A stretch of 64,000 nucleotides of DNA from a bacterium SCSIO 12643 (lineage in GTDB: Bacteria; Bacteroidota; Bacteroidia; Flavobacteriales_G; Salibacteraceae). Positions 1 through 64,000 of the stretch are shown here, piece after piece (position 1 is the first letter of the stretch; each line of letters opens with the position of its first letter). A program made the translations under genes and the position numbers. The notes beneath the pieces were generated by a model. It was not told the DNA's origin and ran no database searches. It saw only the letters and a program-made list of their open reading frames with translations. The stretch covers positions 1,116,001 through 1,180,000 of the forward strand of contig CP073750.1 in assembly GCA_024398135.1 (NCBI GenBank). The letters run 5' to 3'.

Positions 1-672
1 CTCATCATCGTAATTATGATTTAACCCCACAATTGTCCAACTATCACCTCCATCAACCGATTTCAACATACCTGTAGAATACGGATTTCGACCACCATCT
101 GCGTCACCAGTTATTGCATATAGAATGTTGACATTATTCGGGTCGTAAACAATATCACTGATTCCTACATTCGGTAACATATCCGTTCTTGGACTCCAAT
201 TCGCACCTTTATCTGTAGACTTCCAGATTCCAGAACCTGCAGCTCCCGCAATTAAAATATTATGATTTGACGGATGAATCGCAATGGCATTCACACGCCC
301 AAACCCGGGATAATATGCCACACTAGACTGTGGTAAAACCTTTGGACCAAAGTAAGTCCAATTTGAAGCATTTATCGATCTAAAAGACTGCATATCCAGA
401 GCTTCCAGATATCCTTCGTTTAACGTACTTGATGTTGGAAACCCTCCATCCGGTAATAAACTATGCTTCCAAAAAAACTCCCATCTTTTAAACTGCATGT
501 ATTCCCTTAAGAAATTTGGTTTTCCTTTTATAAATGATTTACCCTCGAATTTCTGATTCATATAATCACAAATCTCTTCAAATGTTTTTCCTTCGGTCTG
601 TAACATCTGTGCACTTTGCCCAAAAGCCGCCATAGAAAATGCTACCAATAAAGCTGTTAATATCCTTTTCAT
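1..672 (-). CDS. Secreted Asp-box (BNR/sortilin-like) protein, 5' part only
   Basis: The frame is open from the ATG at 672 to the left edge, so only 224 N-terminal residues are visible. Residues 1-19 form a signal peptide ending AAFGQ. Two Asp-box motifs (S-x-D-x-G-x-x-W type) are visible: KSTDKGANW near residues 151-159 and KSVDGGDSW near 204-212. These are typical of beta-propeller blades in sialidase/sortilin-like (VPS10) exo-proteins of Bacteroidota. Such proteins usually end in a T9SS sorting domain, but that end lies outside the window. The function and ligand are unknown. The 178-base gap to the next gene shows no other feature. Confidence 0.8.
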   Translation of the reverse strand, partial: MKRILTALLVAFSMAAFGQSAQMLQTEGKTFEEICDYMNQKFEGKSFIKGKPNFLREYMQFKRWEFFWKHSLLPDGGFPTSSTLNEGYLEALDMQSFRSINASNWTYFGPKVLPQSSVAYYPGFGRVNAIAIHPSNHNILIAGAAGSGIWKSTDKGANWSPRTDMLPNVGISDIVYDPNNVNILYAITGDADGGRNPYSTGMLKSVDGGDSWTIVGLNHNYDDE

Positions 673-850
673 AATCCTAGTTATTTGATCCACAGCTCAA
701 AACTAACTTCATCGTTTTCAAATAATAATGCTTAAATCTCAACATCTGGTATATAAAGCCTGATTTTCTTCTATAATTTGGTTAACAGATCAAAAAGCTA
801 ACATTTGAAAATCAACACTTTAAATGCCGTCAAAGGTTTACAAACTGGAT

Positions 851-2503
851 TTAAGCGTTTAAGAAGTCAATTAAAGTAATATCCTTTGGAACATTCAATT
901 TTGACCTTAATCGATGTCTACTCATCTTCACCGCTTGCTCTGAAACATTGTTGATTATTGAAATTTCTTTGGAAGATAAACCTAGTTTTAACAGAACGAT
1001 GAGTTTCTTTTCGTTTCTGGTTAACTTTAAATCACCAGATTGATATTTATCTACAAAGTCATTTTCCAAAGCTTCTGCCTGAACATAAAAATCTTCAATA
1101 TCCGAACCAAGCCCCTGAATGTTGCGAATTTCAGAATTGATTTGTTTTAATTTCAAGTTCAACTTTTCATCTGAAGTTTTTAGTTTTTGAAGATTCTGTC
1201 TTAACTCATCAATCAATTTCTTTTTCCAGATGATATGTAATCCAAAATTGGTCAATGAAGTTTTTTTAATCTCCAAATCCTTCTTTTGAGCCTCAGTAAG
1301 TAATCTGAGATTCATTAACTCGGTTTCCAATAATTTAGATTTATTCTCAACCAAAATCTTTTGTCTACTCGCTTTTAAACGCAAAGAATAAACAACAAAC
1401 ACAAGAATAATAATGATTAAAACAGCTACAACTGAGCCGAACCAGACCAATTGCGTTCTGAGTTTATTCTCCTTCTCCAATTTTTCTTCAGCTAACTTCA
1501 GCTCATATTTATTTTCGACCTCCTGGACTTTAATCAAATCATCCGCAAATAGAAGACTATCCTGAAACCTGTTTATTTCCTCAAAATAATAGATCGCTTT
1601 CTTGTACTGACCTCTACTCTTATAGATATCAGCCATTTCAACATATATGGTCATCAATAATCCTTGATCTAATACCTGTTCATTTTTAAAATGGAGTACC
1701 GAATCAAAATAATTTAGAGCTTCGCCCTGCTGCCCCATCTTGTTCTTCAATACCCCCAGATTGGTATAAAAAATCATTCGATCTTCATATGGTGTATCAT
1801 CTCTTTCAACAAATTCCAAAGCCAATAAATACAGTTTTTCTGCTTCTACATAATCTTCCAGCTCTTCCTGGATAATGGCCATATTAATGTAATAAGCAAA
1901 CAAGGATGCTGTATCTCCGATTTCCTTATAAACATCTAAGGAAAGGTCATAATACTTAATGGCCTCGGGATAATCCTCTTTCTCAGCATAAATGTTCCCC
2001 AGGTTATTGAAAATACTACCTATTTCATCTTTTCGCTCTAGAGTTGAAAATAATTCTAAGGCCTGTTGGTTATAATTTATTGCTTTTTCGTAATCACCAA
2101 GATCATGATAGAATAGCCCCATCGAATTGTAAACTGTTCCTAAACCGTAGACATCATCTAAACGTTTAAATATTTGAATACTCTCTAAATAATACTCCAG
2201 TGCGATTTGCGTATTTCCCTGAGTCACATAAAAATCTGCCAGAGTTACCATACAATCTGCGATCAGAAGTTCAGAGTCATTCTTTTGAGCAATTGCTAAT
2301 GCCTTCTTTAAATATTTCTCCAGTCCATTTTGATCAAAATCACCACAACATCCCAACTCTAAATAGGCCTCCACCGAATGAATCGAATTTGGTTCATTCT
2401 GAACAATATTCAGTAAGCTATCTATTTCATTTTGGTCTTTACTCCATCCATGAATCGGACTCCATAAAATCCAAATAATAAATATGAACTTAAAAGCATT
2501 CAT
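851..2503 (-). CDS. TPR protein with one transmembrane helix and C-terminal LuxR-like HTH
   Basis: 550 residues. Order of parts: signal peptide or N-terminal helix (about 1-20); tandem tetratricopeptide repeats (about 30-320; units such as AINYNQQALELF and AIKYYDLSLDVY); one transmembrane helix (about 352-374, very Ile/Val rich); a coiled coil (about 375-480); and a C-terminal helix-turn-helix of LuxR/GerE type (about 490-550, with LTRNEKKLIVLLKLGLSSKE and SEQAVKMSRHRLRSKL). This architecture is common in Bacteroidota, where the TPRs are thought to sense a periplasmic or envelope signal and the HTH to bind DNA. It lies last in a minus-strand run, 55 bases after a methyltransferase gene, so co-transcription is possible. 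The regulated genes are unknown. Confidence 0.85.
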   Translation of the reverse strand: MNAFKFIFIIWILWSPIHGWSKDQNEIDSLLNIVQNEPNSIHSVEAYLELGCCGDFDQNGLEKYLKKALAIAQKNDSELLIADCMVTLADFYVTQGNTQIALEYYLESIQIFKRLDDVYGLGTVYNSMGLFYHDLGDYEKAINYNQQALELFSTLERKDEIGSIFNNLGNIYAEKEDYPEAIKYYDLSLDVYKEIGDTASLFAYYINMAIIQEELEDYVEAEKLYLLALEFVERDDTPYEDRMIFYTNLGVLKNKMGQQGEALNYFDSVLHFKNEQVLDQGLLMTIYVEMADIYKSRGQYKKAIYYFEEINRFQDSLLFADDLIKVQEVENKYELKLAEEKLEKENKLRTQLVWFGSVVAVLIIIILVFVVYSLRLKASRQKILVENKSKLLETELMNLRLLTEAQKKDLEIKKTSLTNFGLHIIWKKKLIDELRQNLQKLKTSDEKLNLKLKQINSEIRNIQGLGSDIEDFYVQAEALENDFVDKYQSGDLKLTRNEKKLIVLLKLGLSSKEISIINNVSEQAVKMSRHRLRSKLNVPKDITLIDFLNA

Positions 2504-2558
2504 TATAATCTTTGTCTGACTCTATCTTCGAATTTAATCTAAAGGAATAAGATATATC

Positions 2559-3170
2559 TTATTTTCTACCTATCAACATAAACAACGGATACTCTTTGAT
2601 TTCTCCCGCGCGTTCTTTTTTAATCGTATAGCAAACACTGTACTGGATTGGAGTAAATCCCGCTTCTTTCATCTGATACTCTAACTCATCTCGATCAAAT
2701 CCCAAATGACCGTCAAATTTATGATTATGAAATGAGCCATCTTCAGTCACTAAATCAATCAAAACCAAATATCCCGATGGATTCAATAAAGATTGAAACG
2801 ACTCCAATATACTCTCCACATCATCAATATGATGAAGCGTCATCAACGAATAAATCAGATCGACTTTAAAATGAGGCAATTCATCCTCCAATAGGTTATA
2901 CTTTACCGGATGAAAATGAATAATCCCTGCTTGCTCACATTTTCGATCCACTTCCTGAATCATCAATGCAGACTCATCCATTAAAGTAACCTCATCAATC
3001 CCATCTTTTAATGCAAAGCTTAATAACCCCGTTCCACAACCATATTCCAGAGCCGTACGTATCTGTGATAAATCTAACTCCGAATTGATGGCATTGGCAA
3101 TCTCATTAGCTCTTCGAATTCTTTCAGAATTCTCATCCCATGTAGCTGCTTTTGAATCGAATTCCTGCAC
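2559..3170 (-). CDS. Class I SAM-dependent methyltransferase
   Basis: 203 residues. A Rossmann-type methyltransferase fold is indicated by motif I EYGCGTG (residues 42-48), an acidic residue after strand 2 (TLMDES), and the post-II segment IYSLMTLHHIDD (about 108-119), which resembles UbiE/Coq5-type enzymes (Methyltransf_11/25 families). The substrate cannot be read from the sequence. It starts nine bases after the bestrophin gene on the same strand, which suggests an operon. Alternatives are a small-molecule or lipid methyltransferase; I do not assign a specific pathway. Confidence 0.85.
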   Translation of the reverse strand: MQEFDSKAATWDENSERIRRANEIANAINSELDLSQIRTALEYGCGTGLLSFALKDGIDEVTLMDESALMIQEVDRKCEQAGIIHFHPVKYNLLEDELPHFKVDLIYSLMTLHHIDDVESILESFQSLLNPSGYLVLIDLVTEDGSFHNHKFDGHLGFDRDELEYQMKEAGFTPIQYSVCYTIKKERAGEIKEYPLFMLIGRK

Positions 3171-3179
3171 CGAGTTGAT

Positions 3180-4094
3180 TTACATGATATAAAAACTTCC
3201 ATCCTCAGGATTCTCATCCTGATGTTGAAAATCCTTACCTACCATTTGGTTTAAATTTAATTCAATGGTACGCGCAATCGTAGTCATTGCAATATCCGTT
3301 TTATTGTTATTAAACGGGTTTTGTAAATTCAATGCTGTTTTCTCTAACAAGAAAAATGGCACACTAATCACCAATAAAAGCGGTGCCACCAAATACCCAA
3401 AATAATCGGTCAAACCTAAAGGCAACATCATTACGAAGAGATAAAGTAGAAACTCTACCAAAATGGTATATGTAATTGGGAAAATCGTACTCTTGATTCG
3501 TTCAGCTTTCCCCATTGCAGCAGTTAAACGTGTGATAGAATCATCTATTTGAATCACATGGAATCCGGTTACCCATTCTTTTTCCATAGCTTCTTTCAAG
3601 CACTTTGCATGCAATTTTAGTATCGCATTGGGAATATTTGATTCTCTGGCTACCTCTTCTAGTTGATCCGGATCTAACTTGTCCTTAATCGTTGCAACCA
3701 CATCTTGACCTCTTAAAGATTTTCCCAACGCATGGACAAAAGCTACCTGAATTTTCACCATTTCAAGATGCATTTTTTCGGATTGCTCTGGATTATTTTG
3801 ATCATGGATAAATGTCATAGCCTGACGTACCAAAGTTCTGGAGTCATTCACAATTTCACCCCAAATCTTTCTGGCTTCCCACCATCTATCGTATGACTGA
3901 GCAATTCTAAACGCCAGAATCAACGATATTGTAGTTCCCAAAATAGATGGAACGGCAATAGGTATGGACATACGCTCTACGTGTACATAGTCATGAAAAA
4001 ACACAATTCCAATGGCATAAATTGAAACCACGATCAACTCGGGTTTAATCTTTCCCAATGAATAAACAATTGGTAATTTATTGTCTAATAACAT
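3180..4094 (-). CDS. Bestrophin-family (UPF0187) anion channel-like membrane protein
   Basis: 304 residues, the usual length for bacterial bestrophins. Four hydrophobic segments are visible: about residues 17-35 and 45-65 near the N terminus, and a pair at about 205-250. Between them is a long cytoplasmic helical part. The signature region SYDRWWEARKIWGEIVNDSR follows the second helix and is diagnostic of the family. Bacterial members form pentameric ion channels; selectivity varies. The gene sits between a PaaY-like gene (46-base gap) and a methyltransferase gene (9-base gap) on the same strand. A link to lipid metabolism is not evident. Confidence 0.88.
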   Translation of the reverse strand: MLLDNKLPIVYSLGKIKPELIVVSIYAIGIVFFHDYVHVERMSIPIAVPSILGTTISLILAFRIAQSYDRWWEARKIWGEIVNDSRTLVRQAMTFIHDQNNPEQSEKMHLEMVKIQVAFVHALGKSLRGQDVVATIKDKLDPDQLEEVARESNIPNAILKLHAKCLKEAMEKEWVTGFHVIQIDDSITRLTAAMGKAERIKSTIFPITYTILVEFLLYLFVMMLPLGLTDYFGYLVAPLLLVISVPFFLLEKTALNLQNPFNNNKTDIAMTTIARTIELNLNQMVGKDFQHQDENPEDGSFYIM

Positions 4095-4140
4095 TTATTC
4101 TAATTATTTTTCAATTCATTAATTCTTTACGAACCCACAA

Positions 4141-4731
4141 CTATTTGGTTTCATTCCACGGCTTAAAGATATCTCCCTGATCTACTCTATCTTCTGGAAC
4201 TTCCCTAAGTGGCTCAACTTCTTTCAAACCTTCATGACTATCTGCGGCTAATTTTTGATACAGTAAGGTCCCTTCGGTTTTCCAACCTAGCATTTTATCC
4301 GAAACTTCCTTCACTAATTTCACAGGGTTTCCTACCCCAACACTTCTATTTGGGATTTCTTTACCAGCTGGCACAAAACACAATGCCCCGATTACACATT
4401 CGTCTCCAATTTCTGCATCATCCATCAACACCGCATTCATACCGATTAATGTATTTCTGCCTACATTGGCTCCATGGACAATAGCTCCATGCCCAATATG
4501 CGCCATCTCTTTTAATCGCACTGTTTTTCCTGGAAACATATGTACAATACAATTTTCCTGTACATTGCATCCATCTTCAATAATAATCTTTCCAATATCA
4601 CCGCGAATTGCAGCTCCTGATCCAACAAAAACATTTGCGCCAATCTGAACATTTCCAATAACTGAAGCCAGAGGATGAACAAATGCGGTTTCGTGTATTA
4701 CGGGAACAAACCCGTCATATTCGTATATCAC
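4141..4731 (-). CDS. paaY: PaaY-like / gamma-carbonic-anhydrase-family hexapeptide-repeat protein
   Basis: 196 residues, matching PaaY length. It has a left-handed beta-helix of hexapeptide repeats (about residues 13-140). The metal-ligand pattern of the gamma-carbonic anhydrase family is present as H64, H81 and H86, with the characteristic five-residue spacing of the last two (AHIGHGAIVHG). The C-terminal helix carries GTLLYQ and VEPLREV, which closely match what I recall of the PaaY tail. PaaY is a thioesterase that hydrolyses dead-end CoA thioesters in phenylacetate breakdown. No other paa gene is visible here, and the neighbour is a fatty acyl-CoA synthetase, so the substrate may differ. 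The gene symbol is by family resemblance only. Confidence 0.75.
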   Translation of the reverse strand: MIYEYDGFVPVIHETAFVHPLASVIGNVQIGANVFVGSGAAIRGDIGKIIIEDGCNVQENCIVHMFPGKTVRLKEMAHIGHGAIVHGANVGRNTLIGMNAVLMDDAEIGDECVIGALCFVPAGKEIPNRSVGVGNPVKLVKEVSDKMLGWKTEGTLLYQKLAADSHEGLKEVEPLREVPEDRVDQGDIFKPWNETK

Positions 4732-4770
4732 TTCTCTAAATTCTTTATAACAAAACTAAATTTATACGGT

Positions 4771-5103
4771 CTAAACATCATTGTTTTCAGGATTAAACTT
4801 CTCTTTACCGATCAATAGATCTTTAAACATTATAAAGTCAGAAGCTAAAGAATAAAACGGGTATTGGAAAGTTGCAGGTTTATTCTTCTCAAAAAAATAA
4901 TGTCCCACCCAGGCAAATCCATATCCTACCACTGGCAATAACCAGAGATAGATATACTCGTTAAAATATATTGCTCCAAAAAGAATGACGAATAAAAGTA
5001 AAGTGCCGGTAAAATGTAAGCCCCGACAAACCGGATGTAAATGTTCACTTAAGTAGTAAGGATAAAACTCAGAAAGACTGTTATATTTCCTTGTACTACC
5101 CAT
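4771..5103 (-). CDS. DUF962 / Mpo1-like family protein (putative 2-hydroxy fatty acid alpha-oxidation dioxygenase)
   Basis: 110 residues with two or three hydrophobic segments (about 33-52 and 52-70). The conserved family histidines are visible: EHLHPVCRGLHFTG (H21, H23, H30) and GHYFFEKNKPA (H68, with E72, N74 and P76). The yeast member Mpo1 is an iron(II) dioxygenase that shortens 2-hydroxy fatty acids by one carbon in phytosphingosine breakdown. The ATG lies inside the acyl-CoA synthetase gene, an 8-base overlap (5096-5103), so translation is probably coupled. That pairing fits the yeast pathway, where the shortened acid is next activated to acyl-CoA. The activity here is inferred from family and context. 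Confidence 0.8.
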   Translation of the reverse strand: MGSTRKYNSLSEFYPYYLSEHLHPVCRGLHFTGTLLLFVILFGAIYFNEYIYLWLLPVVGYGFAWVGHYFFEKNKPATFQYPFYSLASDFIMFKDLLIGKEKFNPENNDV

Positions 5104-6868
5104 AAATACGATCTACTTCCTCTTTATGTTTTTCCAAGATTCTCTTACGCTTTAACTTTAATGTTGGAGTCAATTCATCATTTTCAACACTCCACATTTC
5201 CTTACATAGTTCCATCTTCTTTGGAATTTCCCACTTACCTAGGTCTTTGGTGATTTTCACAACATCTTTCCAGATTCTTTCCTGAACCTCTTCACAATTT
5301 GCAATTTGTTCATTCGACTCACATACCAAATCATGACGTTTACACCATTCCATTACAAACTCATAAGCCGGCACCACCAATACCGCAGGGTGTTTTCGAT
5401 TTTCACCAATTACCATTGCCTGCTCAATGAATCTAGATTCTTTCAGCATATTTTCGATAATCTGAGGCGCAATATACTTCCCTCCTGAAGTCTTAAACAT
5501 CTCTTTCTTACGATCTGTAATCTTAAGAAAATCTTTATTTGGGCCTACCATTTCGCCAATGTCACCGGTATGAAACCATCCATCTTCGGTTAAGACTTCT
5601 CTGGTTTTTTCAGGATCTTTATAATATCCCATCATCACGTTCGGACCTTTACACAGAATTTCTCCATCATCACCAAATTTCACTTCCACTTTATCCAACA
5701 CTCTTCCTACAGTTCCAATCATCAATCCTTCCCTATCTAACTCGTTAACGGATATTACCGGAGAGGTTTCCGTTAATCCATAACCCTCGTAAATTGGAAT
5801 CTGAGCTGCATTAAAAACTCGAGCCAAACGCGGTTGAAGTGCGGCACTTCCCGATGCTATAGCCAAAACATTATTCCCTAAAGCCTCTCTCCATTTGCTA
5901 AAAATCAATTTATTCGCAATTCCCAACTGCCATTCGTAGAAACCTCCATTTGCGCGATTCGGCTCCCATTTTTCTCCAAGTCCAACCGCCCAGAAAAACA
6001 GCATTTTCTTAATTCCTGTAAGCTCTTGTCCCTTTGCAATAATCTTATCAAATACTTTTTCCAATAATCTTGGTACGGCTGAGAAGACTTCCGGCTGCAC
6101 TTCTTTGATGTTATCTCCAATAGTCTCCATACTCTCCGCAAAATAGACACTCGTTCCTTCTTTTAGGTATAAATACAATAAGGTGCGTTCGTAAATATGA
6201 CAAACAGGTAAGAAGGATAATGATTTCTGTCCATGTTTCGCTGGAAACCTAAATCCACTAGCTACAACATTTGACATGATATTATCATGAGACAACATAA
6301 CCCCTTTAGGCTTCCCGGTAGTTCCGGAAGTGTAAATAATTGACGCTAAATCAGAACTATTTACTCCATCCATTAGTTTTTGCACTTCGCTTTGCTCCGC
6401 ACCATCTTTCTTTGCAGGAATTTCAGTCCAATGTTGTTCTCCGGATATACTGTCAAAAGTATACACCCCCATTAACGAAGGTACTTTTGATTTGATCTGA
6501 TTCACTTTGGCTAAAATATCTTCAGATGAAACCACCACTAATTTCAATTCTGCATGATTAAAAATATACTCATAATCATCAGCAGAAATAGTTGGATAAA
6601 TAGGCACATTAATCGCTCCAATTTGCAGAATCCCGATATCCATAATATGCCATTCATATCTATTGTTCGAAATTAAACCAATCTTATCTCCTGGTTTGAT
6701 CCCCATGGCTAACAACCCTCTACTCACCTCATTAGATCGATCCACCAATTCTTTTGTGGAGACACCTTCCCATGAACCATTTACTTTAGAAGACAAACAA
6801 TGTTCCAACGGGTAATTTTCCAATTGATAATAAGGAAGGTCAAATAATCTTTTCGGTTCTATAGCCAT
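5096..6868 (-). CDS. Long-chain acyl-CoA synthetase (AMP-forming, FadD15-type)
   Basis: 590 residues, the length of long-chain acyl-CoA synthetases of the ANL superfamily. The AMP-binding P-loop YTSGTTGKPKGVML lies at about residues 176-190. Later motifs are YEGYGLTETSP (A5), GWFHTGDIG (A7) and DRKKEMFKTSGGKYIAPQ (A8/A10 region). The enzyme activates free fatty acids with ATP and CoA at the membrane. It is the first gene of a minus-strand run, and its TAG stop lies inside the downstream DUF962 gene. The region 6869-6958 is a divergent promoter region shared with the plus-strand oxidoreductase gene. The exact chain-length preference cannot be inferred. Confidence 0.92.
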   Translation of the reverse strand: MAIEPKRLFDLPYYQLENYPLEHCLSSKVNGSWEGVSTKELVDRSNEVSRGLLAMGIKPGDKIGLISNNRYEWHIMDIGILQIGAINVPIYPTISADDYEYIFNHAELKLVVVSSEDILAKVNQIKSKVPSLMGVYTFDSISGEQHWTEIPAKKDGAEQSEVQKLMDGVNSSDLASIIYTSGTTGKPKGVMLSHDNIMSNVVASGFRFPAKHGQKSLSFLPVCHIYERTLLYLYLKEGTSVYFAESMETIGDNIKEVQPEVFSAVPRLLEKVFDKIIAKGQELTGIKKMLFFWAVGLGEKWEPNRANGGFYEWQLGIANKLIFSKWREALGNNVLAIASGSAALQPRLARVFNAAQIPIYEGYGLTETSPVISVNELDREGLMIGTVGRVLDKVEVKFGDDGEILCKGPNVMMGYYKDPEKTREVLTEDGWFHTGDIGEMVGPNKDFLKITDRKKEMFKTSGGKYIAPQIIENMLKESRFIEQAMVIGENRKHPAVLVVPAYEFVMEWCKRHDLVCESNEQIANCEEVQERIWKDVVKITKDLGKWEIPKKMELCKEMWSVENDELTPTLKLKRKRILEKHKEEVDRIYG

Positions 6869-6887
6869 AATTCTGTGATTCTTTTAA

Positions 6888-6915
6888 TTGTAGATCACTA
6901 AAATAGGTAAATTTG
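6888..6915 (+). promoter_or_regulatory. Candidate Bacteroidota-type promoter for the 6959 gene
   Basis: TTG at 6888-6890 and an exact TAnnTTTG match (TAAATTTG, 6908-6915) are separated by 17 bases. This resembles the Bacteroidota -33/-7 promoter consensus. The start codon is 43 bases downstream. No transcript data are available, and such motifs occur by chance in AT-rich DNA. Confidence 0.4.
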
Positions 6916-6958
6916 AAGAAACATCCGGGTTCTAAAACACCTCTTTAATTGAATTCTA

Positions 6959-7975
6959 ATGAAATTTAACACATCACTAAATGCGCTTCTAGATATTGAT
7001 TTTCCTATGATTATGGCACCTATGTTTTTAGTTTCCAATTTAGGAATGATCAAGTCGGGTATTGATTCTGGGATTGCAGCCGCTTTTCCCTCCTTAAATT
7101 TCAGAACCGAGGAAGATCTTTCAAATGCGCTTCAAACGCTTAACGAATATTCGAATGACAAACCCGGAAAATATGGTGTAAACCTCATTGCTCAAAAAAG
7201 CAATCCTTATTTCGAAAAACACCTCGCTATTTGTGTAGAACATCAAGTTCCATTTTATATCACTTCACTTGGGAATCCGCAAAAAGTTATGGAACAAGCA
7301 CATCAATATGGGGCTAAAGTGTTTTGCGATGTGGTCAATATGGAACATGCGCAAAAAGTATATGATTTAGGGTGCGATGGTTTTATCGCTGTTGGACAGG
7401 GAGCTGGAGGTCATTCAGGACCGAACCCTCTTCAAATCTTAGTACGTGCGTTAAAAAACAAATTTGATATTCCGGTAATTGCTGCCGGTGGAATTGCAGA
7501 TGGTTGGGGTATGGCATCTATGTTTGCTTTAGGAGCGGAGGGAGTCTCCATCGGCACCAAATTCATAGCTTCAAAAGAAGCTTCAGTAAATGAAGCTTAT
7601 AAAGATGCGATTGTAAGAGCCCAAATGAAAGATATTGTGATGTCCAACAAAATTTCCGGTTCATGGGCAACAGTCATCAATACGCCATACGCGAAGAAAA
7701 TTGGGCACCAACAAAGCTTTTTAGAGCGTTTCTTATCTAATAATCGGACCACTAAGAAATACTTTAAAATGTGGGTACAATATATTGGTATGAAAAAATT
7801 GGAACAATCTATTTTACCTGCCAATTACAAAACGCTTTGGATTGCGGGTAAGTCCTCCGAATTAGTGAATAAAATTGAACCTGTTGCGGATATCATTCAG
7901 CAACTTCAAAAAGAATTGGATCAGGCGTTGGATGAGATGGAACAATTGAGATTACCTTCAAATTTGAAGCTTTAA
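6959..7975 (+). CDS. NAD(P)H-dependent flavin oxidoreductase / nitronate monooxygenase-like
   Basis: 338 residues of a TIM-barrel FMN enzyme (NMO/2-nitropropane dioxygenase, FabK-like family). The N terminus has FPMIMAPMFLVSN, the mid-region GQGAGGHSGPN (about residues 147-157) carries the family histidine, and the phosphate-binding loop is IAAGGIADGWGMASMFALGA (about 176-195). Family members oxidise nitronates or act as enoyl reductases, so the substrate is uncertain. The C-terminal 40 residues are helical and charged. It is divergent from the acyl-CoA synthetase gene. Its TAA stop shares a TTAA with the stop of the convergent CAP gene (7972-7975). Confidence 0.85.
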   Translation: MKFNTSLNALLDIDFPMIMAPMFLVSNLGMIKSGIDSGIAAAFPSLNFRTEEDLSNALQTLNEYSNDKPGKYGVNLIAQKSNPYFEKHLAICVEHQVPFYITSLGNPQKVMEQAHQYGAKVFCDVVNMEHAQKVYDLGCDGFIAVGQGAGGHSGPNPLQILVRALKNKFDIPVIAAGGIADGWGMASMFALGAEGVSIGTKFIASKEASVNEAYKDAIVRAQMKDIVMSNKISGSWATVINTPYAKKIGHQQSFLERFLSNNRTTKKYFKMWVQYIGMKKLEQSILPANYKTLWIAGKSSELVNKIEPVADIIQQLQKELDQALDEMEQLRLPSNLKL

Positions 7976-8664
7976 TTGGCTTCTAACTGGCCAAAATCCA
8001 TCACACAGCCTTTGATGTAATTTTTGTGATTTCCCAAGGAGACTCCCACACAATTGTAGTTCGGACTAAGTATCGCTTTTCGGTGACCAACATCTTTAAC
8101 TCCATCATCTATCAATAGTCCGATTACATTATCCAATGGAGTTTCAAATCCCAGTCCTACATTTTCTGAAACTGAGATATAGGTTTTAAATAAATGATCT
8201 ACACGTTTTTTAAATGTTTTACCATTGGAACCCGTATGTCCTTCTATTCCCTTTTCACCAATATCATCCAAATGCGATTTGGAAACCTCATATAAATCTT
8301 GTTTCATCGTCAAAGGCTTCACCGAGTTCGCTTTCTTTAAATCGGAATACAATGATTTCACATAGTGGTTTTTATTCAACTCATAATGGGCTACATACGG
8401 TTTCAATATCGCTTCCATAAAAATCTGCGGTTCCAAACGCACCAGATTCATATAAAAAACAACATCCTGCTCCTCTTTTGTCATAAAAGACACTTCCGAG
8501 TTCGCTTTAGCCAAAGTCAACGTTTCTCGAGAAAATTCACTTAAGTCGGGTTGATACATTTCCCTGGCCATTCCAAACAAGGGCAATAACAATATCCAGA
8601 ACATCCATCTCATATTCTTTAAACTCCTCACCTGTCTATAAATTGTATGAATTGTTTCACGCAT
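7972..8664 (-). CDS. Exported CAP-domain (SCP/PR1) protein
   Basis: 230 residues as drawn from the first ATG at 8664. An internal ATG at 8613 would give a more typical signal peptide (MRWMFWILLLPLFGMA), so the true start may be there. The C-terminal half is a CAP domain: HLDDIGEKG, GHTGSNGKTFKKRV, SENVGLGF, VGHRKAILSPNYNCVGVSLG. Cysteines near the end (NYNCVGV and KGCVMDFG) could form a disulphide. Bacterial CAP proteins are extracellular, and their roles are poorly known. It follows the amidohydrolase gene by 18 bases on the same strand, so the two may be co-transcribed. Confidence 0.8.
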   Translation of the reverse strand: MRETIHTIYRQVRSLKNMRWMFWILLLPLFGMAREMYQPDLSEFSRETLTLAKANSEVSFMTKEEQDVVFYMNLVRLEPQIFMEAILKPYVAHYELNKNHYVKSLYSDLKKANSVKPLTMKQDLYEVSKSHLDDIGEKGIEGHTGSNGKTFKKRVDHLFKTYISVSENVGLGFETPLDNVIGLLIDDGVKDVGHRKAILSPNYNCVGVSLGNHKNYIKGCVMDFGQLEAN

Positions 8665-8682
8665 CGCTATAACTCCCTCAGA

Positions 8683-10332
8683 TTATTTTTGATATACCAT
8701 TTCTCCGTCCACTATAGTATAAGTTACCTGGAGTTTATCAAATGACTCCGGTCTCACCGTCATTAAATCCATATTCAGAATCGTAATATTGGCTTTTTTA
8801 CCAATTTCCAAACTACCTTTTTCTTGTTCTTCAAAATTGGCCAAAGCATTCCAAATAGTCATTCCACGAATGGCTTCTTCTCTGGTTAATGCATTTTCTG
8901 CATTAAAACCTCCATCCGGATACCCTTTTATATCCTGTCTAAATACAGCCGCATAAAATGTTTTTAAAGGAGAGATATCTTCAATTGGGAAATCTGTACC
9001 CAAAGCCAAAATGTAGTTTTGATTCAACAAATCTTTATACGCATATGCCGTTTTAATTCGATTTTCTCCCAAGCGCTCTTCTGCCCAGTACATATCAGAA
9101 GTTGCATGGGTAGGTTGAACTGATGGAATGATGGTATACTTCTTGAACTTATCTAAATCAATAGGAGTAACGACCTGAGCATGTTCAATTCTCCAACGCA
9201 TATCATTTACTCCGGTTAACACATTCCCGTAGATATCTAACAATACACGATTTGCAGAATCTCCAATACAATGGGTATTCATTTGATAACCTGCATTTTT
9301 GATTTCCTGAGCTAATTCTTCCATATGTGCTAATGGTGTAATTATCATACCATGATTTTCATGGTCATCAGTATACGGATGGATCAATGCCGCCCCTCTT
9401 GACCCCAAGGCTCCGTCAGCATAAACCTTAATCGACCTAACAGTCAACTTCTCTTTTGAAATAATTCCTTTCTTCAGAAAATATGATACATTCTCCGGTT
9501 TATCAGACACCATTGCATATATGTTCATCTTTAACAATGAATCCTCTTGTAACTTTTCAATCAATTCGATTTGCGCACGGTCCAATCCAGCATCGTCCAC
9601 AGTAGTTAGCCCCACTTCAAAACACATGGTTTGCGCATATAAAATAGCTTTTTGAATCATTTCAGCATCCGGTTCAGGAATTTGATCTAATACCAGATCG
9701 ACTGCATTATCTACTAATACTCCTGTAGGTTTACCATCCATCATCGCAATCATTCCGCCATCAATTTCAGTGGATGCATTGATTCCTGCAATTTCTAATG
9801 CTTTCTGATTTGCAATAGCCCCATGTCCATCAATTCGTCTTAATAATACCGGAGTATCCGGAAACAACTCGTTCAACTTTTTATTGGTTGGATATTCTGC
9901 AACCTCCCAGTCATTTTGATCCCAACCTCTTCCTGTAATCCAATCTACTTTATTTGATTTTGAAAATGATACTACACGCTCTATACACTCTTCCCAACTT
10001 TTGGTTCCTACCAAATTCACCTTCTGAAGACTCAAACCATATCCTACAAAATGACAATGTCCATCGATAAATCCAGGATACACAAATTGTTTTTTGGCGT
10101 TTATGGTTTGGTCACTCTGATATTTATTCATGATCTCATGCTCTGGTCCAATCGCCACAATCTTCCCTTGATGAATCGCCAGTGCCTCCTCTTTAGAAAA
10201 AGATTCATCCACAGTATAAACAGTCGCATTGTGGATGATCATATCTACTTTTTCTTTTTGTAAACCTGAACACGCCACTAACGACACAATACTCAACATC
10301 CACAGCCACTTCATATTTTGCATAAAACTCAT
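8683..10332 (-). CDS. YtcJ-like amidohydrolase lipoprotein
   Basis: 549 residues. The lipobox is SLVACS with the acylated cysteine at about residue 21, so the protein is probably anchored in the envelope. The amidohydrolase 3 domain shows the metal motif FIDGHCHF (about 87-94), the family segment GRGWDQNDW, a carboxylated-lysine region (KVYADGALGSRGAALI), MNTHCIGDSAN, RIEHAQV and the distal ALGTDFPIE aspartate. The family hydrolyses amide or formyl bonds on unknown substrates in most bacteria. The ATG at 10314 (MKWLW) is an alternative start. It is upstream of the CAP-domain gene by 18 bases. Confidence 0.88.
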   Translation of the reverse strand: MSFMQNMKWLWMLSIVSLVACSGLQKEKVDMIIHNATVYTVDESFSKEEALAIHQGKIVAIGPEHEIMNKYQSDQTINAKKQFVYPGFIDGHCHFVGYGLSLQKVNLVGTKSWEECIERVVSFSKSNKVDWITGRGWDQNDWEVAEYPTNKKLNELFPDTPVLLRRIDGHGAIANQKALEIAGINASTEIDGGMIAMMDGKPTGVLVDNAVDLVLDQIPEPDAEMIQKAILYAQTMCFEVGLTTVDDAGLDRAQIELIEKLQEDSLLKMNIYAMVSDKPENVSYFLKKGIISKEKLTVRSIKVYADGALGSRGAALIHPYTDDHENHGMIITPLAHMEELAQEIKNAGYQMNTHCIGDSANRVLLDIYGNVLTGVNDMRWRIEHAQVVTPIDLDKFKKYTIIPSVQPTHATSDMYWAEERLGENRIKTAYAYKDLLNQNYILALGTDFPIEDISPLKTFYAAVFRQDIKGYPDGGFNAENALTREEAIRGMTIWNALANFEEQEKGSLEIGKKANITILNMDLMTVRPESFDKLQVTYTIVDGEMVYQK

Positions 10333-10453
10333 TTAAAATCACCCAAAAATAGAAAAAGTCACAGGGAGTCTTTTGGGTTTTAAACAAAGCCATTCACATT
10401 GCATTTTTAAAAACGCGAGCATTCAATTTAAAATATTCTTAATTTAGCCCGTA

Positions 10454-11419
10454 ATGGATTCTCCGCATAAAGAACTTTACGAAAAACATATTCTATCCTC
10501 AGAACAATTTGAGTATCTGGATAAAATCAAATCGGGCCGACTTATTTCGCTCTATGTAGAGTTAAGAACTCTTCTGTACTTAGGCGTCCTACTTCTCTCT
10601 ACAGGCATTGGTTTGATGATTTACATTCACATGGAAAATTGGGGACATCTGGTTTTAATTCTAGGTTTAACGGTCCTGGAAATTGCATGTATATATTACA
10701 TCAGCCAACATATTCCACCATATTCTAACGAAGTACAAAAGCCTCCTACACCCTACTTTGATTACATCTTGTTGTTGGCGGCATTAGTTTTTGTTTCGAT
10801 CTCTTCATATGTACTCATTCAATACGATCTTATTGAACCCCTGATTAAATGGTCCTCACTCCTGACTTCATTTCTATTCTTTTATGTAGCGTTTAGATTT
10901 GACCATAGAGGAATTTTATCATTAGCCATTACCGCATTTGCAGCATTTTGGGGACTTCAGGTAAGTTTCACACAATGGTATCATTCTGATTTTGTGAACC
11001 TACTCTCACTATACAATACCGGAATTTGGGTTGGTGCTTTATTCGCTCTAACCGGATACGGATTGTATTACAAAAACATAAAACCACACTTCTCATTCAC
11101 GTTCAAAAGCTTCGGGCTCTTGCTCTTTTTTGGTTCCATCGTTTCTGCTTCTTTTACCAGCGACTATTGGGTCTTTTATGCATTAGTTGCGTTAATCTCA
11201 GGAATAAGTGTGGCCGTCAACTCCTGGAAAAGACAAGAATATTTATTTTTCATAATGGGTATCTTATGTGGCTACATCACAGGCACCCGATTGCTCTTTG
11301 AAATCCTGGAAGATTTACCATTCGAATTATGGTTGATGTATTTTATGGCATCAACCGGAGGAATTGTGTTTATGATTGAACGCATCATTAGAAACATGAA
11401 AAAAAATCGTCAGTTATGA
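10454..11419 (+). CDS. DUF2157-like multi-pass membrane protein
   Basis: 321 residues. A short soluble N-terminal segment (KHILSSEQFEYLDKIKSGRL) resembles the DUF2157 N-terminal helix-turn, where a coiled-coil helix precedes the membrane part. About eight to ten hydrophobic helices follow. The C terminus is basic (IIRNMKKNRQ). The ATG of the next gene overlaps this stop by four bases (11416-11419, ATGA), so the two are translationally coupled. No enzymatic motif is visible. The function of the family is unknown, and I assign none. Confidence 0.7.
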   Translation: MDSPHKELYEKHILSSEQFEYLDKIKSGRLISLYVELRTLLYLGVLLLSTGIGLMIYIHMENWGHLVLILGLTVLEIACIYYISQHIPPYSNEVQKPPTPYFDYILLLAALVFVSISSYVLIQYDLIEPLIKWSSLLTSFLFFYVAFRFDHRGILSLAITAFAAFWGLQVSFTQWYHSDFVNLLSLYNTGIWVGALFALTGYGLYYKNIKPHFSFTFKSFGLLLFFGSIVSASFTSDYWVFYALVALISGISVAVNSWKRQEYLFFIMGILCGYITGTRLLFEILEDLPFELWLMYFMASTGGIVFMIERIIRNMKKNRQL

Positions 11420-12591
11420 TCGCATATAATCCGGAAGAACTGAAAAAAATTGAAATCATGGATGAAGCACATTCGTGGCACAAGAGTGGTGTGATTGATG
11501 ATGATCAATGGAACGTTGTAACACAAGAATTCTCATCTAATTTATACCACCCCCCTATTTGGCTTAGAGTACTTCTTTTTATTGTTACGATCATTGGGGT
11601 GAATGCCGGAATGGGATTATTTGCGAGTACTTTCTTATTTAATACAGACAGTGATAATGCGGTTAGAGTACTTCTCGCACTTGCAGGAATCAGTTATTTG
11701 TTGATTTTGGAATTAGGTTTAATCAAATCCAAACAACATTATAAATCCGGGGTTTCAGAAGCCTTCCTGTTTTTAGGGTTGGGACAACTGATCATAACTT
11801 TTTACTGGGATGATGATATTTCTCTGTTCTTAGTTTTCATACTTCTTATAGCCGGAGTTTTTATAGCACTACGATATCTTAATCTCATTGGAGTCATTAT
11901 TGCCGCTGGTGCATTTGCATATTTGATATTTGACACACTATATGCCATAGGTGGCTTCGCTCAGGCTATAATTCCAATGGTATTTGTGGTCCTTTTTGGA
12001 ATTCTCTATATCCTCAGTCAATATGTCCAAAAATCGTTTAAAATTCCATTTTACTATAAAAATCATTTTATCCTTATTGATATTATTCTACTAATATTGA
12101 CATATTTGGGAGGCAATTATCTCGTTGTACGTGAACTTAGTATTGAATTAATGGGACTGGATTTAGCTCCTGGGGAAGACATTCCATTTGCATTTGTTTT
12201 CTACTTTCTAACTTCTGTGATTCCTTTGATATATCTTCTTATTGGGCTTCGAAAAAAGAATATTATTCTCATTAGAACAGGTGTTCTGATTCTATTTGCA
12301 AGTGTAATCACCTTTAAATATTATTACAGCTCGGGTCATACTGAGTTCACTTTAACTCTTGCTGGCAGTGTGGTTTTAGGGCTTGCTATTTGGGCCTTAA
12401 ACTATCTCAAAACCATGAAACATGGCTATACGAGAGAGCAACTATTATCGGATAAATGGTCAAACCTAAACGCAGAAAGTATTTTGGTTTCTTCTACCAT
12501 GGGTGGAAACGCTTCCATTGAAGAACCTATGAATGATGTGGATTTAGGCGGAGGAGAATTTGGTGGTGGCGGTGCCGGAGATCAGTATTAA
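11416..12591 (+). CDS. DUF2157/DUF4401-like membrane protein with glycine-rich tail
   Basis: 391 residues. The soluble N-terminal helix (AHSWHKSGVIDDDQWNVV) parallels that of the upstream protein. About ten to eleven transmembrane helices follow. The last 45 residues are soluble and end in DLGGGEFGGGGAGDQY. This Gly-rich ending resembles tails of TPM-domain and DUF2207 membrane proteins, though no TPM domain is present. The stop is two bases from the stop of the convergent pssA gene. The pair looks like a two-subunit membrane complex of unknown role. Confidence 0.7.
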   Translation: MIAYNPEELKKIEIMDEAHSWHKSGVIDDDQWNVVTQEFSSNLYHPPIWLRVLLFIVTIIGVNAGMGLFASTFLFNTDSDNAVRVLLALAGISYLLILELGLIKSKQHYKSGVSEAFLFLGLGQLIITFYWDDDISLFLVFILLIAGVFIALRYLNLIGVIIAAGAFAYLIFDTLYAIGGFAQAIIPMVFVVLFGILYILSQYVQKSFKIPFYYKNHFILIDIILLILTYLGGNYLVVRELSIELMGLDLAPGEDIPFAFVFYFLTSVIPLIYLLIGLRKKNIILIRTGVLILFASVITFKYYYSSGHTEFTLTLAGSVVLGLAIWALNYLKTMKHGYTREQLLSDKWSNLNAESILVSSTMGGNASIEEPMNDVDLGGGEFGGGGAGDQY

Positions 12592-12592
12592 T

Positions 12593-13444
12593 CTATTTCT
12601 TTACTAAAAAATGAATGACCAAACTGTAAATCATATAAAACAATACAATGATCGGAATAACTGTATAATCTAAATAAGGAAAACCCGGAATTGAAAACCA
12701 ATAAGGCAGAAAGACCGTAATTATCAATAACCCTACAACAATTAGAAAGATATATCTGTGTTTGTTTCCTGCCCAGCTCATTTCTTTAAATTTAAAATTG
12801 AGCATGGTTACAGGAGCTACCATCATTATAGATAAGAAGATACTGATCAGAATATACCATTCCGAATAGAACAGATTATACACCAAATGAAAATCGAAGT
12901 GACTCCAATAGTTCATTACCATTAAGCTTCCTAATTGTTCGTCACCTAATGGATAATACATATTTAGGTTATACTGTACTGATAATATAATGGTAAATGA
13001 CGCTACAAATAATGCCGCTGCCGGTGTTGGCACTCCAATAAAAGAATCGGATTGATTTTCATCGATATTAAATTGCGCTAGTCTTAAAGCAGCAAACAAA
13101 GCATAGAGTATACCTACAAGCGACAATAACACATGACCTATCGGACGTGCTTCAATGGGCATAAAATACTCTCCAAAGCCAATAGTAATGTGCTGATATA
13201 ACATCACACCCGGCAACACCCCAAATGTGACCATATCTGCCAATGAATCCAATTGCTTTCCAAATTCTCCGCTCACTCCAAGCGCACGCGCGGCTAAGCC
13301 ATCAAAAAAATCAAGTACGGCAGCAATTCCCATACATAAGGCTGCGCCAAACATATTGGCCTGGAACGTTAAAATAATTCCCATTATACCAAATGCTAAA
13401 TTTCCTAAAGTTATCGAATTGGGTACTGCTGCTTTGTAATTCAT
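12593..13444 (-). CDS. pssA: CDP-diacylglycerol-serine O-phosphatidyltransferase
   Basis: About 283 residues from the ATG at 13444; a GTG two codons upstream is also possible. The CDP-alcohol phosphotransferase signature D-G-x2-A-R-x8-G-x3-D-x3-D is complete: DFFDGLAARALGVSGEFGKQ followed by LDSLAD, within residues 45-70. Several membrane helices follow. The enzyme makes phosphatidylserine, the precursor of phosphatidylethanolamine, in the inner membrane. The assignment to serine rather than another alcohol rests on the PSS-type start (PNSITLGNLAFG) and the long C-terminal membrane region. Confidence 0.88.
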   Translation of the reverse strand: MNYKAAVPNSITLGNLAFGIMGIILTFQANMFGAALCMGIAAVLDFFDGLAARALGVSGEFGKQLDSLADMVTFGVLPGVMLYQHITIGFGEYFMPIEARPIGHVLLSLVGILYALFAALRLAQFNIDENQSDSFIGVPTPAAALFVASFTIILSVQYNLNMYYPLGDEQLGSLMVMNYWSHFDFHLVYNLFYSEWYILISIFLSIMMVAPVTMLNFKFKEMSWAGNKHRYIFLIVVGLLIITVFLPYWFSIPGFPYLDYTVIPIIVLFYMIYSLVIHFLVKK

Positions 13445-13512
13445 GAACACAAATATAATGACATGGCTTATGCAAAAACGGGACGTTTTAAGAAGTTTTA
13501 TATTTTATTCCA

Positions 13513-13539
13513 TAAAAAAGGCTTCCAAAAAGAAAGCCT
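13513..13539 (-). terminator. Rho-independent terminator after the T9SS gene
   Basis: On the minus strand, the stem AGGCTT/AAGCCT (13534-13539 with 13519-13524) encloses a nine-base loop and is followed by six T residues. It lies 50 bases past the stop at 13589 and so closes the three-gene operon 13589-17698. Confidence 0.8.
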
Positions 13540-13588
13540 CTCATATTTATTTAATTATCTGAACAATTTTTAAGGTAAACCAAGACTA

Positions 13589-16117
13589 TCATTTTGTAAT
13601 GATAAGTTTCTTTGATGTAATCTGACCTTGAATCTGTATATGGACAATATACATACCCGAGGGAATAGATCGAATTGGAATCTTAATACTATTTTCAAAA
13701 TATGTATCCTTTGGTTTTATTGTTTTCCCCGATAAATCAGTAATCCATACTTCAGCATCTACATCATTGATATTGAAAGTAATATTTATAACTTCTTTTG
13801 CTGGATTAGGATAAATTTTAATATTCATATTGAATTTATCAAATTCACTATTAAATTCAAAAACATCTCTTTTTGAATAATAAGGATTGAAGGATTTACA
13901 GAAATCCCCTAGATACTCATCACCAACAGGTTCGCTAGGTTCCCAGCATCCTGGATAAACTTCGTTAGGATCAATTCTTAAAGTTACACCAGCATTAAGT
14001 TTTACATTATTACCAACATTAATGTGTTTCCCAGAAACAATATCACTAATCCCATTAATATTTAATGTTTGAGAAGAATTTCCATTCATATTAACTTCAT
14101 AAAGCCCAAAATAATCTCCCGGAGGATAAGTATTTGGAGACGTCATGTTTAGAATATTCTCTATATTGTCAAACATATTTACCCAGTTTGGATCAGATGC
14201 GGTTGTGAAGCCATTAACATAATAGCTATAATCACCATAGCTATTACCAATCAAGTCCTGCACATAATCTACATGTCCACCTTCTTGTAATATTAAATTA
14301 CACATAGGTGTTTCTTCCAAAGTAACTTTTGTAGGTGTTTCTACATTATAGGTAGCAATAAAAATAACAGGCTCTCCTTTTCCATCTTTTCTTTCTAGGA
14401 CAGCACGGATACGGAAGGTGATTTCAGGATCATTTGAACCTCCATAATCCCATTCTGGATAGTTGTTCCACTCGTAGGCCCTGTTAACAAAAACCCTAAA
14501 TTGGTTGTTTTTCATACAGGATAACGAAGAGTATGGTGTTTTAAATGTAAGAGAGTCTAACCAATCATCATCATCAACTTCCCATCTATTAATTTCAATG
14601 CCTTGATCAAATAATGATTCCTCATAGTTATTGAAGTCAATCGGTTCAGTATTTGCTGGTCCAATAGGACCATGCATTACATTCGAAGCTCCATTGATAG
14701 TTATATTTGAAACGTAATCGTTTGATAGTACTTTAGTTTTATTATCCCTTGGCCCTCCAATACGGTAAAGAAACGCACCTTCTATACTTTTCAGTTCTAA
14801 ATTAGAGTGCGGATTAAGCGCGAATTTAATATCTTTTTTTAGTTTATATTGTCGTACTTTTGGTAATCTACTTACGATGTTTTGTCCGTTAGGTAATAAT
14901 GCTCCAGTTGGTGTAGATAGGAGCATATTATATTCTATATACTCTACTTCTGGTGCTTCCATTAGATTTATAATTCCTAAAGGGTTATGATACTTTGGTA
15001 CCAATAGTGGATTTAAGTTTTGAGCGCCATCTGCCCCGGGAGCTAATACTTTTTGTTTTATATAATCATTTGATGTAGTTATCGTTCCCCATGCTTTTGA
15101 AGATGGAACCATGGCTACATTTGTCTCTTTATGCTCATCTGCACCTCCGGCAATAAAAAAGTCAAGTAAATTCATTACTCCAGAAATACCATTTAACCAA
15201 CTATTGGCTGTACTTAAGATGCCAGCGTTGATCAAGTTTTTTAAAGGAGCGGTTTGCGTTTGTTTTTGTTGAGCTTCAGATACTTTTATTTGTGTAAAGC
15301 TATCTTTTATGACTTTAGTTTGTTTGCTACCAGTTTGTATTCCAGAAAAAGTAGCTTTAAACCAATCACTTCCTGTATTTGTGACCCCTCCCTGAACAAC
15401 TTGAGAATTATTAATAGGATTCTGATTTATTATCATTTCAATATCTGATTCTTGGATAAGGGAAGCTCTAAACAATAAAAAAGATTCTTTTTCACAAATA
15501 CATGGATCATAAATAATGGGAAAATCTGCAAATAGCCAAAAGTGTTGATCTACTACATATTGATTTGGTTTAGCAAATTGTATATTTGAATGGGTTGAGT
15601 TAAACTTATTCATAGCATCCATAGGTGTTTTATATCCGCTTAGATAGGCGTTTCCCATTTTTACGTTGTTAGAATTTTCTGCCCACTCTAAATATACTAT
15701 AGCTTTTTTAGCTTCAGCATCATCATTGATTAAGAGCATGAAAACTCTTAGAATTCCCTTGTATCGATTGTAAAGAACAAATACTGGATCATTTACAGCA
15801 TTTGAGGGTGTTCCAAAATCATAATAAACGACCTCCCATCCATCTTCAGGCCTAAAATCTTTCAACAAAGGCACTGCAGGTATATTTAAGTTGGGTTGAC
15901 CTTGAGGGTAAAAGAAAGGAGAACCAAAATTTACTTGCTGTGGTCCTGTGGGAATATATACCTCACCATCGTTTAATAATTCTAAACGCCAATCAAACCC
16001 TCCAGTAATATCCGGATTGGTTGTTTCTGTGTTTTGCTTACAATAAGGAACTTGTTGTGCATGTATAGAAGAATACAATCCTAAGCAAAGGATTATAATT
16101 AGATTTAAGGATTTCAT
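13589..16117 (-). CDS. Large T9SS-secreted protein, last gene of the S74 operon
   Basis: 842 residues from the ATG at 16117, chosen because a signal peptide (MKSLNLIIILCLGLYSSIHA) follows directly; a further in-frame ATG at 16153 would overlap the upstream stop. The C-terminal 75 residues are a type A T9SS sorting domain (IYPNPAKEVINITF, then WITDLSGK and PSGMYIVHIQ, ending KKLIITK). No catalytic domain is recognised in the body. Scattered cysteine-containing segments and many Asn/Tyr/Trp residues suggest a beta-rich surface protein. It starts 22 bases after the lipoprotein gene stop and is the last gene of three. Its function is unknown. Confidence 0.85.
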   Translation of the reverse strand: MKSLNLIIILCLGLYSSIHAQQVPYCKQNTETTNPDITGGFDWRLELLNDGEVYIPTGPQQVNFGSPFFYPQGQPNLNIPAVPLLKDFRPEDGWEVVYYDFGTPSNAVNDPVFVLYNRYKGILRVFMLLINDDAEAKKAIVYLEWAENSNNVKMGNAYLSGYKTPMDAMNKFNSTHSNIQFAKPNQYVVDQHFWLFADFPIIYDPCICEKESFLLFRASLIQESDIEMIINQNPINNSQVVQGGVTNTGSDWFKATFSGIQTGSKQTKVIKDSFTQIKVSEAQQKQTQTAPLKNLINAGILSTANSWLNGISGVMNLLDFFIAGGADEHKETNVAMVPSSKAWGTITTSNDYIKQKVLAPGADGAQNLNPLLVPKYHNPLGIINLMEAPEVEYIEYNMLLSTPTGALLPNGQNIVSRLPKVRQYKLKKDIKFALNPHSNLELKSIEGAFLYRIGGPRDNKTKVLSNDYVSNITINGASNVMHGPIGPANTEPIDFNNYEESLFDQGIEINRWEVDDDDWLDSLTFKTPYSSLSCMKNNQFRVFVNRAYEWNNYPEWDYGGSNDPEITFRIRAVLERKDGKGEPVIFIATYNVETPTKVTLEETPMCNLILQEGGHVDYVQDLIGNSYGDYSYYVNGFTTASDPNWVNMFDNIENILNMTSPNTYPPGDYFGLYEVNMNGNSSQTLNINGISDIVSGKHINVGNNVKLNAGVTLRIDPNEVYPGCWEPSEPVGDEYLGDFCKSFNPYYSKRDVFEFNSEFDKFNMNIKIYPNPAKEVINITFNINDVDAEVWITDLSGKTIKPKDTYFENSIKIPIRSIPSGMYIVHIQIQGQITSKKLIITK

Positions 16118-16139
16118 AATAATATTTATATTAATAAGG

Positions 16140-16970
16140 TTAATCTTGCTCAATTCCAGAGTAAGTGAATCTTTGATACTTGTTATCTATGAGAAACTCA
16201 TATTCAATATTTAAAGTGTTTAATTTAGAATTGAAAATAGCTACGGTAGTCCCTAATTCATATGCATCTGAGGTAACAAACCCATTATAAGAGAATCTTG
16301 TAACAGGGCGATTTGGAATATTTATTCCATCCGGAGGAACAGGCATTTGATAACCACTAGGAAAATTTGTTAAGAAAGCTACAGGAAGCCTTTGATTATA
16401 ACCCATACCCGCATAATATGTTAAAGTATCTATATCGGTTATAAAGACTTCATTTGGATTCAAATTACTTTCTCCTTGATATTTCCCCAAATAAGGAACA
16501 TCCCACCACTTTCTTACTTTTAATGTTTTATATACAGTATCAATAATAGCTTCATTACCTAGGCACTTAGCCACAGAGTTTTTATAAGCAATACATCTGA
16601 TTTTTACATCTCCAAAAGCTTCTTTAAAATAGATTTCCAATTTTTTTTCTCTACGAATTCTTGGGTCAGTACCGATCGTCCAGTGCACACTATCTACATT
16701 TTCGTCTAAAATTGAAAAATAAATAGTATTGCCTTCAATTGTATTTTCTGTTTCTACAAATTGCCCCATGTCAAATTCCATGATGCGTTCTTCCATTTTA
16801 AAATCTGCAAAATTCCCAGAAACGCATAAGCAAGGATCGTAATTGGGACAACTAGGATCATTTGGATTATCACATTTACAATTTTGTAATAGAAAAAATG
16901 ATAATACCAACAGGGTATAAATTACCTTTCTTACATTAATAGTATTTGCAATATGATTTAAACTGAACAT
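16140..16970 (-). CDS. Unrecognised putative lipoprotein of the S74 operon
   Basis: 276 residues. A hydrophobic segment (about 14-30) ends in LLQNCKCD, so a lipobox-like cysteine is likely, although Asn before Cys is unusual. The early part is Cys-rich (CDNPNDPSCPNYDPCLC). The ATG overlaps the stop of the S74 gene by one base (TAATG at 16968-16972), which indicates translational coupling. The body contains a possible Ig-like region (WTIGTDPRIRREKKLEIYF and IRCIAYKNSVAKC). I do not recognise the family. Its position between an S74 protein and a T9SS protein suggests a surface or periplasmic partner role. Confidence 0.7.
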   Translation of the reverse strand: MFSLNHIANTINVRKVIYTLLVLSFFLLQNCKCDNPNDPSCPNYDPCLCVSGNFADFKMEERIMEFDMGQFVETENTIEGNTIYFSILDENVDSVHWTIGTDPRIRREKKLEIYFKEAFGDVKIRCIAYKNSVAKCLGNEAIIDTVYKTLKVRKWWDVPYLGKYQGESNLNPNEVFITDIDTLTYYAGMGYNQRLPVAFLTNFPSGYQMPVPPDGINIPNRPVTRFSYNGFVTSDAYELGTTVAIFNSKLNTLNIEYEFLIDNKYQRFTYSGIEQD

Positions 16971-17698
16971 TATTTAGTATTTGCTTGAATTTCTTCAAGT
17001 TTTTTCTGTAACTCTTCTATTTGTAATTGTTGTTCTTTTATCGCTTCCAAAAGCACAGGTATCATCATAGAATAATTTACCCCTAGATATTCCGTTCCGG
17101 GAATATTTGTAACCATTTCTGGAAACTCATCTTGAAGTTCTTGAGCAATAAACCCAATCTGATTACTTGATTCCAATGCTATTTCAGCTTTTTTCTCTTC
17201 TGGAACATTTTCATACTTCGTTGCATCCATATCATATCGATATGCATTTAATTTCATTACTTTAGATAATGCACTTCCATCCCAAAGCTTGATGTTAGTT
17301 TTTAGTCTTCTATCTGAAAAGTATACTGTAGGGTTTGGAGAATAAAAACGAGTAGCAAAAACTCTATAAATTTCATTATTAGCATTTCCAATCCAAGCAG
17401 TTTTACTGAATTGTGGGAGAAGTATTGGTTCGTCAAACCAAGTTGTACCAGTACCTCCAGTAGAAGTTGTATTATTATGATAATTTCTAAAGTAAAAACC
17501 AGAATTAGAACTTCCAAATGCGGAGCTTACAGGATGAATATAAAAATCACCGTTAATATTCACTTTTTCAGTAGGTTGAGCATTTGCATAACCCATGGTA
17601 ATATTACTATTTTGCCATACTTGAATTTGTGAATAAGAATTATAACTAATTGTCGATAATACGAATAGAGTCAATAATGGTAATAGATTAAATTTCAT
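16970..17698 (-). CDS. Secreted protein with C-terminal peptidase S74 (intramolecular chaperone) domain
   Basis: 242 residues. A signal peptide (1-23, ending SYNSYSQ) precedes a short beta-rich segment (about 24-125) and then the S74 domain: FSDRRLKTNIKLW (about 126-138), MKLNAYRYD, QIGFIAQELQDEFPEMV and LGVNYSMMIPVLLEAIKEQQ. A coiled coil ends the protein (QIEELQKKLEEI). In phage tail spikes, this domain trimerises the preceding fibre and cleaves itself off just before the Ser of the SD-RLK motif; the Ser and the Lys are present here. It is the first gene of the operon, in a bacterial surface setting with no phage genes nearby. Confidence 0.85.
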   Translation of the reverse strand: MKFNLLPLLTLFVLSTISYNSYSQIQVWQNSNITMGYANAQPTEKVNINGDFYIHPVSSAFGSSNSGFYFRNYHNNTTSTGGTGTTWFDEPILLPQFSKTAWIGNANNEIYRVFATRFYSPNPTVYFSDRRLKTNIKLWDGSALSKVMKLNAYRYDMDATKYENVPEEKKAEIALESSNQIGFIAQELQDEFPEMVTNIPGTEYLGVNYSMMIPVLLEAIKEQQLQIEELQKKLEEIQANTK

Positions 17699-17774
17699 TT
17701 TAATTAGGTATTAAGATTAACAATAGTACAATATTACGAATTTAATATGTGCTATGCAAAGAAGTGTATATTAA

Positions 17775-17813
17775 AATAATAGCTCCAGTTTTTTGATAAA
17801 TAGAGCTATTATT
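17775..17813. repeat. Perfect 11-bp inverted repeat upstream of the S74 operon
   Basis: AATAATAGCTC (17775-17785) and its exact reverse complement GAGCTATTATT (17803-17813) flank a 17-base spacer. It lies between the terminator of the sucAB operon and the S74 start codon at 17698. It could be an operator or leader hairpin, or a second weak terminator. The rest of the 292-base gap 17699-17990 is AT-rich with no gene seen. Confidence 0.6.
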
Positions 17814-17943
17814 CTTTCGTTTAACTAGAAGTTTAATTTTATGCTGAATATTATATATATACTCAATCCCCATAATTCATCCAAACTATCCCTACTATTA
17901 TGTATTCATGAGCATCTGAAATAACAATCCATTTTCTATTAAG

Positions 17944-17968
17944 GCAAAAGAGGTCCAAAAGACCTCTT
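17944..17968 (-). terminator. Rho-independent terminator of the sucA-sucB operon
   Basis: Perfect 8-bp stem AAGAGGTC (17948-17955) and GACCTCTT (17961-17968) with a five-base loop. On the minus strand it is followed by a short T-rich run. It lies 22 bases after the sucB stop. Confidence 0.75.
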
Positions 17969-17990
17969 CTTAATTTCATATATGGATTTC

Positions 17991-19226
17991 TTATAGACCC
18001 AATAAAACTTCTGCCGGTTCTTTTCCTCCAAAGATCAACTTCGTTGGGTTTTCCAACATTTCTTTTACAGTTTTCAAGAATCCAACTGAATCTTTTCCAT
18101 CAATAATTCTGTGATCATAGCTTAATGCTACATACATAATCGGGCGAATTTCTACCTTACCGTCAATGGCCACCGGACGCTCAACAATATTGTGCATTCC
18201 TAAAATAGCGCTTTGAGGAGGATTGATAATTGGTGTACTCAACATCGATCCAAACACCCCACCATTGGTGATCGTAAATGTTCCTCCGGTCATTTCATCC
18301 AAACTCAATTTACCTTCACGTGCTTTCAATGCCAAACGTTTCACTTCTGCTTCAATCTCGGCTAAGCTCATCGTCTCTGCATTACGAATCACAGGAACCA
18401 TCAATCCTTTAGGAGCTGAAACCGCAATTGCGATATCTGCATAATCGTAAGAAATGATTTCCTCACCATCGATCATTGAGTTAACCAATGGATATAGATT
18501 CAACGCTTCCGCACATGCCTTAGTGAAAAATGACATAAACCCTAAGCCTACACCATGTTTCTCTCCGAATGCTTGTTTGTATTTTTTACGTAAATCCATG
18601 ATTGGCTTCATGTCTACCTCATTAAATGTGGTCAACATAGCCGTATCATTCTTAACTGAAACTAAACGCTTAGATAGTTTTCTACGTAACATACTCATCT
18701 TCTTACGACTTTCGTTACGCTCTCCGGTTGGTGTATAAATGGTAGACGCATCTACTCCTCCAGTTAAATATAAATCTACATCACCTCTAACGATTTTACC
18801 ATTAGAACCTGATGGATTTACCTTAGCAGGATTCACAGCGTTTTGCTTCATTACTTCTTTGGCCAAAGGTGTTGCTTTTACATCCACTGCTGGTGCAGAA
18901 GCTGTTGGAGCTGGCTTAGATTCAGCTGTAGGTGCGGGAGCCTCTTCTTTAGTTTCCGCTACTGCAGACTCAAAGCCTTCTGGTTTTTCAGCGTCTGTAT
19001 CAATATTACAAACCACTTGCCCTACCTCAACAGTATCACCTTCTTCAGCAATTAAAGTTATCACCCCTGAAGCTTCAGCAGGTAATTCCAATGTAGCTTT
19101 ATCCGAATCAATCTCAGCTATAATTTGATCCGTTTCTACATAGTCGCCCGACTCTACAAGCCATTGTGCGATTTCTACTTCCGTTATCGATTCTCCCGGA
19201 CTCGGGATTTTCATTTCCAAACTCAT
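17991..19226 (-). CDS. sucB: Dihydrolipoyllysine succinyltransferase, E2 of 2-oxoglutarate dehydrogenase
   Basis: 411 residues. Order of parts: one N-terminal lipoyl domain with lipoyl lysine K43 in [11 protein letters not shown]; an Ala/Pro linker (about 80-115); a peripheral subunit-binding domain ([17 protein letters not shown] to GKIVRGDV, about 118-150); and the catalytic acyltransferase domain ending with HRIIDG at 372-377, where H372 is catalytic. It accepts the succinyl group from E1 and transfers it to CoA in the TCA cycle. It starts three bases after the E1 gene stop, so the two form an operon. E3 (lipoamide dehydrogenase) is not in the window. Confidence 0.95.
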
Positions 19227-19229
19227 AAT

Positions 19230-21926
19230 CTATTTAAAAACTTGATCAATAATTTTATTTTGACGATACTCAAATGCTTTTGAAGATCCTGATGCAGGAC
19301 TTCCACTTGATCTACGCGAAATTACATCTAAATTGAACTTACGCATCTTACGTAAGATATATCCCCAGGCACCCATATTTTCTGGCTCTTCCTGTACCCA
19401 GAATAATTCAGCACCTTTATATTTCTCCACAATCGCTTCTATTTTCTCCATATTCAATGGATACAATTGCTCTAATCTAACGATCGCTACATCATCTCGC
19501 TTCAACTCTTCACGCTTTGCAATTAAATCGTAATAGATCTTACCGTTTAAGAATACCACACGTTTCACATTTGCAGCATCTACCGTATCATCAATAATTT
19601 CTTCAAATGCTCCATTGGCAAAGTCCGAAACTTTAGAGACACATTGTGGATGTCTTAAAAGCGATTTTGGTGTAAACACAACCAATGGCTTACGGAAATC
19701 ACGTTTTAACTGTCTTCTTAATAAATGGAAGTAATTTGCAGGGCTTGTACAATTTGCCACTACAAAATTATCCTCAGCTGCCAATTGTAGGAAACGCTCC
19801 ATACGAGCACTAGAGTGCTCTGCTCCCTGTCCTTCATATCCATGAGGCAATAATATCACCATACCATTCATGGTCTTCCACTTGTCTTCTGCAGCAGATA
19901 AGAACTGGTCAAAAATGATTTGTGCTCCATTGGCAAAATCACCAAACTGTGCCTCCCAAATCACCAATGAATTTGGAGATGCCGAAGCATATCCATAATC
20001 AAATCCTAATACCGCGTATTCAGATAAGAATGAATTGTAAATGCTAAAACTTCCTTGTTTCTCTTGCAGATTTCTTAAAGGCACATACTTTTCTTCGCTG
20101 TCTTCTACCATTACAGTAGCATGTCTATGCGAGAAAGTCCCTCTTTCCACATCCTGTCCACTGATTCTTACATCATGTCCTTCAGTCAATAAACTCGCAT
20201 AAGCCAAAAGTTCTCCCATGGCCCAATCCAGTTTATCCGTATTCAACATTTCTTTACGTGCATCAAATAATTTTTGAATTTTTCTAAAGAACTTTTTGTC
20301 TTTAGGCAAATCGTTCAATGCCACCCCAAGTGTTCTCACCTGATCTTCAGAAATTGCTGTTTCCACCGGTTTCAATACATCACCAATCACAGGAACAGAT
20401 AAATCTTTCCAGGTTTCTTTCATGAAGTCTTGAATATCTGCATGCTCTTCAGTCTTCGCTACTTCTAAACCTTTATTTAATTCCTTTTCAAAAGCTTCCT
20501 TAGTTTCTTTCGCATAAGAAGCGGAAAGGATTCCTTCCTGAATCAATTTCGCAGCATAAATATCTTTTGGGTTCTTATGCTTCGCAATTGCTTTGTATAA
20601 AATTGGCTGTGTAAATCTTGGCTCATCACCTTCGTTATGACCAAACTTACGATAGCCTAATAAATCAATAAAAACGTCTTTTTTATAACGTTGTCTGAAA
20701 TCCATTGCGATTTCCATCACATGTACAACAGACTCTACATCGTCACCATTTACATGGAAAACCGGAGATAAAGAAACTTTACCTACATCGGTACAGTATG
20801 TACTGGAACGTCCATCGATATAATTCGTAGTAAATCCGACTTGATTATTGATTACAATATGAATTGTACCCCCTGTTTTATATCCATTCAATTGTGCCAT
20901 TTGAACCACTTCGTACACTACTCCCTGACCTGAAATAGATGCATCTCCATGAATCACTATTGGCAACGCTTCATCTGAACTTTCTAATTCGTTATCGATC
21001 TTTGCTCTGGTAATTCCTTCTACCACCGGACCTACAGCCTCCAGGTGAGATGGATTCGGAGCTAAAGTCAATTTCAACTCTTTTCCTTTATTGGTTTTCA
21101 CCAATCTGGTTGATCCCAGGTGATATTTTACATCACCGTCAAACAATTCATCATCATAATCTAACCCCGCAAACTCCGTAAAAATTCTTTCTAAAGGCTT
21201 TTTAAAGATATTTGCTAAAACATTCAAACGACCACGATGTGCCATTCCAATAATCAACTCTTTCACACCAAGATCAGAACCATTTTCCATCAAAGCATAC
21301 AAAGCAGGAATTAATGCTTCGCCACCTTCTAATGAAAACCTCTTTTGCCCTACGAATTTCTTATGTAGAAAACTTTCAAATTCTACGGCATCATTTAGCT
21401 TACCGTAAATTCGAAGTTTTTGATCTTTAGAATAATCAGGTGTATTTCTGTTTTTCTCTACCCGCTTCACAATCCAGTCTAATTGCTCTGGCTTACGGTT
21501 GTAAACATACTCTACTCCAATTGACTTACAGTACGTTTGCTCTAAGAACGCAATAATTTCCTTAAGCGTAGTTGATCCGATACCTAATGTTTTTCCTGCA
21601 TGGAAAACAGTATTTAAATCACTTTCTTGTAGTCCGTAATATTCAATTGAAATCGTGTCGGTGTACGCTCTTCTGGTACGAACAGGGTTTGTCTTTGTAA
21701 ACAGGTGTCCTCTTGTTCTGTAGCCATCAATGAGTTGATAAACCTTAAACTCTTTTTCTACATTGGCTGGTATTTCCCCGCCATCATATTGCTCTAACGC
21801 AAATTCGAATCCCTGAAAAAATTCTTTCCAAGTTGCATCTACATTCTCAGGATTCGCTTTGTATTGCTCATAAACCTCGTTTATGGCGTTCACATCTCCG
21901 TTCCCTACGTAGGAATAATTGTCCAT
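19230..21926 (-). CDS. sucA: 2-oxoglutarate dehydrogenase E1 component
   Basis: 898 residues from the ATG at 21926. This start was chosen because the family N terminus (MDNYSYVGNGDVNAINEVY) begins there; an upstream alternative at 22028 adds 34 residues of unrelated sequence. Visible landmarks are the E1-specific GMAHRGRLNVL, GSTRLV, the thiamine-diphosphate motif GDASISGQGVVYE, GYRKFGHNEGDEP, LPHGYEGQGAEHSSAR and the C-terminal EEPENMGAWGYI. It decarboxylates 2-oxoglutarate with thiamine diphosphate and passes the succinyl group to E2. It forms an operon with sucB (3-base gap). Confidence 0.95.
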   Translation of the reverse strand: MDNYSYVGNGDVNAINEVYEQYKANPENVDATWKEFFQGFEFALEQYDGGEIPANVEKEFKVYQLIDGYRTRGHLFTKTNPVRTRRAYTDTISIEYYGLQESDLNTVFHAGKTLGIGSTTLKEIIAFLEQTYCKSIGVEYVYNRKPEQLDWIVKRVEKNRNTPDYSKDQKLRIYGKLNDAVEFESFLHKKFVGQKRFSLEGGEALIPALYALMENGSDLGVKELIIGMAHRGRLNVLANIFKKPLERIFTEFAGLDYDDELFDGDVKYHLGSTRLVKTNKGKELKLTLAPNPSHLEAVGPVVEGITRAKIDNELESSDEALPIVIHGDASISGQGVVYEVVQMAQLNGYKTGGTIHIVINNQVGFTTNYIDGRSSTYCTDVGKVSLSPVFHVNGDDVESVVHVMEIAMDFRQRYKKDVFIDLLGYRKFGHNEGDEPRFTQPILYKAIAKHKNPKDIYAAKLIQEGILSASYAKETKEAFEKELNKGLEVAKTEEHADIQDFMKETWKDLSVPVIGDVLKPVETAISEDQVRTLGVALNDLPKDKKFFRKIQKLFDARKEMLNTDKLDWAMGELLAYASLLTEGHDVRISGQDVERGTFSHRHATVMVEDSEEKYVPLRNLQEKQGSFSIYNSFLSEYAVLGFDYGYASASPNSLVIWEAQFGDFANGAQIIFDQFLSAAEDKWKTMNGMVILLPHGYEGQGAEHSSARMERFLQLAAEDNFVVANCTSPANYFHLLRRQLKRDFRKPLVVFTPKSLLRHPQCVSKVSDFANGAFEEIIDDTVDAANVKRVVFLNGKIYYDLIAKREELKRDDVAIVRLEQLYPLNMEKIEAIVEKYKGAELFWVQEEPENMGAWGYILRKMRKFNLDVISRRSSGSPASGSSKAFEYRQNKIIDQVFK

Positions 21927-22095
21927 TTCTTGGCTCGTTGATTTATTGGCAAATTTAGATTCAATTTCGGGGTAAAAGAAATGAAAGTTTGATTTATTTG
22001 GAAATATTTTAATACTTAAGTTACACACGATTTATAATCTCATAACATTGGAGACGAGCGAACTCCCGTATCCTTTATTATTATTGAGACACGCG

Positions 22096-23544
22096 CTATT
22101 TATCACCAAATTTTAAAATATTATAAATCCCTTTTAAGTTAATTAATCGGGTGACAAAAGCCCAACCCACAGAGAAGATCAGGAGTATCGCCATCATTAA
22201 TTTATGATCAATGTCAAACAAACAAATGATTTCAGCCATGGCATATAGCCCTCCAGAGAACAAAATAAGACTCGCAATCAGTTGCCATCTGGGTTTTACT
22301 ACAAACGCTTTTTTGATGTATAATAACTGAAGTCCGACCACAACAATTTGAGTAACTAAAGTGGCCATTGCAGCTCCTTTAATTCCAATACTTGGGATCA
22401 AACCATAATTTAACCCCACGTTGATTATCAACCCTATAAATGAGATCACATTGAGCACCTTCATATCTCCATTTGCTGTGAGCAGTGTTCCAAAAACATA
22501 GGTAGAAGCCAATGGAATAAATGTATACATCAGGATAGTTTGAATCTCTGCTGATTTTTCAAACTCAGCATCAAACAAAATTCTAACCACATCAATACTG
22601 AAGAAAGAAATGACTATTGCTCCAATAATTGCCGGGGTAACCAATAACCTAAATGAAAGCGACATCAGATTCTCAATCTTTTCTTTTTGCGCCAGCATTT
22701 TTGAGAACATGGGTAACAATAATGTGGCGAATAATAATGCAAACATACTTGCCATCTCAGGTAAACGATATCCTTGTGCATAAATCCCAGCCTCTTTTGC
22801 GCCATCTGGTAAAATACTTTCAATCATGATGACATCTATTCTATAATAAATCGTCATGATCAAGGTCAACATCGCGTAAGGGAAACTATCCTTTACGATT
22901 TTAGGCAAGACATCAAACTGTGGCTTTTCAATTTTGACTTTTGCTTCAAACAATAAAATGGCCAAAGCCACTACTATTGTTGACATATACGCAGCGCCCT
23001 GAGCATACGCAAACCACTCAATTCTAAAAGGAACTTTTATCAAATCGGTCCATAACAGCACGCCACAAATTGCAATCATCAGGAGTCTATCCAGTACCGA
23101 AATGATACTATCCACTTTAAAGAATTGAAGTCCGGCTAAATTGGCTCTCAGAAACAACACGATTGAAAGTAACACTTGATTTACTCCAATGAGCAGAAGA
23201 AGGTAGAGATAATGATCGGGATAATTTTTGACATACTTCCCGATAGTCATTACCAAAATCACGAACAACAATCCAAATCCCAGTTTGACTACCGACAAGG
23301 TAGACAACAACTGTCCGGCTGCTTTTGGATTCTGGGAAATATTCCGGTTTTGGAAATTATTAATACCGAAATCCAGGAAAATATGGAACAAAAAAGAGAA
23401 GTTCAGCATGGTAAAATAAATCCCATACGATTCAATTCCAACTGCATTCTGGACCCCAATACCAATCCCTAAAACCCAAAAAGGCTTAATCAGTAGATTC
23501 AGAAATAAGAGAAATCCTAAATTGGTAATGAACTTCTTTTGCAC
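22096..23544 (-). CDS. Polysaccharide flippase (Wzx/MOP superfamily)
   Basis: 482 residues with about twelve to fourteen hydrophobic helices and few soluble loops. The pattern of an N-terminal segment (NIQ-free loop FGINNFQNRNISQNP at about 55-70) and the central YYRIDVIMIESILPDGAKEAGIYAQGYRL segment (here about 220-255; the motif of helix 7 in lipid-linked oligosaccharide flippases) supports the MOP family. It probably flips an undecaprenyl-linked glycan across the inner membrane. It is divergent from a glycosyltransferase gene, 164 bases away, which supports a role in surface glycan synthesis. Confidence 0.85.
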   Translation of the reverse strand: MQKKFITNLGFLLFLNLLIKPFWVLGIGIGVQNAVGIESYGIYFTMLNFSFLFHIFLDFGINNFQNRNISQNPKAAGQLLSTLSVVKLGFGLLFVILVMTIGKYVKNYPDHYLYLLLLIGVNQVLLSIVLFLRANLAGLQFFKVDSIISVLDRLLMIAICGVLLWTDLIKVPFRIEWFAYAQGAAYMSTIVVALAILLFEAKVKIEKPQFDVLPKIVKDSFPYAMLTLIMTIYYRIDVIMIESILPDGAKEAGIYAQGYRLPEMASMFALLFATLLLPMFSKMLAQKEKIENLMSLSFRLLVTPAIIGAIVISFFSIDVVRILFDAEFEKSAEIQTILMYTFIPLASTYVFGTLLTANGDMKVLNVISFIGLIINVGLNYGLIPSIGIKGAAMATLVTQIVVVGLQLLYIKKAFVVKPRWQLIASLILFSGGLYAMAEIICLFDIDHKLMMAILLIFSVGWAFVTRLINLKGIYNILKFGDK

Positions 23545-23708
23545 ATTATTGGTTTTGGGTCAAGCTTTAACATCTCACCCTTATTATAGTGGCCGTAAAA
23601 GTAATAAGTTTTAGGCTGGGCTCCCATTAAATTTATTGTTCTGCAATTCAAATGACATCTATCGCTTTTGGCCATTGACAATATTTTTTGCAATTATCCC
23701 CATTGAAA

Positions 23709-24878
23709 ATGTTACTTTCGTCTCGTTATTTCAGAAACTCATTCAGATTGAAAATTGCAGTCAATACAAGGTTATTACTACCGGGTAAACTAGAAGGTAT
23801 CGGATGGTTTACATATGAAACTCTAAAACGCATCACTGAATCACATCCTGAACATGAGTTCTTATTCTTGTTTGATCGTCAGTATAGCGAAGAGTTTATT
23901 TTTTCTGATAATGTAACCCCCATCATCGTACCGCTTCAGGCCAGACATCCGATTTTATATTATATCTGGTTTGAATGGCTGATTCCCCCGATTTTAAGGA
24001 AAAATAATGTAGACTTATTTCTATCTCCGGATGGGTACTTAAGTTTAAATTCAGAGAAAAAACAACTTGCGGTCATACACGACATCAACTTTGAATATTA
24101 CCCAAGGCATCTGCCATGGTTTGCCAGAAAGTACTACCGTTTCTTTTTTCCGAAGTTCTCTGATAAAGCTAAAAGAATTGCTACAGTATCTCAATTTAGT
24201 AAGGAAGACCTGATCAGACATTATGAGGCAGAACCTGAAAAAATTGATGTGGTCTATAATGGTGTGAGCGATGTGTACAAACCTGTTTCTGAAGAAGTAA
24301 AAAAACAAACCAGAGATCAACATACGCAAGGGGCGCCATACTTCATTTTTATCGGATCTATCCAACCCCGAAAAAACCTCACTCAGTTATTCAAGGCTTT
24401 TGATCTTTTCAAAAAAGCACATGATACGGATATCAAATTGTTAATCGTAGGAGAAAAAAGATGGTGGACCAAAGCCATTCGAACAGCTTTCGATGAAATG
24501 CAATTTCAGGATGATGTTATTTTTTCAGGTAGATTAGAACAAAAAGAATTAAGTGAAGCGCTGGCATCTGCGTTGGCATTAGTCTATGTTTCCTTCTTTG
24601 AAGGATTTGGAATTCCAATTGTAGAATCTATGAATTGTAATGTTCCGGTAATTACTTCAAATGTAACATCTATGCCAGAAGTTGCCGGAAAAGCAGGTGT
24701 ATACGTGAGCCCTTTTGACTCTGCCTCTATTCGTGAGGGAATGGAAAAAATAGCATTCGACCAAAAACTTGTTGGAGAATTGATCGAAGCTGGCAAAGTG
24801 CAAAGAGAAAAATTCAGTTGGGATAAAACAGCTCAGGCATTATGGAATTCGATTGAAAAATGTGTTTATGAGTCTTAA
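23709..24878 (+). CDS. GT4-family glycosyltransferase
   Basis: 389 residues from the ATG at 23709; a TTG at 23688 is in frame but less likely. The GT-B fold is shown by an N-terminal domain ([20 protein letters not shown]), a central donor-side loop [11 protein letters not shown] (about 216-226) and the catalytic-site motif [20 protein letters not shown] (about 301-320), the EX7E region of GT4 enzymes. The donor sugar is unknown. The 3' end overlaps the RNase HII ATG by 11 bases, so the two genes are likely co-transcribed. It is divergent from a flippase gene. Confidence 0.88.
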
Positions 24879-25458
24879 GCCTTTCTCTCAGGAAAATATT
24901 TTAGAAGCCGGATGTGATGAAGCTGGGCGTGGGTGTTTGTCAGGACCTGTGGTAGCCGCTGCGGTAATCCTCCCTCCCAATTTTGCCAATGATGTTCTGA
25001 ACGACTCCAAAAAACTAAGCGAAAAGAAACGCTACGAATTACGCCCCATCATTGAGCGCGAAGCTATTGCATGGGCGGTTGGAATTGTTTCAAATACTAA
25101 AATTGATGAAATCAATATTTTGAATGCTTCTTTTCTAGCCATGACTCAAGCGGTAAAAAAACTGAATCAGGTTCCGGAACATTTATTAATTGATGGAAAC
25201 CGATTTAAATCTGATTTAGACATTCCTTTTTCATGTATGGTAAAAGGAGACTCCAGATTTATGAGCATCGCTGCCGCTTCGGTGCTGGCTAAAACCTATC
25301 GTGACGACATCATGCTCGAACTTCATAAAGAATATCCGGTTTACGATTGGGATAAAAACAAGGGGTATCCAACTCAAAAGCATCGTCAACAAATTGCCAT
25401 TCATGGCGCTACTCCACATCATAGAAAATCGTTTACACTTCTACCTAAAACAGTATAA
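24868..25458 (+). CDS. rnhB: Ribonuclease HII
   Basis: 196 residues from the ATG at 24868, inside the glycosyltransferase gene; a TTG at 24853 is an in-frame alternative. Catalytic residues of the RNase H fold: D17 and E18 in GCDEAGRG, the aspartate in LIDGNRF, and the downstream aspartate in [10 protein letters not shown]. The enzyme removes ribonucleotides misincorporated in DNA and RNA of RNA-DNA hybrids. Its TAA overlaps the next ATG by one base (TAATG at 25456-25460). Confidence 0.93.
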
Positions 25459-26255
25459 TGTATAAATATTTTCTTTTCGCCATACTGTTTATGGGGCTAT
25501 TCGCCTGCTCTTCAGAACCTAAAACTGAGACAGTAGCACCATCTCAACCTAAAATTGAAAAGAAAAAGGAAACTCCGGTTAAAGAGAAAGTAAAACCTCA
25601 ACCGATCAAAAAAGAATATCCACGCATTACCAATCAGAATGTGGTTCAATTTTTAACTCGATACGGGAAAGAAAATAAAGAAACCGTAATTCGACTGACT
25701 TGTCCATATGGGGATATCGATATCAAACTTTACAACAACACGCCACTACACCGTGCCAACATGATCTACCTGACAAAAAGAGGTTATTTTGATCTCACTC
25801 AATTTTATAGAGTCTCTAAAGATTTTGTGGATCAAGCTGGAAATTCTGACGAATGGGAATGTCAGGAAATGCGTGCGGAAATTGGGGGGTATACACTTCC
25901 TGCAGAATTCAACACGCAAAACATCCATAAATATGGTGCAGTAGCTATGGCCAGACGTTATGATAAAAACCCAACCAAAAGGTCATCCCCTTTTGAATTC
26001 TATATCACTTTAGGGCGTCCATATAATGCCACAGAAATTCGTGCCCACGAAAGAGAGTTTGGCACTTCTTATTCGGATGAACAAAAGACGATCTATAAGA
26101 AAATCGGAGGTACCCCATTCTTAGATCAACAGCATACGGTAATTGGCGAAGTGATCAGTGGAATTGAAGTTGCACAAGAACTGAACAAGGTAAAAGTGGA
26201 CAACAGAGAGTGGCCGTTGACAGAGATTCCAATCTCTATGAAAGTGATTCGTTAA
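25458..26255 (+). CDS. Cyclophilin-type peptidyl-prolyl isomerase lipoprotein
   Basis: 265 residues. A lipobox is present (GLFACSSE, cysteine at about residue 17), followed by a Lys/Pro-rich linker (about 20-50). The cyclophilin domain spans about 70-265: FYRVSKDFVDQAGN (catalytic-arginine region), AMARRYDKNP, SPFEFYITLG and HTVIGEVISGIEVAQELN. It probably assists folding in the periplasm or outer envelope. Translation is coupled to rnhB by a one-base overlap. Its stop is two bases from the stop of a convergent gene. Confidence 0.88.
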   Translation: MYKYFLFAILFMGLFACSSEPKTETVAPSQPKIEKKKETPVKEKVKPQPIKKEYPRITNQNVVQFLTRYGKENKETVIRLTCPYGDIDIKLYNNTPLHRANMIYLTKRGYFDLTQFYRVSKDFVDQAGNSDEWECQEMRAEIGGYTLPAEFNTQNIHKYGAVAMARRYDKNPTKRSSPFEFYITLGRPYNATEIRAHEREFGTSYSDEQKTIYKKIGGTPFLDQQHTVIGEVISGIEVAQELNKVKVDNREWPLTEIPISMKVIR

Positions 26256-26257
26256 TC

Positions 26258-26503
26258 CTAACTCAAATCCATTGGGATCAACTTCATTGCAAAAACAACT
26301 TTAGAATCTTCTTTAGACGTACGTTCAATTTCGTCCTGAACAATCTGCATCACTTCTTTGTATTCTCCAAATACCTGTGTACTCATATTGTTTTCATGAA
26401 TCGTCACATTTGTATTGGATTTCAATCTCTCGATAAAATCGAGAATTGGAGGCTTATAATCCGGATTTAAAGGATACATGCTGATATCTATAGATACTTT
26501 CAT
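26258..26503 (-). CDS. Thiamine-binding-type protein (MTH1187/YqgV family)
   Basis: 81 residues. The start (KVSIDISMYPL, then PPILDFIERL) and the central MSTQVFGEYKEVM segment match the MTH1187/YkoF-like family (PF01910), small tetrameric ferredoxin-fold proteins, some of which bind thiamine or its precursor. It is one base downstream of the LRR gene (26505) on the same strand and could be its operon partner. No thiamine gene is nearby, so the ligand is an inference. Confidence 0.75.
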   Translation of the reverse strand: MKVSIDISMYPLNPDYKPPILDFIERLKSNTNVTIHENNMSTQVFGEYKEVMQIVQDEIERTSKEDSKVVFAMKLIPMDLS

Positions 26504-26504
26504 C

Positions 26505-27074
26505 TTAATTGCAATTACAAGTTAAAGGGAATAATTTGATACAATCATGCGGCAGCATTTTTCTGATTTTATCTGCTGTTTCAGGCTCCACATATGAATG
26601 TCTAATATTCAAAAAACTAAGATTTCTACAATAGGCTAATTCATCCGGAACATCTTTCAAATTGGTATAATCTACATCTAAATATTCCAAACGTTTTAAG
26701 TTCCCAATGGATCCTGGCAAGTATCGAAACGAATTATGATGTAATTCCAATACTCTAAGATTTATTAATTGTCCCAATTCTCCGGGAATAGAATCAATCT
26801 TATTTCGGCTCAGATTCAGTTCTTTTAATTCCGTTAGTTTAGAAATTTCTGCTGGGATTTCAGTAATCTTATTCTTACTTAAATTGAGTTCCTGAAGATT
26901 TTTGAGGTTACAAACCTCCATCGGAAACTCCGTAAGTTTTTGTTTCTTTAAAATCAAGACCTTCACACTATCTCCGGCTTGAATAGCTTTATCCAGATCA
27001 GTATATACACTATCCTGCTGTGCTGACAAGATCAACGAAAAACTTAAAGCCCAAATGGTCAAAAACCATTTCAT
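26505..27074 (-). CDS. Secreted leucine-rich-repeat protein
   Basis: 189 residues with a signal peptide (1-19, ending LILSA). Five to six 23-residue leucine-rich repeats run from about residue 38 to 175: LQELNLSKNKITEIPAEI, LKELNLSRNKIDSIPGEL, LRVLELHHNSFRYLPGSI, LEYLDVDYTNLKDVPDEL. The end (CIKLFPLTCNC) carries a Cys cluster. LRR proteins mediate protein binding; the partner is unknown. The ATG overlaps the ribF stop by four bases (27071-27074), which is odd for a secreted protein next to a cytoplasmic enzyme. Confidence 0.85.
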   Translation of the reverse strand: MKWFLTIWALSFSLILSAQQDSVYTDLDKAIQAGDSVKVLILKKQKLTEFPMEVCNLKNLQELNLSKNKITEIPAEISKLTELKELNLSRNKIDSIPGELGQLINLRVLELHHNSFRYLPGSIGNLKRLEYLDVDYTNLKDVPDELAYCRNLSFLNIRHSYVEPETADKIRKMLPHDCIKLFPLTCNCN

Positions 27075-28000
27075 ATTCCCAGGATTTGTAATACTTCGGT
27101 TTGATCTTTTTGCAATTGAACTCCTAAAGCTTCAATGTTCGCAAACTTCTTTTCGCTTCGGGTTCTTTTTTTAAAGTTCACCTGAATGGGTTCTCCATAA
27201 ATAGTACGATTAAAATTGAAGATATGCACTTCTATACTCCTACTACGTTCATCACTTACGGTAGGGTTGTAGCCAATATTAAGCATCCCACCATACATCT
27301 CATCTCCAATCAACACTTCCACAGCATACACTCCGGTTGCAGGAATTATTTTATACGCACTTTCAATTTCGATATTTGCGGTTGGGAACCCTATCGAAGA
27401 TCCTTTTTTACGTCCATGTGCTACCTTTCCCGAAATCATAAAATCATATCCCAGAAAGACATTTGCGGTTTCAATATCCCCTTCTTCTAGTGCTTTGCGA
27501 ATCTTGGTACTACTGATGTTAATATTCTCAAATGTACGTGCTTCAATTTGTTCAATCTCGAAGTCGTAAACTTTTGAAAACTCTTCTAAATCCGTAATTG
27601 AACCTTCTCTATTCCTCCCAAATTGATGATCATAACCAATCACCAAAAGTTTAGTTTGCAACTCTTTAATCAAGATATCACGGACAAAAGAAAGCGAACT
27701 GGTTCGTGAAAACTCTTTGGTAAAAGGAATGATGACAAAATGATCAATCCCTGCTTTTTCCAGGCGATCGATTTTCTCATCAATAGTATGCAACAACTTA
27801 ATGTCTATATCCGGATGAATCACTGTACGTGGATGTGGATCAAAAGTCACAACTACCGTCTCTCCATCATGCTTTTTCGCCAACGTCTTTATCCTATTTA
27901 ATATCTCTTCATGCCCACAATGTACGCCATCAAAAGTCCCAGTAGTCACCACCGCATATTTGGGTGGTTCAAACTTTTCTATTCCGTGATATACCTTCAA
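27071..28000 (-). CDS. ribF: Bifunctional riboflavin kinase / FAD synthetase
   Basis: 309 residues, the normal length. The N-terminal FMN adenylyltransferase domain has the nucleotidyltransferase motif VTTGTFDGVHCGHEEIL (residues 18-34) and VVVTFDPHPR. The C-terminal flavokinase domain has GRKKGSSIGFPTANI (about 196-210) and GVYAVEVLI. It converts riboflavin to FMN and then FAD in the cytoplasm. The upstream 240-base region (28001-28240) is divergent with the HmuY-like gene; I see no FMN riboswitch in it. Confidence 0.95.
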   Translation of the reverse strand: MKVYHGIEKFEPPKYAVVTTGTFDGVHCGHEEILNRIKTLAKKHDGETVVVTFDPHPRTVIHPDIDIKLLHTIDEKIDRLEKAGIDHFVIIPFTKEFSRTSSLSFVRDILIKELQTKLLVIGYDHQFGRNREGSITDLEEFSKVYDFEIEQIEARTFENINISSTKIRKALEEGDIETANVFLGYDFMISGKVAHGRKKGSSIGFPTANIEIESAYKIIPATGVYAVEVLIGDEMYGGMLNIGYNPTVSDERSRSIEVHIFNFNRTIYGEPIQVNFKKRTRSEKKFANIEALGVQLQKDQTEVLQILGI

Positions 28001-28240
28001 ATCCTCTACTTTTATTTAAGGGATACAAAACTAATAATCATGATGAATTGAAACACGCATAATTATCAGATCAGCTAATCACCTCTTTTCCCTAATGTTA
28101 ATTCCTCTCAAGCCCCTATCAATTAGCAAATTCACTACTTTTAGGTAGAGCCTTATGACTTAAACATGACAATCTAACTTTTCCCTTTGCTGTTACTTTG
28201 CAGTCACAAATTTTAATAAGGGCAATTACTAAAAAACATC

Positions 28241-29464
28241 ATGAAAAAACTTTTACTTTTTATTGTTATCTGTTTACCAGCTTTAGGTTTTTCTCAAGCT
28301 GATTCTGTATCAATCGATGCGGGTTACACTCACCAGGCTTTCTATAGTTTTAGCAATGGACTTGTAAAGAAATCTACATCAGATTGGGATCTTGCATTTG
28401 GAATTGGAGGTTTCAATATTGACATTAGAACTAACGAAGGTCACGCAGTAAAATTATACTTATATCCTAACGGGGATACCGCTGCATGGAACAACATTGA
28501 CACTACCGGACTTCAAAACTGGACTCCAAGACATAATGATGAAAATGACTGGAGTAACACCGCTTTTACTACTGCAGGTTCTCACCCTGATTACGGTTGG
28601 GGCGTGTATAATTCAACAACTCACGATGTATTAGGAGATAGTATTTATATCATACAAACTAAAGGTGGTGATTTCAAAAAATTACGTATCGATGGCATGT
28701 ATGCAATGACTGGTTCATTTGTAATCACTTATGCAGACCTTGATGGTAACAACGAAATGACCGGAACTATTAAAAAAACAGATTATACAGGCAAAAACTT
28801 CGCTTACTATTCTATTGACAATAATACTGTTCTTGATTTAGAGCCAATGGCTGCAGATTGGGATATCGTTTTCAGCAAATATGGAGCGGCACAACCACAA
28901 GGTGGTTATTACAACGTAACCGGAATTCAAACCAATAAAAACAGAACTTCTGCCGAAGCCAGAGGTGTCGACATCAATACTGTTGATTGGAACACTCAAA
29001 ATTTTGTTAGTGAAGTTGGAACAATCGGATGGGATTGGAAATCATTTAATATGAATACTTTCTCTTATGACATCGAAGATAGTTTGACTTACTTCGTTGC
29101 AGATACCAACAACAATGTATGGCAAATCACTATGACTGCTTTTGATTACACGGTTGGAAAATTTGTATTCAACAAGAAAAGAGTAAACGGTGTAAGTGTT
29201 GAAGACATTACTAACGGGTTTAACGAGGTGAAATTATTCCCAAATCCAGCTACAGAAAATGTAACACTTAACATTGAAAGTGAGCAAGTAATAAACGATA
29301 TCGATGTAAACATTTATTCTCTTACCGGACAATTGGTTTGGTCTCGTAAAGTGGATATCGTTTCTCAAACAAACATTAACATTCCAGTTCACAACTGGCA
29401 AAAAGGAATTTACATTGTTAGAGTTGGTTCTGGCAACGTAGTAAAACAACTTGTAATACAATAA
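28241..29464 (+). CDS. HmuY-like haem/iron-binding protein with T9SS sorting domain
   Basis: 407 residues. A signal peptide (1-18, ending ALGFSQ) is followed by two HmuY-like modules: the first starts with VSIDAGYTHQAFYSFSNG and SDWDLAFGIGGFNIDIRTNE, similar in pattern to Porphyromonas HmuY; the second repeats ADWDIVFSKYG and GWDWKSF. The C-terminal 75 residues are a T9SS sorting domain (LFPNPATENVTLNI, YSLTGQLVWSRK, QKGIYIVRVGSG, ending VKQLVIQ). HmuY proteins capture haem for a TonB receptor. The haem ligands cannot be assigned from sequence alone. It is the first gene of the locus, and a strong terminator follows it. Confidence 0.78.
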   Translation: MKKLLLFIVICLPALGFSQADSVSIDAGYTHQAFYSFSNGLVKKSTSDWDLAFGIGGFNIDIRTNEGHAVKLYLYPNGDTAAWNNIDTTGLQNWTPRHNDENDWSNTAFTTAGSHPDYGWGVYNSTTHDVLGDSIYIIQTKGGDFKKLRIDGMYAMTGSFVITYADLDGNNEMTGTIKKTDYTGKNFAYYSIDNNTVLDLEPMAADWDIVFSKYGAAQPQGGYYNVTGIQTNKNRTSAEARGVDINTVDWNTQNFVSEVGTIGWDWKSFNMNTFSYDIEDSLTYFVADTNNNVWQITMTAFDYTVGKFVFNKKRVNGVSVEDITNGFNEVKLFPNPATENVTLNIESEQVINDIDVNIYSLTGQLVWSRKVDIVSQTNINIPVHNWQKGIYIVRVGSGNVVKQLVIQ

Positions 29465-29481
29465 ACCAGTACTCCAATTTA

Positions 29482-29517
29482 GCAAAGGTGAATCGTAGGA
29501 TTCATCTTTGCTTTTTT
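29482..29517 (+). terminator. Strong hairpin terminator between the HmuY-like gene and the TonB receptor gene
   Basis: Stem of 13 bp (29482-29494 with 29499-29511, one G-T pair), a four-base loop GTAG and six T residues (29512-29517). It ends only 13 bases before the receptor ATG at 29531, so the receptor and the downstream genes would need read-through or a promoter that overlaps the hairpin. Confidence 0.88.
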
Positions 29518-29530
29518 ATTTTCGGACCAT

Positions 29531-31795
29531 ATGTATTCAACGGTTAAATATCATATTCAGAGAGTCATTCTGCTATTAGGAATGACTTTTTCGGTTCTAT
29601 ATGTTAACGCTCAGGATACTAAAGTAACTGTGATTGATAAGTCTATGGGATCTACCATTCCATATGCTCACGTGCAGTTTACCGATATCAAAACCTCCAG
29701 GTCCGAAATTGTTTTAACAGATCATGATGGTGTTGCCACACTACCTGCATCTGAAAACTTCAACCAACAAATTGCACTACATATTACCTACATTGGTTTC
29801 AAAACATATAATGATACCATTCAAAAAGGAACTTCGGTGAAGGTGAAACTATCTGAAAATATTCAACATTTGGATCAGGTGGTGGTGACTGGCCAATTCT
29901 CTGCTTCCAGCCCTGAAAAAGCACTTCACAAAATCACATTAATCAGTAGAGAAAAGATAGATGCCTTAAATGCGGTTTCTTTGGATCAGGTTTTAGCGCG
30001 TGAGTTAAACATGAATATTTCCAAAGACAATGTTTTGGGAAGTAGCATCAGCATTCAAGGTTTATCTGGTGAAAATGTAAAGATTCTTGTTGACGGTGTT
30101 CCAATGATTGGGCGTCTTAACGGAAATATAGACCTCAGTCAAATCAATCTCAACGACATTGAAAGAATTGAAGTCGTAGAAGGACCTCTTTCCGTATCAT
30201 ACGGTAGTAATGCACTGGCTGGAACCATCAACTTAATTACCAAAAAAGATCAACAAAAACCACTTTCTGTTAATGCCCGATATTATGGAGAGAATATCGG
30301 TACACATAACATTGATGGAAGGGTCGGATTTAAAAAAGGAACTTTTTTCGGGGCAGGAAATTTCACCAGAAACTTCTTTGATGGTTGGAATGTAGAAGAC
30401 CCTAACTGGAAAAACCCTGCTCTCGTTGCTGACTCATCAAGAGTGCAATTGTGGAAACCCAGAACTCAATATTTAGCGGGATTCAAACTGGGAAAAAAAT
30501 TAAAACACGGTACGGTGTTATACAACATCAATGGTTTTGATGAAAAAATCACCAATCGCGGTACACCTAGAGGCCCTTATGGCGAAAGTGCATTTGACGA
30601 TTTATATCTGACTAAACGTTTAGATAATTCTGTAAATCTTAATGTAAGTATAGATACGATCAACCAGCTTAACATACTTGCAGCTTACAATTTGTACGAA
30701 AGAAAAAGAGAAGCATATATCACAGATTTAACTGGCGTGTATTCAAGACCAAATCCTACCGAAGGTATTAGTGACACAACCAAGACCACATTAATGATGC
30801 TTCGCTCTACTTTTACAGGAAAACCCGAAGGAAAAAACTGGCGTTACCAATTAGGGATTGACTTAAACAATGAAATAGCTTTTGGAGAACGAATCAAAGA
30901 TAAAGAACAAAGTATTGGCGATTATGCAGGATTTGCTAGCCTGGAATGGCAACCTACCTATAAATGGACTGTTCGTCCCGGATTACGAATGAGTTATAAC
31001 ACACAATATGGAGCCCCGGTAGTACCTTCTTTATATGCAAAATACCAACTCAAACCTACTATGGCCATTCGTGGTTCGATTGCTCGCGGATTTAGAGCTC
31101 CATCGGTAAAAGAATTATATATGGACTTTGTCGATGTAAATCACAATATTCAGGGGAATACTGACTTAAAAGCGGAAACGGCTTTACACACCAGCTTAAA
31201 TTATTCTTTTGTCCAACTAAAGAAAGGGCGTACTTTAAAGATTAAAGTGGGATTATTTTACAACCAAATCCAAAACAAAATCACTCTGGCACAGAGTAAC
31301 ACCACACTTTATTCTTATGCCAATATTGAAGAGGCATTATCTCTTGGTTTCAATTTAGAAGGTCAATATAACATAGGTCATTTGAAAACCAGTTTGGGAT
31401 TCTCATATACCGGGACACAAAACAGTTTGGCTAACACGGAAACCAAACCGGATATCGGCTATAGTCCACAAATGACATCATCATTATCTTATGATTTCAA
31501 AAAATACAAATCCAATATTTCAGTTTTCTGGAAATTCGCAGGGCAGGTTCCACAAATCATCATAGATGAAAATGACAACTTGCAACAGTCTTTCATAGAT
31601 TCTTACCACATTTTGGATGTAACAGCAAACAAAAAATTTTGGAAAGACCGGGTTATTTTAGGGTTAGGAGTCAAGAACATTTTAGATGTGACCAACATCT
31701 CATCTTCAGGTGGCGGAGGCGCACATAGTGGAGGTAGTTCTCGTCCAATTGCACCGGGTAGAGTTTATTTTGTTAAACTTGGGCTCCAGTTATAG
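29531..31795 (+). CDS. TonB-dependent receptor, haem/iron type
   Basis: 754 residues. A signal peptide (about 1-27) is followed by a carboxypeptidase-regulatory-like domain (about 30-105; VTVIDKSMGSTIPYAHVQF), a plug domain (about 120-230; SLDQVLARELN, SISIQGLSGENVKILVDGVPM) and a 22-strand barrel. FRAP at 521-524 and NTDL at 543-546 correspond to the FRAP and NPNL boxes of haem receptors, with H538 between them, as in Yersinia HemR. The region near 722-738 is a Gly/Ser-rich loop with one His (GGGGAHSGGSS). It probably imports haem or another iron source with HmuY-like partners. The barrel ends in a Leu after KLGLQ; a terminal aromatic is absent. Confidence 0.85.
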   Translation: MYSTVKYHIQRVILLLGMTFSVLYVNAQDTKVTVIDKSMGSTIPYAHVQFTDIKTSRSEIVLTDHDGVATLPASENFNQQIALHITYIGFKTYNDTIQKGTSVKVKLSENIQHLDQVVVTGQFSASSPEKALHKITLISREKIDALNAVSLDQVLARELNMNISKDNVLGSSISIQGLSGENVKILVDGVPMIGRLNGNIDLSQINLNDIERIEVVEGPLSVSYGSNALAGTINLITKKDQQKPLSVNARYYGENIGTHNIDGRVGFKKGTFFGAGNFTRNFFDGWNVEDPNWKNPALVADSSRVQLWKPRTQYLAGFKLGKKLKHGTVLYNINGFDEKITNRGTPRGPYGESAFDDLYLTKRLDNSVNLNVSIDTINQLNILAAYNLYERKREAYITDLTGVYSRPNPTEGISDTTKTTLMMLRSTFTGKPEGKNWRYQLGIDLNNEIAFGERIKDKEQSIGDYAGFASLEWQPTYKWTVRPGLRMSYNTQYGAPVVPSLYAKYQLKPTMAIRGSIARGFRAPSVKELYMDFVDVNHNIQGNTDLKAETALHTSLNYSFVQLKKGRTLKIKVGLFYNQIQNKITLAQSNTTLYSYANIEEALSLGFNLEGQYNIGHLKTSLGFSYTGTQNSLANTETKPDIGYSPQMTSSLSYDFKKYKSNISVFWKFAGQVPQIIIDENDNLQQSFIDSYHILDVTANKKFWKDRVILGLGVKNILDVTNISSSGGGGAHSGGSSRPIAPGRVYFVKLGLQL

Positions 31796-31806
31796 CACAC
31801 AATATT

Positions 31807-32049
31807 TTGAAGAATACCAACATAAATAAAAGACGGGCAACGGACCTAAAAATCGGAGAGTCTAGTGTGATTGATAGTTTCGAAAACGAAGAATTTTCAT
31901 CTCAGTTTTTAGAGATTGGATGTCTTCCTAATGCACCCGTAGAATTGGTGCGTAAAGGACCTGCCGGACAAACTCTATATTTACGGGTGAATGGACACGC
32001 GTATGCTTTTAGAAAAGAAGAAGCTTCTCACATTATTTTAAAGTTTTAG
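31807..32049 (+). CDS. feoA: FeoA-family ferrous iron transport accessory protein (TTG start)
   Basis: 80 residues with an SH3-like FeoA domain: ATDLKIGESSVIDSFENEE, LEIGCLPNAPVELVRKGPAGQTLYLRVNG, and the ending RKEEASHIILKF. No in-frame ATG exists between the receptor stop (31795) and the domain, so TTG at 31807 (or ATT at 31804) must start it. It is followed by FeoB after one base (32050). FeoA is a small cytoplasmic partner of the FeoB GTPase. The receptor stop is 11 bases upstream, so the three genes form one transcription unit. Confidence 0.85.
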   Translation: MKNTNINKRRATDLKIGESSVIDSFENEEFSSQFLEIGCLPNAPVELVRKGPAGQTLYLRVNGHAYAFRKEEASHIILKF

Positions 32050-32050
32050 G

Positions 32051-34165
32051 ATGGGTACAAGTGAAGAAGTTTTAAAAATTGCGCTGATCGGGAACCCAAA
32101 CGCGGGAAAGACTTCTGTTTTCAACAGACTCACAGGATTAAATCAAACTGTTGGTAATTTCCCAGGAGTAACCGTTGACAAGAAGTCTGGATCATATCCA
32201 CTACCAAATGGTCATCAAGCCATCATTACAGATTTGCCAGGGACCTATAGTCTGTATCCCAATTCAACGGATGAAAAAATTGTACTAGAGACCCTACTAA
32301 ATCAAGATAATAGCGCTTATCCTGATTTGGTTTTATATGTAGCCGATGCCAATAATCTGGAAAGACATCTGGTCTTACTTACACAGATTATGGACTTCGG
32401 TATCCCAATTATTCTATTGCTCAACATGATTGATGTAGCTAAGAGTGAAGGAAAATCGTGCAATGATCTAAAACTTTCGCAAAGTCTGGGAATTCCAGTA
32501 GTAAAAGTGAATGGAAGAACCGGAGAAGGTACGGAGAATATTGGACCGGTAATTTTACAATTGGAGGGATCACATCCAGAACCATTTTTAAATGTAGAAC
32601 CGTATGCATTTGAAATGGAAAATGAGGTCAAAAAGCTATTTGGATTTGACAACAACTATCGCGCGCTTCTAACTGTCCATAACTATCAGAAATTAGATTT
32701 CATCAGTGATCAGGATAAAAGTTACCTGGATCAATTAGTTGAGAAACTCGAATTTAAAAGCATTGGATTACAGTTTGATGAAATCATGGCGCGCTATGAT
32801 CAGCTCCATCCCATTATGGAAGCTATGGTTACCGACACCAGTGAAAATGCAGAAACCAAGACGGCTAAAGCCGATAAAGTTTTAACGCATCCAGTATGGG
32901 GTAGCCTGATATTTATATCTACGCTCTTTATCATTTTCCAGGCCATTTTCGCCTGGGCTTCATATCCTATGGATTTGATTGATGAAGGCATGTCATGGGT
33001 GATTGAGAGCACAAAAAACATTCTTCCCCCAGGATTATTTTCTGATTTCTTTACGGATGGAATTCTTGCCGGAATTGGTGGCATCATCATATTCGTTCCT
33101 CAAATTACCATTTTATTTATCCTCGTCTCTATCCTCGAAGAAGTGGGATATATGTCTCGAGCAGTCTTTCTCTCAGACACCTTGATGCGAAAATTTGGTC
33201 TCAATGGCCGAAGTATCGTTTCATTGATTTCCGGTGCTGCCTGTGCTGTCCCGGCCATTATGGCTACTCGTACGATTAGCAACTGGAAAGAGCGTTTAAT
33301 CACCATTTTTGTCACTCCTTTTATTAGTTGCTCTGCACGGATTCCCGTTTTTGCGGTATTAGTGGCTTTTGCCGTACCAGATAAAACTGTGGGCTCATTT
33401 TTAAACCTTCAAGGCCTGGTGATGATGGGACTGTATACACTTGGGGTTGTGGCAGCGTTAGGGTCTGCATGGGTAATGAAGCTGGTTTTAAAAACCAATG
33501 ATGCTTCTTTCTTAATGATGGAACTTCCAACCTATAAAATGCCTTATTGGAAAAACATTGGAATCACTGTAGTTCAAAAGGTAGGTATCTTCATCAAAAA
33601 CGCGGGTAAGATCATATTGATTATATCTATGATACTTTGGGTATTGGCTTCTTTTGGTCCTGGAAACTCATTGGAAACCATTGAAGAAAATGTTAGAACG
33701 GAGTATGCGTCACAATCCATTGATGAAAGTGAGCTAGATAACATTATTGCATCAAAAAAGATTGAAGGTTCTTATGCCGGGATTTTAGGTAAAGAGATTG
33801 AGCCTATTATTCAGCCTTTGGGATTTGACTGGAAAATTGGGATTGCCTTAATTACTTCTTTTGCAGCCAGAGAAGTTTTCATTAGTACAATGGCCACCAT
33901 TTATAGTGTAGGTAGTGATGGTGATGCTTTATCAGTAATGAATAAAATGCGTCAGGAACGAAACTCCACCACCGGAGAATTAGTATATACATCTGCAACC
34001 GCATTTTCACTACTGATTTTCTATGTATTGGCCATGCAGTGTATGAGTACTTTGGCCATTGTTAAAAGAGAAACAAAAAGTTGGGTCATTCCTATGGTTC
34101 AGCTATTTTACATGACCGGACTCGCATATGTTTTAAGTTTTATCACTTATCAACTATTATCGTAA
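32051..34165 (+). CDS. feoB: Ferrous iron transporter FeoB
   Basis: 704 residues. The N-terminal G domain has G1 GNPNAGKTS (14-22), a G2 region (VGNFPGVTVDKKSG), G3 DLPG (about 60-65) and G4 NMID (125-128). A helical GDI-like spacer (about 170-270) precedes the membrane part. Membrane half-repeats carry the Cys/Gly-rich SGAACAVPAIMATR and CSARIPVFAVL, and the later FAAREVFISTMATIYSV. It drives GTP-dependent Fe(II) import at the inner membrane. It is coupled to FeoA and precedes a HmuY-like lipoprotein gene by 11 bases. FeoC is absent. Confidence 0.95.
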   Translation: MGTSEEVLKIALIGNPNAGKTSVFNRLTGLNQTVGNFPGVTVDKKSGSYPLPNGHQAIITDLPGTYSLYPNSTDEKIVLETLLNQDNSAYPDLVLYVADANNLERHLVLLTQIMDFGIPIILLLNMIDVAKSEGKSCNDLKLSQSLGIPVVKVNGRTGEGTENIGPVILQLEGSHPEPFLNVEPYAFEMENEVKKLFGFDNNYRALLTVHNYQKLDFISDQDKSYLDQLVEKLEFKSIGLQFDEIMARYDQLHPIMEAMVTDTSENAETKTAKADKVLTHPVWGSLIFISTLFIIFQAIFAWASYPMDLIDEGMSWVIESTKNILPPGLFSDFFTDGILAGIGGIIIFVPQITILFILVSILEEVGYMSRAVFLSDTLMRKFGLNGRSIVSLISGAACAVPAIMATRTISNWKERLITIFVTPFISCSARIPVFAVLVAFAVPDKTVGSFLNLQGLVMMGLYTLGVVAALGSAWVMKLVLKTNDASFLMMELPTYKMPYWKNIGITVVQKVGIFIKNAGKIILIISMILWVLASFGPGNSLETIEENVRTEYASQSIDESELDNIIASKKIEGSYAGILGKEIEPIIQPLGFDWKIGIALITSFAAREVFISTMATIYSVGSDGDALSVMNKMRQERNSTTGELVYTSATAFSLLIFYVLAMQCMSTLAIVKRETKSWVIPMVQLFYMTGLAYVLSFITYQLLS

Positions 34166-34176
34166 AATTGAAACAG

Positions 34177-35172
34177 ATGAATTTCACATATTTCAAAACA
34201 AATATTTGGTTGATTTTATCCGTATTATCGGTTTTGTTTTTTGCGTCTTGCGAAAAGGATGAAATTCCGATTGAACCGCATCCACCAGGCAATGTGGTTT
34301 CGCAACAAGTGGAAATGGGGTATTATTATCCGGATCAAATTTGGTTCAATATTGAAACCGGATCTGAAGTATCCAGAAATCACAAAACAGCATGGGATTT
34401 AGCATTTGAATGTAACGATCCGGGCTGGAGAATTACCATCAATTCTGCAAATAATGCCTATATCGCACACACAGAAGAAACCGATATTAATGCTGTAAAA
34501 GATACCATTGGCATGGATTGGAAATGGGACGAGTTTTCCGGAAATCTGGATAGTACCGCCATTGGGGATTGGAAAACAAATCCTCAAATCTATATTCTGG
34601 ACAGAGGAAAAGACGAAGTAGGCACACACCTGGGGTTGACCAAACTGATGATTGATAGTGTAAATGCAGATTCCTTTTATTTCAAATTTGCAGACCTCCA
34701 GGCTTCTTCCTGGGTCAATGCATCTGTATCAAAAGACAGCAGCTATTTCTTTAGCTATTTCAGCTTAAATTCAGGTGGACAGCAAGTCACTATTGCTCCT
34801 CCAAAAAAAGAATGGGATATTGTATTTACACAATACACATTTGCGTTCTATGATATGGACCCGGTAGTTCCTTATTTAGTAACAGGTGTTCTACTTAATC
34901 CATATCATGCTTATAGCACCAAATGTTATGATCAAAATTTTGCTGATATCACTTTAGCTAACACTAGCAGCTACAACTATAACCAAAGATTGGATAATAT
35001 TGGTTATGACTGGAAATACTACGACTTTGATCAAGGCTATTATATCACACTACCTGAAAAGAACTATATTTTCCGATCTCATAATGGAAAGAAATATAAA
35101 ATCCATTTCCTGGACTGGTACAATGACCAGGGGCAAAAAGGAAGTCCAACATTTGAATTCTCAGAATTGTAG
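34177..35172 (+). CDS. HmuY-like lipoprotein, paralogue of the first HmuY-like protein
   Basis: 331 residues from the ATG at 34177, chosen because a lipoprotein signal (VLFFASCEKD, cysteine 25) follows directly. Two modules match those of the 28241 protein: TAWDLAFECNDPGWRITIN then GMDWKWDEF, and EWDIVFTQYTFAFYD then GYDWKYYDF. Its mature length equals that of the first protein without its T9SS domain. It is 11 bases after FeoB, so it belongs to the same operon. It is probably anchored at the outer membrane by its lipid and binds haem or iron. The ligand is inferred. Confidence 0.75.
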   Translation: MNFTYFKTNIWLILSVLSVLFFASCEKDEIPIEPHPPGNVVSQQVEMGYYYPDQIWFNIETGSEVSRNHKTAWDLAFECNDPGWRITINSANNAYIAHTEETDINAVKDTIGMDWKWDEFSGNLDSTAIGDWKTNPQIYILDRGKDEVGTHLGLTKLMIDSVNADSFYFKFADLQASSWVNASVSKDSSYFFSYFSLNSGGQQVTIAPPKKEWDIVFTQYTFAFYDMDPVVPYLVTGVLLNPYHAYSTKCYDQNFADITLANTSSYNYNQRLDNIGYDWKYYDFDQGYYITLPEKNYIFRSHNGKKYKIHFLDWYNDQGQKGSPTFEFSEL

Positions 35173-35186
35173 ATATTGTATTTGCG

Positions 35187-35219
35187 AAAGGCTTTAAGAA
35201 TGATTCTTAAAGCCTTTTT
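35187..35219 (+). terminator. Rho-independent terminator closing the iron/haem operon
   Basis: A 15-bp perfect inverted repeat (35187-35201 with 35203-35217) around a single G; in practice the stem is about 13 bp with a five-base loop. It is followed by a T tract. It starts 15 bases after the HmuY-like lipoprotein stop. Confidence 0.88.
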
Positions 35220-35292
35220 GTTTTGGTTTATCAAGATTTAGCCCCATTAATTATTTCTGTACTTTTATAACTTGTTTTTTTAACTCTAAAAA

Positions 35293-35691
35293 GTGAAACG
35301 GATAATAAAACGATACTATTTAAACCAACTAATCATAGGTTTTGTTCTAACCTTCACCACCATCAATTTGATTGGTTTAGTAAACCAAACCGACTCATTT
35401 AGTGTTGGACACTTGTCTTTATTATCAATTGTCGGAGGTTTTCTATTTTCTATTGCTAATGCCCTTATCAATTCTTTAAATTTCTCTTTCCCAAATAAAC
35501 AAAATCATATCCTAGCCTTTTACATCCCAATTTTACTTTGGTTTATTCCTTTAATAACTTCCGTTTCTAAAAGCATAGAAAACGAAGAATTTAAAATTTC
35601 TGATTGGTTAATCATCATCATTTGGATGGAACCAATTCTTTATAACTTAGCATTATCTAAACTGGCTTCTAAAACTACAAAGTCTAAATAG
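35293..35691 (+). CDS. Unrecognised small membrane protein (GTG start)
   Basis: 132 residues. A stop codon lies just upstream in frame, so GTG at 35293 is the likely start. Four hydrophobic segments are visible (about 12-30, 38-62, 72-92, 98-118). The N terminus is basic (KRIIKRYY) and the C terminus Lys-rich. I know no matching family. It is first of three small genes on this strand. The sequence ATAGAAAACAT begins at its stop codon (35688-35698) and recurs at the stop of the next gene. Its function is unknown. Confidence 0.6.
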   Translation: MKRIIKRYYLNQLIIGFVLTFTTINLIGLVNQTDSFSVGHLSLLSIVGGFLFSIANALINSLNFSFPNKQNHILAFYIPILLWFIPLITSVSKSIENEEFKISDWLIIIIWMEPILYNLALSKLASKTTKSK

Positions 35692-35706
35692 AAAACATGA
35701 TTTCAT

Positions 35707-36144
35707 ATGACCATTAAATACAAACAACTCAATCAAGAATGGAATGCTGATCCAAATGCTCCTGAGGTTAGTTTACAAATAATTCATAGGAACCTTATCA
35801 TAAAAACTTATCTGAATTATTTCGTTTATGATGATTTCAATGAAGGAGACTACGCAATAATTAAATTCAAAAATGTAACCTCATATTCTTTTAACACTTG
35901 CAATGATGAAGGATATTATTATGGTCAATATAGATTTGGGCCTAAAGAATTACCCTGGGGTGAATTCTATGAAATTGAATCAGGTTTAGATAGAAACTTC
36001 CCCGATCCCCTAATTACCATACAAAAAGGAATCGCTCAACATAAACACTATGTCTTCTTTTTTAAGGACAATACATTAGAGTGTATTGCGGAAAACTACG
36101 AAGTGAAAATGTTTACAAAGAACCCCAATGACAAACCCCAATAG
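35707..36144 (+). CDS. Unrecognised small soluble protein
   Basis: 145 residues with no signal peptide or membrane segment. It is acidic and rich in Tyr, Phe and Asn (for example CNDEGYYYGQYRFGPKELPW). The composition is compatible with a beta-rich fold such as seen in immunity-type proteins, but I do not recognise a family. An out-of-frame ATG at 35697 precedes the real ATG at 35707. It lies 15 bases after the first small gene and 6 bases before the third, in between two four-helix membrane proteins. Confidence 0.6.
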   Translation: MTIKYKQLNQEWNADPNAPEVSLQIIHRNLIIKTYLNYFVYDDFNEGDYAIIKFKNVTSYSFNTCNDEGYYYGQYRFGPKELPWGEFYEIESGLDRNFPDPLITIQKGIAQHKHYVFFFKDNTLECIAENYEVKMFTKNPNDKPQ

Positions 36145-36150
36145 AAAACA

Positions 36151-36555
36151 TTGTCCATTCACAAATCCATACAGAAAATAACTGCCATACTAGAAATACT
36201 ATTTCTAATCATTATCCTATTAAATTTTTCATGGGCTCGGTTTGATGGTAAACTATCTATGCCATTTCATTTAGAAGCCACTCCATTTAGAATGTTTATT
36301 ACTTCCGGGATATCAATTATTGTGCTTATACGACTTTTTCAAGTAAGTAAGTTTATGATCACAAATAATGAATTCTCGAAAAAATCTCAATTCATCGTTA
36401 TCGGATTATACCTTCTGATGATTGGGACGGATTTATACGAATTTGGCAAATGGAAGTATTATGCTGATATGTATGGTTACATCATTATTATATTATTAAC
36501 CCCGGTTTTTCTGGGTGTTTCGAATAACATTAAATCTCAAAAAACCGATACCTAA
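36151..36555 (+). CDS. Unrecognised small membrane protein (TTG start)
   Basis: 134 residues with four hydrophobic segments (about 10-30, 47-63, 83-97, 108-124) and a Lys/Thr-rich end. The only plausible start after the previous stop is TTG at 36151 (or ATT at 36157). Size and topology resemble the first small gene of the cluster, although no clear sequence similarity is evident by eye. Function is unknown. It is convergent with the Asp-box protein gene, 4 bases apart. Confidence 0.55.
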   Translation: MSIHKSIQKITAILEILFLIIILLNFSWARFDGKLSMPFHLEATPFRMFITSGISIIVLIRLFQVSKFMITNNEFSKKSQFIVIGLYLLMIGTDLYEFGKWKYYADMYGYIIIILLTPVFLGVSNNIKSQKTDT

Positions 36556-36559
36556 CAAA

Positions 36560-37984
36560 TCATTCTAATTTCACCACTTTTTCAACTTTAGTTAGGTTTC
36601 CTTCTTGTATTTGAACTAAATAACTTCCTATCTCCAAATCTGATAAATCAAGGATTAACTGTTTATCTCGGGTTGTTTTTACTTCTTTCAAATTCCCACT
36701 CAAATCAAATACGGAAACTTCCTTAACTGCTTTACTATTCTTAAAGTCCAGAGTTAAATAGCTATCTGTTGGATTTGGATATAGTGAGAGTTCCTTTTCT
36801 AAAACATCTTCTACTCCAGTTGAAATAAAAGGAGCAAAACGCAATACTTTCACCTCAGAGTCATGGGACCAATCACAAAATACTACATAAAAATAATCAT
36901 CAACTCCCTTAATCAAAGATTGATATTCTCCTAGTCTACTTGAAGAATATGTAGCTTTATACAATACCGTGGGCACACTAAATGAATTTCCGGAATCCAA
37001 GGAAAATATATAATTAAGCTGAAATATTCCCCCATTGTTTTCATTATAGATCATATGGATTTCACCGGTATCTTCACGATACATTTCCGCATATGATCCA
37101 TTAGCTATCATACTCGAAGTCCATGTAAAAGTTGAATGGTCATAAAAATGATAATTGATTTTGGTATGGTCCATATGAGGACGATGTGATAAAACACCAA
37201 AATAACTTGTTCCAGAATCTCCCAGGGGCTTACAAATATTATTCACTTCATTATTTGAAATAGTATCCAAAACTGCCCATGAATCTCCCCTATCTACACT
37301 TTCTGTTATATAAATATTTTCCTCTTTATTATCACCAAAAACTATTCGCAAAACTCCATTCGAAGACCAACTTAAATCAGGACCACATGGGCTTTTCGAT
37401 GGAATTTCAAAAGTTTCAGCTATCGACCAACTCCTACCATTATCCATGGATTTCCTAAAATTCACATGACCTTCCAAATCATTATCTACCATTTGAAAGT
37501 GACTATATACTAAATAAAGGTTCCCATTATCATCATTAGTAATTTGCGGGTAATCTGCAATACCATCATTCATATGTGGATTTCCGACCAATGTCCAATT
37601 CAAACCTAAATCTACCGATTCATAAATTTCCAAATCCATATTAAGAACGCCTGTACCTTGAATATTTCTTCGCATAACCACCAGAAACATTTTATCGTCT
37701 TTAGTTACCGTTAACACTGGATCATAAGCATCTCCAAGAGAACCATTCGTACTTTGTATAGAGTCTATAAGTGTCCAATTCACTCCTAGATTCTCGCTTC
37801 TATATATGAGAACACGATCTACATTCTCAACTCTCTCCATAACTACCGAAACAAAAGTCCCATCTTTCATTTGAACGCATTCTAACTCAACTACGCTCTT
37901 AGTCCCCATCTCATTTAATTCTTGTCCTTCCAATGTGAATTGGAACATACAGAACATGACTATTATGATCAATTTATCTTGCAT
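36560..37984 (-). CDS. Secreted Asp-box (sialidase-like propeller) protein with T9SS sorting domain
   Basis: 474 residues from the ATG at 37984, which gives a signal peptide (MQDKLIIIVMFCMFQFTLEG); an earlier ATG at 38011 lengthens the N terminus. At least five Asp-box-like motifs occur: SENLGVNW, SVDLGLNW, SMDNGRSW, SVDRGDSW and SLDSGNSF. These mark blades of a beta-propeller. Sialidase active-site Arg residues are not evident, so a glycosidase role is not supported. The C-terminal 75 residues are a type A T9SS sorting domain (LYPNPTDSYLTLDF, VFDLSGNLKEVK, EIGSYLVQIQEG). Likely cell surface or secreted. Confidence 0.82.
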   Translation of the reverse strand: MQDKLIIIVMFCMFQFTLEGQELNEMGTKSVVELECVQMKDGTFVSVVMERVENVDRVLIYRSENLGVNWTLIDSIQSTNGSLGDAYDPVLTVTKDDKMFLVVMRRNIQGTGVLNMDLEIYESVDLGLNWTLVGNPHMNDGIADYPQITNDDNGNLYLVYSHFQMVDNDLEGHVNFRKSMDNGRSWSIAETFEIPSKSPCGPDLSWSSNGVLRIVFGDNKEENIYITESVDRGDSWAVLDTISNNEVNNICKPLGDSGTSYFGVLSHRPHMDHTKINYHFYDHSTFTWTSSMIANGSYAEMYREDTGEIHMIYNENNGGIFQLNYIFSLDSGNSFSVPTVLYKATYSSSRLGEYQSLIKGVDDYFYVVFCDWSHDSEVKVLRFAPFISTGVEDVLEKELSLYPNPTDSYLTLDFKNSKAVKEVSVFDLSGNLKEVKTTRDKQLILDLSDLEIGSYLVQIQEGNLTKVEKVVKLE

Positions 37985-38126
37985 CGTGTCTAAAACCCAA
38001 AAATGTATCATAAACCTGAGACCTTTCGCACCAACGGCATTGCCATATTGTTAATTAATTCAACGCATTATTCACCTCATTACGGATTTCAAATTACCTT
38101 TACCCTCTTCTTTAGTATGACCAATT

Positions 38127-38690
38127 ATGATAGCACGTACACCAAAACAATCTGATACCGTAATTACAGAATTAATGATTCCTGCATATGCCAATTTCGG
38201 AGGTAAAATCCATGGTGGAATCCTGCTCAGTTTGATGGATAAAGTCGCGTATGCCTGTAGTACAAAACACGCAGGTAATTACTGTGTTACTGTATCTGTT
38301 GATGGTGTAGATTTTATAGAACCCGTAGAGGTGGGTGATTTGGTATGTATGATGGCCCGTGTTAATTATGTAGGCAACACTTCTTTGGTAGTAGGCATCA
38401 AAGTCACGTCTGAAAATGTCAAAGAACGTACCATGAAACATACAAACACATGTTATTTTACAATGGTCGCTAAAGGTGAAGATGGAAAACCTACTCGCGT
38501 ACCACCACTGATTCTGGAAGACTTTTTAGATGTCAAAAGATTTGGTGAAGCTCTATTTAGAAAAGAATTGAAAAAGTATCGTTTAGATCAAATGGAAAAG
38601 AACAAAAAAGATATTTCCAAATCTGAACTCATCCGCATGTTGAAGGATGAAAGATGTGAAATTAATTTTTCTATTGACGACACTCACTAA
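38127..38690 (+). CDS. Acyl-CoA thioesterase (hotdog fold, YciA/BACH type)
   Basis: 187 residues. The hotdog domain (about 5-125) contains ANFGGKIHGGILLSLMDKVAY, with H29 and catalytic-type D38 at the start of the central helix, then SVDGVDFIEPVEVGDLV and VGIKVTSENV. It hydrolyses acyl-CoA esters. The C-terminal 60 residues are charged and helical (KRFGEALFRKELKKYRLDQM), an extension not present in short YciA. Upstream, 37985-38126 is a divergent non-coding region. The methyltransferase gene follows after 14 bases. Confidence 0.88.
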   Translation: MIARTPKQSDTVITELMIPAYANFGGKIHGGILLSLMDKVAYACSTKHAGNYCVTVSVDGVDFIEPVEVGDLVCMMARVNYVGNTSLVVGIKVTSENVKERTMKHTNTCYFTMVAKGEDGKPTRVPPLILEDFLDVKRFGEALFRKELKKYRLDQMEKNKKDISKSELIRMLKDERCEINFSIDDTH

Positions 38691-38704
38691 ATTCGAATTT
38701 TCAC

Positions 38705-39607
38705 ATGCTTTTTAAGTTATTTAAGTTCATCTTTATTCCGCCCATTAATTTTGTTCTTAGTCGAACGCTACATCCGTTTAGCTCATGGATTCCGAGCAAA
38801 TATCACTTTCCTGTGATCGGGAAATATCAACTTCAAATTGATCCAAATCACTCCGTTTATCTGGAAGGACATTATACCAGTCATCTAAGTAAACTCATCT
38901 TTTGGCAAGGAATCAAGGGCTGGGAATATGACAACGTTAGATTGTTTATTGCGCTGATTCAAAAATCAAATACATTCCTGGATATTGGAGCTAATATAGG
39001 ATATTATTCTCTGCTGGCCTCAGGGCTTCAACCTAAAATCCGCACTATTGCCTTTGAACCTTTCCCAGATGCCTATGCGGCATTAAATGACAACATTCAG
39101 GTAAATGGTTTTAAAAATATTCAAACCGAAAGCATTGCCTTGTCAGACCAAAAAGGTGCGTTTGATTTCTTTTATAAAGTCAATCCAACTTTTAAAGATT
39201 ACAAATACCAACTCGCAGGTGATAACGGTCTTGTAGACTATGATGAAGATGTGCGTCAAAAATCAACGGTCAATACCATCACATTGGACGAGTTTATGGA
39301 AGGTCAAGATCTGAATCAAATCGATCTGATGAAAATGGATACCGAAACTACGGAGTATTTCATATTGAAAGGGGGCCAAAAAACGCTTTCCACATTTCAA
39401 CCGATTATCATGTGTGAAGTTTTGAAAGGCTATCATGAGAAGGAGTTAGAAGAACTATTGAGTGATTTAGATTATACTTTTTTCAAGGTAACACCGGAAG
39501 GGTTAAAAGCTTCCGATACGATTATCCAAAATAAAGAACATCAAAATCAATACTTTTTTGTTCCGACTCAAAAACAAAGTTTGATTCACGATTTACTTGC
39601 GCCTTAA
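38705..39607 (+). CDS. FkbM-family methyltransferase
   Basis: 300 residues. The SAM-binding motif I is FLDIGANIGYYSL (about 91-103), followed by the family acidic loop AFEPFPDAYAALNDNIQVN (about 119-137) and the C-terminal region IDLMKMDTETTEYFILKGG, as in FkbM (O-methyltransferases often of sugars or polyketides). The substrate cannot be inferred. It may be co-transcribed with the thioesterase. Its TAA shares a TTAA with the convergent outer-membrane protein stop (39604-39607). Confidence 0.85.
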   Translation: MLFKLFKFIFIPPINFVLSRTLHPFSSWIPSKYHFPVIGKYQLQIDPNHSVYLEGHYTSHLSKLIFWQGIKGWEYDNVRLFIALIQKSNTFLDIGANIGYYSLLASGLQPKIRTIAFEPFPDAYAALNDNIQVNGFKNIQTESIALSDQKGAFDFFYKVNPTFKDYKYQLAGDNGLVDYDEDVRQKSTVNTITLDEFMEGQDLNQIDLMKMDTETTEYFILKGGQKTLSTFQPIIMCEVLKGYHEKELEELLSDLDYTFFKVTPEGLKASDTIIQNKEHQNQYFFVPTQKQSLIHDLLAP

Positions 39608-42600
39608 AAGAACGCACGCACCTGTACATTTCCCGTATGAATCACTGGGTTATTCTCACTCACCCTCCCCATATAACTTAAATTCAATTGGAGATATTTT
39701 GCAATGGTGCGCTGGTATTTAACTTCCCACAGACCATTTTTTCCGGGTTGTAATCCATCCAGCATTTGAAACGCAATCGGTGAATTTACATTCCCTTGAT
39801 AATCATTAATCAGATAGCTTCCGGAAATAATTAAACTTCCTCTGCCCACTTTTCTCACATTGAGTTCGGCACTATACTTTTCACTTAAATTGGTTTCCCC
39901 TCCCAGCTCTACCAAATTACGTTTATTGGATTGTTCATACGACAATATGATCTTGACTCCTGATCCTTGTAAATACGTAATAATAGGCTTGAAACTCGTA
40001 TAATTAATCTGATAATTTCTATTAGAATAAAACTGAGCTCCAGATCGTTTTATACCCTGCTTCGCTTCCAGATTAATCTGATAAATTCTACTCATATTAT
40101 ATCTAAAATTTACCAGGTGGAAATCATCTTCGGTTCCTAAAAGTCCATTGGTCTGCAACACTTTTGTACTTACATCCTGGTAGGTATAATCTATCGACCA
40201 TAACTTATTTGCGCGATTCAGATACACTGTATTTCTTAAAGAAGAATTCAACGTTCGAATATTGCTATCTGCAATACTGGTTGCAAATGGGTCGACCCAA
40301 TTATTTAAAGAATTATCATCTGTTTTACGATCAACACGATAGGCAAATTGATTGGAGAACTTACTCAATACTTTTCGAATACCTTTTTTGTTTTTCCAGG
40401 TGACTCCGGGTCTTAGAAAAACGGTTTGATTAAACTGCGTACGATACACCTTCTCAAAATTATTGGTTTGTGTTAATACACGAATGTAATTGGCCTGATC
40501 CTGAAACTTGGCAATCTCAAATTCATTTTGCTCTGCAATTCCGTTTCCATTATAATCCACCCAGGTATACACTCCGGTACCCGCAGGAACTTCGACATAA
40601 ACAAAGGCTTGTTCTTCGGTAAGTCCGGATCCCAATTCATAAAAAGAAGATAAGGTCACTACTCCTTTTAACATGCGTACAGTATAATCAATCCGATTCG
40701 TTAAAGTCTGCTCCGGATTTCCCATATACAAAGTCGTATCCTTAACCTCCAAAACACGATACATCGAACTCAACTGAAGCTGTGCTTTAGGATTAGACAC
40801 CAAACCTAATTTCCCCTCGACACTTTGAGCAAAAGTGGATCTTTGTAGTTGTCCATTTTTTACATTGTCATTAATCCTATTGATATATGCTAACTTGAAT
40901 TTATTCTTCGTGCTATCTCCATTGGCTATAAATGCTTCCCATTCCCAAAAACTATAACTGGTATTCGCTAAGGTATCTGATGACGGTGCTTTCCTTAAGT
41001 TATATTCGAAATCATCTCTAAAACCGATATTGATTTTTTCATATTTCTTCTGTAACAAAGCTTTATGTCGATTAAAATTGGAATTTCCTAAATCTCCACT
41101 GGAATTCAACAAACTCCCTGTGACTTTAGCTGTATACTTCTTATTGTCAATATTACTAAACAACTGATGCCTGAATCCTTGATATGCGTCTCCGGAAATG
41201 AATGACTTAAACTGATATCCCAGTTGCCCTAAACCTTTCTTGATCCACCCCACTTCTGCAGATGGTACATGCTGCATTCCGGTTAACGTTTGCCCTCGTA
41301 CATTCCAATCTCGATCAAACTCTACAGAACGATAACGTTGGATTTCTTCAAAATTATCAGTCCGATTTTCGTAGTTCACTTTTAACACCATAAACCACGG
41401 AGCCACTGTATCATTCGTAATTTGTTTCCTCCTTTCGATTCCCATCCAAACGCCTCCACCTACATTATTTTGATTCCCTATAGATGAAAATGAATTTAAA
41501 TCCCTTTGAGTCACCGCTCCTTCAAAAACCACTTTGGTATACGGACTCAATTGATAATCCCCCCCTACAGTAAACATTTGTCTTTTCTTCGGAGTAATCA
41601 ATAAAATCACCGGTAAATACGAACCTTGTCGCACACCTCCAATTGGAGCAACATATTCGAAAACACGCCCGTTAGCTGTACTTGGAATTTCGATATAATC
41701 TCCATTTCCGACTCCCACATTGGAAAAAGACAATTGATAAATGGCAGAATCCGGATTGGTAGAAAAAATATAAATCGAATCTCCGGTTACCGGATGAATT
41801 TCTCTTTTATATAAAACCCGATCATTTGAGAACTCTACTTGTCTGGCGGAAGGTACAATCGCCTGATCAATATCATCCCCAATGCTTTCTAACAACTCAA
41901 TATTATCATTGGTCAAATCCTGAAGTAACGGCTGGTTTTTGGAATCCTGTTCAGAATACAAATTAAAATTCAGATTCAACTTTTTCATTTTCACATAATC
42001 TGAAACCTGAATCAAAGAACGACTGTATGCCTGCGCGCTATACTGGAATTCAACTACTATACGTTTATCTCTATTGATCGGACGTTTAGCCGTAAAAACA
42101 ATTTCTGCTTTATTGTAATCAATTACATAATCATTTTCCTGTCCACGCGTCATTTTTTGCCCATCTATATACACCACTTCAGTCCCGGACAACACTGTGA
42201 TAAATGATTCATTCTCTGCCCCGGTAAGACGATATGGTCCTTGATTTCCTTCTTCTCCCTGGATAATATTACGTGAAAACTTACCTCGACTTAAAGCTGC
42301 ATTCACACTCAAATAATTCTCTACATTTTCTTTTAAGTTAAATCGTGCGTCTATACCTCCACCACGTAATCGCTTATCAAACTTCATGAAATAGCTCTTG
42401 GGCTTTTGAATTCTAAAATCCCCTGCGGTTAATTTCCAATCATCATTATATAACTGAATATACACCTGATCAAAATCTTGTAGCAACTGCGTATTCCCAT
42501 CTGGTTGCACCGGAATATTATCATCAGAAATCACCGCTTTGATTTTGATTTTTTCCGTTAACTCCCCGGATAACTGTAAATTCAAATTCGAATTAATCCC

Positions 42601-43041
42601 CAGATTCTGATTATTCCCAAATAGTACCCCTCTGGAAATACTTCCTGATTTATCCAGTTTCCCTGTACTAAATTGCGCTTTGGGTGGAGTTCCCTGATAT
42701 TTAAATGGGTTTACTTTCCCATACATATCGGGCATAAAAACAGAGCTCGTTTTATGCGAATACGATTTAGCAATATTTACGGGCCAGACTCGAAATTGCA
42801 CATCTACACTATCCTGACTTGGCTTTTGAAGCCACACCCATTTGGCAGAGGGGTAATCTATATAATAGTAATTTGAATCAATATCTGAAACCTGAACAGA
42901 ATTGGGAGCTATAGAAAGCGTATCCAATACAATCGTATCTTGTCGTGTTGAAATTCGAATATTTCTGACATTACTTTCAACCTGTCCCCAAACCAGAACC
43001 GGACATATTAAAATCAATATGATCGAAAGTACTTTACTCAT
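39604..43041 (-). CDS. Large putative outer-membrane beta-barrel protein with SprA-like motifs
   Basis: 1145 residues with a signal peptide (1-19, ending VLVWGQ). The N-terminal part contains SGSISRGVLFGNNQNLGINS (about 133-152) and LNLQLSGELTEKIKIKAVISDDN. Near residues 290-340 it has a segment with VYIDGQKMTRGQENDYVIDY and VEFQYSAQAYSRSL, similar in style to parts of the T9SS translocon SprA. The rest is rich in alternating aromatic/polar strands, ending VQVRAFF with a terminal Phe, as expected for a barrel. I recognise no named family. It may be a large surface or secretion-related barrel. Divergent from the 43196 gene. Confidence 0.7.
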   Translation of the reverse strand: MSKVLSIILILICPVLVWGQVESNVRNIRISTRQDTIVLDTLSIAPNSVQVSDIDSNYYYIDYPSAKWVWLQKPSQDSVDVQFRVWPVNIAKSYSHKTSSVFMPDMYGKVNPFKYQGTPPKAQFSTGKLDKSGSISRGVLFGNNQNLGINSNLNLQLSGELTEKIKIKAVISDDNIPVQPDGNTQLLQDFDQVYIQLYNDDWKLTAGDFRIQKPKSYFMKFDKRLRGGGIDARFNLKENVENYLSVNAALSRGKFSRNIIQGEEGNQGPYRLTGAENESFITVLSGTEVVYIDGQKMTRGQENDYVIDYNKAEIVFTAKRPINRDKRIVVEFQYSAQAYSRSLIQVSDYVKMKKLNLNFNLYSEQDSKNQPLLQDLTNDNIELLESIGDDIDQAIVPSARQVEFSNDRVLYKREIHPVTGDSIYIFSTNPDSAIYQLSFSNVGVGNGDYIEIPSTANGRVFEYVAPIGGVRQGSYLPVILLITPKKRQMFTVGGDYQLSPYTKVVFEGAVTQRDLNSFSSIGNQNNVGGGVWMGIERRKQITNDTVAPWFMVLKVNYENRTDNFEEIQRYRSVEFDRDWNVRGQTLTGMQHVPSAEVGWIKKGLGQLGYQFKSFISGDAYQGFRHQLFSNIDNKKYTAKVTGSLLNSSGDLGNSNFNRHKALLQKKYEKINIGFRDDFEYNLRKAPSSDTLANTSYSFWEWEAFIANGDSTKNKFKLAYINRINDNVKNGQLQRSTFAQSVEGKLGLVSNPKAQLQLSSMYRVLEVKDTTLYMGNPEQTLTNRIDYTVRMLKGVVTLSSFYELGSGLTEEQAFVYVEVPAGTGVYTWVDYNGNGIAEQNEFEIAKFQDQANYIRVLTQTNNFEKVYRTQFNQTVFLRPGVTWKNKKGIRKVLSKFSNQFAYRVDRKTDDNSLNNWVDPFATSIADSNIRTLNSSLRNTVYLNRANKLWSIDYTYQDVSTKVLQTNGLLGTEDDFHLVNFRYNMSRIYQINLEAKQGIKRSGAQFYSNRNYQINYTSFKPIITYLQGSGVKIILSYEQSNKRNLVELGGETNLSEKYSAELNVRKVGRGSLIISGSYLINDYQGNVNSPIAFQMLDGLQPGKNGLWEVKYQRTIAKYLQLNLSYMGRVSENNPVIHTGNVQVRAFF

Positions 43042-43050
43042 TCATTAAAT

Positions 43051-43109
43051 GGGGTAATCCCCTTATACTTCGTGTAACACGAAAATAGTTTTTATCGCTG
43101 GGCGATAAA
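43051..43109. promoter_or_regulatory. Three consecutive short inverted repeats in a divergent promoter region
   Basis: GGGG-TAAT-CCCC (43051-43062), TTCGTG-TAA-CACGAA (43069-43083) and TTTATCGC-TGG-GCGATAAA (43091-43109) follow each other in the 154-base region between two divergent genes. They may be operators or leader hairpins for the minus-strand outer-membrane gene, which starts at 43041. No factor is known. Confidence 0.45.
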
Positions 43110-43195
43110 CGTAACAAACCCTTAATTATTTTGATTTAGAAGTTGTACAACTGCATAATAGAATGATATAAATACACGTTATAAAGCTAAAATTT

Positions 43196-44077
43196 ATGTA
43201 CATGTTATACCTCAAAAACATTTCTCTAGCCATACTATTTTCGACAACCATTTCTCTTCTTCACGCGCAAAAAATAAAAGTTTCGGAAGTCACCATTACA
43301 CCCGGAGTTTACAGTGAAGGAAACCCATCTGCTACGGTAAATGACTTTTACGCTTTGGCGCCCAATTCACAACTTCTACCTGGAAGTTTAAATGGTTATA
43401 AAACTTATGGCTCTAGTAACAACGGTGGATTTACCTCAAGTATCTTATTAGGATTTCAATTTCTAAACAAAGATCAAAATGAATATAAGGCCAATCCATT
43501 ATTACGTGTGGGTGTAACATTTAAATCCGGTGACGTAATTTCTGCTTCGATTTTTAAAGAGACACGTACTACAATTGACACCTTGATTTCACAAAGTAAT
43601 GGACAAAAATATCCACTGGACTCAATTTCATATGAAGCCTATGGATTAAATTATCACTCGCAACAAATAAAATTGGATGCGTCATTAATATTCAGAACCA
43701 ACCCTAAATCAAGATGGTATTTATTCGGTGGTTTTGGTGGCACTATAGGAACTTCAATTAATAACAAAACCACGATTAATTATCATCAGTTCAATTACTC
43801 TTCTCCAGAAAATGAAGACGTACTATTTTTACCAAACAATCCCAGAAATCATAACTCTCAAAACGAATCATTTGTCAACCAAAACAGTATGGTATATTCC
43901 ATATACGTTCCACTTGGTGTAGACTTTAGAATATCCAATAACAATGAATTCTGGAAGAGAATCCATCTGTTTTACGAAATGCAACCAACTATAAATTTCA
44001 CCCCGGTTCCGGAACTAAGAACTTTTACCAATATGGCTTTTCAAAATAATCTAGGCATAAAAGTATCATGGCTCTAA
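43196..44077 (+). CDS. Putative outer-membrane protein of the small beta-barrel type
   Basis: 293 residues with a signal peptide (about 1-24, ending LLHAQ). The protein has alternating strand-like segments (LLRVGVTFKSGDVISASIF, WYLFGGFGGTIGTSINNK, VPLGVDFRIS, IHLFYEMQPTINFT) and ends NLGIKVSWL. This pattern suggests an eight- to ten-strand barrel with short turns, similar to porin-like PorT/OMP_b-brl proteins. I do not recognise a specific family. It is followed by a strong terminator. Confidence 0.65.
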   Translation: MYMLYLKNISLAILFSTTISLLHAQKIKVSEVTITPGVYSEGNPSATVNDFYALAPNSQLLPGSLNGYKTYGSSNNGGFTSSILLGFQFLNKDQNEYKANPLLRVGVTFKSGDVISASIFKETRTTIDTLISQSNGQKYPLDSISYEAYGLNYHSQQIKLDASLIFRTNPKSRWYLFGGFGGTIGTSINNKTTINYHQFNYSSPENEDVLFLPNNPRNHNSQNESFVNQNSMVYSIYVPLGVDFRISNNNEFWKRIHLFYEMQPTINFTPVPELRTFTNMAFQNNLGIKVSWL

Positions 44078-44122
44078 AATTTTAATTTTCTGAGCTTTTC
44101 ATAATACAAACTCCTCTTATCC

Positions 44123-44153
44123 ATGGGCAATCAGTTTTGATTGCCCATTTTTT
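44123..44153 (+). terminator. Rho-independent terminator after the small barrel gene
   Basis: Stem of 11 bp ATGGGCAATCA (44123-44133) and TGATTGCCCAT (44138-44148), loop GTTT, followed by TTTTTT. It starts 46 bases after the stop at 44077. Confidence 0.88.
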
Positions 44154-44276
44154 ATTTTAAAATTTTACGATTAAGAGCAACCCTGTCAAAAGCATCGCGT
44201 TAATACCATATAAAATTTGGCTATTTCTATAATAACCGAATTTAAAATTTACATCAATCCAACGCTCTACTGTATT

Positions 44277-47200
44277 ATGAAAACGATGAAAGCTTTAGGC
44301 CTACTACCTATTTTCCTACTAATCACCTTCTTCTTCTCAAACAATGAAGTACTGGCAGGACATATTTCCGGAGCTGATTTCCAGTATATCTGTATTGGGA
44401 AAGGGCCTACTGAAGATACCATTTTGTTACGTCTGAATATTTTTAAGGATTGTTCGGGTATCCCACTACCAAACGCTATTCAAGTTACGATCACCAACTC
44501 ATGTGGAGTTAATATCAATAACTTCCTAAACCCTACAAATGTAAATGGTATTGAGGTTTCATTTTTATGTGGACCTTTAAGTGGCCAAAGTACCTGTAAT
44601 GGAGGAAATCTACCTGGTATGGAAATCTATACCTATGAAGCCATATTTAATATTCCATCATCCTGCCCCGGTGAATTACAAGCATCCGCCACGGGAGGCA
44701 CCCCCGGCTATAATTATTCCTGGCCCATGGGGCTCTCAGGTTCTGATATAGATAAGTTGTGTGCAGGAAATTATCAGGTTACCGTTCAGGACAATAACGG
44801 ATGTACTGCTGTGGACTCCTTTGAACTGGTAGACATAGATGGTTTAAAACTTACAGCAGCTGTTTCTGAAGTTTCATGTAATGGTGCTTGTGATGGAAGT
44901 ATAACTGTAACACCGACATTAGGAACCGCTCCATTTGTATATAACTGGCAAGATGGTGCTTCGGGAAATTCCAGAACCAACTTATGCCCCGGACTTTACT
45001 CCGTAACCGTTATGGATAATGATGGAAGCCAATATGCCTACTGGGTAAATTTAGAAAACCCTACCCCCATTTTCACTAACTTCATTGTTGAAGATGAATC
45101 ATGTGCTTCAGCTTGCGATGGTATTATACGCACAGAAGTTACCGGTGGAACTCCTCCATATACTTATGCCTGGTCCGGAGGTTTAACGGGAAATACCCAG
45201 GCAAACGTTTGCCCGGGAACCTATACAGTTACCATAACAGATGCTAACAGTTGTTCTTCTACTTCCTCAGTAACGGTTAATGCCGCAACTGCTATAACCC
45301 CTTCATTTGTCGTTACCAATCCAATTATTTGTAATGGAGACTGTAACGGGTCAGCTACAGTAGCTGCAACAGGTGGTGTTACCCCATATACTTTCGAATG
45401 GGACAATGGATTTGTTGGAACGACTCAAACGAATTTATGCGCTGGAAACTATGTGGTTTCTATCACCGATGCCAACGGCTGTATGGTAACACAAAATGTG
45501 ATACTGACACAACCCGCAGCAATCACTTCCAACCCTACCATAACAAACGATTCTTGTATTAGCACCACAGGATTTCACGGAGCTATTCAATTGGCTCCAA
45601 CTGGAGGGACATCTACGTATTCTTATAACTGGAACATCACACCTAACCCAGGTAATACCAATACAGTTTCCAATCTTCAAGCTGGTGCCTATCAAGTCAC
45701 CATTACAGATGCCAATGGGTGTACATCTTCACATTCTTTTGGTGTGGGACACATCAATGGCCCAACCAATTCCAATAGCATTATTCAATCTCCAACTTGT
45801 ATTGGAAATACAGATGGCAGTATTATCATCAACCCGTCAGGTAGCACTGCTCCTTATTCTTTTAGTTGGAATACAGGCGACACAACAGATACCATCTCTA
45901 GTCTTTCAATGGGAAATTATATCGTTACTATTACAGATAGCAATAGCTGTCAGTTTATCGATATTATCTCAGTAGCAGATCCTCAACCTATAGAAATTGC
46001 TTTAGTTACAACTGATCCTTCATGTAACAATTTATGCAATGGTTCGATTGCCATTACACCTTCTGGAGGTACCGGAGGTTATAACGTACTTTGGAGTAAT
46101 GGTGGTACCGGACTTTCTCAATCTAACTTATGTTCCGGAACTTATTCTTTAACCGTAACAGATGGTAATGGATGTACTTTCGCTCAAAACAACATTGTTC
46201 TAATCAACCCTACAATACTTCAAGACTCTATTTCTCTTAACAGCACTGTTGATTGTAACGGTGATTGTAATGGTGAACTTCAGGCGTATCCTTATGGAGG
46301 TACAGCTCCGTATTCTTATAGCTGGAGTAATGGCACCTCATTGCAAAAAAATTATGATCTGTGCGCAGGTCTTCATATCGTGACTATTACTGATGCAAAT
46401 GGATGTACGGTTGTAGATTCATTTACCATTACACAGCCTTTACCTATTGTTCCAACCGTCACACAATTAACCGGGGTTACTTGTAGTGGATTATGGTCTG
46501 GCGGCTGGGGCACTTGTTGCCGTGCTCCGGGAATTGTAAATACAGGAACAGCTGATTTTTACAGTGATTTTAAAATGAATCAGACGATACCGCAACACGA
46601 TTGTAATAGCGGGGTAGAATTTGAGGACAATCCGGATGCGCATCCGCTTCGTTACGTATGTCTTGGAGATACTTTATGTTACAACTTTGGAGCTTCTGAA
46701 TCTGATGGTGATAGTTTAGTCTTTGAATTGATTCCTGCTAAACAATTTGCCAATGTGAATGTATTATACAACACTGTTGGGGGAATCACTTACTCTGGGA
46801 CCAATCCAATTGACGGTATTACTTTAAATCCTGCTACAGGTGAAGTTTGCTTTATTGCGCAACCTGTTGGCAGATATGTAGTCGCTATTCAGGTTAAAGA
46901 ATACGATCCTGTTACCGGATTGTTTAAAGGTCAAAACATGAGAGATATTCTCTTTATTGTAGAACCTTGCCCTCCAAACATCGACCCGTATGGTAGTGAC
47001 ATTGTCAACTTTGATTCTACTGGCGGTGCACAACTCACCGGCCCAAATAGCATAGAAATGTGTGAAGGAGATAGTTTCTGTTTTGACATCGTATTCCACG
47101 ATTCTAATCTTGTGGATACCAACATGTTTGTTTTCACTAACCTTCAAAACTGGTTAAATGGTCCTAATCCTTCTGATACTGCGACCATCGTTAATACCGT

Positions 47201-50200
47201 TCTGGATACTGTAATCATTAATGGTGATTCGTTGATGGAAATCACCAGTACCATCTGTTGGACTGCCCCACCTAATAGTGGAGGTACCTATAACTTCTAT
47301 GTCGCGGTCAATGATGATCATTGCAATATTCCAAAAGACTTCTTCCGAGCCATTACAGTCAATGTCACCGGAAGTACGGTCGCATGGCCTGATGCCACCA
47401 TCTGTGGTAATCAATCTTCTCAAATCTTCTCTGCTGGTGGTACCGCTTTCTCCTGGAATGCCATATCTGGTGATCCTATTCAGGTCGGAGTCAACTTCTC
47501 TTGTGATTCCTGTGCTTCTCCCGTTGCATCCCCTTCACAAACAACTACATATGTCGTCACCAGTAACATCAATAGTGCTTGTCAAAACTCTGATACCGTC
47601 ACCATCACTGTTGCGCCTGACTATCAGGTGATCGCTACTCCCGATACCATCCTTTGTAACATTGATACCATTCAACTCAATGCTACTGCAACCATTCCGG
47701 GGACTTTCACCTATCAGTGGAACAACTCCGCTTCCCTTTCCAATGATGCTATCGCAAATCCTGTGGCTGTCCCTCCGGGTTCTACTGTATACTCTGTCAC
47801 CATGACTTCTAGTGATGGGTGTCAGAAAAACTCTACTGCTAACATTATTATCACTCCTCCTTTCCCTGTCCTCAATCCGGTAGCTATCGATACTGCTTTG
47901 TGTGGAAACGGAGATAGTACCCAACTTAATGTCGAATTCCTGCATGGTAACACCACTTCTTGTGGGCCTAGTTATTCTCAATGTCTGAGCACAACTACTT
48001 CTACCGATATCGGGACTGGTACCACTTCTAATGGTACCACTACATATCCTGCTCCGTTCGGTAACTTTAGAGAAACTGCTAAACATCAATTCCTATATCG
48101 TGCTTCTGAGCTTACTGCTATGGGGCTCACTGCCGGAATGATCACCGAAATCGGGTTTGATGTCGCTTCTATCAATGGTACCACAAACTATAATGACTTC
48201 ACCGTCAAAATGGAGTGTACTTCTTTGACTTCTCTTCCTGCTACTTTCCAGGCCGTGAATACTACTGTATTCCCTGCTGCAAATATCACCATCTCTTTAG
48301 GCTGGAACATGCTAGTCTTCTCTACGCCTTACATCTGGGATGGAACCTCCAGTTTATTAGTTGAAGTCTGTTTCGATAACTCTTCTTCGGTTACTACTTC
48401 TAATTCTGCAACCAGATTCTCCGCTACTCCATTTACCAGTTCTTTGTATTATGCCAACAACTTTAATAATGCTTGTTCTGCCCCTGGAGCTCCTAGTCCT
48501 TTGTTCCAAAGACCTAACACCAGATTCTCTTTCTGTGATGGAGCCGATACTGCTGCTTATACTTATTCCTGGGCACCTAATGTGAACATCTCTGATACTT
48601 CTATCATCAATCCTTTTGTCTGGCCGGATGCCACTCAAAACTATCAGGTCATTGTCAATGATACTTTCGGGGTCTGTTCGGATACTGCTGATATCACCAT
48701 CTATGTCGGTGAACTTGAAATTGGTAATGATACTTTGATCTGTGAAGGTGATTCTGTACAGTTCAATCCTAATGTTGTTGCCATTTGTCCAAATGGTACT
48801 GATACCTATTCCTGGTCTCCTACCACTGGACTTAGCAATCCTAATATTGCCAATCCTGTCGCTACTGTAACGCAAACTACAAACTATGTCCTCACTTACA
48901 CCAACTCTTGTGGCTGTACACTTATGGATACCGTTACCGTCTTTGTCAACAATATGCTCAATCCAAATAGAGTATTAACGCATCCTACTTGTGGTTTGGC
49001 TGATGGTGAGATTCTTATTAATAGTGTCGGGGGATCTGCTCCTTTCACTTTTAGTATCGACTCCGGAGCTACTTTTGTAACTACAAATAACTTCACTGCT
49101 TTAGCAATGGGGGGATATCATATTCAGGTTCAGGATAGCAATGGCTGTTTATCTCCTATGGTAACTGATACATTGATCAATCCTGGAACTCCTATCGTGG
49201 ATAGTATCTCTACTGTCGATCCTAGTTGTTTTGGATTTACTGATGGAGAAATCACTATTCATGCTACCGGAGGTACAAATCCGCTACGTTATAGCATCTC
49301 AGGCGGGGCGCCATTTTTGATTAACAATCATTTTACCAATCTTGCGGCTGGTGCTTACACCATCGTTGTCAGAGATGATAGTTTATGTGAAACATTCCCC
49401 CAAACTGTTAATCTAGTGAGTAACAATCAACTCTTCTTAGATTCTATTCAGGCTTCTAACTTACTTTGTTTCCAGGATTCTTCCGGGTCTATCGAAGTAT
49501 TTGGACATGGAGGTACTTCGCCTTTAACTTATTCTATCGATAATGGAATATCTTATGATCCTTCTGCTTTATTCAATGGTTTAAGTGCCGGATCTTATAA
49601 CATCATCATCAAGGATGCTATTGGATGTACTACCACAATGCAAAATCAGGTCTTAACTGAACCTACCTTGTTAAGTGCTACCGTATATCCTACCAATGAT
49701 ACTTGTTTCAATGCTTGTGGTGGAGCGGCTAATGCGGTGGTCAATGGTGGTACGCAACCTTACACCTATTCATGGAAAAAAGGCGTCAACATCATTGGTG
49801 CCAATAGCAGTAATGTAAGTGGATTATGTCAGGGGATCGATTATGAGTTTACCGTTGTTGATTCTAACAATTGTGTGCAAGCGATTCCTTTTGTCATCAC
49901 TCATCCTGATCTACTTGTCGCTTCTTTCTCTTCAACTAACATCTCTTGTTATGGCGCAAATGATGGGACACTTTCTTTAAGTGCTACAGGGGGTACTGCG
50001 CCTTATCAGTATAGTATTGATGGTGGAAATACTTTTAGTAATTCTCCTAACTTCTCTGCTTTGGCTCCAGGTACTTATAACATCGTTGTTGCTGATTCAG
50101 GGTTTAGATGTGATGCAACTGTAACTGCGATCTTAACTGAACCTTCGCAGATTACTATCTCTTCTAATATCACTCAAAAACAATTATGTCTTACCGGATG

Positions 50201-51431
50201 TACTCAGTTGATTGCTTCTGCTGTGGGTGGGGTCGGACCTCCTTACAACTACATCTGGAATCAGGGTTTAGATTCTAATGGAACGCAAACTGCTTGTCCT
50301 ACACAGACTACCATTTACTCTGTTTATGCTGCGGATACCAATGGTTGTACTTCTGATCCTATTGGTATTACTTTAACACTCTATGATTCTTTAACTGTCG
50401 ATGCAGGTCCAAATCAGGATTTATGCCCTGAAGAATCTGCGCAGCTTTCTGCCATCGCTTCAGGAGGAAATGGAAATGGTTTGAGTTATCAATGGACCCC
50501 TGCTGCTGGATTAGATAATCCCTTTATCTCCAATCCTACTGCAAAGCCTTTTAATTCTACGCTCTATACCGTTAAAGTAACGGACAACTGTGAAACGCCT
50601 GCAGCTTATGATTCTGTGTGGGTCAATGTACACCCACTTCCAACTATGGGATTCTATGCCAAGGATACCACTGAAGGCTGTGAACCTTTTGATATTACTT
50701 TAGTCAATACTTCTGCTCCGGTGCAATTTGCAGAGTGGTCTATTCCCGGTACAGGAATCACTGCACACGGGTTCCAGACAGACATCACAGACATCCCAGA
50801 AGGAGTTTACGATGTACATCTTAAAGTTATCACGCCATTTGGTTGTGAAAATGAAATCACCAAAACTGATTTTATCACAGTGCATCCTCTTCCAATTGCT
50901 AAGTTCAATATGAATCCGGATCAAACTACCATTTACAATACTGTGGTACAATTTAAAGATCAGTCTATCGGAGATATCCAAAGTTGGGCATGGGACTTTA
51001 GTAGTTTAGACTCTGCTACAGAGCAAAACCCTACTTATGAGTATCCTAAAGAAATCGGTAACTTCCCAATTAGTTTACACGTAACCACTACAAAATCATG
51101 TGAAGACGACATTACTCAATTCCTAAGAATTGGTGGAGAGTATAACATCTTTGTTCCAAATTCATTCACACCAAATAATGATCAAAACAATGATGTATTC
51201 GCCCCAAGAGCTACAGGATTAGATCCAACAAAATACTCTCTGATTATTTATGATCGTTGGGGAGGAATTGTATTTGAATCCACTGATCTCAATCAACCTT
51301 GGGACGGACGTGTTCAAGGTTCAACCAAAATGGCTCAGAATGGTGTTTATGTCTGGCGCATCGTAGCCCATGAAGCTACAGATGAAGCCGAGGGTCACGT
51401 TTATAAAGGAACAGTTAACCTAATCCGTTAA
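44277..51431 (+). CDS. Giant SprB-repeat surface protein with gliding-type C-terminal domain (T9SS type B)
   Basis: 2384 residues from the ATG at 44277; a TTG at 44217 is less likely. A signal peptide (about 1-27, ending EVLAG) precedes the conserved N-terminal domain (HISGADFQYICIG to YEAIFNIPSSC). The domain is split by eight SprB repeats (44673-46490) and resumes with LWSGGWGTCC, FGASESDGDSLVFELIPAK and ILFIVEPC. PKD/Ig-like domains follow, with an inserted lectin-like domain (about 47949-48560), then five more SprB repeats (48990-50160), more Ig-like domains, a PKD domain near 50940 and a CHU_C domain at the end (FVPNSFTPNNDQNNDVFAP to YKGTVNLIR). It is probably a secreted, surface-moving adhesin of the gliding type. 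The gene has a terminator at its 3' end. Confidence 0.9.
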   Translation: MKTMKALGLLPIFLLITFFFSNNEVLAGHISGADFQYICIGKGPTEDTILLRLNIFKDCSGIPLPNAIQVTITNSCGVNINNFLNPTNVNGIEVSFLCGPLSGQSTCNGGNLPGMEIYTYEAIFNIPSSCPGELQASATGGTPGYNYSWPMGLSGSDIDKLCAGNYQVTVQDNNGCTAVDSFELVDIDGLKLTAAVSEVSCNGACDGSITVTPTLGTAPFVYNWQDGASGNSRTNLCPGLYSVTVMDNDGSQYAYWVNLENPTPIFTNFIVEDESCASACDGIIRTEVTGGTPPYTYAWSGGLTGNTQANVCPGTYTVTITDANSCSSTSSVTVNAATAITPSFVVTNPIICNGDCNGSATVAATGGVTPYTFEWDNGFVGTTQTNLCAGNYVVSITDANGCMVTQNVILTQPAAITSNPTITNDSCISTTGFHGAIQLAPTGGTSTYSYNWNITPNPGNTNTVSNLQAGAYQVTITDANGCTSSHSFGVGHINGPTNSNSIIQSPTCIGNTDGSIIINPSGSTAPYSFSWNTGDTTDTISSLSMGNYIVTITDSNSCQFIDIISVADPQPIEIALVTTDPSCNNLCNGSIAITPSGGTGGYNVLWSNGGTGLSQSNLCSGTYSLTVTDGNGCTFAQNNIVLINPTILQDSISLNSTVDCNGDCNGELQAYPYGGTAPYSYSWSNGTSLQKNYDLCAGLHIVTITDANGCTVVDSFTITQPLPIVPTVTQLTGVTCSGLWSGGWGTCCRAPGIVNTGTADFYSDFKMNQTIPQHDCNSGVEFEDNPDAHPLRYVCLGDTLCYNFGASESDGDSLVFELIPAKQFANVNVLYNTVGGITYSGTNPIDGITLNPATGEVCFIAQPVGRYVVAIQVKEYDPVTGLFKGQNMRDILFIVEPCPPNIDPYGSDIVNFDSTGGAQLTGPNSIEMCEGDSFCFDIVFHDSNLVDTNMFVFTNLQNWLNGPNPSDTATIVNTVLDTVIINGDSLMEITSTICWTAPPNSGGTYNFYVAVNDDHCNIPKDFFRAITVNVTGSTVAWPDATICGNQSSQIFSAGGTAFSWNAISGDPIQVGVNFSCDSCASPVASPSQTTTYVVTSNINSACQNSDTVTITVAPDYQVIATPDTILCNIDTIQLNATATIPGTFTYQWNNSASLSNDAIANPVAVPPGSTVYSVTMTSSDGCQKNSTANIIITPPFPVLNPVAIDTALCGNGDSTQLNVEFLHGNTTSCGPSYSQCLSTTTSTDIGTGTTSNGTTTYPAPFGNFRETAKHQFLYRASELTAMGLTAGMITEIGFDVASINGTTNYNDFTVKMECTSLTSLPATFQAVNTTVFPAANITISLGWNMLVFSTPYIWDGTSSLLVEVCFDNSSSVTTSNSATRFSATPFTSSLYYANNFNNACSAPGAPSPLFQRPNTRFSFCDGADTAAYTYSWAPNVNISDTSIINPFVWPDATQNYQVIVNDTFGVCSDTADITIYVGELEIGNDTLICEGDSVQFNPNVVAICPNGTDTYSWSPTTGLSNPNIANPVATVTQTTNYVLTYTNSCGCTLMDTVTVFVNNMLNPNRVLTHPTCGLADGEILINSVGGSAPFTFSIDSGATFVTTNNFTALAMGGYHIQVQDSNGCLSPMVTDTLINPGTPIVDSISTVDPSCFGFTDGEITIHATGGTNPLRYSISGGAPFLINNHFTNLAAGAYTIVVRDDSLCETFPQTVNLVSNNQLFLDSIQASNLLCFQDSSGSIEVFGHGGTSPLTYSIDNGISYDPSALFNGLSAGSYNIIIKDAIGCTTTMQNQVLTEPTLLSATVYPTNDTCFNACGGAANAVVNGGTQPYTYSWKKGVNIIGANSSNVSGLCQGIDYEFTVVDSNNCVQAIPFVITHPDLLVASFSSTNISCYGANDGTLSLSATGGTAPYQYSIDGGNTFSNSPNFSALAPGTYNIVVADSGFRCDATVTAILTEPSQITISSNITQKQLCLTGCTQLIASAVGGVGPPYNYIWNQGLDSNGTQTACPTQTTIYSVYAADTNGCTSDPIGITLTLYDSLTVDAGPNQDLCPEESAQLSAIASGGNGNGLSYQWTPAAGLDNPFISNPTAKPFNSTLYTVKVTDNCETPAAYDSVWVNVHPLPTMGFYAKDTTEGCEPFDITLVNTSAPVQFAEWSIPGTGITAHGFQTDITDIPEGVYDVHLKVITPFGCENEITKTDFITVHPLPIAKFNMNPDQTTIYNTVVQFKDQSIGDIQSWAWDFSSLDSATEQNPTYEYPKEIGNFPISLHVTTTKSCEDDITQFLRIGGEYNIFVPNSFTPNNDQNNDVFAPRATGLDPTKYSLIIYDRWGGIVFESTDLNQPWDGRVQGSTKMAQNGVYVWRIVAHEATDEAEGHVYKGTVNLIR
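44673..46490 (+). repeat. Eight tandem SprB repeats, about 76 residues each
   Basis: Each unit has a C-x2-x-C-x-G start, then GG(T)xPYxYxW, a middle G/N-rich turn, LCxGxYxVTITDxNGC and a closing hydrophobic strand. Cys starts include CNGACDG, CASACDG, CNGDCNG, CISTTGFHG, CIGNTDG and CNNLCNG. Units 1 and 8 share GELQA at the same place. The array is 606 codons long and keeps the frame. Confidence 0.85.
47949..48560 (+). other. Domain inserted within an Ig/PKD-like domain of the giant protein
   Basis: About 204 codons lie between STQLNVEFLHG and YTYSWAPNVNIS. Within them are GTTTYPAPFGN, AKHQFLYRASELTAMG, ITISLGWNMLVFSTPYIWDG and QRPNTRFSFC. I recall this module from Bacteroidota surface proteins. 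Without it, the flanking Ig-like strand pattern would read through. The boundaries are estimates. Confidence 0.6.
48990..50160 (+). repeat. Second SprB repeat array, five units of about 78 residues
   Basis: Units start at CGLADG, CFGFTDG, CFQDSSG, CFNACGG and CYGANDG. They share GG(T)xPLxYSI, AGxYxIxVxD and TEP linkers. They resemble the first array in length but use Y-S-I instead of Y-x-W in four of five units. End estimated. Confidence 0.75.
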
Positions 51432-51432
51432 C

Positions 51433-51465
51433 AAAAAAAGGGAAGTCAAATTGACTTCCCTTTTT
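51433..51465. terminator. Bidirectional terminator between the giant gene and ftsZ
   Basis: Stem GGGAAGTC (51440-51447) and GACTTCCC (51453-51460) with loop AAATT, flanked by A7 upstream and T5 downstream. It therefore terminates both the plus-strand gene ending at 51431 and the minus-strand dcw operon ending with ftsZ at 51487. Confidence 0.9.
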
Positions 51466-51486
51466 CATTTACCAATATGATTAACT

Positions 51487-53151
51487 CTAATCTACATTAT
51501 CATGTAAGAACGAGTTATTGTTGCTAATACCAGTTTTCTTACCGTCTTCCGTCTCAGATCCATCCAATGAGTATCTTGAAACCTGAGACTCTGATGAATG
51601 CGGCACATCTTCTAAAGAAACCGCACGTCTTTGATATGCCGGAACATCTTCTAATTCGCTTAAACCAGAGGCTGTACGCAATCTACGACTCAATTCTTTT
51701 AGTCTCCCCATTCTACTCTTAATTCTCGCTTGCTGTCCTTCATCATTCATCTGAGGTTCCGGAGCTTGTGTATTTTCTACACGCTCTTCTGTTTTCACAG
51801 GCTCATTTGTCGGCACTTCTTCATCTAATGAATGAACGATTGGTGCTTGCGGAGGAGGTGTTTGAGAAATCGGTTTTGGAATAAATGGTTTAGGCTCTTC
51901 CATTTTTGGTGCTGGAGGAGGCGGGGTTTGATTAGCAGGCTTAATAAAAGGCTCTAATGGCTCCGCTGGTTTTACCTCTTGCACTTCATCGGAAGGCATA
52001 TCTAATTTAAACTCTATTTTCCCTTGCGTCTCATCTTTCTTAATAAAAGGCTCCGGAGTTACAGGAACTTCTGGCGCTTTTTGCTGTGGCGTAGGTGCTG
52101 GTGTTGGATTAGCCATAGCCGTTGGCTGTGGATCATCTAATGTATGCACCTTTTTACGATTAGCTTCCGGTAATACATCATTCTTGTGTGCATCAGATAA
52201 GTCAAATCCTGTAGCAATTAAAGTAACAGATAAACCATCACCCATTTCTTCATTTTGACCATATCCCCAAATGATGTCTGCTGTAGATCCTGCCTCTTCC
52301 TGGATGTAATCAGTGATATCAGCAATCTCATCCATGGTGATCTCTTCGCTACCAAATTCCATATTCAATAAAATGAATCTAGCTCCTTTGATATCATTAT
52401 CATTCAATAACGGAGAAGAAAGTGCATTTTCAACAGCTTTAATCGCTCTGTTTTCACCTTGAGCAATCGCGGCACCCATGATAGCTACACCACTTTCTCT
52501 CATTACAGTTGACACATCCTGAAAATCCACATTGATATGTCCGGTTCTAGTAATAATCTCAGCAATTCCTTTCGCAGCAATAGTCAGTACGTTATCCGCC
52601 TGAGCAAAAACTTCACTCATTTTTAAGTTACCGTACATCTGACGTAACTTATCATTGTTAATGATCAATAAAGTATCTACAGCCGATCGTAATTCTTCTA
52701 TTCCTTTTTCTGCTTGTTGCTTTCTTTTACGCCCTTCAAAAATGAACGGTAAAGTCACAATTCCCACTGTCAATATCCCTAACTCACGAGCAGTCTGCGC
52801 GATAATAGGAGCCGCACCTGTTCCGGTACCACCACCCATTCCGGCAGTAATAAAAACCATTTTAGTTTCAGGGTCAAAAATCTTTTGAATATCGTCTGCA
52901 GACTCAATTGCTGCATTTCTACCAACATCCGGGATAGAACCAGCACCCATACCTTCGGTTAAGGTACCGCCTAACTGTAACTTGTCACTAACCGGGCTTA
53001 TATCTAAAGCTTGCTGATCAGTATTACAGATCAAAAAATCCACACCCTTGATTCCTTGTGAAAACATGTGGTTGACAGCATTGCTACCACCACCACCAAC
53101 ACCAATTACTTTGATGATAGACGGTTTTCCTTTTGGCAAGTTAAATTCCAT
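51487..53151 (-). CDS. ftsZ: Cell division GTPase FtsZ with a long C-terminal tail
   Basis: 554 residues. The tubulin-type GTPase domain (about 10-320) has GGGGSNAVNH, the signature GGGTGTGAAP (about 106-115) and the T7-loop segment NVDFQDVSTVM (about 207-217). The tail of about 230 residues is Pro/Glu-rich and probably disordered, and ends with the conserved-type LEDVPAYQRR and the tip NNSFLHDNVD. FtsZ forms the Z ring at mid-cell. It is last in the dcw operon, 106 bases after ftsA. A bidirectional terminator follows. Confidence 0.95.
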   Translation of the reverse strand: MEFNLPKGKPSIIKVIGVGGGGSNAVNHMFSQGIKGVDFLICNTDQQALDISPVSDKLQLGGTLTEGMGAGSIPDVGRNAAIESADDIQKIFDPETKMVFITAGMGGGTGTGAAPIIAQTARELGILTVGIVTLPFIFEGRKRKQQAEKGIEELRSAVDTLLIINNDKLRQMYGNLKMSEVFAQADNVLTIAAKGIAEIITRTGHINVDFQDVSTVMRESGVAIMGAAIAQGENRAIKAVENALSSPLLNDNDIKGARFILLNMEFGSEEITMDEIADITDYIQEEAGSTADIIWGYGQNEEMGDGLSVTLIATGFDLSDAHKNDVLPEANRKKVHTLDDPQPTAMANPTPAPTPQQKAPEVPVTPEPFIKKDETQGKIEFKLDMPSDEVQEVKPAEPLEPFIKPANQTPPPPAPKMEEPKPFIPKPISQTPPPQAPIVHSLDEEVPTNEPVKTEERVENTQAPEPQMNDEGQQARIKSRMGRLKELSRRLRTASGLSELEDVPAYQRRAVSLEDVPHSSESQVSRYSLDGSETEDGKKTGISNNNSFLHDNVD

Positions 53152-53257
53152 AATGTTCTAATTTGTTATTTTCAATGTACTTCTCACACGATACACTATA
53201 ACAAAAATGCAAGAAAATCCGCTTGATTTCTCACCTTTTTGCCACGGTTTATTAAGA

Positions 53258-54559
53258 TTAATCTGTTAAATCACTAAAAAACGTATCTGAAGTCTTTTTA
53301 ATCATATCTAAAAAGTTATTCATCCCCGACTTCTTTGACGGAGTTTCAACCTTTTCAATCATTTTCTTTTCTACCGAGCTTTCCGCATCGGTATTGGTTT
53401 GTAATCTTTCAAAACCTTTCAAGATCAGCCCCACACCCGTAGAATACATTGGACTTGTAATATCCTCCGTTCCATTAGCTAAGTGCTCAGTTGGATATCC
53501 AATTCTCGTATCCATACCCGTTAAGAACTCAAATAATTGCGTAATATTTTTCAACTGAGAACCACCACCAGTTACAACAATACCTGCGATCAATTGTTTT
53601 TCTAATCCTGAGTTACGGATTTCATAATAAACCTGCTCAATAATTTCTTCTACTCTTGACTGGATAATACAAGCCAAATTGAATAAAGAGATCTCTTTTG
53701 GCTCACGACCTCTTAAACCAGGTATAGACACAATTTCGTTGCTGGAAGCTGTTTCAGACAAGGCGCTACCAAATTTAACTTTCAATTGTTCTGCTTGATT
53801 CTTAATGATCGCACAACCGTGCTTAATATCCTCAGTAATAATATTTCCTCCGAATGGAATCACTGCTGTATGACGAATAATTCCTTCCTTAAAGATCGCC
53901 ACATCAGTGGTACCACCACCTATGTCTACCAATACAACTCCGGCTTCTTTTTCCTCCGCACTTAAAACCGCATCAGCAGATGCCAATGGTTCCAAAATAA
54001 GATTATCCACTTCCATATCAGCACCAGCCACACATTTCACAATGTTTTTAGCCGCTGCAATATTTCCGGTAATAATATGGAAATTGGCCTCAAGCCTTAC
54101 ACCAGCCATACCGATTGGATCATGAATTCCTTTTTCATTATCGACAGTAAAGTCCTGAGGCAATACATCAATCACTTTTTCACCAGGTAACATTACCAAT
54201 TTGTACATTTCCTTGATCAACTGATTGATATCCTTCTGTGTGATTTCAGTTTCAATATTCTCGCGCATGCGGCTACCGCTATGCTGAATACTACGAATAT
54301 GTTGTCCGGCAATACCCACATTCACCTTACCAATCTCATATCCTGCAATTTCTTCAGCTTCTTTCATCACTTTCTGAATCGCGTCAATGGTTTGGGTAAT
54401 ATGTGTTACCACACCTCTTGATACACCTAATGACTCTGTTCTGGCCATTCCGAGTATTTCAAGTTTACCATGTTCGTTAATAGTTCCAATAATGGCTACG
54501 ATCTTGGTGGTTCCAATGTCTAGCCCTGCTACGATTTCTTTATGTCCTGTCTGTTCCAT
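53258..54559 (-). CDS. ftsA: Cell division protein FtsA
   Basis: 433 residues from the ATG at 54559, two bases after the ftsQ stop; an upstream ATG at 54577 overlaps ftsQ. The actin-like fold has phosphate-1 IVAGLDIGTTKI (about 9-20), SHS2/1C region VNVGIAGQHI, phosphate-2 VLVDIGGGTTDVAI (about 201-214) and adenosine motif IVVTGGGSQLKN (about 325-337). The C-terminal end is a short amphipathic helix (FLDMIKKTSDTFF) that attaches FtsZ to the membrane. Confidence 0.95.
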   Translation of the reverse strand: MEQTGHKEIVAGLDIGTTKIVAIIGTINEHGKLEILGMARTESLGVSRGVVTHITQTIDAIQKVMKEAEEIAGYEIGKVNVGIAGQHIRSIQHSGSRMRENIETEITQKDINQLIKEMYKLVMLPGEKVIDVLPQDFTVDNEKGIHDPIGMAGVRLEANFHIITGNIAAAKNIVKCVAGADMEVDNLILEPLASADAVLSAEEKEAGVVLVDIGGGTTDVAIFKEGIIRHTAVIPFGGNIITEDIKHGCAIIKNQAEQLKVKFGSALSETASSNEIVSIPGLRGREPKEISLFNLACIIQSRVEEIIEQVYYEIRNSGLEKQLIAGIVVTGGGSQLKNITQLFEFLTGMDTRIGYPTEHLANGTEDITSPMYSTGVGLILKGFERLQTNTDAESSVEKKMIEKVETPSKKSGMNNFLDMIKKTSDTFFSDLTD

Positions 54560-54561
54560 AG

Positions 54562-55356
54562 TTATCGTTTTATACACACAATTTGATCTTTATACTTGAG
54601 GTTTATTACTCTATAGTTATTCCATCCGGTTTTACTCAAACCTTCTTTATACAAAATCATTAATTTCGTTAACGACTCATCAATGCTATTTGAGCCATCT
54701 ATTAAAATCACGTGATTTCCTACTGCTGGGATAAGCTCTATATCCCCATCTTCTTTAAAATATATTTGTTTAAACTGCGCATCCCAAAATGGCACACTCA
54801 TGAATTTATATGCCAATTGATATGCTTCAACTAATTTCTTTGCTTCAAAATTCTTTTGTGTCAACTGATTCTCATTTGCGAAATTCAAACCTGCAACAAC
54901 ACTATAATCAATATTCAAATCCCCATTAACCACAGGTACCTTTGCCGTATACTTATCAGATAAAGGCATCACATATCCTGCTTTATCCAAATAGAAACTA
55001 CTCGTTTTTGTAAACACGCGTGCAATCGGTGTACGTTGTTTGATATCCACTTTCAACATGCCATTCAAAGTGGTATATACTTCTGCTTTCTTTACAGAAG
55101 GCATCGCATCGAATTGCTTTTCAAGAGCCTTTAAATCCAAATTCACGATAGGCTCCTTACCCGTTTGATATCCATGCGCAAACACCTGACTCTCGATATC
55201 CAAATCGTTCACAAAGTAGTTTCCGTCACTGACATCAATATTGACTTTTAAATCGCTAAACTTAACGTCCTGTCTATTCGTTTCAGCCAACCCCATTACG
55301 GATAAAATCGCTACAATAGAGATCAAAACAATCGCTATGTTCTTAAACTTTTTCAT
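54562..55356 (-). CDS. ftsQ: Cell division protein FtsQ
   Basis: 264 residues with one transmembrane helix (about 7-25) and a periplasmic POTRA-like domain (about 30-130; LKALEKQFDAMPSVKKAEV) followed by the FtsQ beta-domain. The divisome protein FtsQ is expected between MurC and FtsA in the dcw cluster. Its start overlaps the murC stop by four bases (55353-55356), and it ends two bases before ftsA. Sequence conservation is low, so position supports the assignment. Confidence 0.88.
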   Translation of the reverse strand: MKKFKNIAIVLISIVAILSVMGLAETNRQDVKFSDLKVNIDVSDGNYFVNDLDIESQVFAHGYQTGKEPIVNLDLKALEKQFDAMPSVKKAEVYTTLNGMLKVDIKQRTPIARVFTKTSSFYLDKAGYVMPLSDKYTAKVPVVNGDLNIDYSVVAGLNFANENQLTQKNFEAKKLVEAYQLAYKFMSVPFWDAQFKQIYFKEDGDIELIPAVGNHVILIDGSNSIDESLTKLMILYKEGLSKTGWNNYRVINLKYKDQIVCIKR

Positions 55357-56711
55357 GCAACAATTAATTCCTTAATAGGTTCAACCAATGTATCTATATC
55401 ACCTGCGCCCAGAGTGAATAACACTTCAAATTCATTTTGCTTCAAGTAATCCACTACCTTAGACTTTTCAATAATTCGTTTAGGTCCTGTAGTTACTTTT
55501 TCCAATAATCTTTCAGAAGTCACCCCATCAATTGGCAACTCCCTAGCTGGATAAATATCCAATAAAATCACTTCATCAAACCCGGATAAAGCTTCTGCAA
55601 ATTCATTTTCAAAATCGCGAGTTCGTGAATACAAATGCGGCTGGAAGATCACAGATAACTTCTTACCTGAATACATCTCACGCGCAGATTCTAAAACTCT
55701 GGAAATTTCAGTCGGGTGATGGGCATAATCATCCACATACACCATTCCTTCTTTCTTGCGTGTAATTTCAAATCTTCTTTTAACCCCTTGAAATGCAGCA
55801 ATGGCTTCACCAACTTTGTTCGCATCCAGTCCGGAGTTTACCGCAACAGCCATAGCAGCTACAGCATTTTCTACATTATGTCGACCAGGTAACATCAATT
55901 CTACTTCAGATACTACACCCTTCGGATAGTAAAAATCAAATTGATATTTTCCATCTACTACACGTAAATTTCTTGCTACGTAAGTCGCTTCTACTTCAAT
56001 TCCAAAAGTCTCAATCGTCACATTCGACAGATCAAATATGGATGGGATCGCATGATTAATAATTAATCTACCATCTGGTTGAATTCTGCTGGCAAAATCT
56101 TTAAAGCTATCCACCAATGAGGCTTCTTCACCATAGATATCCAAATGGTCTGCATCGATAGAATTAATCACCGCAATTTGTGGTTTCAAGTGCAAAAATG
56201 AACGGTCAAATTCATCTGCTTCTACCACAAAATATTCGCTTTGATCCGAGTACAGAAAGTTGGTTTGGTAGTTTGTTAAAATCCCCCCAACAAACGCATT
56301 AATTTCACCTGAACAATACTTGAAGATATGTGTTAGAATAGCACTCGTGGTAGTTTTCCCATGGGTACCCGCAATAGCCAGGCATTTACCCGAATTACTA
56401 ATCAAGCCCAAAACTTCTGCGCGCTTCATCGTCACTAACCCACGTTCACGAATCGCAGTCCATTCCGGATTATCACCTGATACTGCTGGTGTGTAAACCA
56501 CTAAATCTACATTCTCAGGAATCCGATTCGCATCCGGAGTATAATGAATTGCAATACCTTCACGCTCCAATTGAATCGTCAAAGGCGTTTGAGTTTTGTC
56601 ATATCCCAAAACTTCACACCCATGCAGTTTGAAATAACGCGCTAATGCACTCATTCCAATTCCTCCTACTCCGAGAAAATACACAGTTTGTATGTTGTTG
56701 ATATTCATCAT
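55353..56711 (-). CDS. murC: UDP-N-acetylmuramate-L-alanine ligase
   Basis: 452 residues. The N-terminal UDP-binding loop is LGVGGIGMSALARYF (about 13-27); the ATP P-loop AGTHGKTTTSAI (about 117-128); NSIDADHLDIYG; and the C-terminal-domain DDYAHHPTEI motif. It adds L-Ala to UDP-MurNAc in the cytoplasm. It overlaps both neighbours by four bases, murG upstream (56708-56711) and ftsQ downstream. Confidence 0.95.
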   Translation of the reverse strand: MMNINNIQTVYFLGVGGIGMSALARYFKLHGCEVLGYDKTQTPLTIQLEREGIAIHYTPDANRIPENVDLVVYTPAVSGDNPEWTAIRERGLVTMKRAEVLGLISNSGKCLAIAGTHGKTTTSAILTHIFKYCSGEINAFVGGILTNYQTNFLYSDQSEYFVVEADEFDRSFLHLKPQIAVINSIDADHLDIYGEEASLVDSFKDFASRIQPDGRLIINHAIPSIFDLSNVTIETFGIEVEATYVARNLRVVDGKYQFDFYYPKGVVSEVELMLPGRHNVENAVAAMAVAVNSGLDANKVGEAIAAFQGVKRRFEITRKKEGMVYVDDYAHHPTEISRVLESAREMYSGKKLSVIFQPHLYSRTRDFENEFAEALSGFDEVILLDIYPARELPIDGVTSERLLEKVTTGPKRIIEKSKVVDYLKQNEFEVLFTLGAGDIDTLVEPIKELIVA

Positions 56712-57808
56712 TTGATTATCGACAAAACTTCATTCGCAATTTGTTGAGCTGCATTTGGCTTGCCCAACTCTTTAATATTTTTCATCAATGACGCACCTTT
56801 ATCAGGATTTTGCGTCAACTCTGTTACTTCTTTTAGTAATCCGGTTTTTACATCCGCATCTTTTACTAAAATGGCGGCACCTTTATCTACTAAAGACATC
56901 GCATTTTTGGTTTGGTGATCTTCCGCGGCATACGGGAATGGGACCAAAATAGTTGGTTTCCCTACCAGACTCAATTCGGAAACAGCTATTGCACCGGCTC
57001 TGGAGATCACCATATCTGCAGCAGCATAGCCCAAATCCATTTTAAAGATAAATTCCTTCACGTGAACGCCTTTATCCTGAAACGGTTTTGAAGCTTCGTT
57101 TATTTCTTTGTAACTCGTTTTACCGGTCTGCCAAACAATTTGAATCCCCAGATCAATCAACTGCTGTAAATTCTCAAGGATAGCCATATTTACAGATTGC
57201 GCGCCTAAACTTCCGCCTACTATCAGCAATGTCTTTTTATTCCGATCTAATCCAAAAAACTCAATCGCGTCATCTCTTTTCCCATCGATCTGTACCACTT
57301 CTTTCCTCACTGGATTTCCGGAAAGTACAATCTTATCTTTCGCGAAATACTTTTCCATTCCATCATAAGCCACACATATTTTTTTGGCCTTTCCTGACAA
57401 AATTCTATTCGTCACTCCTGGAAATGAATTTTGCTCCTGAATCAAACAGGGTACTCCTTTTTGAGAAGCGACCCTTAATGTTGGACCACTTGCAAAGCCT
57501 CCGGTTCCAATCGCCACATCTGGCTTAAATTCTTTTACAATTTTAGATGCCTTCCACATACTGGAGATCAACTTAAACGGGAACATTAAATTATTCACAT
57601 TTAAACTTCTACTAAAGCCACTGATCCATAATCCTTCAATCTTAAATCCTGCGGCAGGAACTTTTTCCATTTCCATTTTGCCCTTTGCTCCAACGAACAA
57701 AAATTCCGCATTCGGATGTTCTTCCTTAATCGCATTTGCAATAGCAATTGCCGGGAAGATATGACCTCCAGTACCTCCCCCACTGACCAAAACTTTAAGC
57801 TGTGACAT
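56708..57808 (-). CDS. murG: UDP-GlcNAc-lipid I N-acetylglucosaminyltransferase
   Basis: 366 residues from the ATG at 57808, right before LKVLVSGGGTGGHIFPA, the family N terminus. An upstream ATG at 57850 adds 14 residues. GT28-type GT-B enzyme: GTGGFASGPTL, the second G-loop VGGSLGAQSVN, ISRAGAIAVSELSLVGKP and FPYAAEDHQTKNA. It makes lipid II from lipid I at the inner face of the membrane. The start overlaps the ftsW stop by 14 bases. Confidence 0.95.
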   Translation of the reverse strand: MSQLKVLVSGGGTGGHIFPAIAIANAIKEEHPNAEFLFVGAKGKMEMEKVPAAGFKIEGLWISGFSRSLNVNNLMFPFKLISSMWKASKIVKEFKPDVAIGTGGFASGPTLRVASQKGVPCLIQEQNSFPGVTNRILSGKAKKICVAYDGMEKYFAKDKIVLSGNPVRKEVVQIDGKRDDAIEFFGLDRNKKTLLIVGGSLGAQSVNMAILENLQQLIDLGIQIVWQTGKTSYKEINEASKPFQDKGVHVKEFIFKMDLGYAAADMVISRAGAIAVSELSLVGKPTILVPFPYAAEDHQTKNAMSLVDKGAAILVKDADVKTGLLKEVTELTQNPDKGASLMKNIKELGKPNAAQQIANEVLSIIK

Positions 57809-58997
57809 ATTTCCTCCCATGTTTTTGTTTTGGTTCCACTTTTTCTTCAATGACCTCTTCTCCTTCCTCTTCTACCGTACGGCTCACACTCAATATGATT
57901 CCAATCGCTATGGATGTAAACCACATGGATGTTCCTCCCATACTTACTAATGGCAAAGTTTGTCCCGTTACTGGTAACAGATTCACATTTACCATCATAT
58001 TGACCATACCTTGAATAACTAATCCAAAGCTGAGCCCTAAAACCAGATTAGCCGCAAAGCTACCCCTGGCCTTTTTTACAATCTTTATCGATCTGTATAA
58101 CAATATCAGATACAGGAAAACCACCCCAAGGCCTCCGAAAAAGCCATACTCTTCAATTACTATGGAGTAAATAAAATCGGAAAATGAACTTGGCAAGAAA
58201 TTACGCTGTGTACTATTTCCCGGCCCTTTTCCAAATGCTCCTCCTGTAGCAATGGCAATCTTTGCCTGATCAGCCTGATAGTTACCATTAGGATTCGGCT
58301 CATCTGAGCCAAATCGCTCTATCCTTTTTTCCCAGGTTTTAAATCTTGGGAAGGTATCAGGACTTACCTTATATATGGCGAATACTAAAAATATTCCTGC
58401 TAATCCTACAGGAATTACACTCAATAAACTTTTGATACTTACTCCGGCCATAAACATTAACATCATGCTCAACATCAAAAGCACTAATGCGGTAGATAAA
58501 TTGGCAGGTAAAATCAGTCCTACAACCATAGCTACAACACCCATTAATGGAACAAAGGTTCCTTTAAAGTCATCGAGGCTTTTATTTCGAACAGCCAAAA
58601 ATCTAGCGATGTACATTATAAGGGCAATTTTCGCTAAATCGGATGTTTGAAAACTCTGATTGATTATAGGTATGGTTAACCATCTACTGGCGTTGTTAAT
58701 GTTATTTCCCATTACCAAAGTGAGCAAAAGCAATGGAATCACCAACCAGACTAAAAACTGTGCAATCTTAGATAGATACCTGTAGTTAATCCGATGGACC
58801 AAATAAATAATACCAAAACCTGATAAGACAAAAGTTCCGTGTTTGATGACATAATAAAATGTATTCCCACCCTGGTATTTATACGCCAAAGTCACAATAG
58901 AGCTATACACCAAAAGCAATGACAACAATGCCTTTAGCATAACCACCACCCAAATTGCGCGGTCACCACCAAGATATTTAAACATTTTATCTATCAC
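57795..58997 (-). CDS. ftsW: Lipid II polymerase FtsW (SEDS family)
   Basis: 400 residues with about ten transmembrane helices. SEDS landmarks: KIALIMYIARFLA, SNLST-like PANLSTALVLLMLSMMLMF, the long periplasmic loop with RIERFGSDEPNPNGNYQ, GGAFGKGPGNSTQRNFLP, and NLLPVTGQTLPLVSMGGTSMW. It is the septal peptidoglycan glycosyltransferase that works with FtsI. It starts 11 bases after murD. The C terminus is cytoplasmic and charged. Confidence 0.92.
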   Translation of the reverse strand: MIDKMFKYLGGDRAIWVVVMLKALLSLLLVYSSIVTLAYKYQGGNTFYYVIKHGTFVLSGFGIIYLVHRINYRYLSKIAQFLVWLVIPLLLLTLVMGNNINNASRWLTIPIINQSFQTSDLAKIALIMYIARFLAVRNKSLDDFKGTFVPLMGVVAMVVGLILPANLSTALVLLMLSMMLMFMAGVSIKSLLSVIPVGLAGIFLVFAIYKVSPDTFPRFKTWEKRIERFGSDEPNPNGNYQADQAKIAIATGGAFGKGPGNSTQRNFLPSSFSDFIYSIVIEEYGFFGGLGVVFLYLILLYRSIKIVKKARGSFAANLVLGLSFGLVIQGMVNMMVNVNLLPVTGQTLPLVSMGGTSMWFTSIAIGIILSVSRTVEEEGEEVIEEKVEPKQKHGRKYVTA

Positions 58998-59008
58998 CGA
59001 TCAAAAGT

Positions 59009-60337
59009 TTATAAGCTTCTAACTAAGTTCTTAAACACATTACCACGTTCTTCATAGTTTTCGAATAAATCGAAACTTGCACAACACGGAGACAATAACA
59101 CTGCATCACCTTTATCAGTAAATCTGTAAGCGATACCCACAGCTTCACCCATATCCGCTGCATCATAAATCTCTACCAAATCACCAAACGCAGCATGGAT
59201 TTTCTCTACATCTTTACCCAAAGCGATAATGAATTTTACTTTTTCTTTTACCAATTCTACTAACTGTGAATAATCATTTCCTTTATCCACTCCACCCACG
59301 ATCCAAGCGGTTGGCTGCGACATAGATTCTAATGCATACCATCCGGAATTCACATTGGTCGCTTTAGAATCGTTGATGTAATCTACATGAGATATCGTCA
59401 TAAAATTTTCTAAACGATGTTCTACGTTTTGGAAATCTGACATACTCTCACGTACTACATCTTTACGGATATCCAGTACTTGTGAAATAATCGATGCTGC
59501 CATCGAATTGTTGATGTTGTGCTTGCCTTGCAATGCTAATTTTTGAATGCTCATTTTTAAACTACCCTTTATATTAATTGTTATACTCTCATTTTCCAGC
59601 CAACCACCTGATACTTGAGGATCTTTAAGGGAAAACCCATGTATCTGTGATTGGATATTGTTTTTTTCTAGCTTGTTTTGAATGACCTCGTCATCCGCAA
59701 AAAACACTAGATGATCTTTTGCTGTTTGATTCTGAATGATTCGGAATTTCGAATTGACATAATTGTCGAATTCATAGTTATACCGATCTAAATGGTCTGG
59801 TGTGATATTGATGATCGCTGCAATATGAATTACAGTGTCATACATTCGATCCAACTGAAAACTACTGAGTTCCAAAACCCAATAATCATAGTCTGTATCT
59901 ACCAGTTGTGCGGCCATACTTTGACCAATATTCCCAGCTAACCCCACCTTTAACTTTGCTTTTTTCAAAGTCTCATATGTCAGCAGTGTCGTGGTCGTTT
60001 TGCCATTACTTCCGGTTATTCCAATCAGTTTACCTGAAGTATATCTGGCTGCAAATTCAATTTCATCAATCACCGCTGTTCCCTGATCATCTAATTGTTT
60101 AATCAGTGGCACGGTATCCGGGATTCCCGGACTTTTGATGACTTCTTTTGCCGCCAGGACACGATCCATCGTATGTCCATTTTCCTCAAACGGAATCTTC
60201 GCTTTTGAAAGAACTTTCTTGTATTCGTCTTTTATTTTACCCAGGTCCGATACAAGTACCTGCATTCCTTTAGCTTGAGCCAGAAGCGCTGCTCCGGTTC
60301 CACTTTCGCCACCACCCAGTATTACAATTTCACTCAC
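59009..60337 (-). CDS. murD: UDP-N-acetylmuramoyl-L-alanine-D-glutamate ligase
   Basis: 442 residues. N-terminal ILGGGESGTGAALLAQ, ATP P-loop GITGSNGKTTTTLL (about 105-118), NITPDHLDRY and YINDSKATNVNSG. It adds D-Glu to UDP-MurNAc-L-Ala in the cytoplasm. The gene lies three bases after mraY and is in the usual order for the Bacteroidota dcw operon. Confidence 0.95.
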   Translation of the reverse strand: MSEIVILGGGESGTGAALLAQAKGMQVLVSDLGKIKDEYKKVLSKAKIPFEENGHTMDRVLAAKEVIKSPGIPDTVPLIKQLDDQGTAVIDEIEFAARYTSGKLIGITGSNGKTTTTLLTYETLKKAKLKVGLAGNIGQSMAAQLVDTDYDYWVLELSSFQLDRMYDTVIHIAAIINITPDHLDRYNYEFDNYVNSKFRIIQNQTAKDHLVFFADDEVIQNKLEKNNIQSQIHGFSLKDPQVSGGWLENESITINIKGSLKMSIQKLALQGKHNINNSMAASIISQVLDIRKDVVRESMSDFQNVEHRLENFMTISHVDYINDSKATNVNSGWYALESMSQPTAWIVGGVDKGNDYSQLVELVKEKVKFIIALGKDVEKIHAAFGDLVEIYDAADMGEAVGIAYRFTDKGDAVLLSPCCASFDLFENYEERGNVFKNLVRSL

Positions 60338-60340
60338 TTC

Positions 60341-61591
60341 TTATCTGATTTTGAGTGTCACTATACTGAGAACCATCAGCATAATCCCCACGATCCAAAA
60401 CCTGGAAACAATCTTAGATTCGTGAATACCCTGCTTTTGAAAATGATGATGTAATGGGGCCATTAAAAAGATTCTTCTCCCTTCACCGTATTTCTTTTTG
60501 GTATACTTAAACCAACCCACCTGGAGCATTACCGATAGATTTTCCGCCAAAAAGATTCCTGCCAAAAGAGGAAGTATTAATTCTTTTCTTACTGAAAGTG
60601 ACATCACAGCAATAATTCCTCCCAGCGCCAGCGATCCTGTATCACCCATGAACACCTGAGCTGGATACGAATTATACCATAAGAACCCAACTGCAGCACC
60701 TACAAATGCTGCGGAGAACACTACAATTTCCCCACTATGCGGGATGTACATCACATTGAGATAATCGGCAAAAAACTGATTACCCGAAACAAATGCGAAT
60801 ACTGCAATCGCCACACCTATTATGGCGGATGTACCAGCTGCCAATCCATCAATTCCATCGGTCATATTGGCTCCGTTGGACATTGCAGTGATAATCAAGA
60901 TCACAATCGGGATATAGATCAACCAGGTATATGGTAATAAGTCTTTACTTAACCATGATAGAAACCATTTGTAATCAAACTCATTATTCTTTACAAAAGG
61001 AATTGTGGTTTTTGTGGACTTCGTTTCTTGCCAAACAAATTTCTCGGCCGTTTCATTCTTTTTTAAGTTTCCAGCTTCAGCTTGTGCTACGTTAGTTGCC
61101 CCATTGGCAACCTGATGACGTACCACTACATCTTGATTGAAATACAGAATTGAACCTACAATGATTCCAATTCCAATTTGCCCAACAACTTTAAACTTTC
61201 CTTTAAGACCTTCCTTATTCTTCTTGAACACTTTGATGTAATCATCAATAAACCCAATGGCACCTAACCATACCGTTGAGATCAAAAGCATAATCACATA
61301 AATATTATCCAACTTAGCAAACAACAATGTTGGAATCAGGATAGAAGCCAGAATAATCAATCCTCCCATGGTTGGGGTCCCTGCTTTTTCCATTTGTCCC
61401 TCAAGTCCTAAATCACGAACAGATTCACCTACTTGTTGTTTACGAATCAGGTCAATAATTCTCCCACCAAAAACCATGGAGATCAACAGCGAAACCACAA
61501 TCGCCATCGCAGCACGAAAAGAAATATACTGAAACAATCCAGCTCCAGGCATTCCCAATTCTTGTAGATATTCAAATAAATAATACAGCAT
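60341..61591 (-). CDS. mraY: Phospho-MurNAc-pentapeptide translocase
   Basis: 416 residues, longer than the typical 360 because of an extra region (about 155-220) with [16 protein letters not shown] and [20 protein letters not shown] between early helices. Catalytic motifs: [12 protein letters not shown] (about 117-128), [12 protein letters not shown] (about 245-256), the aspartate in [13 protein letters not shown], and HHHFQ near the end. It transfers phospho-MurNAc-pentapeptide to undecaprenyl phosphate. Its ATG overlaps the murE stop by one base (TAATG). Confidence 0.95.
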
Positions 61592-63054
61592 TATTCTTGT
61601 TTTTGGTTTAAGAGATTTTCTAAAATTTCGACATCATCAAAATGATGTTTAACACCTTGTATATCTTGATAGGTCTCATGACCTTTTCCTGCTACCAATA
61701 TGATATCTCCTGATTGCGCCAGTGCTGAAGCTACTTTTATGGCTTCTGCTCTATCCAGAATACTCAGAGATTTCTTCTTTTGAATTGGATCTAAACCAGC
61801 CACCATTTCATCAATGATGGTTTGTGGATCTTCAGTTCTTGGATTATCAGAAGTAATAATGACCTGATCACTCAGTTTAGCTGCAATCTGCGCCATTTTC
61901 GGACGTTTTGCTTTATCTCGATCACCTCCACATCCAACAACAGTGATTACTTTTTCGTTTCCTGTGCGAATCTTCGAAATAGTATCCAATACATTATTTA
62001 GGGCATCTGGAGTATGCGCATAATCCACAATACCATTTACACCATTATCACTATCCACCTGTTGGAATCTCCCAGGTGCAGGCGCGATTTGAGAAATGCT
62101 GGTCAATACATCAATTTCATCCTGCCCACACGAAACAGCTACACCGTAAATGGCTAACAAATTGGATGCATTAAACTCTCCAATCAATCGGGTCCACACT
62201 TCATGTCCGTTTACATTGAGCTGTAATCCATCAAATTGATTTTCGACAATCTTTGCTTTATAATCAGCCATGGACTTTAGCGAATAGGTCTGTATTTGAC
62301 TTGCGGTTCCCTGAACCATCTGTGCCCAGTGCTTATCATCCTTATTCACTATTGAAACTGTATTTGGACCTAACATTCCAAATAACTTTCTCTTGGCTTC
62401 TATATAATTATTGAATGTGCCGTGATAGTCTAAATGGTCATGTGTAATATTCGTAAAGACAGCTCTACTGAACACTACTCCGCTTACACGATGTTGTTCC
62501 AACGCATGCGAGCTCACCTCCATAAAGCAATAGTCACATCCTTCGTCTACCATCTCAGCAATCAATTGATTCACCTTTACAGCATCCGAAGTAGTATGCG
62601 TAGATTGAATCTCTCTTTCCCCAATTCGATTAACTACCGTTGAAAGCATTCCACAGTTGTATCCCAGCTTGGTAAACAAATCAAAAAGCATGGTTACAAT
62701 ACTGGTTTTCCCATTGGTACCGGTTACTCCAATCACCTGTAGTTTTCGCGATGGCACATCGTAAAAGTTAGCCGCCATACATCCTAGAGACTCAGCACTA
62801 TCACTTACTTTAACATAAGTCACATTTTCGTGCAATTGATCCGGAAGCGCTTCGCAAACCACTGCTACAGCTCCTTGCTCAATCGCTTTTTCGATGTAAT
62901 GATGACCATTTACCACTGTACCGTTTACCGCAACAAAAACTGAAAACTTAGAGACCTCGCGTGAATCAAAACACACCTGCTCAATAGCCAAATTGGTAGT
63001 CCCAACGACCTCCTTAATTCTGGAGCGATATAATATGTCCTTTAATAATTTCAC
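61591..63054 (-). CDS. murE: UDP-N-acetylmuramoylalanyl-D-glutamate-2,6-diaminopimelate ligase
   Basis: 487 residues. ATP P-loop [15 protein letters not shown] (about 109-123), [15 protein letters not shown], and the C-terminal [12 protein letters not shown] (about 400-411). The DNPR motif marks meso-diaminopimelate as the added amino acid, so the peptidoglycan stem is of the meso-DAP type. Four-base overlap with ftsI upstream (63051-63054) and one-base overlap with mraY downstream. Confidence 0.95.
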
Positions 63055-64000
63055 GCTAAACTCAATTTTATTTTCATTCCCCTTTGGGTAATCACAAATC
63101 CCGGAGCAATGGACTGTGCTTTCACGACTCCACGACCTTCAATCTCCACTTTAATTCCTTTATTTTCTAATAGGTAAATTGCATCTTCTACATCCATCCC
63201 CACCACATTAGGCACCATCTGCCCTTCATATCTTTTTGTTTTCACCGCCACTGAATCTTTTCCAGTACTTACAGCAACCCACTGCGCATTTTCCATCTCC
63301 GTATATGGCACCTCTAATTCCTGATAGACATCAGATAAATCATCGTAATCACCATTTTTAGATATTGGAATTCTTGGTCGTTGGGTTTCTACATTCTGCG
63401 CCACCAATTCATCTTGCGCATCCAAACTAGTAGAGTACACTTTATTGGCAATTTCTTTAAAGATTGGCCCTGCTACCAGATTTCCATAATACACATTTTT
63501 ACTTGGCGCATTCACCACAACAATGCAACTATACAATGGCTTATCCGCTGGGAAATACCCGCAGAAAGAAGCTTGATATGACTTACGTCCTTTATATCCA
63601 CTACTCCCCTTTGATATTTGTGCAGTCCCGGTTTTACCTGCAATCGAGAAACTCGCATTTCGCAAATTTTTCGCAGTACCATCACGCACCACTTCTTCCA
63701 ACATCTCTTTTGCTTTAGCAATAGTCTCTTTACTCGCCACAGATTCTTTTAGGATTATTGGATGAAATGTCTTTACCTCATCACCATAATTGGTAATCGC
63801 TTTAGCGAACATCGGCTTCATCATTCTACCATCGTTTGCTACCGCATTATAAAAGGTCAACAACTGCAACGGAGTCAACTCCAACTCGTACCCATGAGAA
63901 ATCCACGGTAATGACAACCCTGACCAGGTAGAATCGTTCGCAGACTTTATATATGGCGTCCCCTCACCACTAATCTCCACACCCAACTTTTTGTTTAAGC
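63051..64000 (-). CDS. ftsI: Penicillin-binding protein FtsI (PBP3-like), 3' part
   Basis: The frame is open to the right edge; about 316 C-terminal residues are seen. The visible transpeptidase domain contains ISHGYELELTPLQLLTFYNA and the catalytic KTG box IAGKTGTAQISKG. The Ser-x-x-Lys and Ser-x-Asn motifs lie beyond or at the edge. A single PASTA domain forms the C terminus (VPNVVGMDVEDAIYLLENKG, ending MKIKLSLA). It cross-links septal peptidoglycan together with FtsW. In this order the first dcw genes (mraZ, rsmH and ftsL) are expected upstream, outside the window. Confidence 0.93.
   Translation of the reverse strand, partial: LNKKLGVEISGEGTPYIKSANDSTWSGLSLPWISHGYELELTPLQLLTFYNAVANDGRMMKPMFAKAITNYGDEVKTFHPIILKESVASKETIAKAKEMLEEVVRDGTAKNLRNASFSIAGKTGTAQISKGSSGYKGRKSYQASFCGYFPADKPLYSCIVVVNAPSKNVYYGNLVAGPIFKEIANKVYSTSLDAQDELVAQNVETQRPRIPISKNGDYDDLSDVYQELEVPYTEMENAQWVAVSTGKDSVAVKTKRYEGQMVPNVVGMDVEDAIYLLENKGIKVEIEGRGVVKAQSIAPGFVITQRGMKIKLSLA

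Follow-up and report, generated by a model that had tools for sequence, protein, structure and literature searches.

Haem import through HmuTUV and HemS is known from Proteobacteria. The HmuY/HmuR system of Porphyromonas gingivalis and the hmuYRSTUV system of Bacteroides combine a HmuY-fold lipoprotein with a TonB receptor, and for Bacteroides a model has been published in which iron is removed from haem and then passes through FeoB (PMC12583661 and PMC6460266). Similarly, it has been demonstrated that HfpY of Flavobacterium psychrophilum, a HmuY-family protein co-transcribed with the haem TonB receptor HfpR, binds haem; this system has a single HmuY-like protein, the receptor comes first in the transcript and the FRAP/NxxL motifs of HfpR are partial (PMC9331221). 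In Flavobacterium columnare, C6N29_01035 carries a HmuY domain together with a Por_Secre_tail and is secreted by the T9SS; the sections of the corresponding paper at hand describe neither a lipoprotein partner nor a trio, and report that deletion of this T9SS-borne HmuY caused no growth defect (PMC9618737).

Here we describe an operon from bacterium SCSIO 12643 (Salibacteraceae), located in a stretch of 64,000 nucleotides (contig CP073750.1, positions 1,116,001 to 1,180,000), which is referred to below as the window. In contrast to HmuY/HmuR and hmuYRSTUV, this locus encodes two proteins modelled with the HmuY fold, termed H1 and H2, with cores of about 295 residues (191 in the solved HmuY), one of which bears a T9SS domain; a CobN-type HmuS is absent and FeoAB is part of the operon. 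The FRAP/NxxL motifs of its receptor are complete, unlike those of HfpR. A T9SS-borne HmuY (F. columnare), a HmuY-receptor pair (F. psychrophilum) and the involvement of FeoB after iron removal (Bacteroides) are already known, and what is new, as far as the literature listings show, is a conserved pair of HmuY proteins, one of secreted type and the other anchored, associated with one receptor and with differing endings. We consider it quite probable that the operon is a Hmu-like system that captures haem and imports its iron, using two HmuY-fold proteins in place of one, with stripping of the iron in the periplasm and entry of Fe2+ via FeoAB.

Organisation of the operon

The five genes are intact and lie on the plus strand in the order H1 (28241-29464), TonB-dependent receptor (29531-31795; 754 aa, recognised by profile matches), FeoA (31807-32049), FeoB (32051-34165) and H2 (34177-35172), separated by 66, 11, 1 and 11 bases, respectively. 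A hairpin scan returned two terminator-like structures on the same strand. The one located 3' of H2 (35186-35218) probably represents the end of the operon, while the one between H1 and the receptor (29481-29512), which is followed by a T tail, may possibly act as a partial terminator yielding more H1 than receptor. A hairpin after H1 is also present in both other searched species of the same genus and, in general, T-tailed hairpins follow H1 in 28 of 110 cases and H2 in 8 of 96, as compared to 20 of 618 for both positions in shuffled sequences that preserve single-base composition only. Hairpins at the H1 position would fit an operon that makes the secreted protein in excess. No match to an Escherichia coli-type Fur box was found within the window, and a promoter scan gave 26 hits versus 31.9 in shuffled sequences.

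Distribution of the trio among relatives

A preliminary description of the locus, made from its sequence, had proposed a survey of relatives, and this was carried out with seven aligned H1 cores as the query, which gave 260 stretches in GTDB genomes, the best 80 of which were kept; 40 further H1-type stretches were added from other genomes, and removal of 9 same-contig duplicates from these 120 left 111 loci, the window itself not being counted. The trio of H1, receptor and H2 is complete in 101 of these 111 loci, distributed over many families, and in 98 of them the order is H1-receptor-H2, all on one strand; as every locus was found through H1, these numbers represent co-occurrence given H1 rather than a census. 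Judging by locus lengths, seven of the ten incomplete loci end at a contig edge, while in L074 H1 and the receptor form one open frame and L114 and L121 contain H1 alone.

The genes that accompany the trio include several related to haem. In seven relatives HmuTUV and HemS are encoded inside the trio, between H1 and the receptor, and in this respect these loci resemble the import route known from Proteobacteria; the genome to which the window belongs lacks HemS and FecCD. HemS alone is located inside one trio and beside two others, and Pfam analysis of one example of the HmuTUV/HemS module revealed a Peripla_BP_2 protein, a FecCD permease, an ATPase and HemS/ChuX. A CbiX-like chelatase, accompanied by a PepSY or FMN_bind/Fer4_5 membrane protein in a module that was likewise identified by Pfam on one example, occurs inside nine trios and beside one. 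Altogether, haem-type genes (HmuTUV/HemS or the CbiX-like chelatase) are found in or beside 20 of the 101 trios, a DUF6607 gene in or near 17, nirS in four and FeoAB in three; for 57 trios the search for partner genes found none. When 21 genomes were searched for HemS (the present one included; 20 with a full-length H1, since G006 was included without one and G016 was omitted despite having one), three were positive and each time the gene lay inside the trio. Recurring in about a hundred relatives, the trio has the appearance of a common route for obtaining iron from haem.

Two HmuY-fold proteins with different predicted destinations

H1 consists of 407 residues, with a signal peptide recognised by eye, a core spanning approximately residues 20-316 and a T9SS type A C-terminal sorting domain at residues 332-406 (29234-29458), the latter matched by PF18962 (51.7 bits, cut-off 27), by TIGR04183 (42.1 bits) and by the sorting-domain structures 8qb1, 6za2 and 8glk. 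No lipobox cysteine was seen by eye in this protein, which is a predicted T9SS cargo and as such would be secreted. H2, of 331 residues from its ATG at 34177, possesses a lipobox with Cys25 (34249-34251), followed by E-K-D-E, which by motif reading resembles a lipoprotein export signal. This cysteine is kept in 81 of 82 aligned H2 members, and C-x-[KR]-[DE]-[DE] is present in 66 of the 96 H2 proteins that have it; because this motif resembles the export signal K-(D/E)2 established for Capnocytophaga canimorsus (PMC5080379, in the part of the paper available), H2 is likely to be exposed on the cell surface. The idea that capture outside the cell takes place at two levels, put forward in the preliminary description together with the lengths of both proteins, the sorting domain of H1 and the lipobox of H2, is supported by a predicted T9SS cargo on the one hand and a lipoprotein that probably bears a signal for surface export on the other.

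For H2, the Pfam HmuY model scores 66.8 bits (cut-off 27; E 3.1e-18), and the structural model, built from 69 homologues with a pLDDT of 94.7, retrieves HmuY or HmuY-like proteins in its top eight VIA rows (Z between 16.3, obtained with 3h8t, and 12.7, as against 5.8 in the next row), where BfrB, BfrC and BF2707 of Bacteroides fragilis are counted by us as HmuY-like; Foldseek agrees, with HmuY at ranks 1-10 (E 2e-5 to 9e-4). For H1, hmmscan (E 1) did not list the same Pfam model, which reached 29.2 bits (cut-off 27) in a whole-genome search. Its structural model (70 homologues, pLDDT 94.1) matches over residues 1-302 the same eight entries as its best VIA rows, with Z values from 13.0 to 11.0 (3h8t: Z 12.9, rmsd 2.9 over 128 residues), the rows below them matching the sorting domain, while in Foldseek PorU ranked first and no HmuY appeared among the 50 best rows listed. 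In these models, H2 and the core of H1 both have the HmuY fold.

The two proteins had been regarded as HmuY-like paralogues of equal length with motifs repeated twice in each. They are indeed homologous, as seen both in a direct alignment (27% identity across 135 aa, E 1e-8) and in a profile-profile comparison of the cores (100%, 3.7e-50), and match HmuY in common. Equal length applies to the cores, each half again longer than the chain of the solved HmuY, but not to the whole proteins (407 versus 331 residues). As to the motifs, W-D-x-x-F is found twice in each protein, whereas G-x-D-W-K occurs twice in H2 and once in H1. Comparison of the halves of each core gave a weak internal-repeat signal (92%, 6e-7 for H1; 87%, 4e-6 for H2), and an internal duplication within the cores appears likely.

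It has to be considered whether both proteins bind haem. By conservation, H1 has one candidate axial ligand, His128 (28622-28624), which is near-invariant (104 of 106 standard H1 proteins), whereas H2 has none, its alignment containing no conserved histidine and no well-conserved methionine (best 50 of 82); in addition, the start of H2 falls between -60 and +100 bases from the receptor end in 87 of the 101 trios. Such observations would suit an arrangement in which H1 alone binds haem and H2 serves, without binding haem itself, as a lid or docking partner of the receptor, for which SusD on SusC offers a comparison, and we regard this as a possibility of somewhat doubtful standing. On the other hand, H2 is structurally the nearer of the two to HmuY (3h8t, Z 16.3 versus 12.9 for H1), and its Tyr233 is kept in 93 of 93 standard members. 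Moreover, the Met/His haem ligands of characterised HmuY proteins have been reported to differ between species, so that the lack of a conserved histidine does not bar H2 from binding haem (PMC8911585, in the part accessible). In H1, according to our reading of the alignments, His128 lies just before a strand that aligns with a late HmuY strand, and would share a loop region with the residue that acts as second axial ligand in HmuY and Bvu, the ligand numbers being those given in PMC8911585; the argument is one from sequence and not from superposed structures.

The receptor and its probable ligand

The receptor obtained its best E-value, among the 25 models shown, with TIGR01785 (NCBIfam TonB-hemin), at a score of 134.5 bits, which is below the curated cut-off of 316.85; the best receptor models are thus haem ones, albeit below cut-off, and siderophore-receptor models score as well. 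An N-terminal carboxypeptidase-regulatory-like match remained under the Pfam cut-off. The FRAP, histidine and NTDL elements noted previously are all present (FRAP at 521, His538 at 31142-31144 and NTDL at 543), forming a complete FRAP/His/NxxL loop. His538 is found in 103 of 103 standard receptors, and His732 (31724-31726), situated in a glycine-rich segment preceding the last strand, in 95 of 103. Assignment of the protein as a haem-type receptor is supported by these sequence features.

The three histidines, i.e. His128 of H1 and His538 and His732 of the receptor, are each kept in trios of the FeoAB (4 of 4), HemS (9 of 9) and CbiX (4 of 4) types. Since these types retain the same residues, the arrival of FeoAB probably left the ligand unchanged, and haem is most likely the ligand, the FeoAB lineage included; the haem-type genes that some relatives have within this trio lend further support to this assignment.

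A different view would be that the trio imports iron in another form, as a ferric siderophore or other chelate, with FeoAB carrying the reduced iron and no haem being involved in this lineage. The partner in the present operon is FeoAB, no haem-specific gene occurs in it and the receptor also scores on siderophore-receptor models, yet this explanation appears rather improbable in view of the HmuY fold modelled for H1 and H2, the HemS and CbiX-like genes inside the same trio in some relatives, the three histidines unchanged in the FeoAB type and the haem models that rank best for the receptor, though below cut-off. That the locus is merely a chance neighbourhood of an iron cluster and two unrelated secreted beta proteins, as the score of H1 below hmmscan reporting for HmuY might suggest, is exceedingly improbable given the trio in 101 of 111 loci across many families and the homology and single fold of H1 and H2.

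Proposed iron release and passage across the inner membrane

The preliminary description had pointed to the lack of a haem ABC transporter and of a haem oxygenase, and this extends to the whole genome (4.118 Mb, 97.9% complete), in which profile searches returned no HemS and no haem oxygenase (HugZ- and IsdG-type enzymes being outside the search), no CobN-type protein (PF02514) at E 1 and hence no CobN-type HmuS, and no FecCD permease above cut-off. A single FecCD match below cut-off, considered as a possible decayed permease, contains three stops and runs antisense to two intact genes, and is therefore a chance match.

It had also been proposed that FeoAB finishes import. In favour of this, FeoB (TIGR00437, feoB equivalog, 516.1 bits versus a cut-off of 315.65), which is preceded by FeoA (PF04023, 46.7 bits), is the sole FeoB_N match of the genome at E 1e-20; the proposal is nevertheless incomplete, as it lacks the iron-removal step and FeoAB does not belong to the core of the system. 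Besides the window, FeoAB is located inside three of the 101 other complete trios, two from the same genus and one from another genus (G005), and in a quick tree of the receptors, without bootstrap, these FeoAB-type trios group as a single clade (SH-aLRT 100). FeoAB in the trio is thus a local variant. FeoB transports Fe2+ and not haem, and consequently something must remove the iron from haem.

A candidate for this task is encoded elsewhere in the genome (G000:C1:1981262-1982164), between cytochrome oxidase and ATP synthase genes according to our reading of the open reading frames. This CbiX-like protein, P0005, has a lipobox by eye and aligns with CbiX-type sirohydrochlorin chelatases, including two histidines which we take to be catalytic in those enzymes, and the product of the gene that follows shares 45% identity with the FMN_bind/Fer4_5 protein encoded within trio L035. 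CbiX-like genes were detected in 5 of 60 genomes, the present one included; all three genomes of this genus carry the gene, outside the trio, while in the other two it is inside (72% and 46% identical). No CbiX-like gene was found at E 1e-10 in G005, the other genus with a FeoAB-type trio, and the chelatase step may therefore not be general. In B. fragilis it has been shown that FeoAB is required for the use of haem iron, the removal of which takes place in the periplasm (PMC6460266), and the dechelatase HmuS works with FeoB (PMC12583661), as stated in the available parts of these papers. Taking this precedent together with the CbiX alignment, periplasmic haem demetallation by the CbiX-like lipoprotein is a reasonable proposal.

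In the course of events that we infer, comprising secretion, haem binding, surface exposure, order of hand-over and demetallation, H1 would be exported through the T9SS and capture haem outside the cell, and H2, as a lipoprotein on the outer face, would pass the haem to the TonB receptor. Haem would then lose its iron in the periplasm, where the CbiX-like lipoprotein is the most likely agent, aided by the FMN/4Fe-4S-type membrane protein encoded next to it, and Fe2+ would enter through FeoAB, whose genes would have been inserted into the trio in this lineage. Evidence against this haem model is provided by the F. columnare deletion result, the lack of a conserved histidine or a well-conserved methionine in H2, the receptor score below the haem-receptor cut-off and the 57 of 101 trios without any of the partners sought.

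A second trio behind nirS

The same genome carries a second trio, H1'-receptor'-H2', directly behind nirS (G000:C1, about 1552550-1557070). The NirS protein matches cytochrome cd1 nitrite reductase structures at E 1e-151 as well as Pfam Cytochrom_D1, and its gene is accompanied by norQ- and norB-like genes (Pfam matches CbbQ_C and COX1, 'nor' being assigned by context); a COX3-like gene and its small neighbour are presumably norE and norF, and the names NorC and NorD are likewise assigned by context. A reading of this trio as linked to a cytochrome oxidase, with the neighbours taken for cox genes, was abandoned after the Pfam analysis showed nirS, norQ- and norB-like genes. Three other genomes display the same nirS-trio order, with NirS proteins 75-80% identical to the present one, and two of them (G073 and G329) also carry a standard trio with a CbiX-like gene, that of G073 being cut before H2.

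The four nirS-type trios form one clade (SH-aLRT 99), nested among the standard trios in a quick tree without bootstrap. Several residues are replaced in all four, namely His538 and His732 of the receptor, Tyr123 and Tyr214 of H1 and Tyr233 and Tyr289 of H2, while Tyr220 of H2 is replaced in three; the column of H1 His128 holds N in three and H in the fourth (motif NNNHW, gap shift). We tentatively propose, as a conjecture to be held with some scepticism, that the nirS-linked trio might serve specifically for the uptake of haem d1, with which bacteria that lack d1 synthesis of their own would scavenge this cofactor of NirS. An ordinary haem supply for haem-rich denitrification would explain the data too, as would d1 synthesis by a divergent NirJ.

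Regarding d1 synthesis, NirJ exceeded the cut-off in none of 395 genomes of the class, and at E 1e-30 three genomes matched, with neither G000 (the present genome) nor, assuming that the same sample of 395 was used, G073 and G329 among them; G003, the third other nirS-type genome, was not seen in this sample. The three matching genomes showed no nirS-like gene in the 6.6, 19 and 19 kb around the NirJ match, and therefore provide no positive control for d1 synthesis in the class. Within 55 kb around the present nirS no d1 genes were recognised by eye, from the starts of the open reading frames only, and among the open-licence PMC articles listed, judged mostly by title and the opening of the abstract, neither a haem d1 import route nor a link between HmuY and nirS was found.

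Implications

HmuY proteins as presented in the accessible parts of the cited literature act singly and belong mostly to host-associated species, whereas here a putatively free and a putatively anchored HmuY protein are paired with a receptor in roughly one hundred genomes, a large share of which are environmental according to their record titles. The endings of the trio at the inner membrane differ, comprising HmuTUV/HemS, a CbiX-like chelatase or FeoAB. In this regard, several notions are made testable, including a secreted partner that feeds the anchored one, the use of haem iron without haem oxygenase and the import of d1 by the nirS-linked copy. If true, the latter would let bacteria run NirS without making d1, as a form of cofactor scavenging during denitrification, and would matter for the question of which members of a mixed community are able to denitrify.

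Genes in and around the trio

The trio comprises H1 (the HmuY-fold protein with a T9SS type A domain), the TonB receptor and H2 (the HmuY-fold lipoprotein). DUF6607 genes lie inside nine of the 101 complete trios in relatives and near eight (for example, L029:9421-10365, with further copies at other loci), and this family may have a role in haem use. A small DUF6686-like protein is encoded between the receptor and partner genes in several trios (L029:9070-9408, where it scores under the Pfam cut-off; L037:11463-11795; L075:6980-7420). In other genera, the trio encloses homologues of a pair from SCSIO 12643 (genome G000), namely a lipobox-bearing CbiX-like chelatase and a protein related to the FMN_bind/Fer4_5 membrane protein (L128:8263-10534; G000:C1:1981262-1983533); in G000 this pair is apparently flanked by cytochrome oxidase and ATP synthase genes.

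Ahead of H1, several loci encode short proteins of ~120-150 aa, membrane-like by eye, which group into clusters of 11, 7, 5 and 4 loci (for example, L106:9332-9793, L123:878-1246, L056:9405-9818 and L052:3925-4281). In 14 loci H1 is preceded by a protein resembling, by eye, a response regulator (for example, L081:5152-5853). A strong hairpin with a T run (window:29481-29512) separates H1 from the receptor, and a quarter of the relatives have a hairpin 3' of H1 that differs in sequence. Near the operon, the opposite strand encodes a BNR-repeat protein (window:36560-38011) that likewise carries a T9SS sorting domain.

A second trio linked to nirS

A second copy of the trio, H1'-receptor'-H2', lies immediately behind nirS (L025:4293-11953; G000:C1 about 1551290-1558950), and such nirS-adjoining trios are present in four genomes (L025, L028, L160 and L161). 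In all four, the receptor histidines conserved in standard trios (His538 and His732) have been lost in a coordinated manner. Import of haem d1 is a possible function of this second trio.
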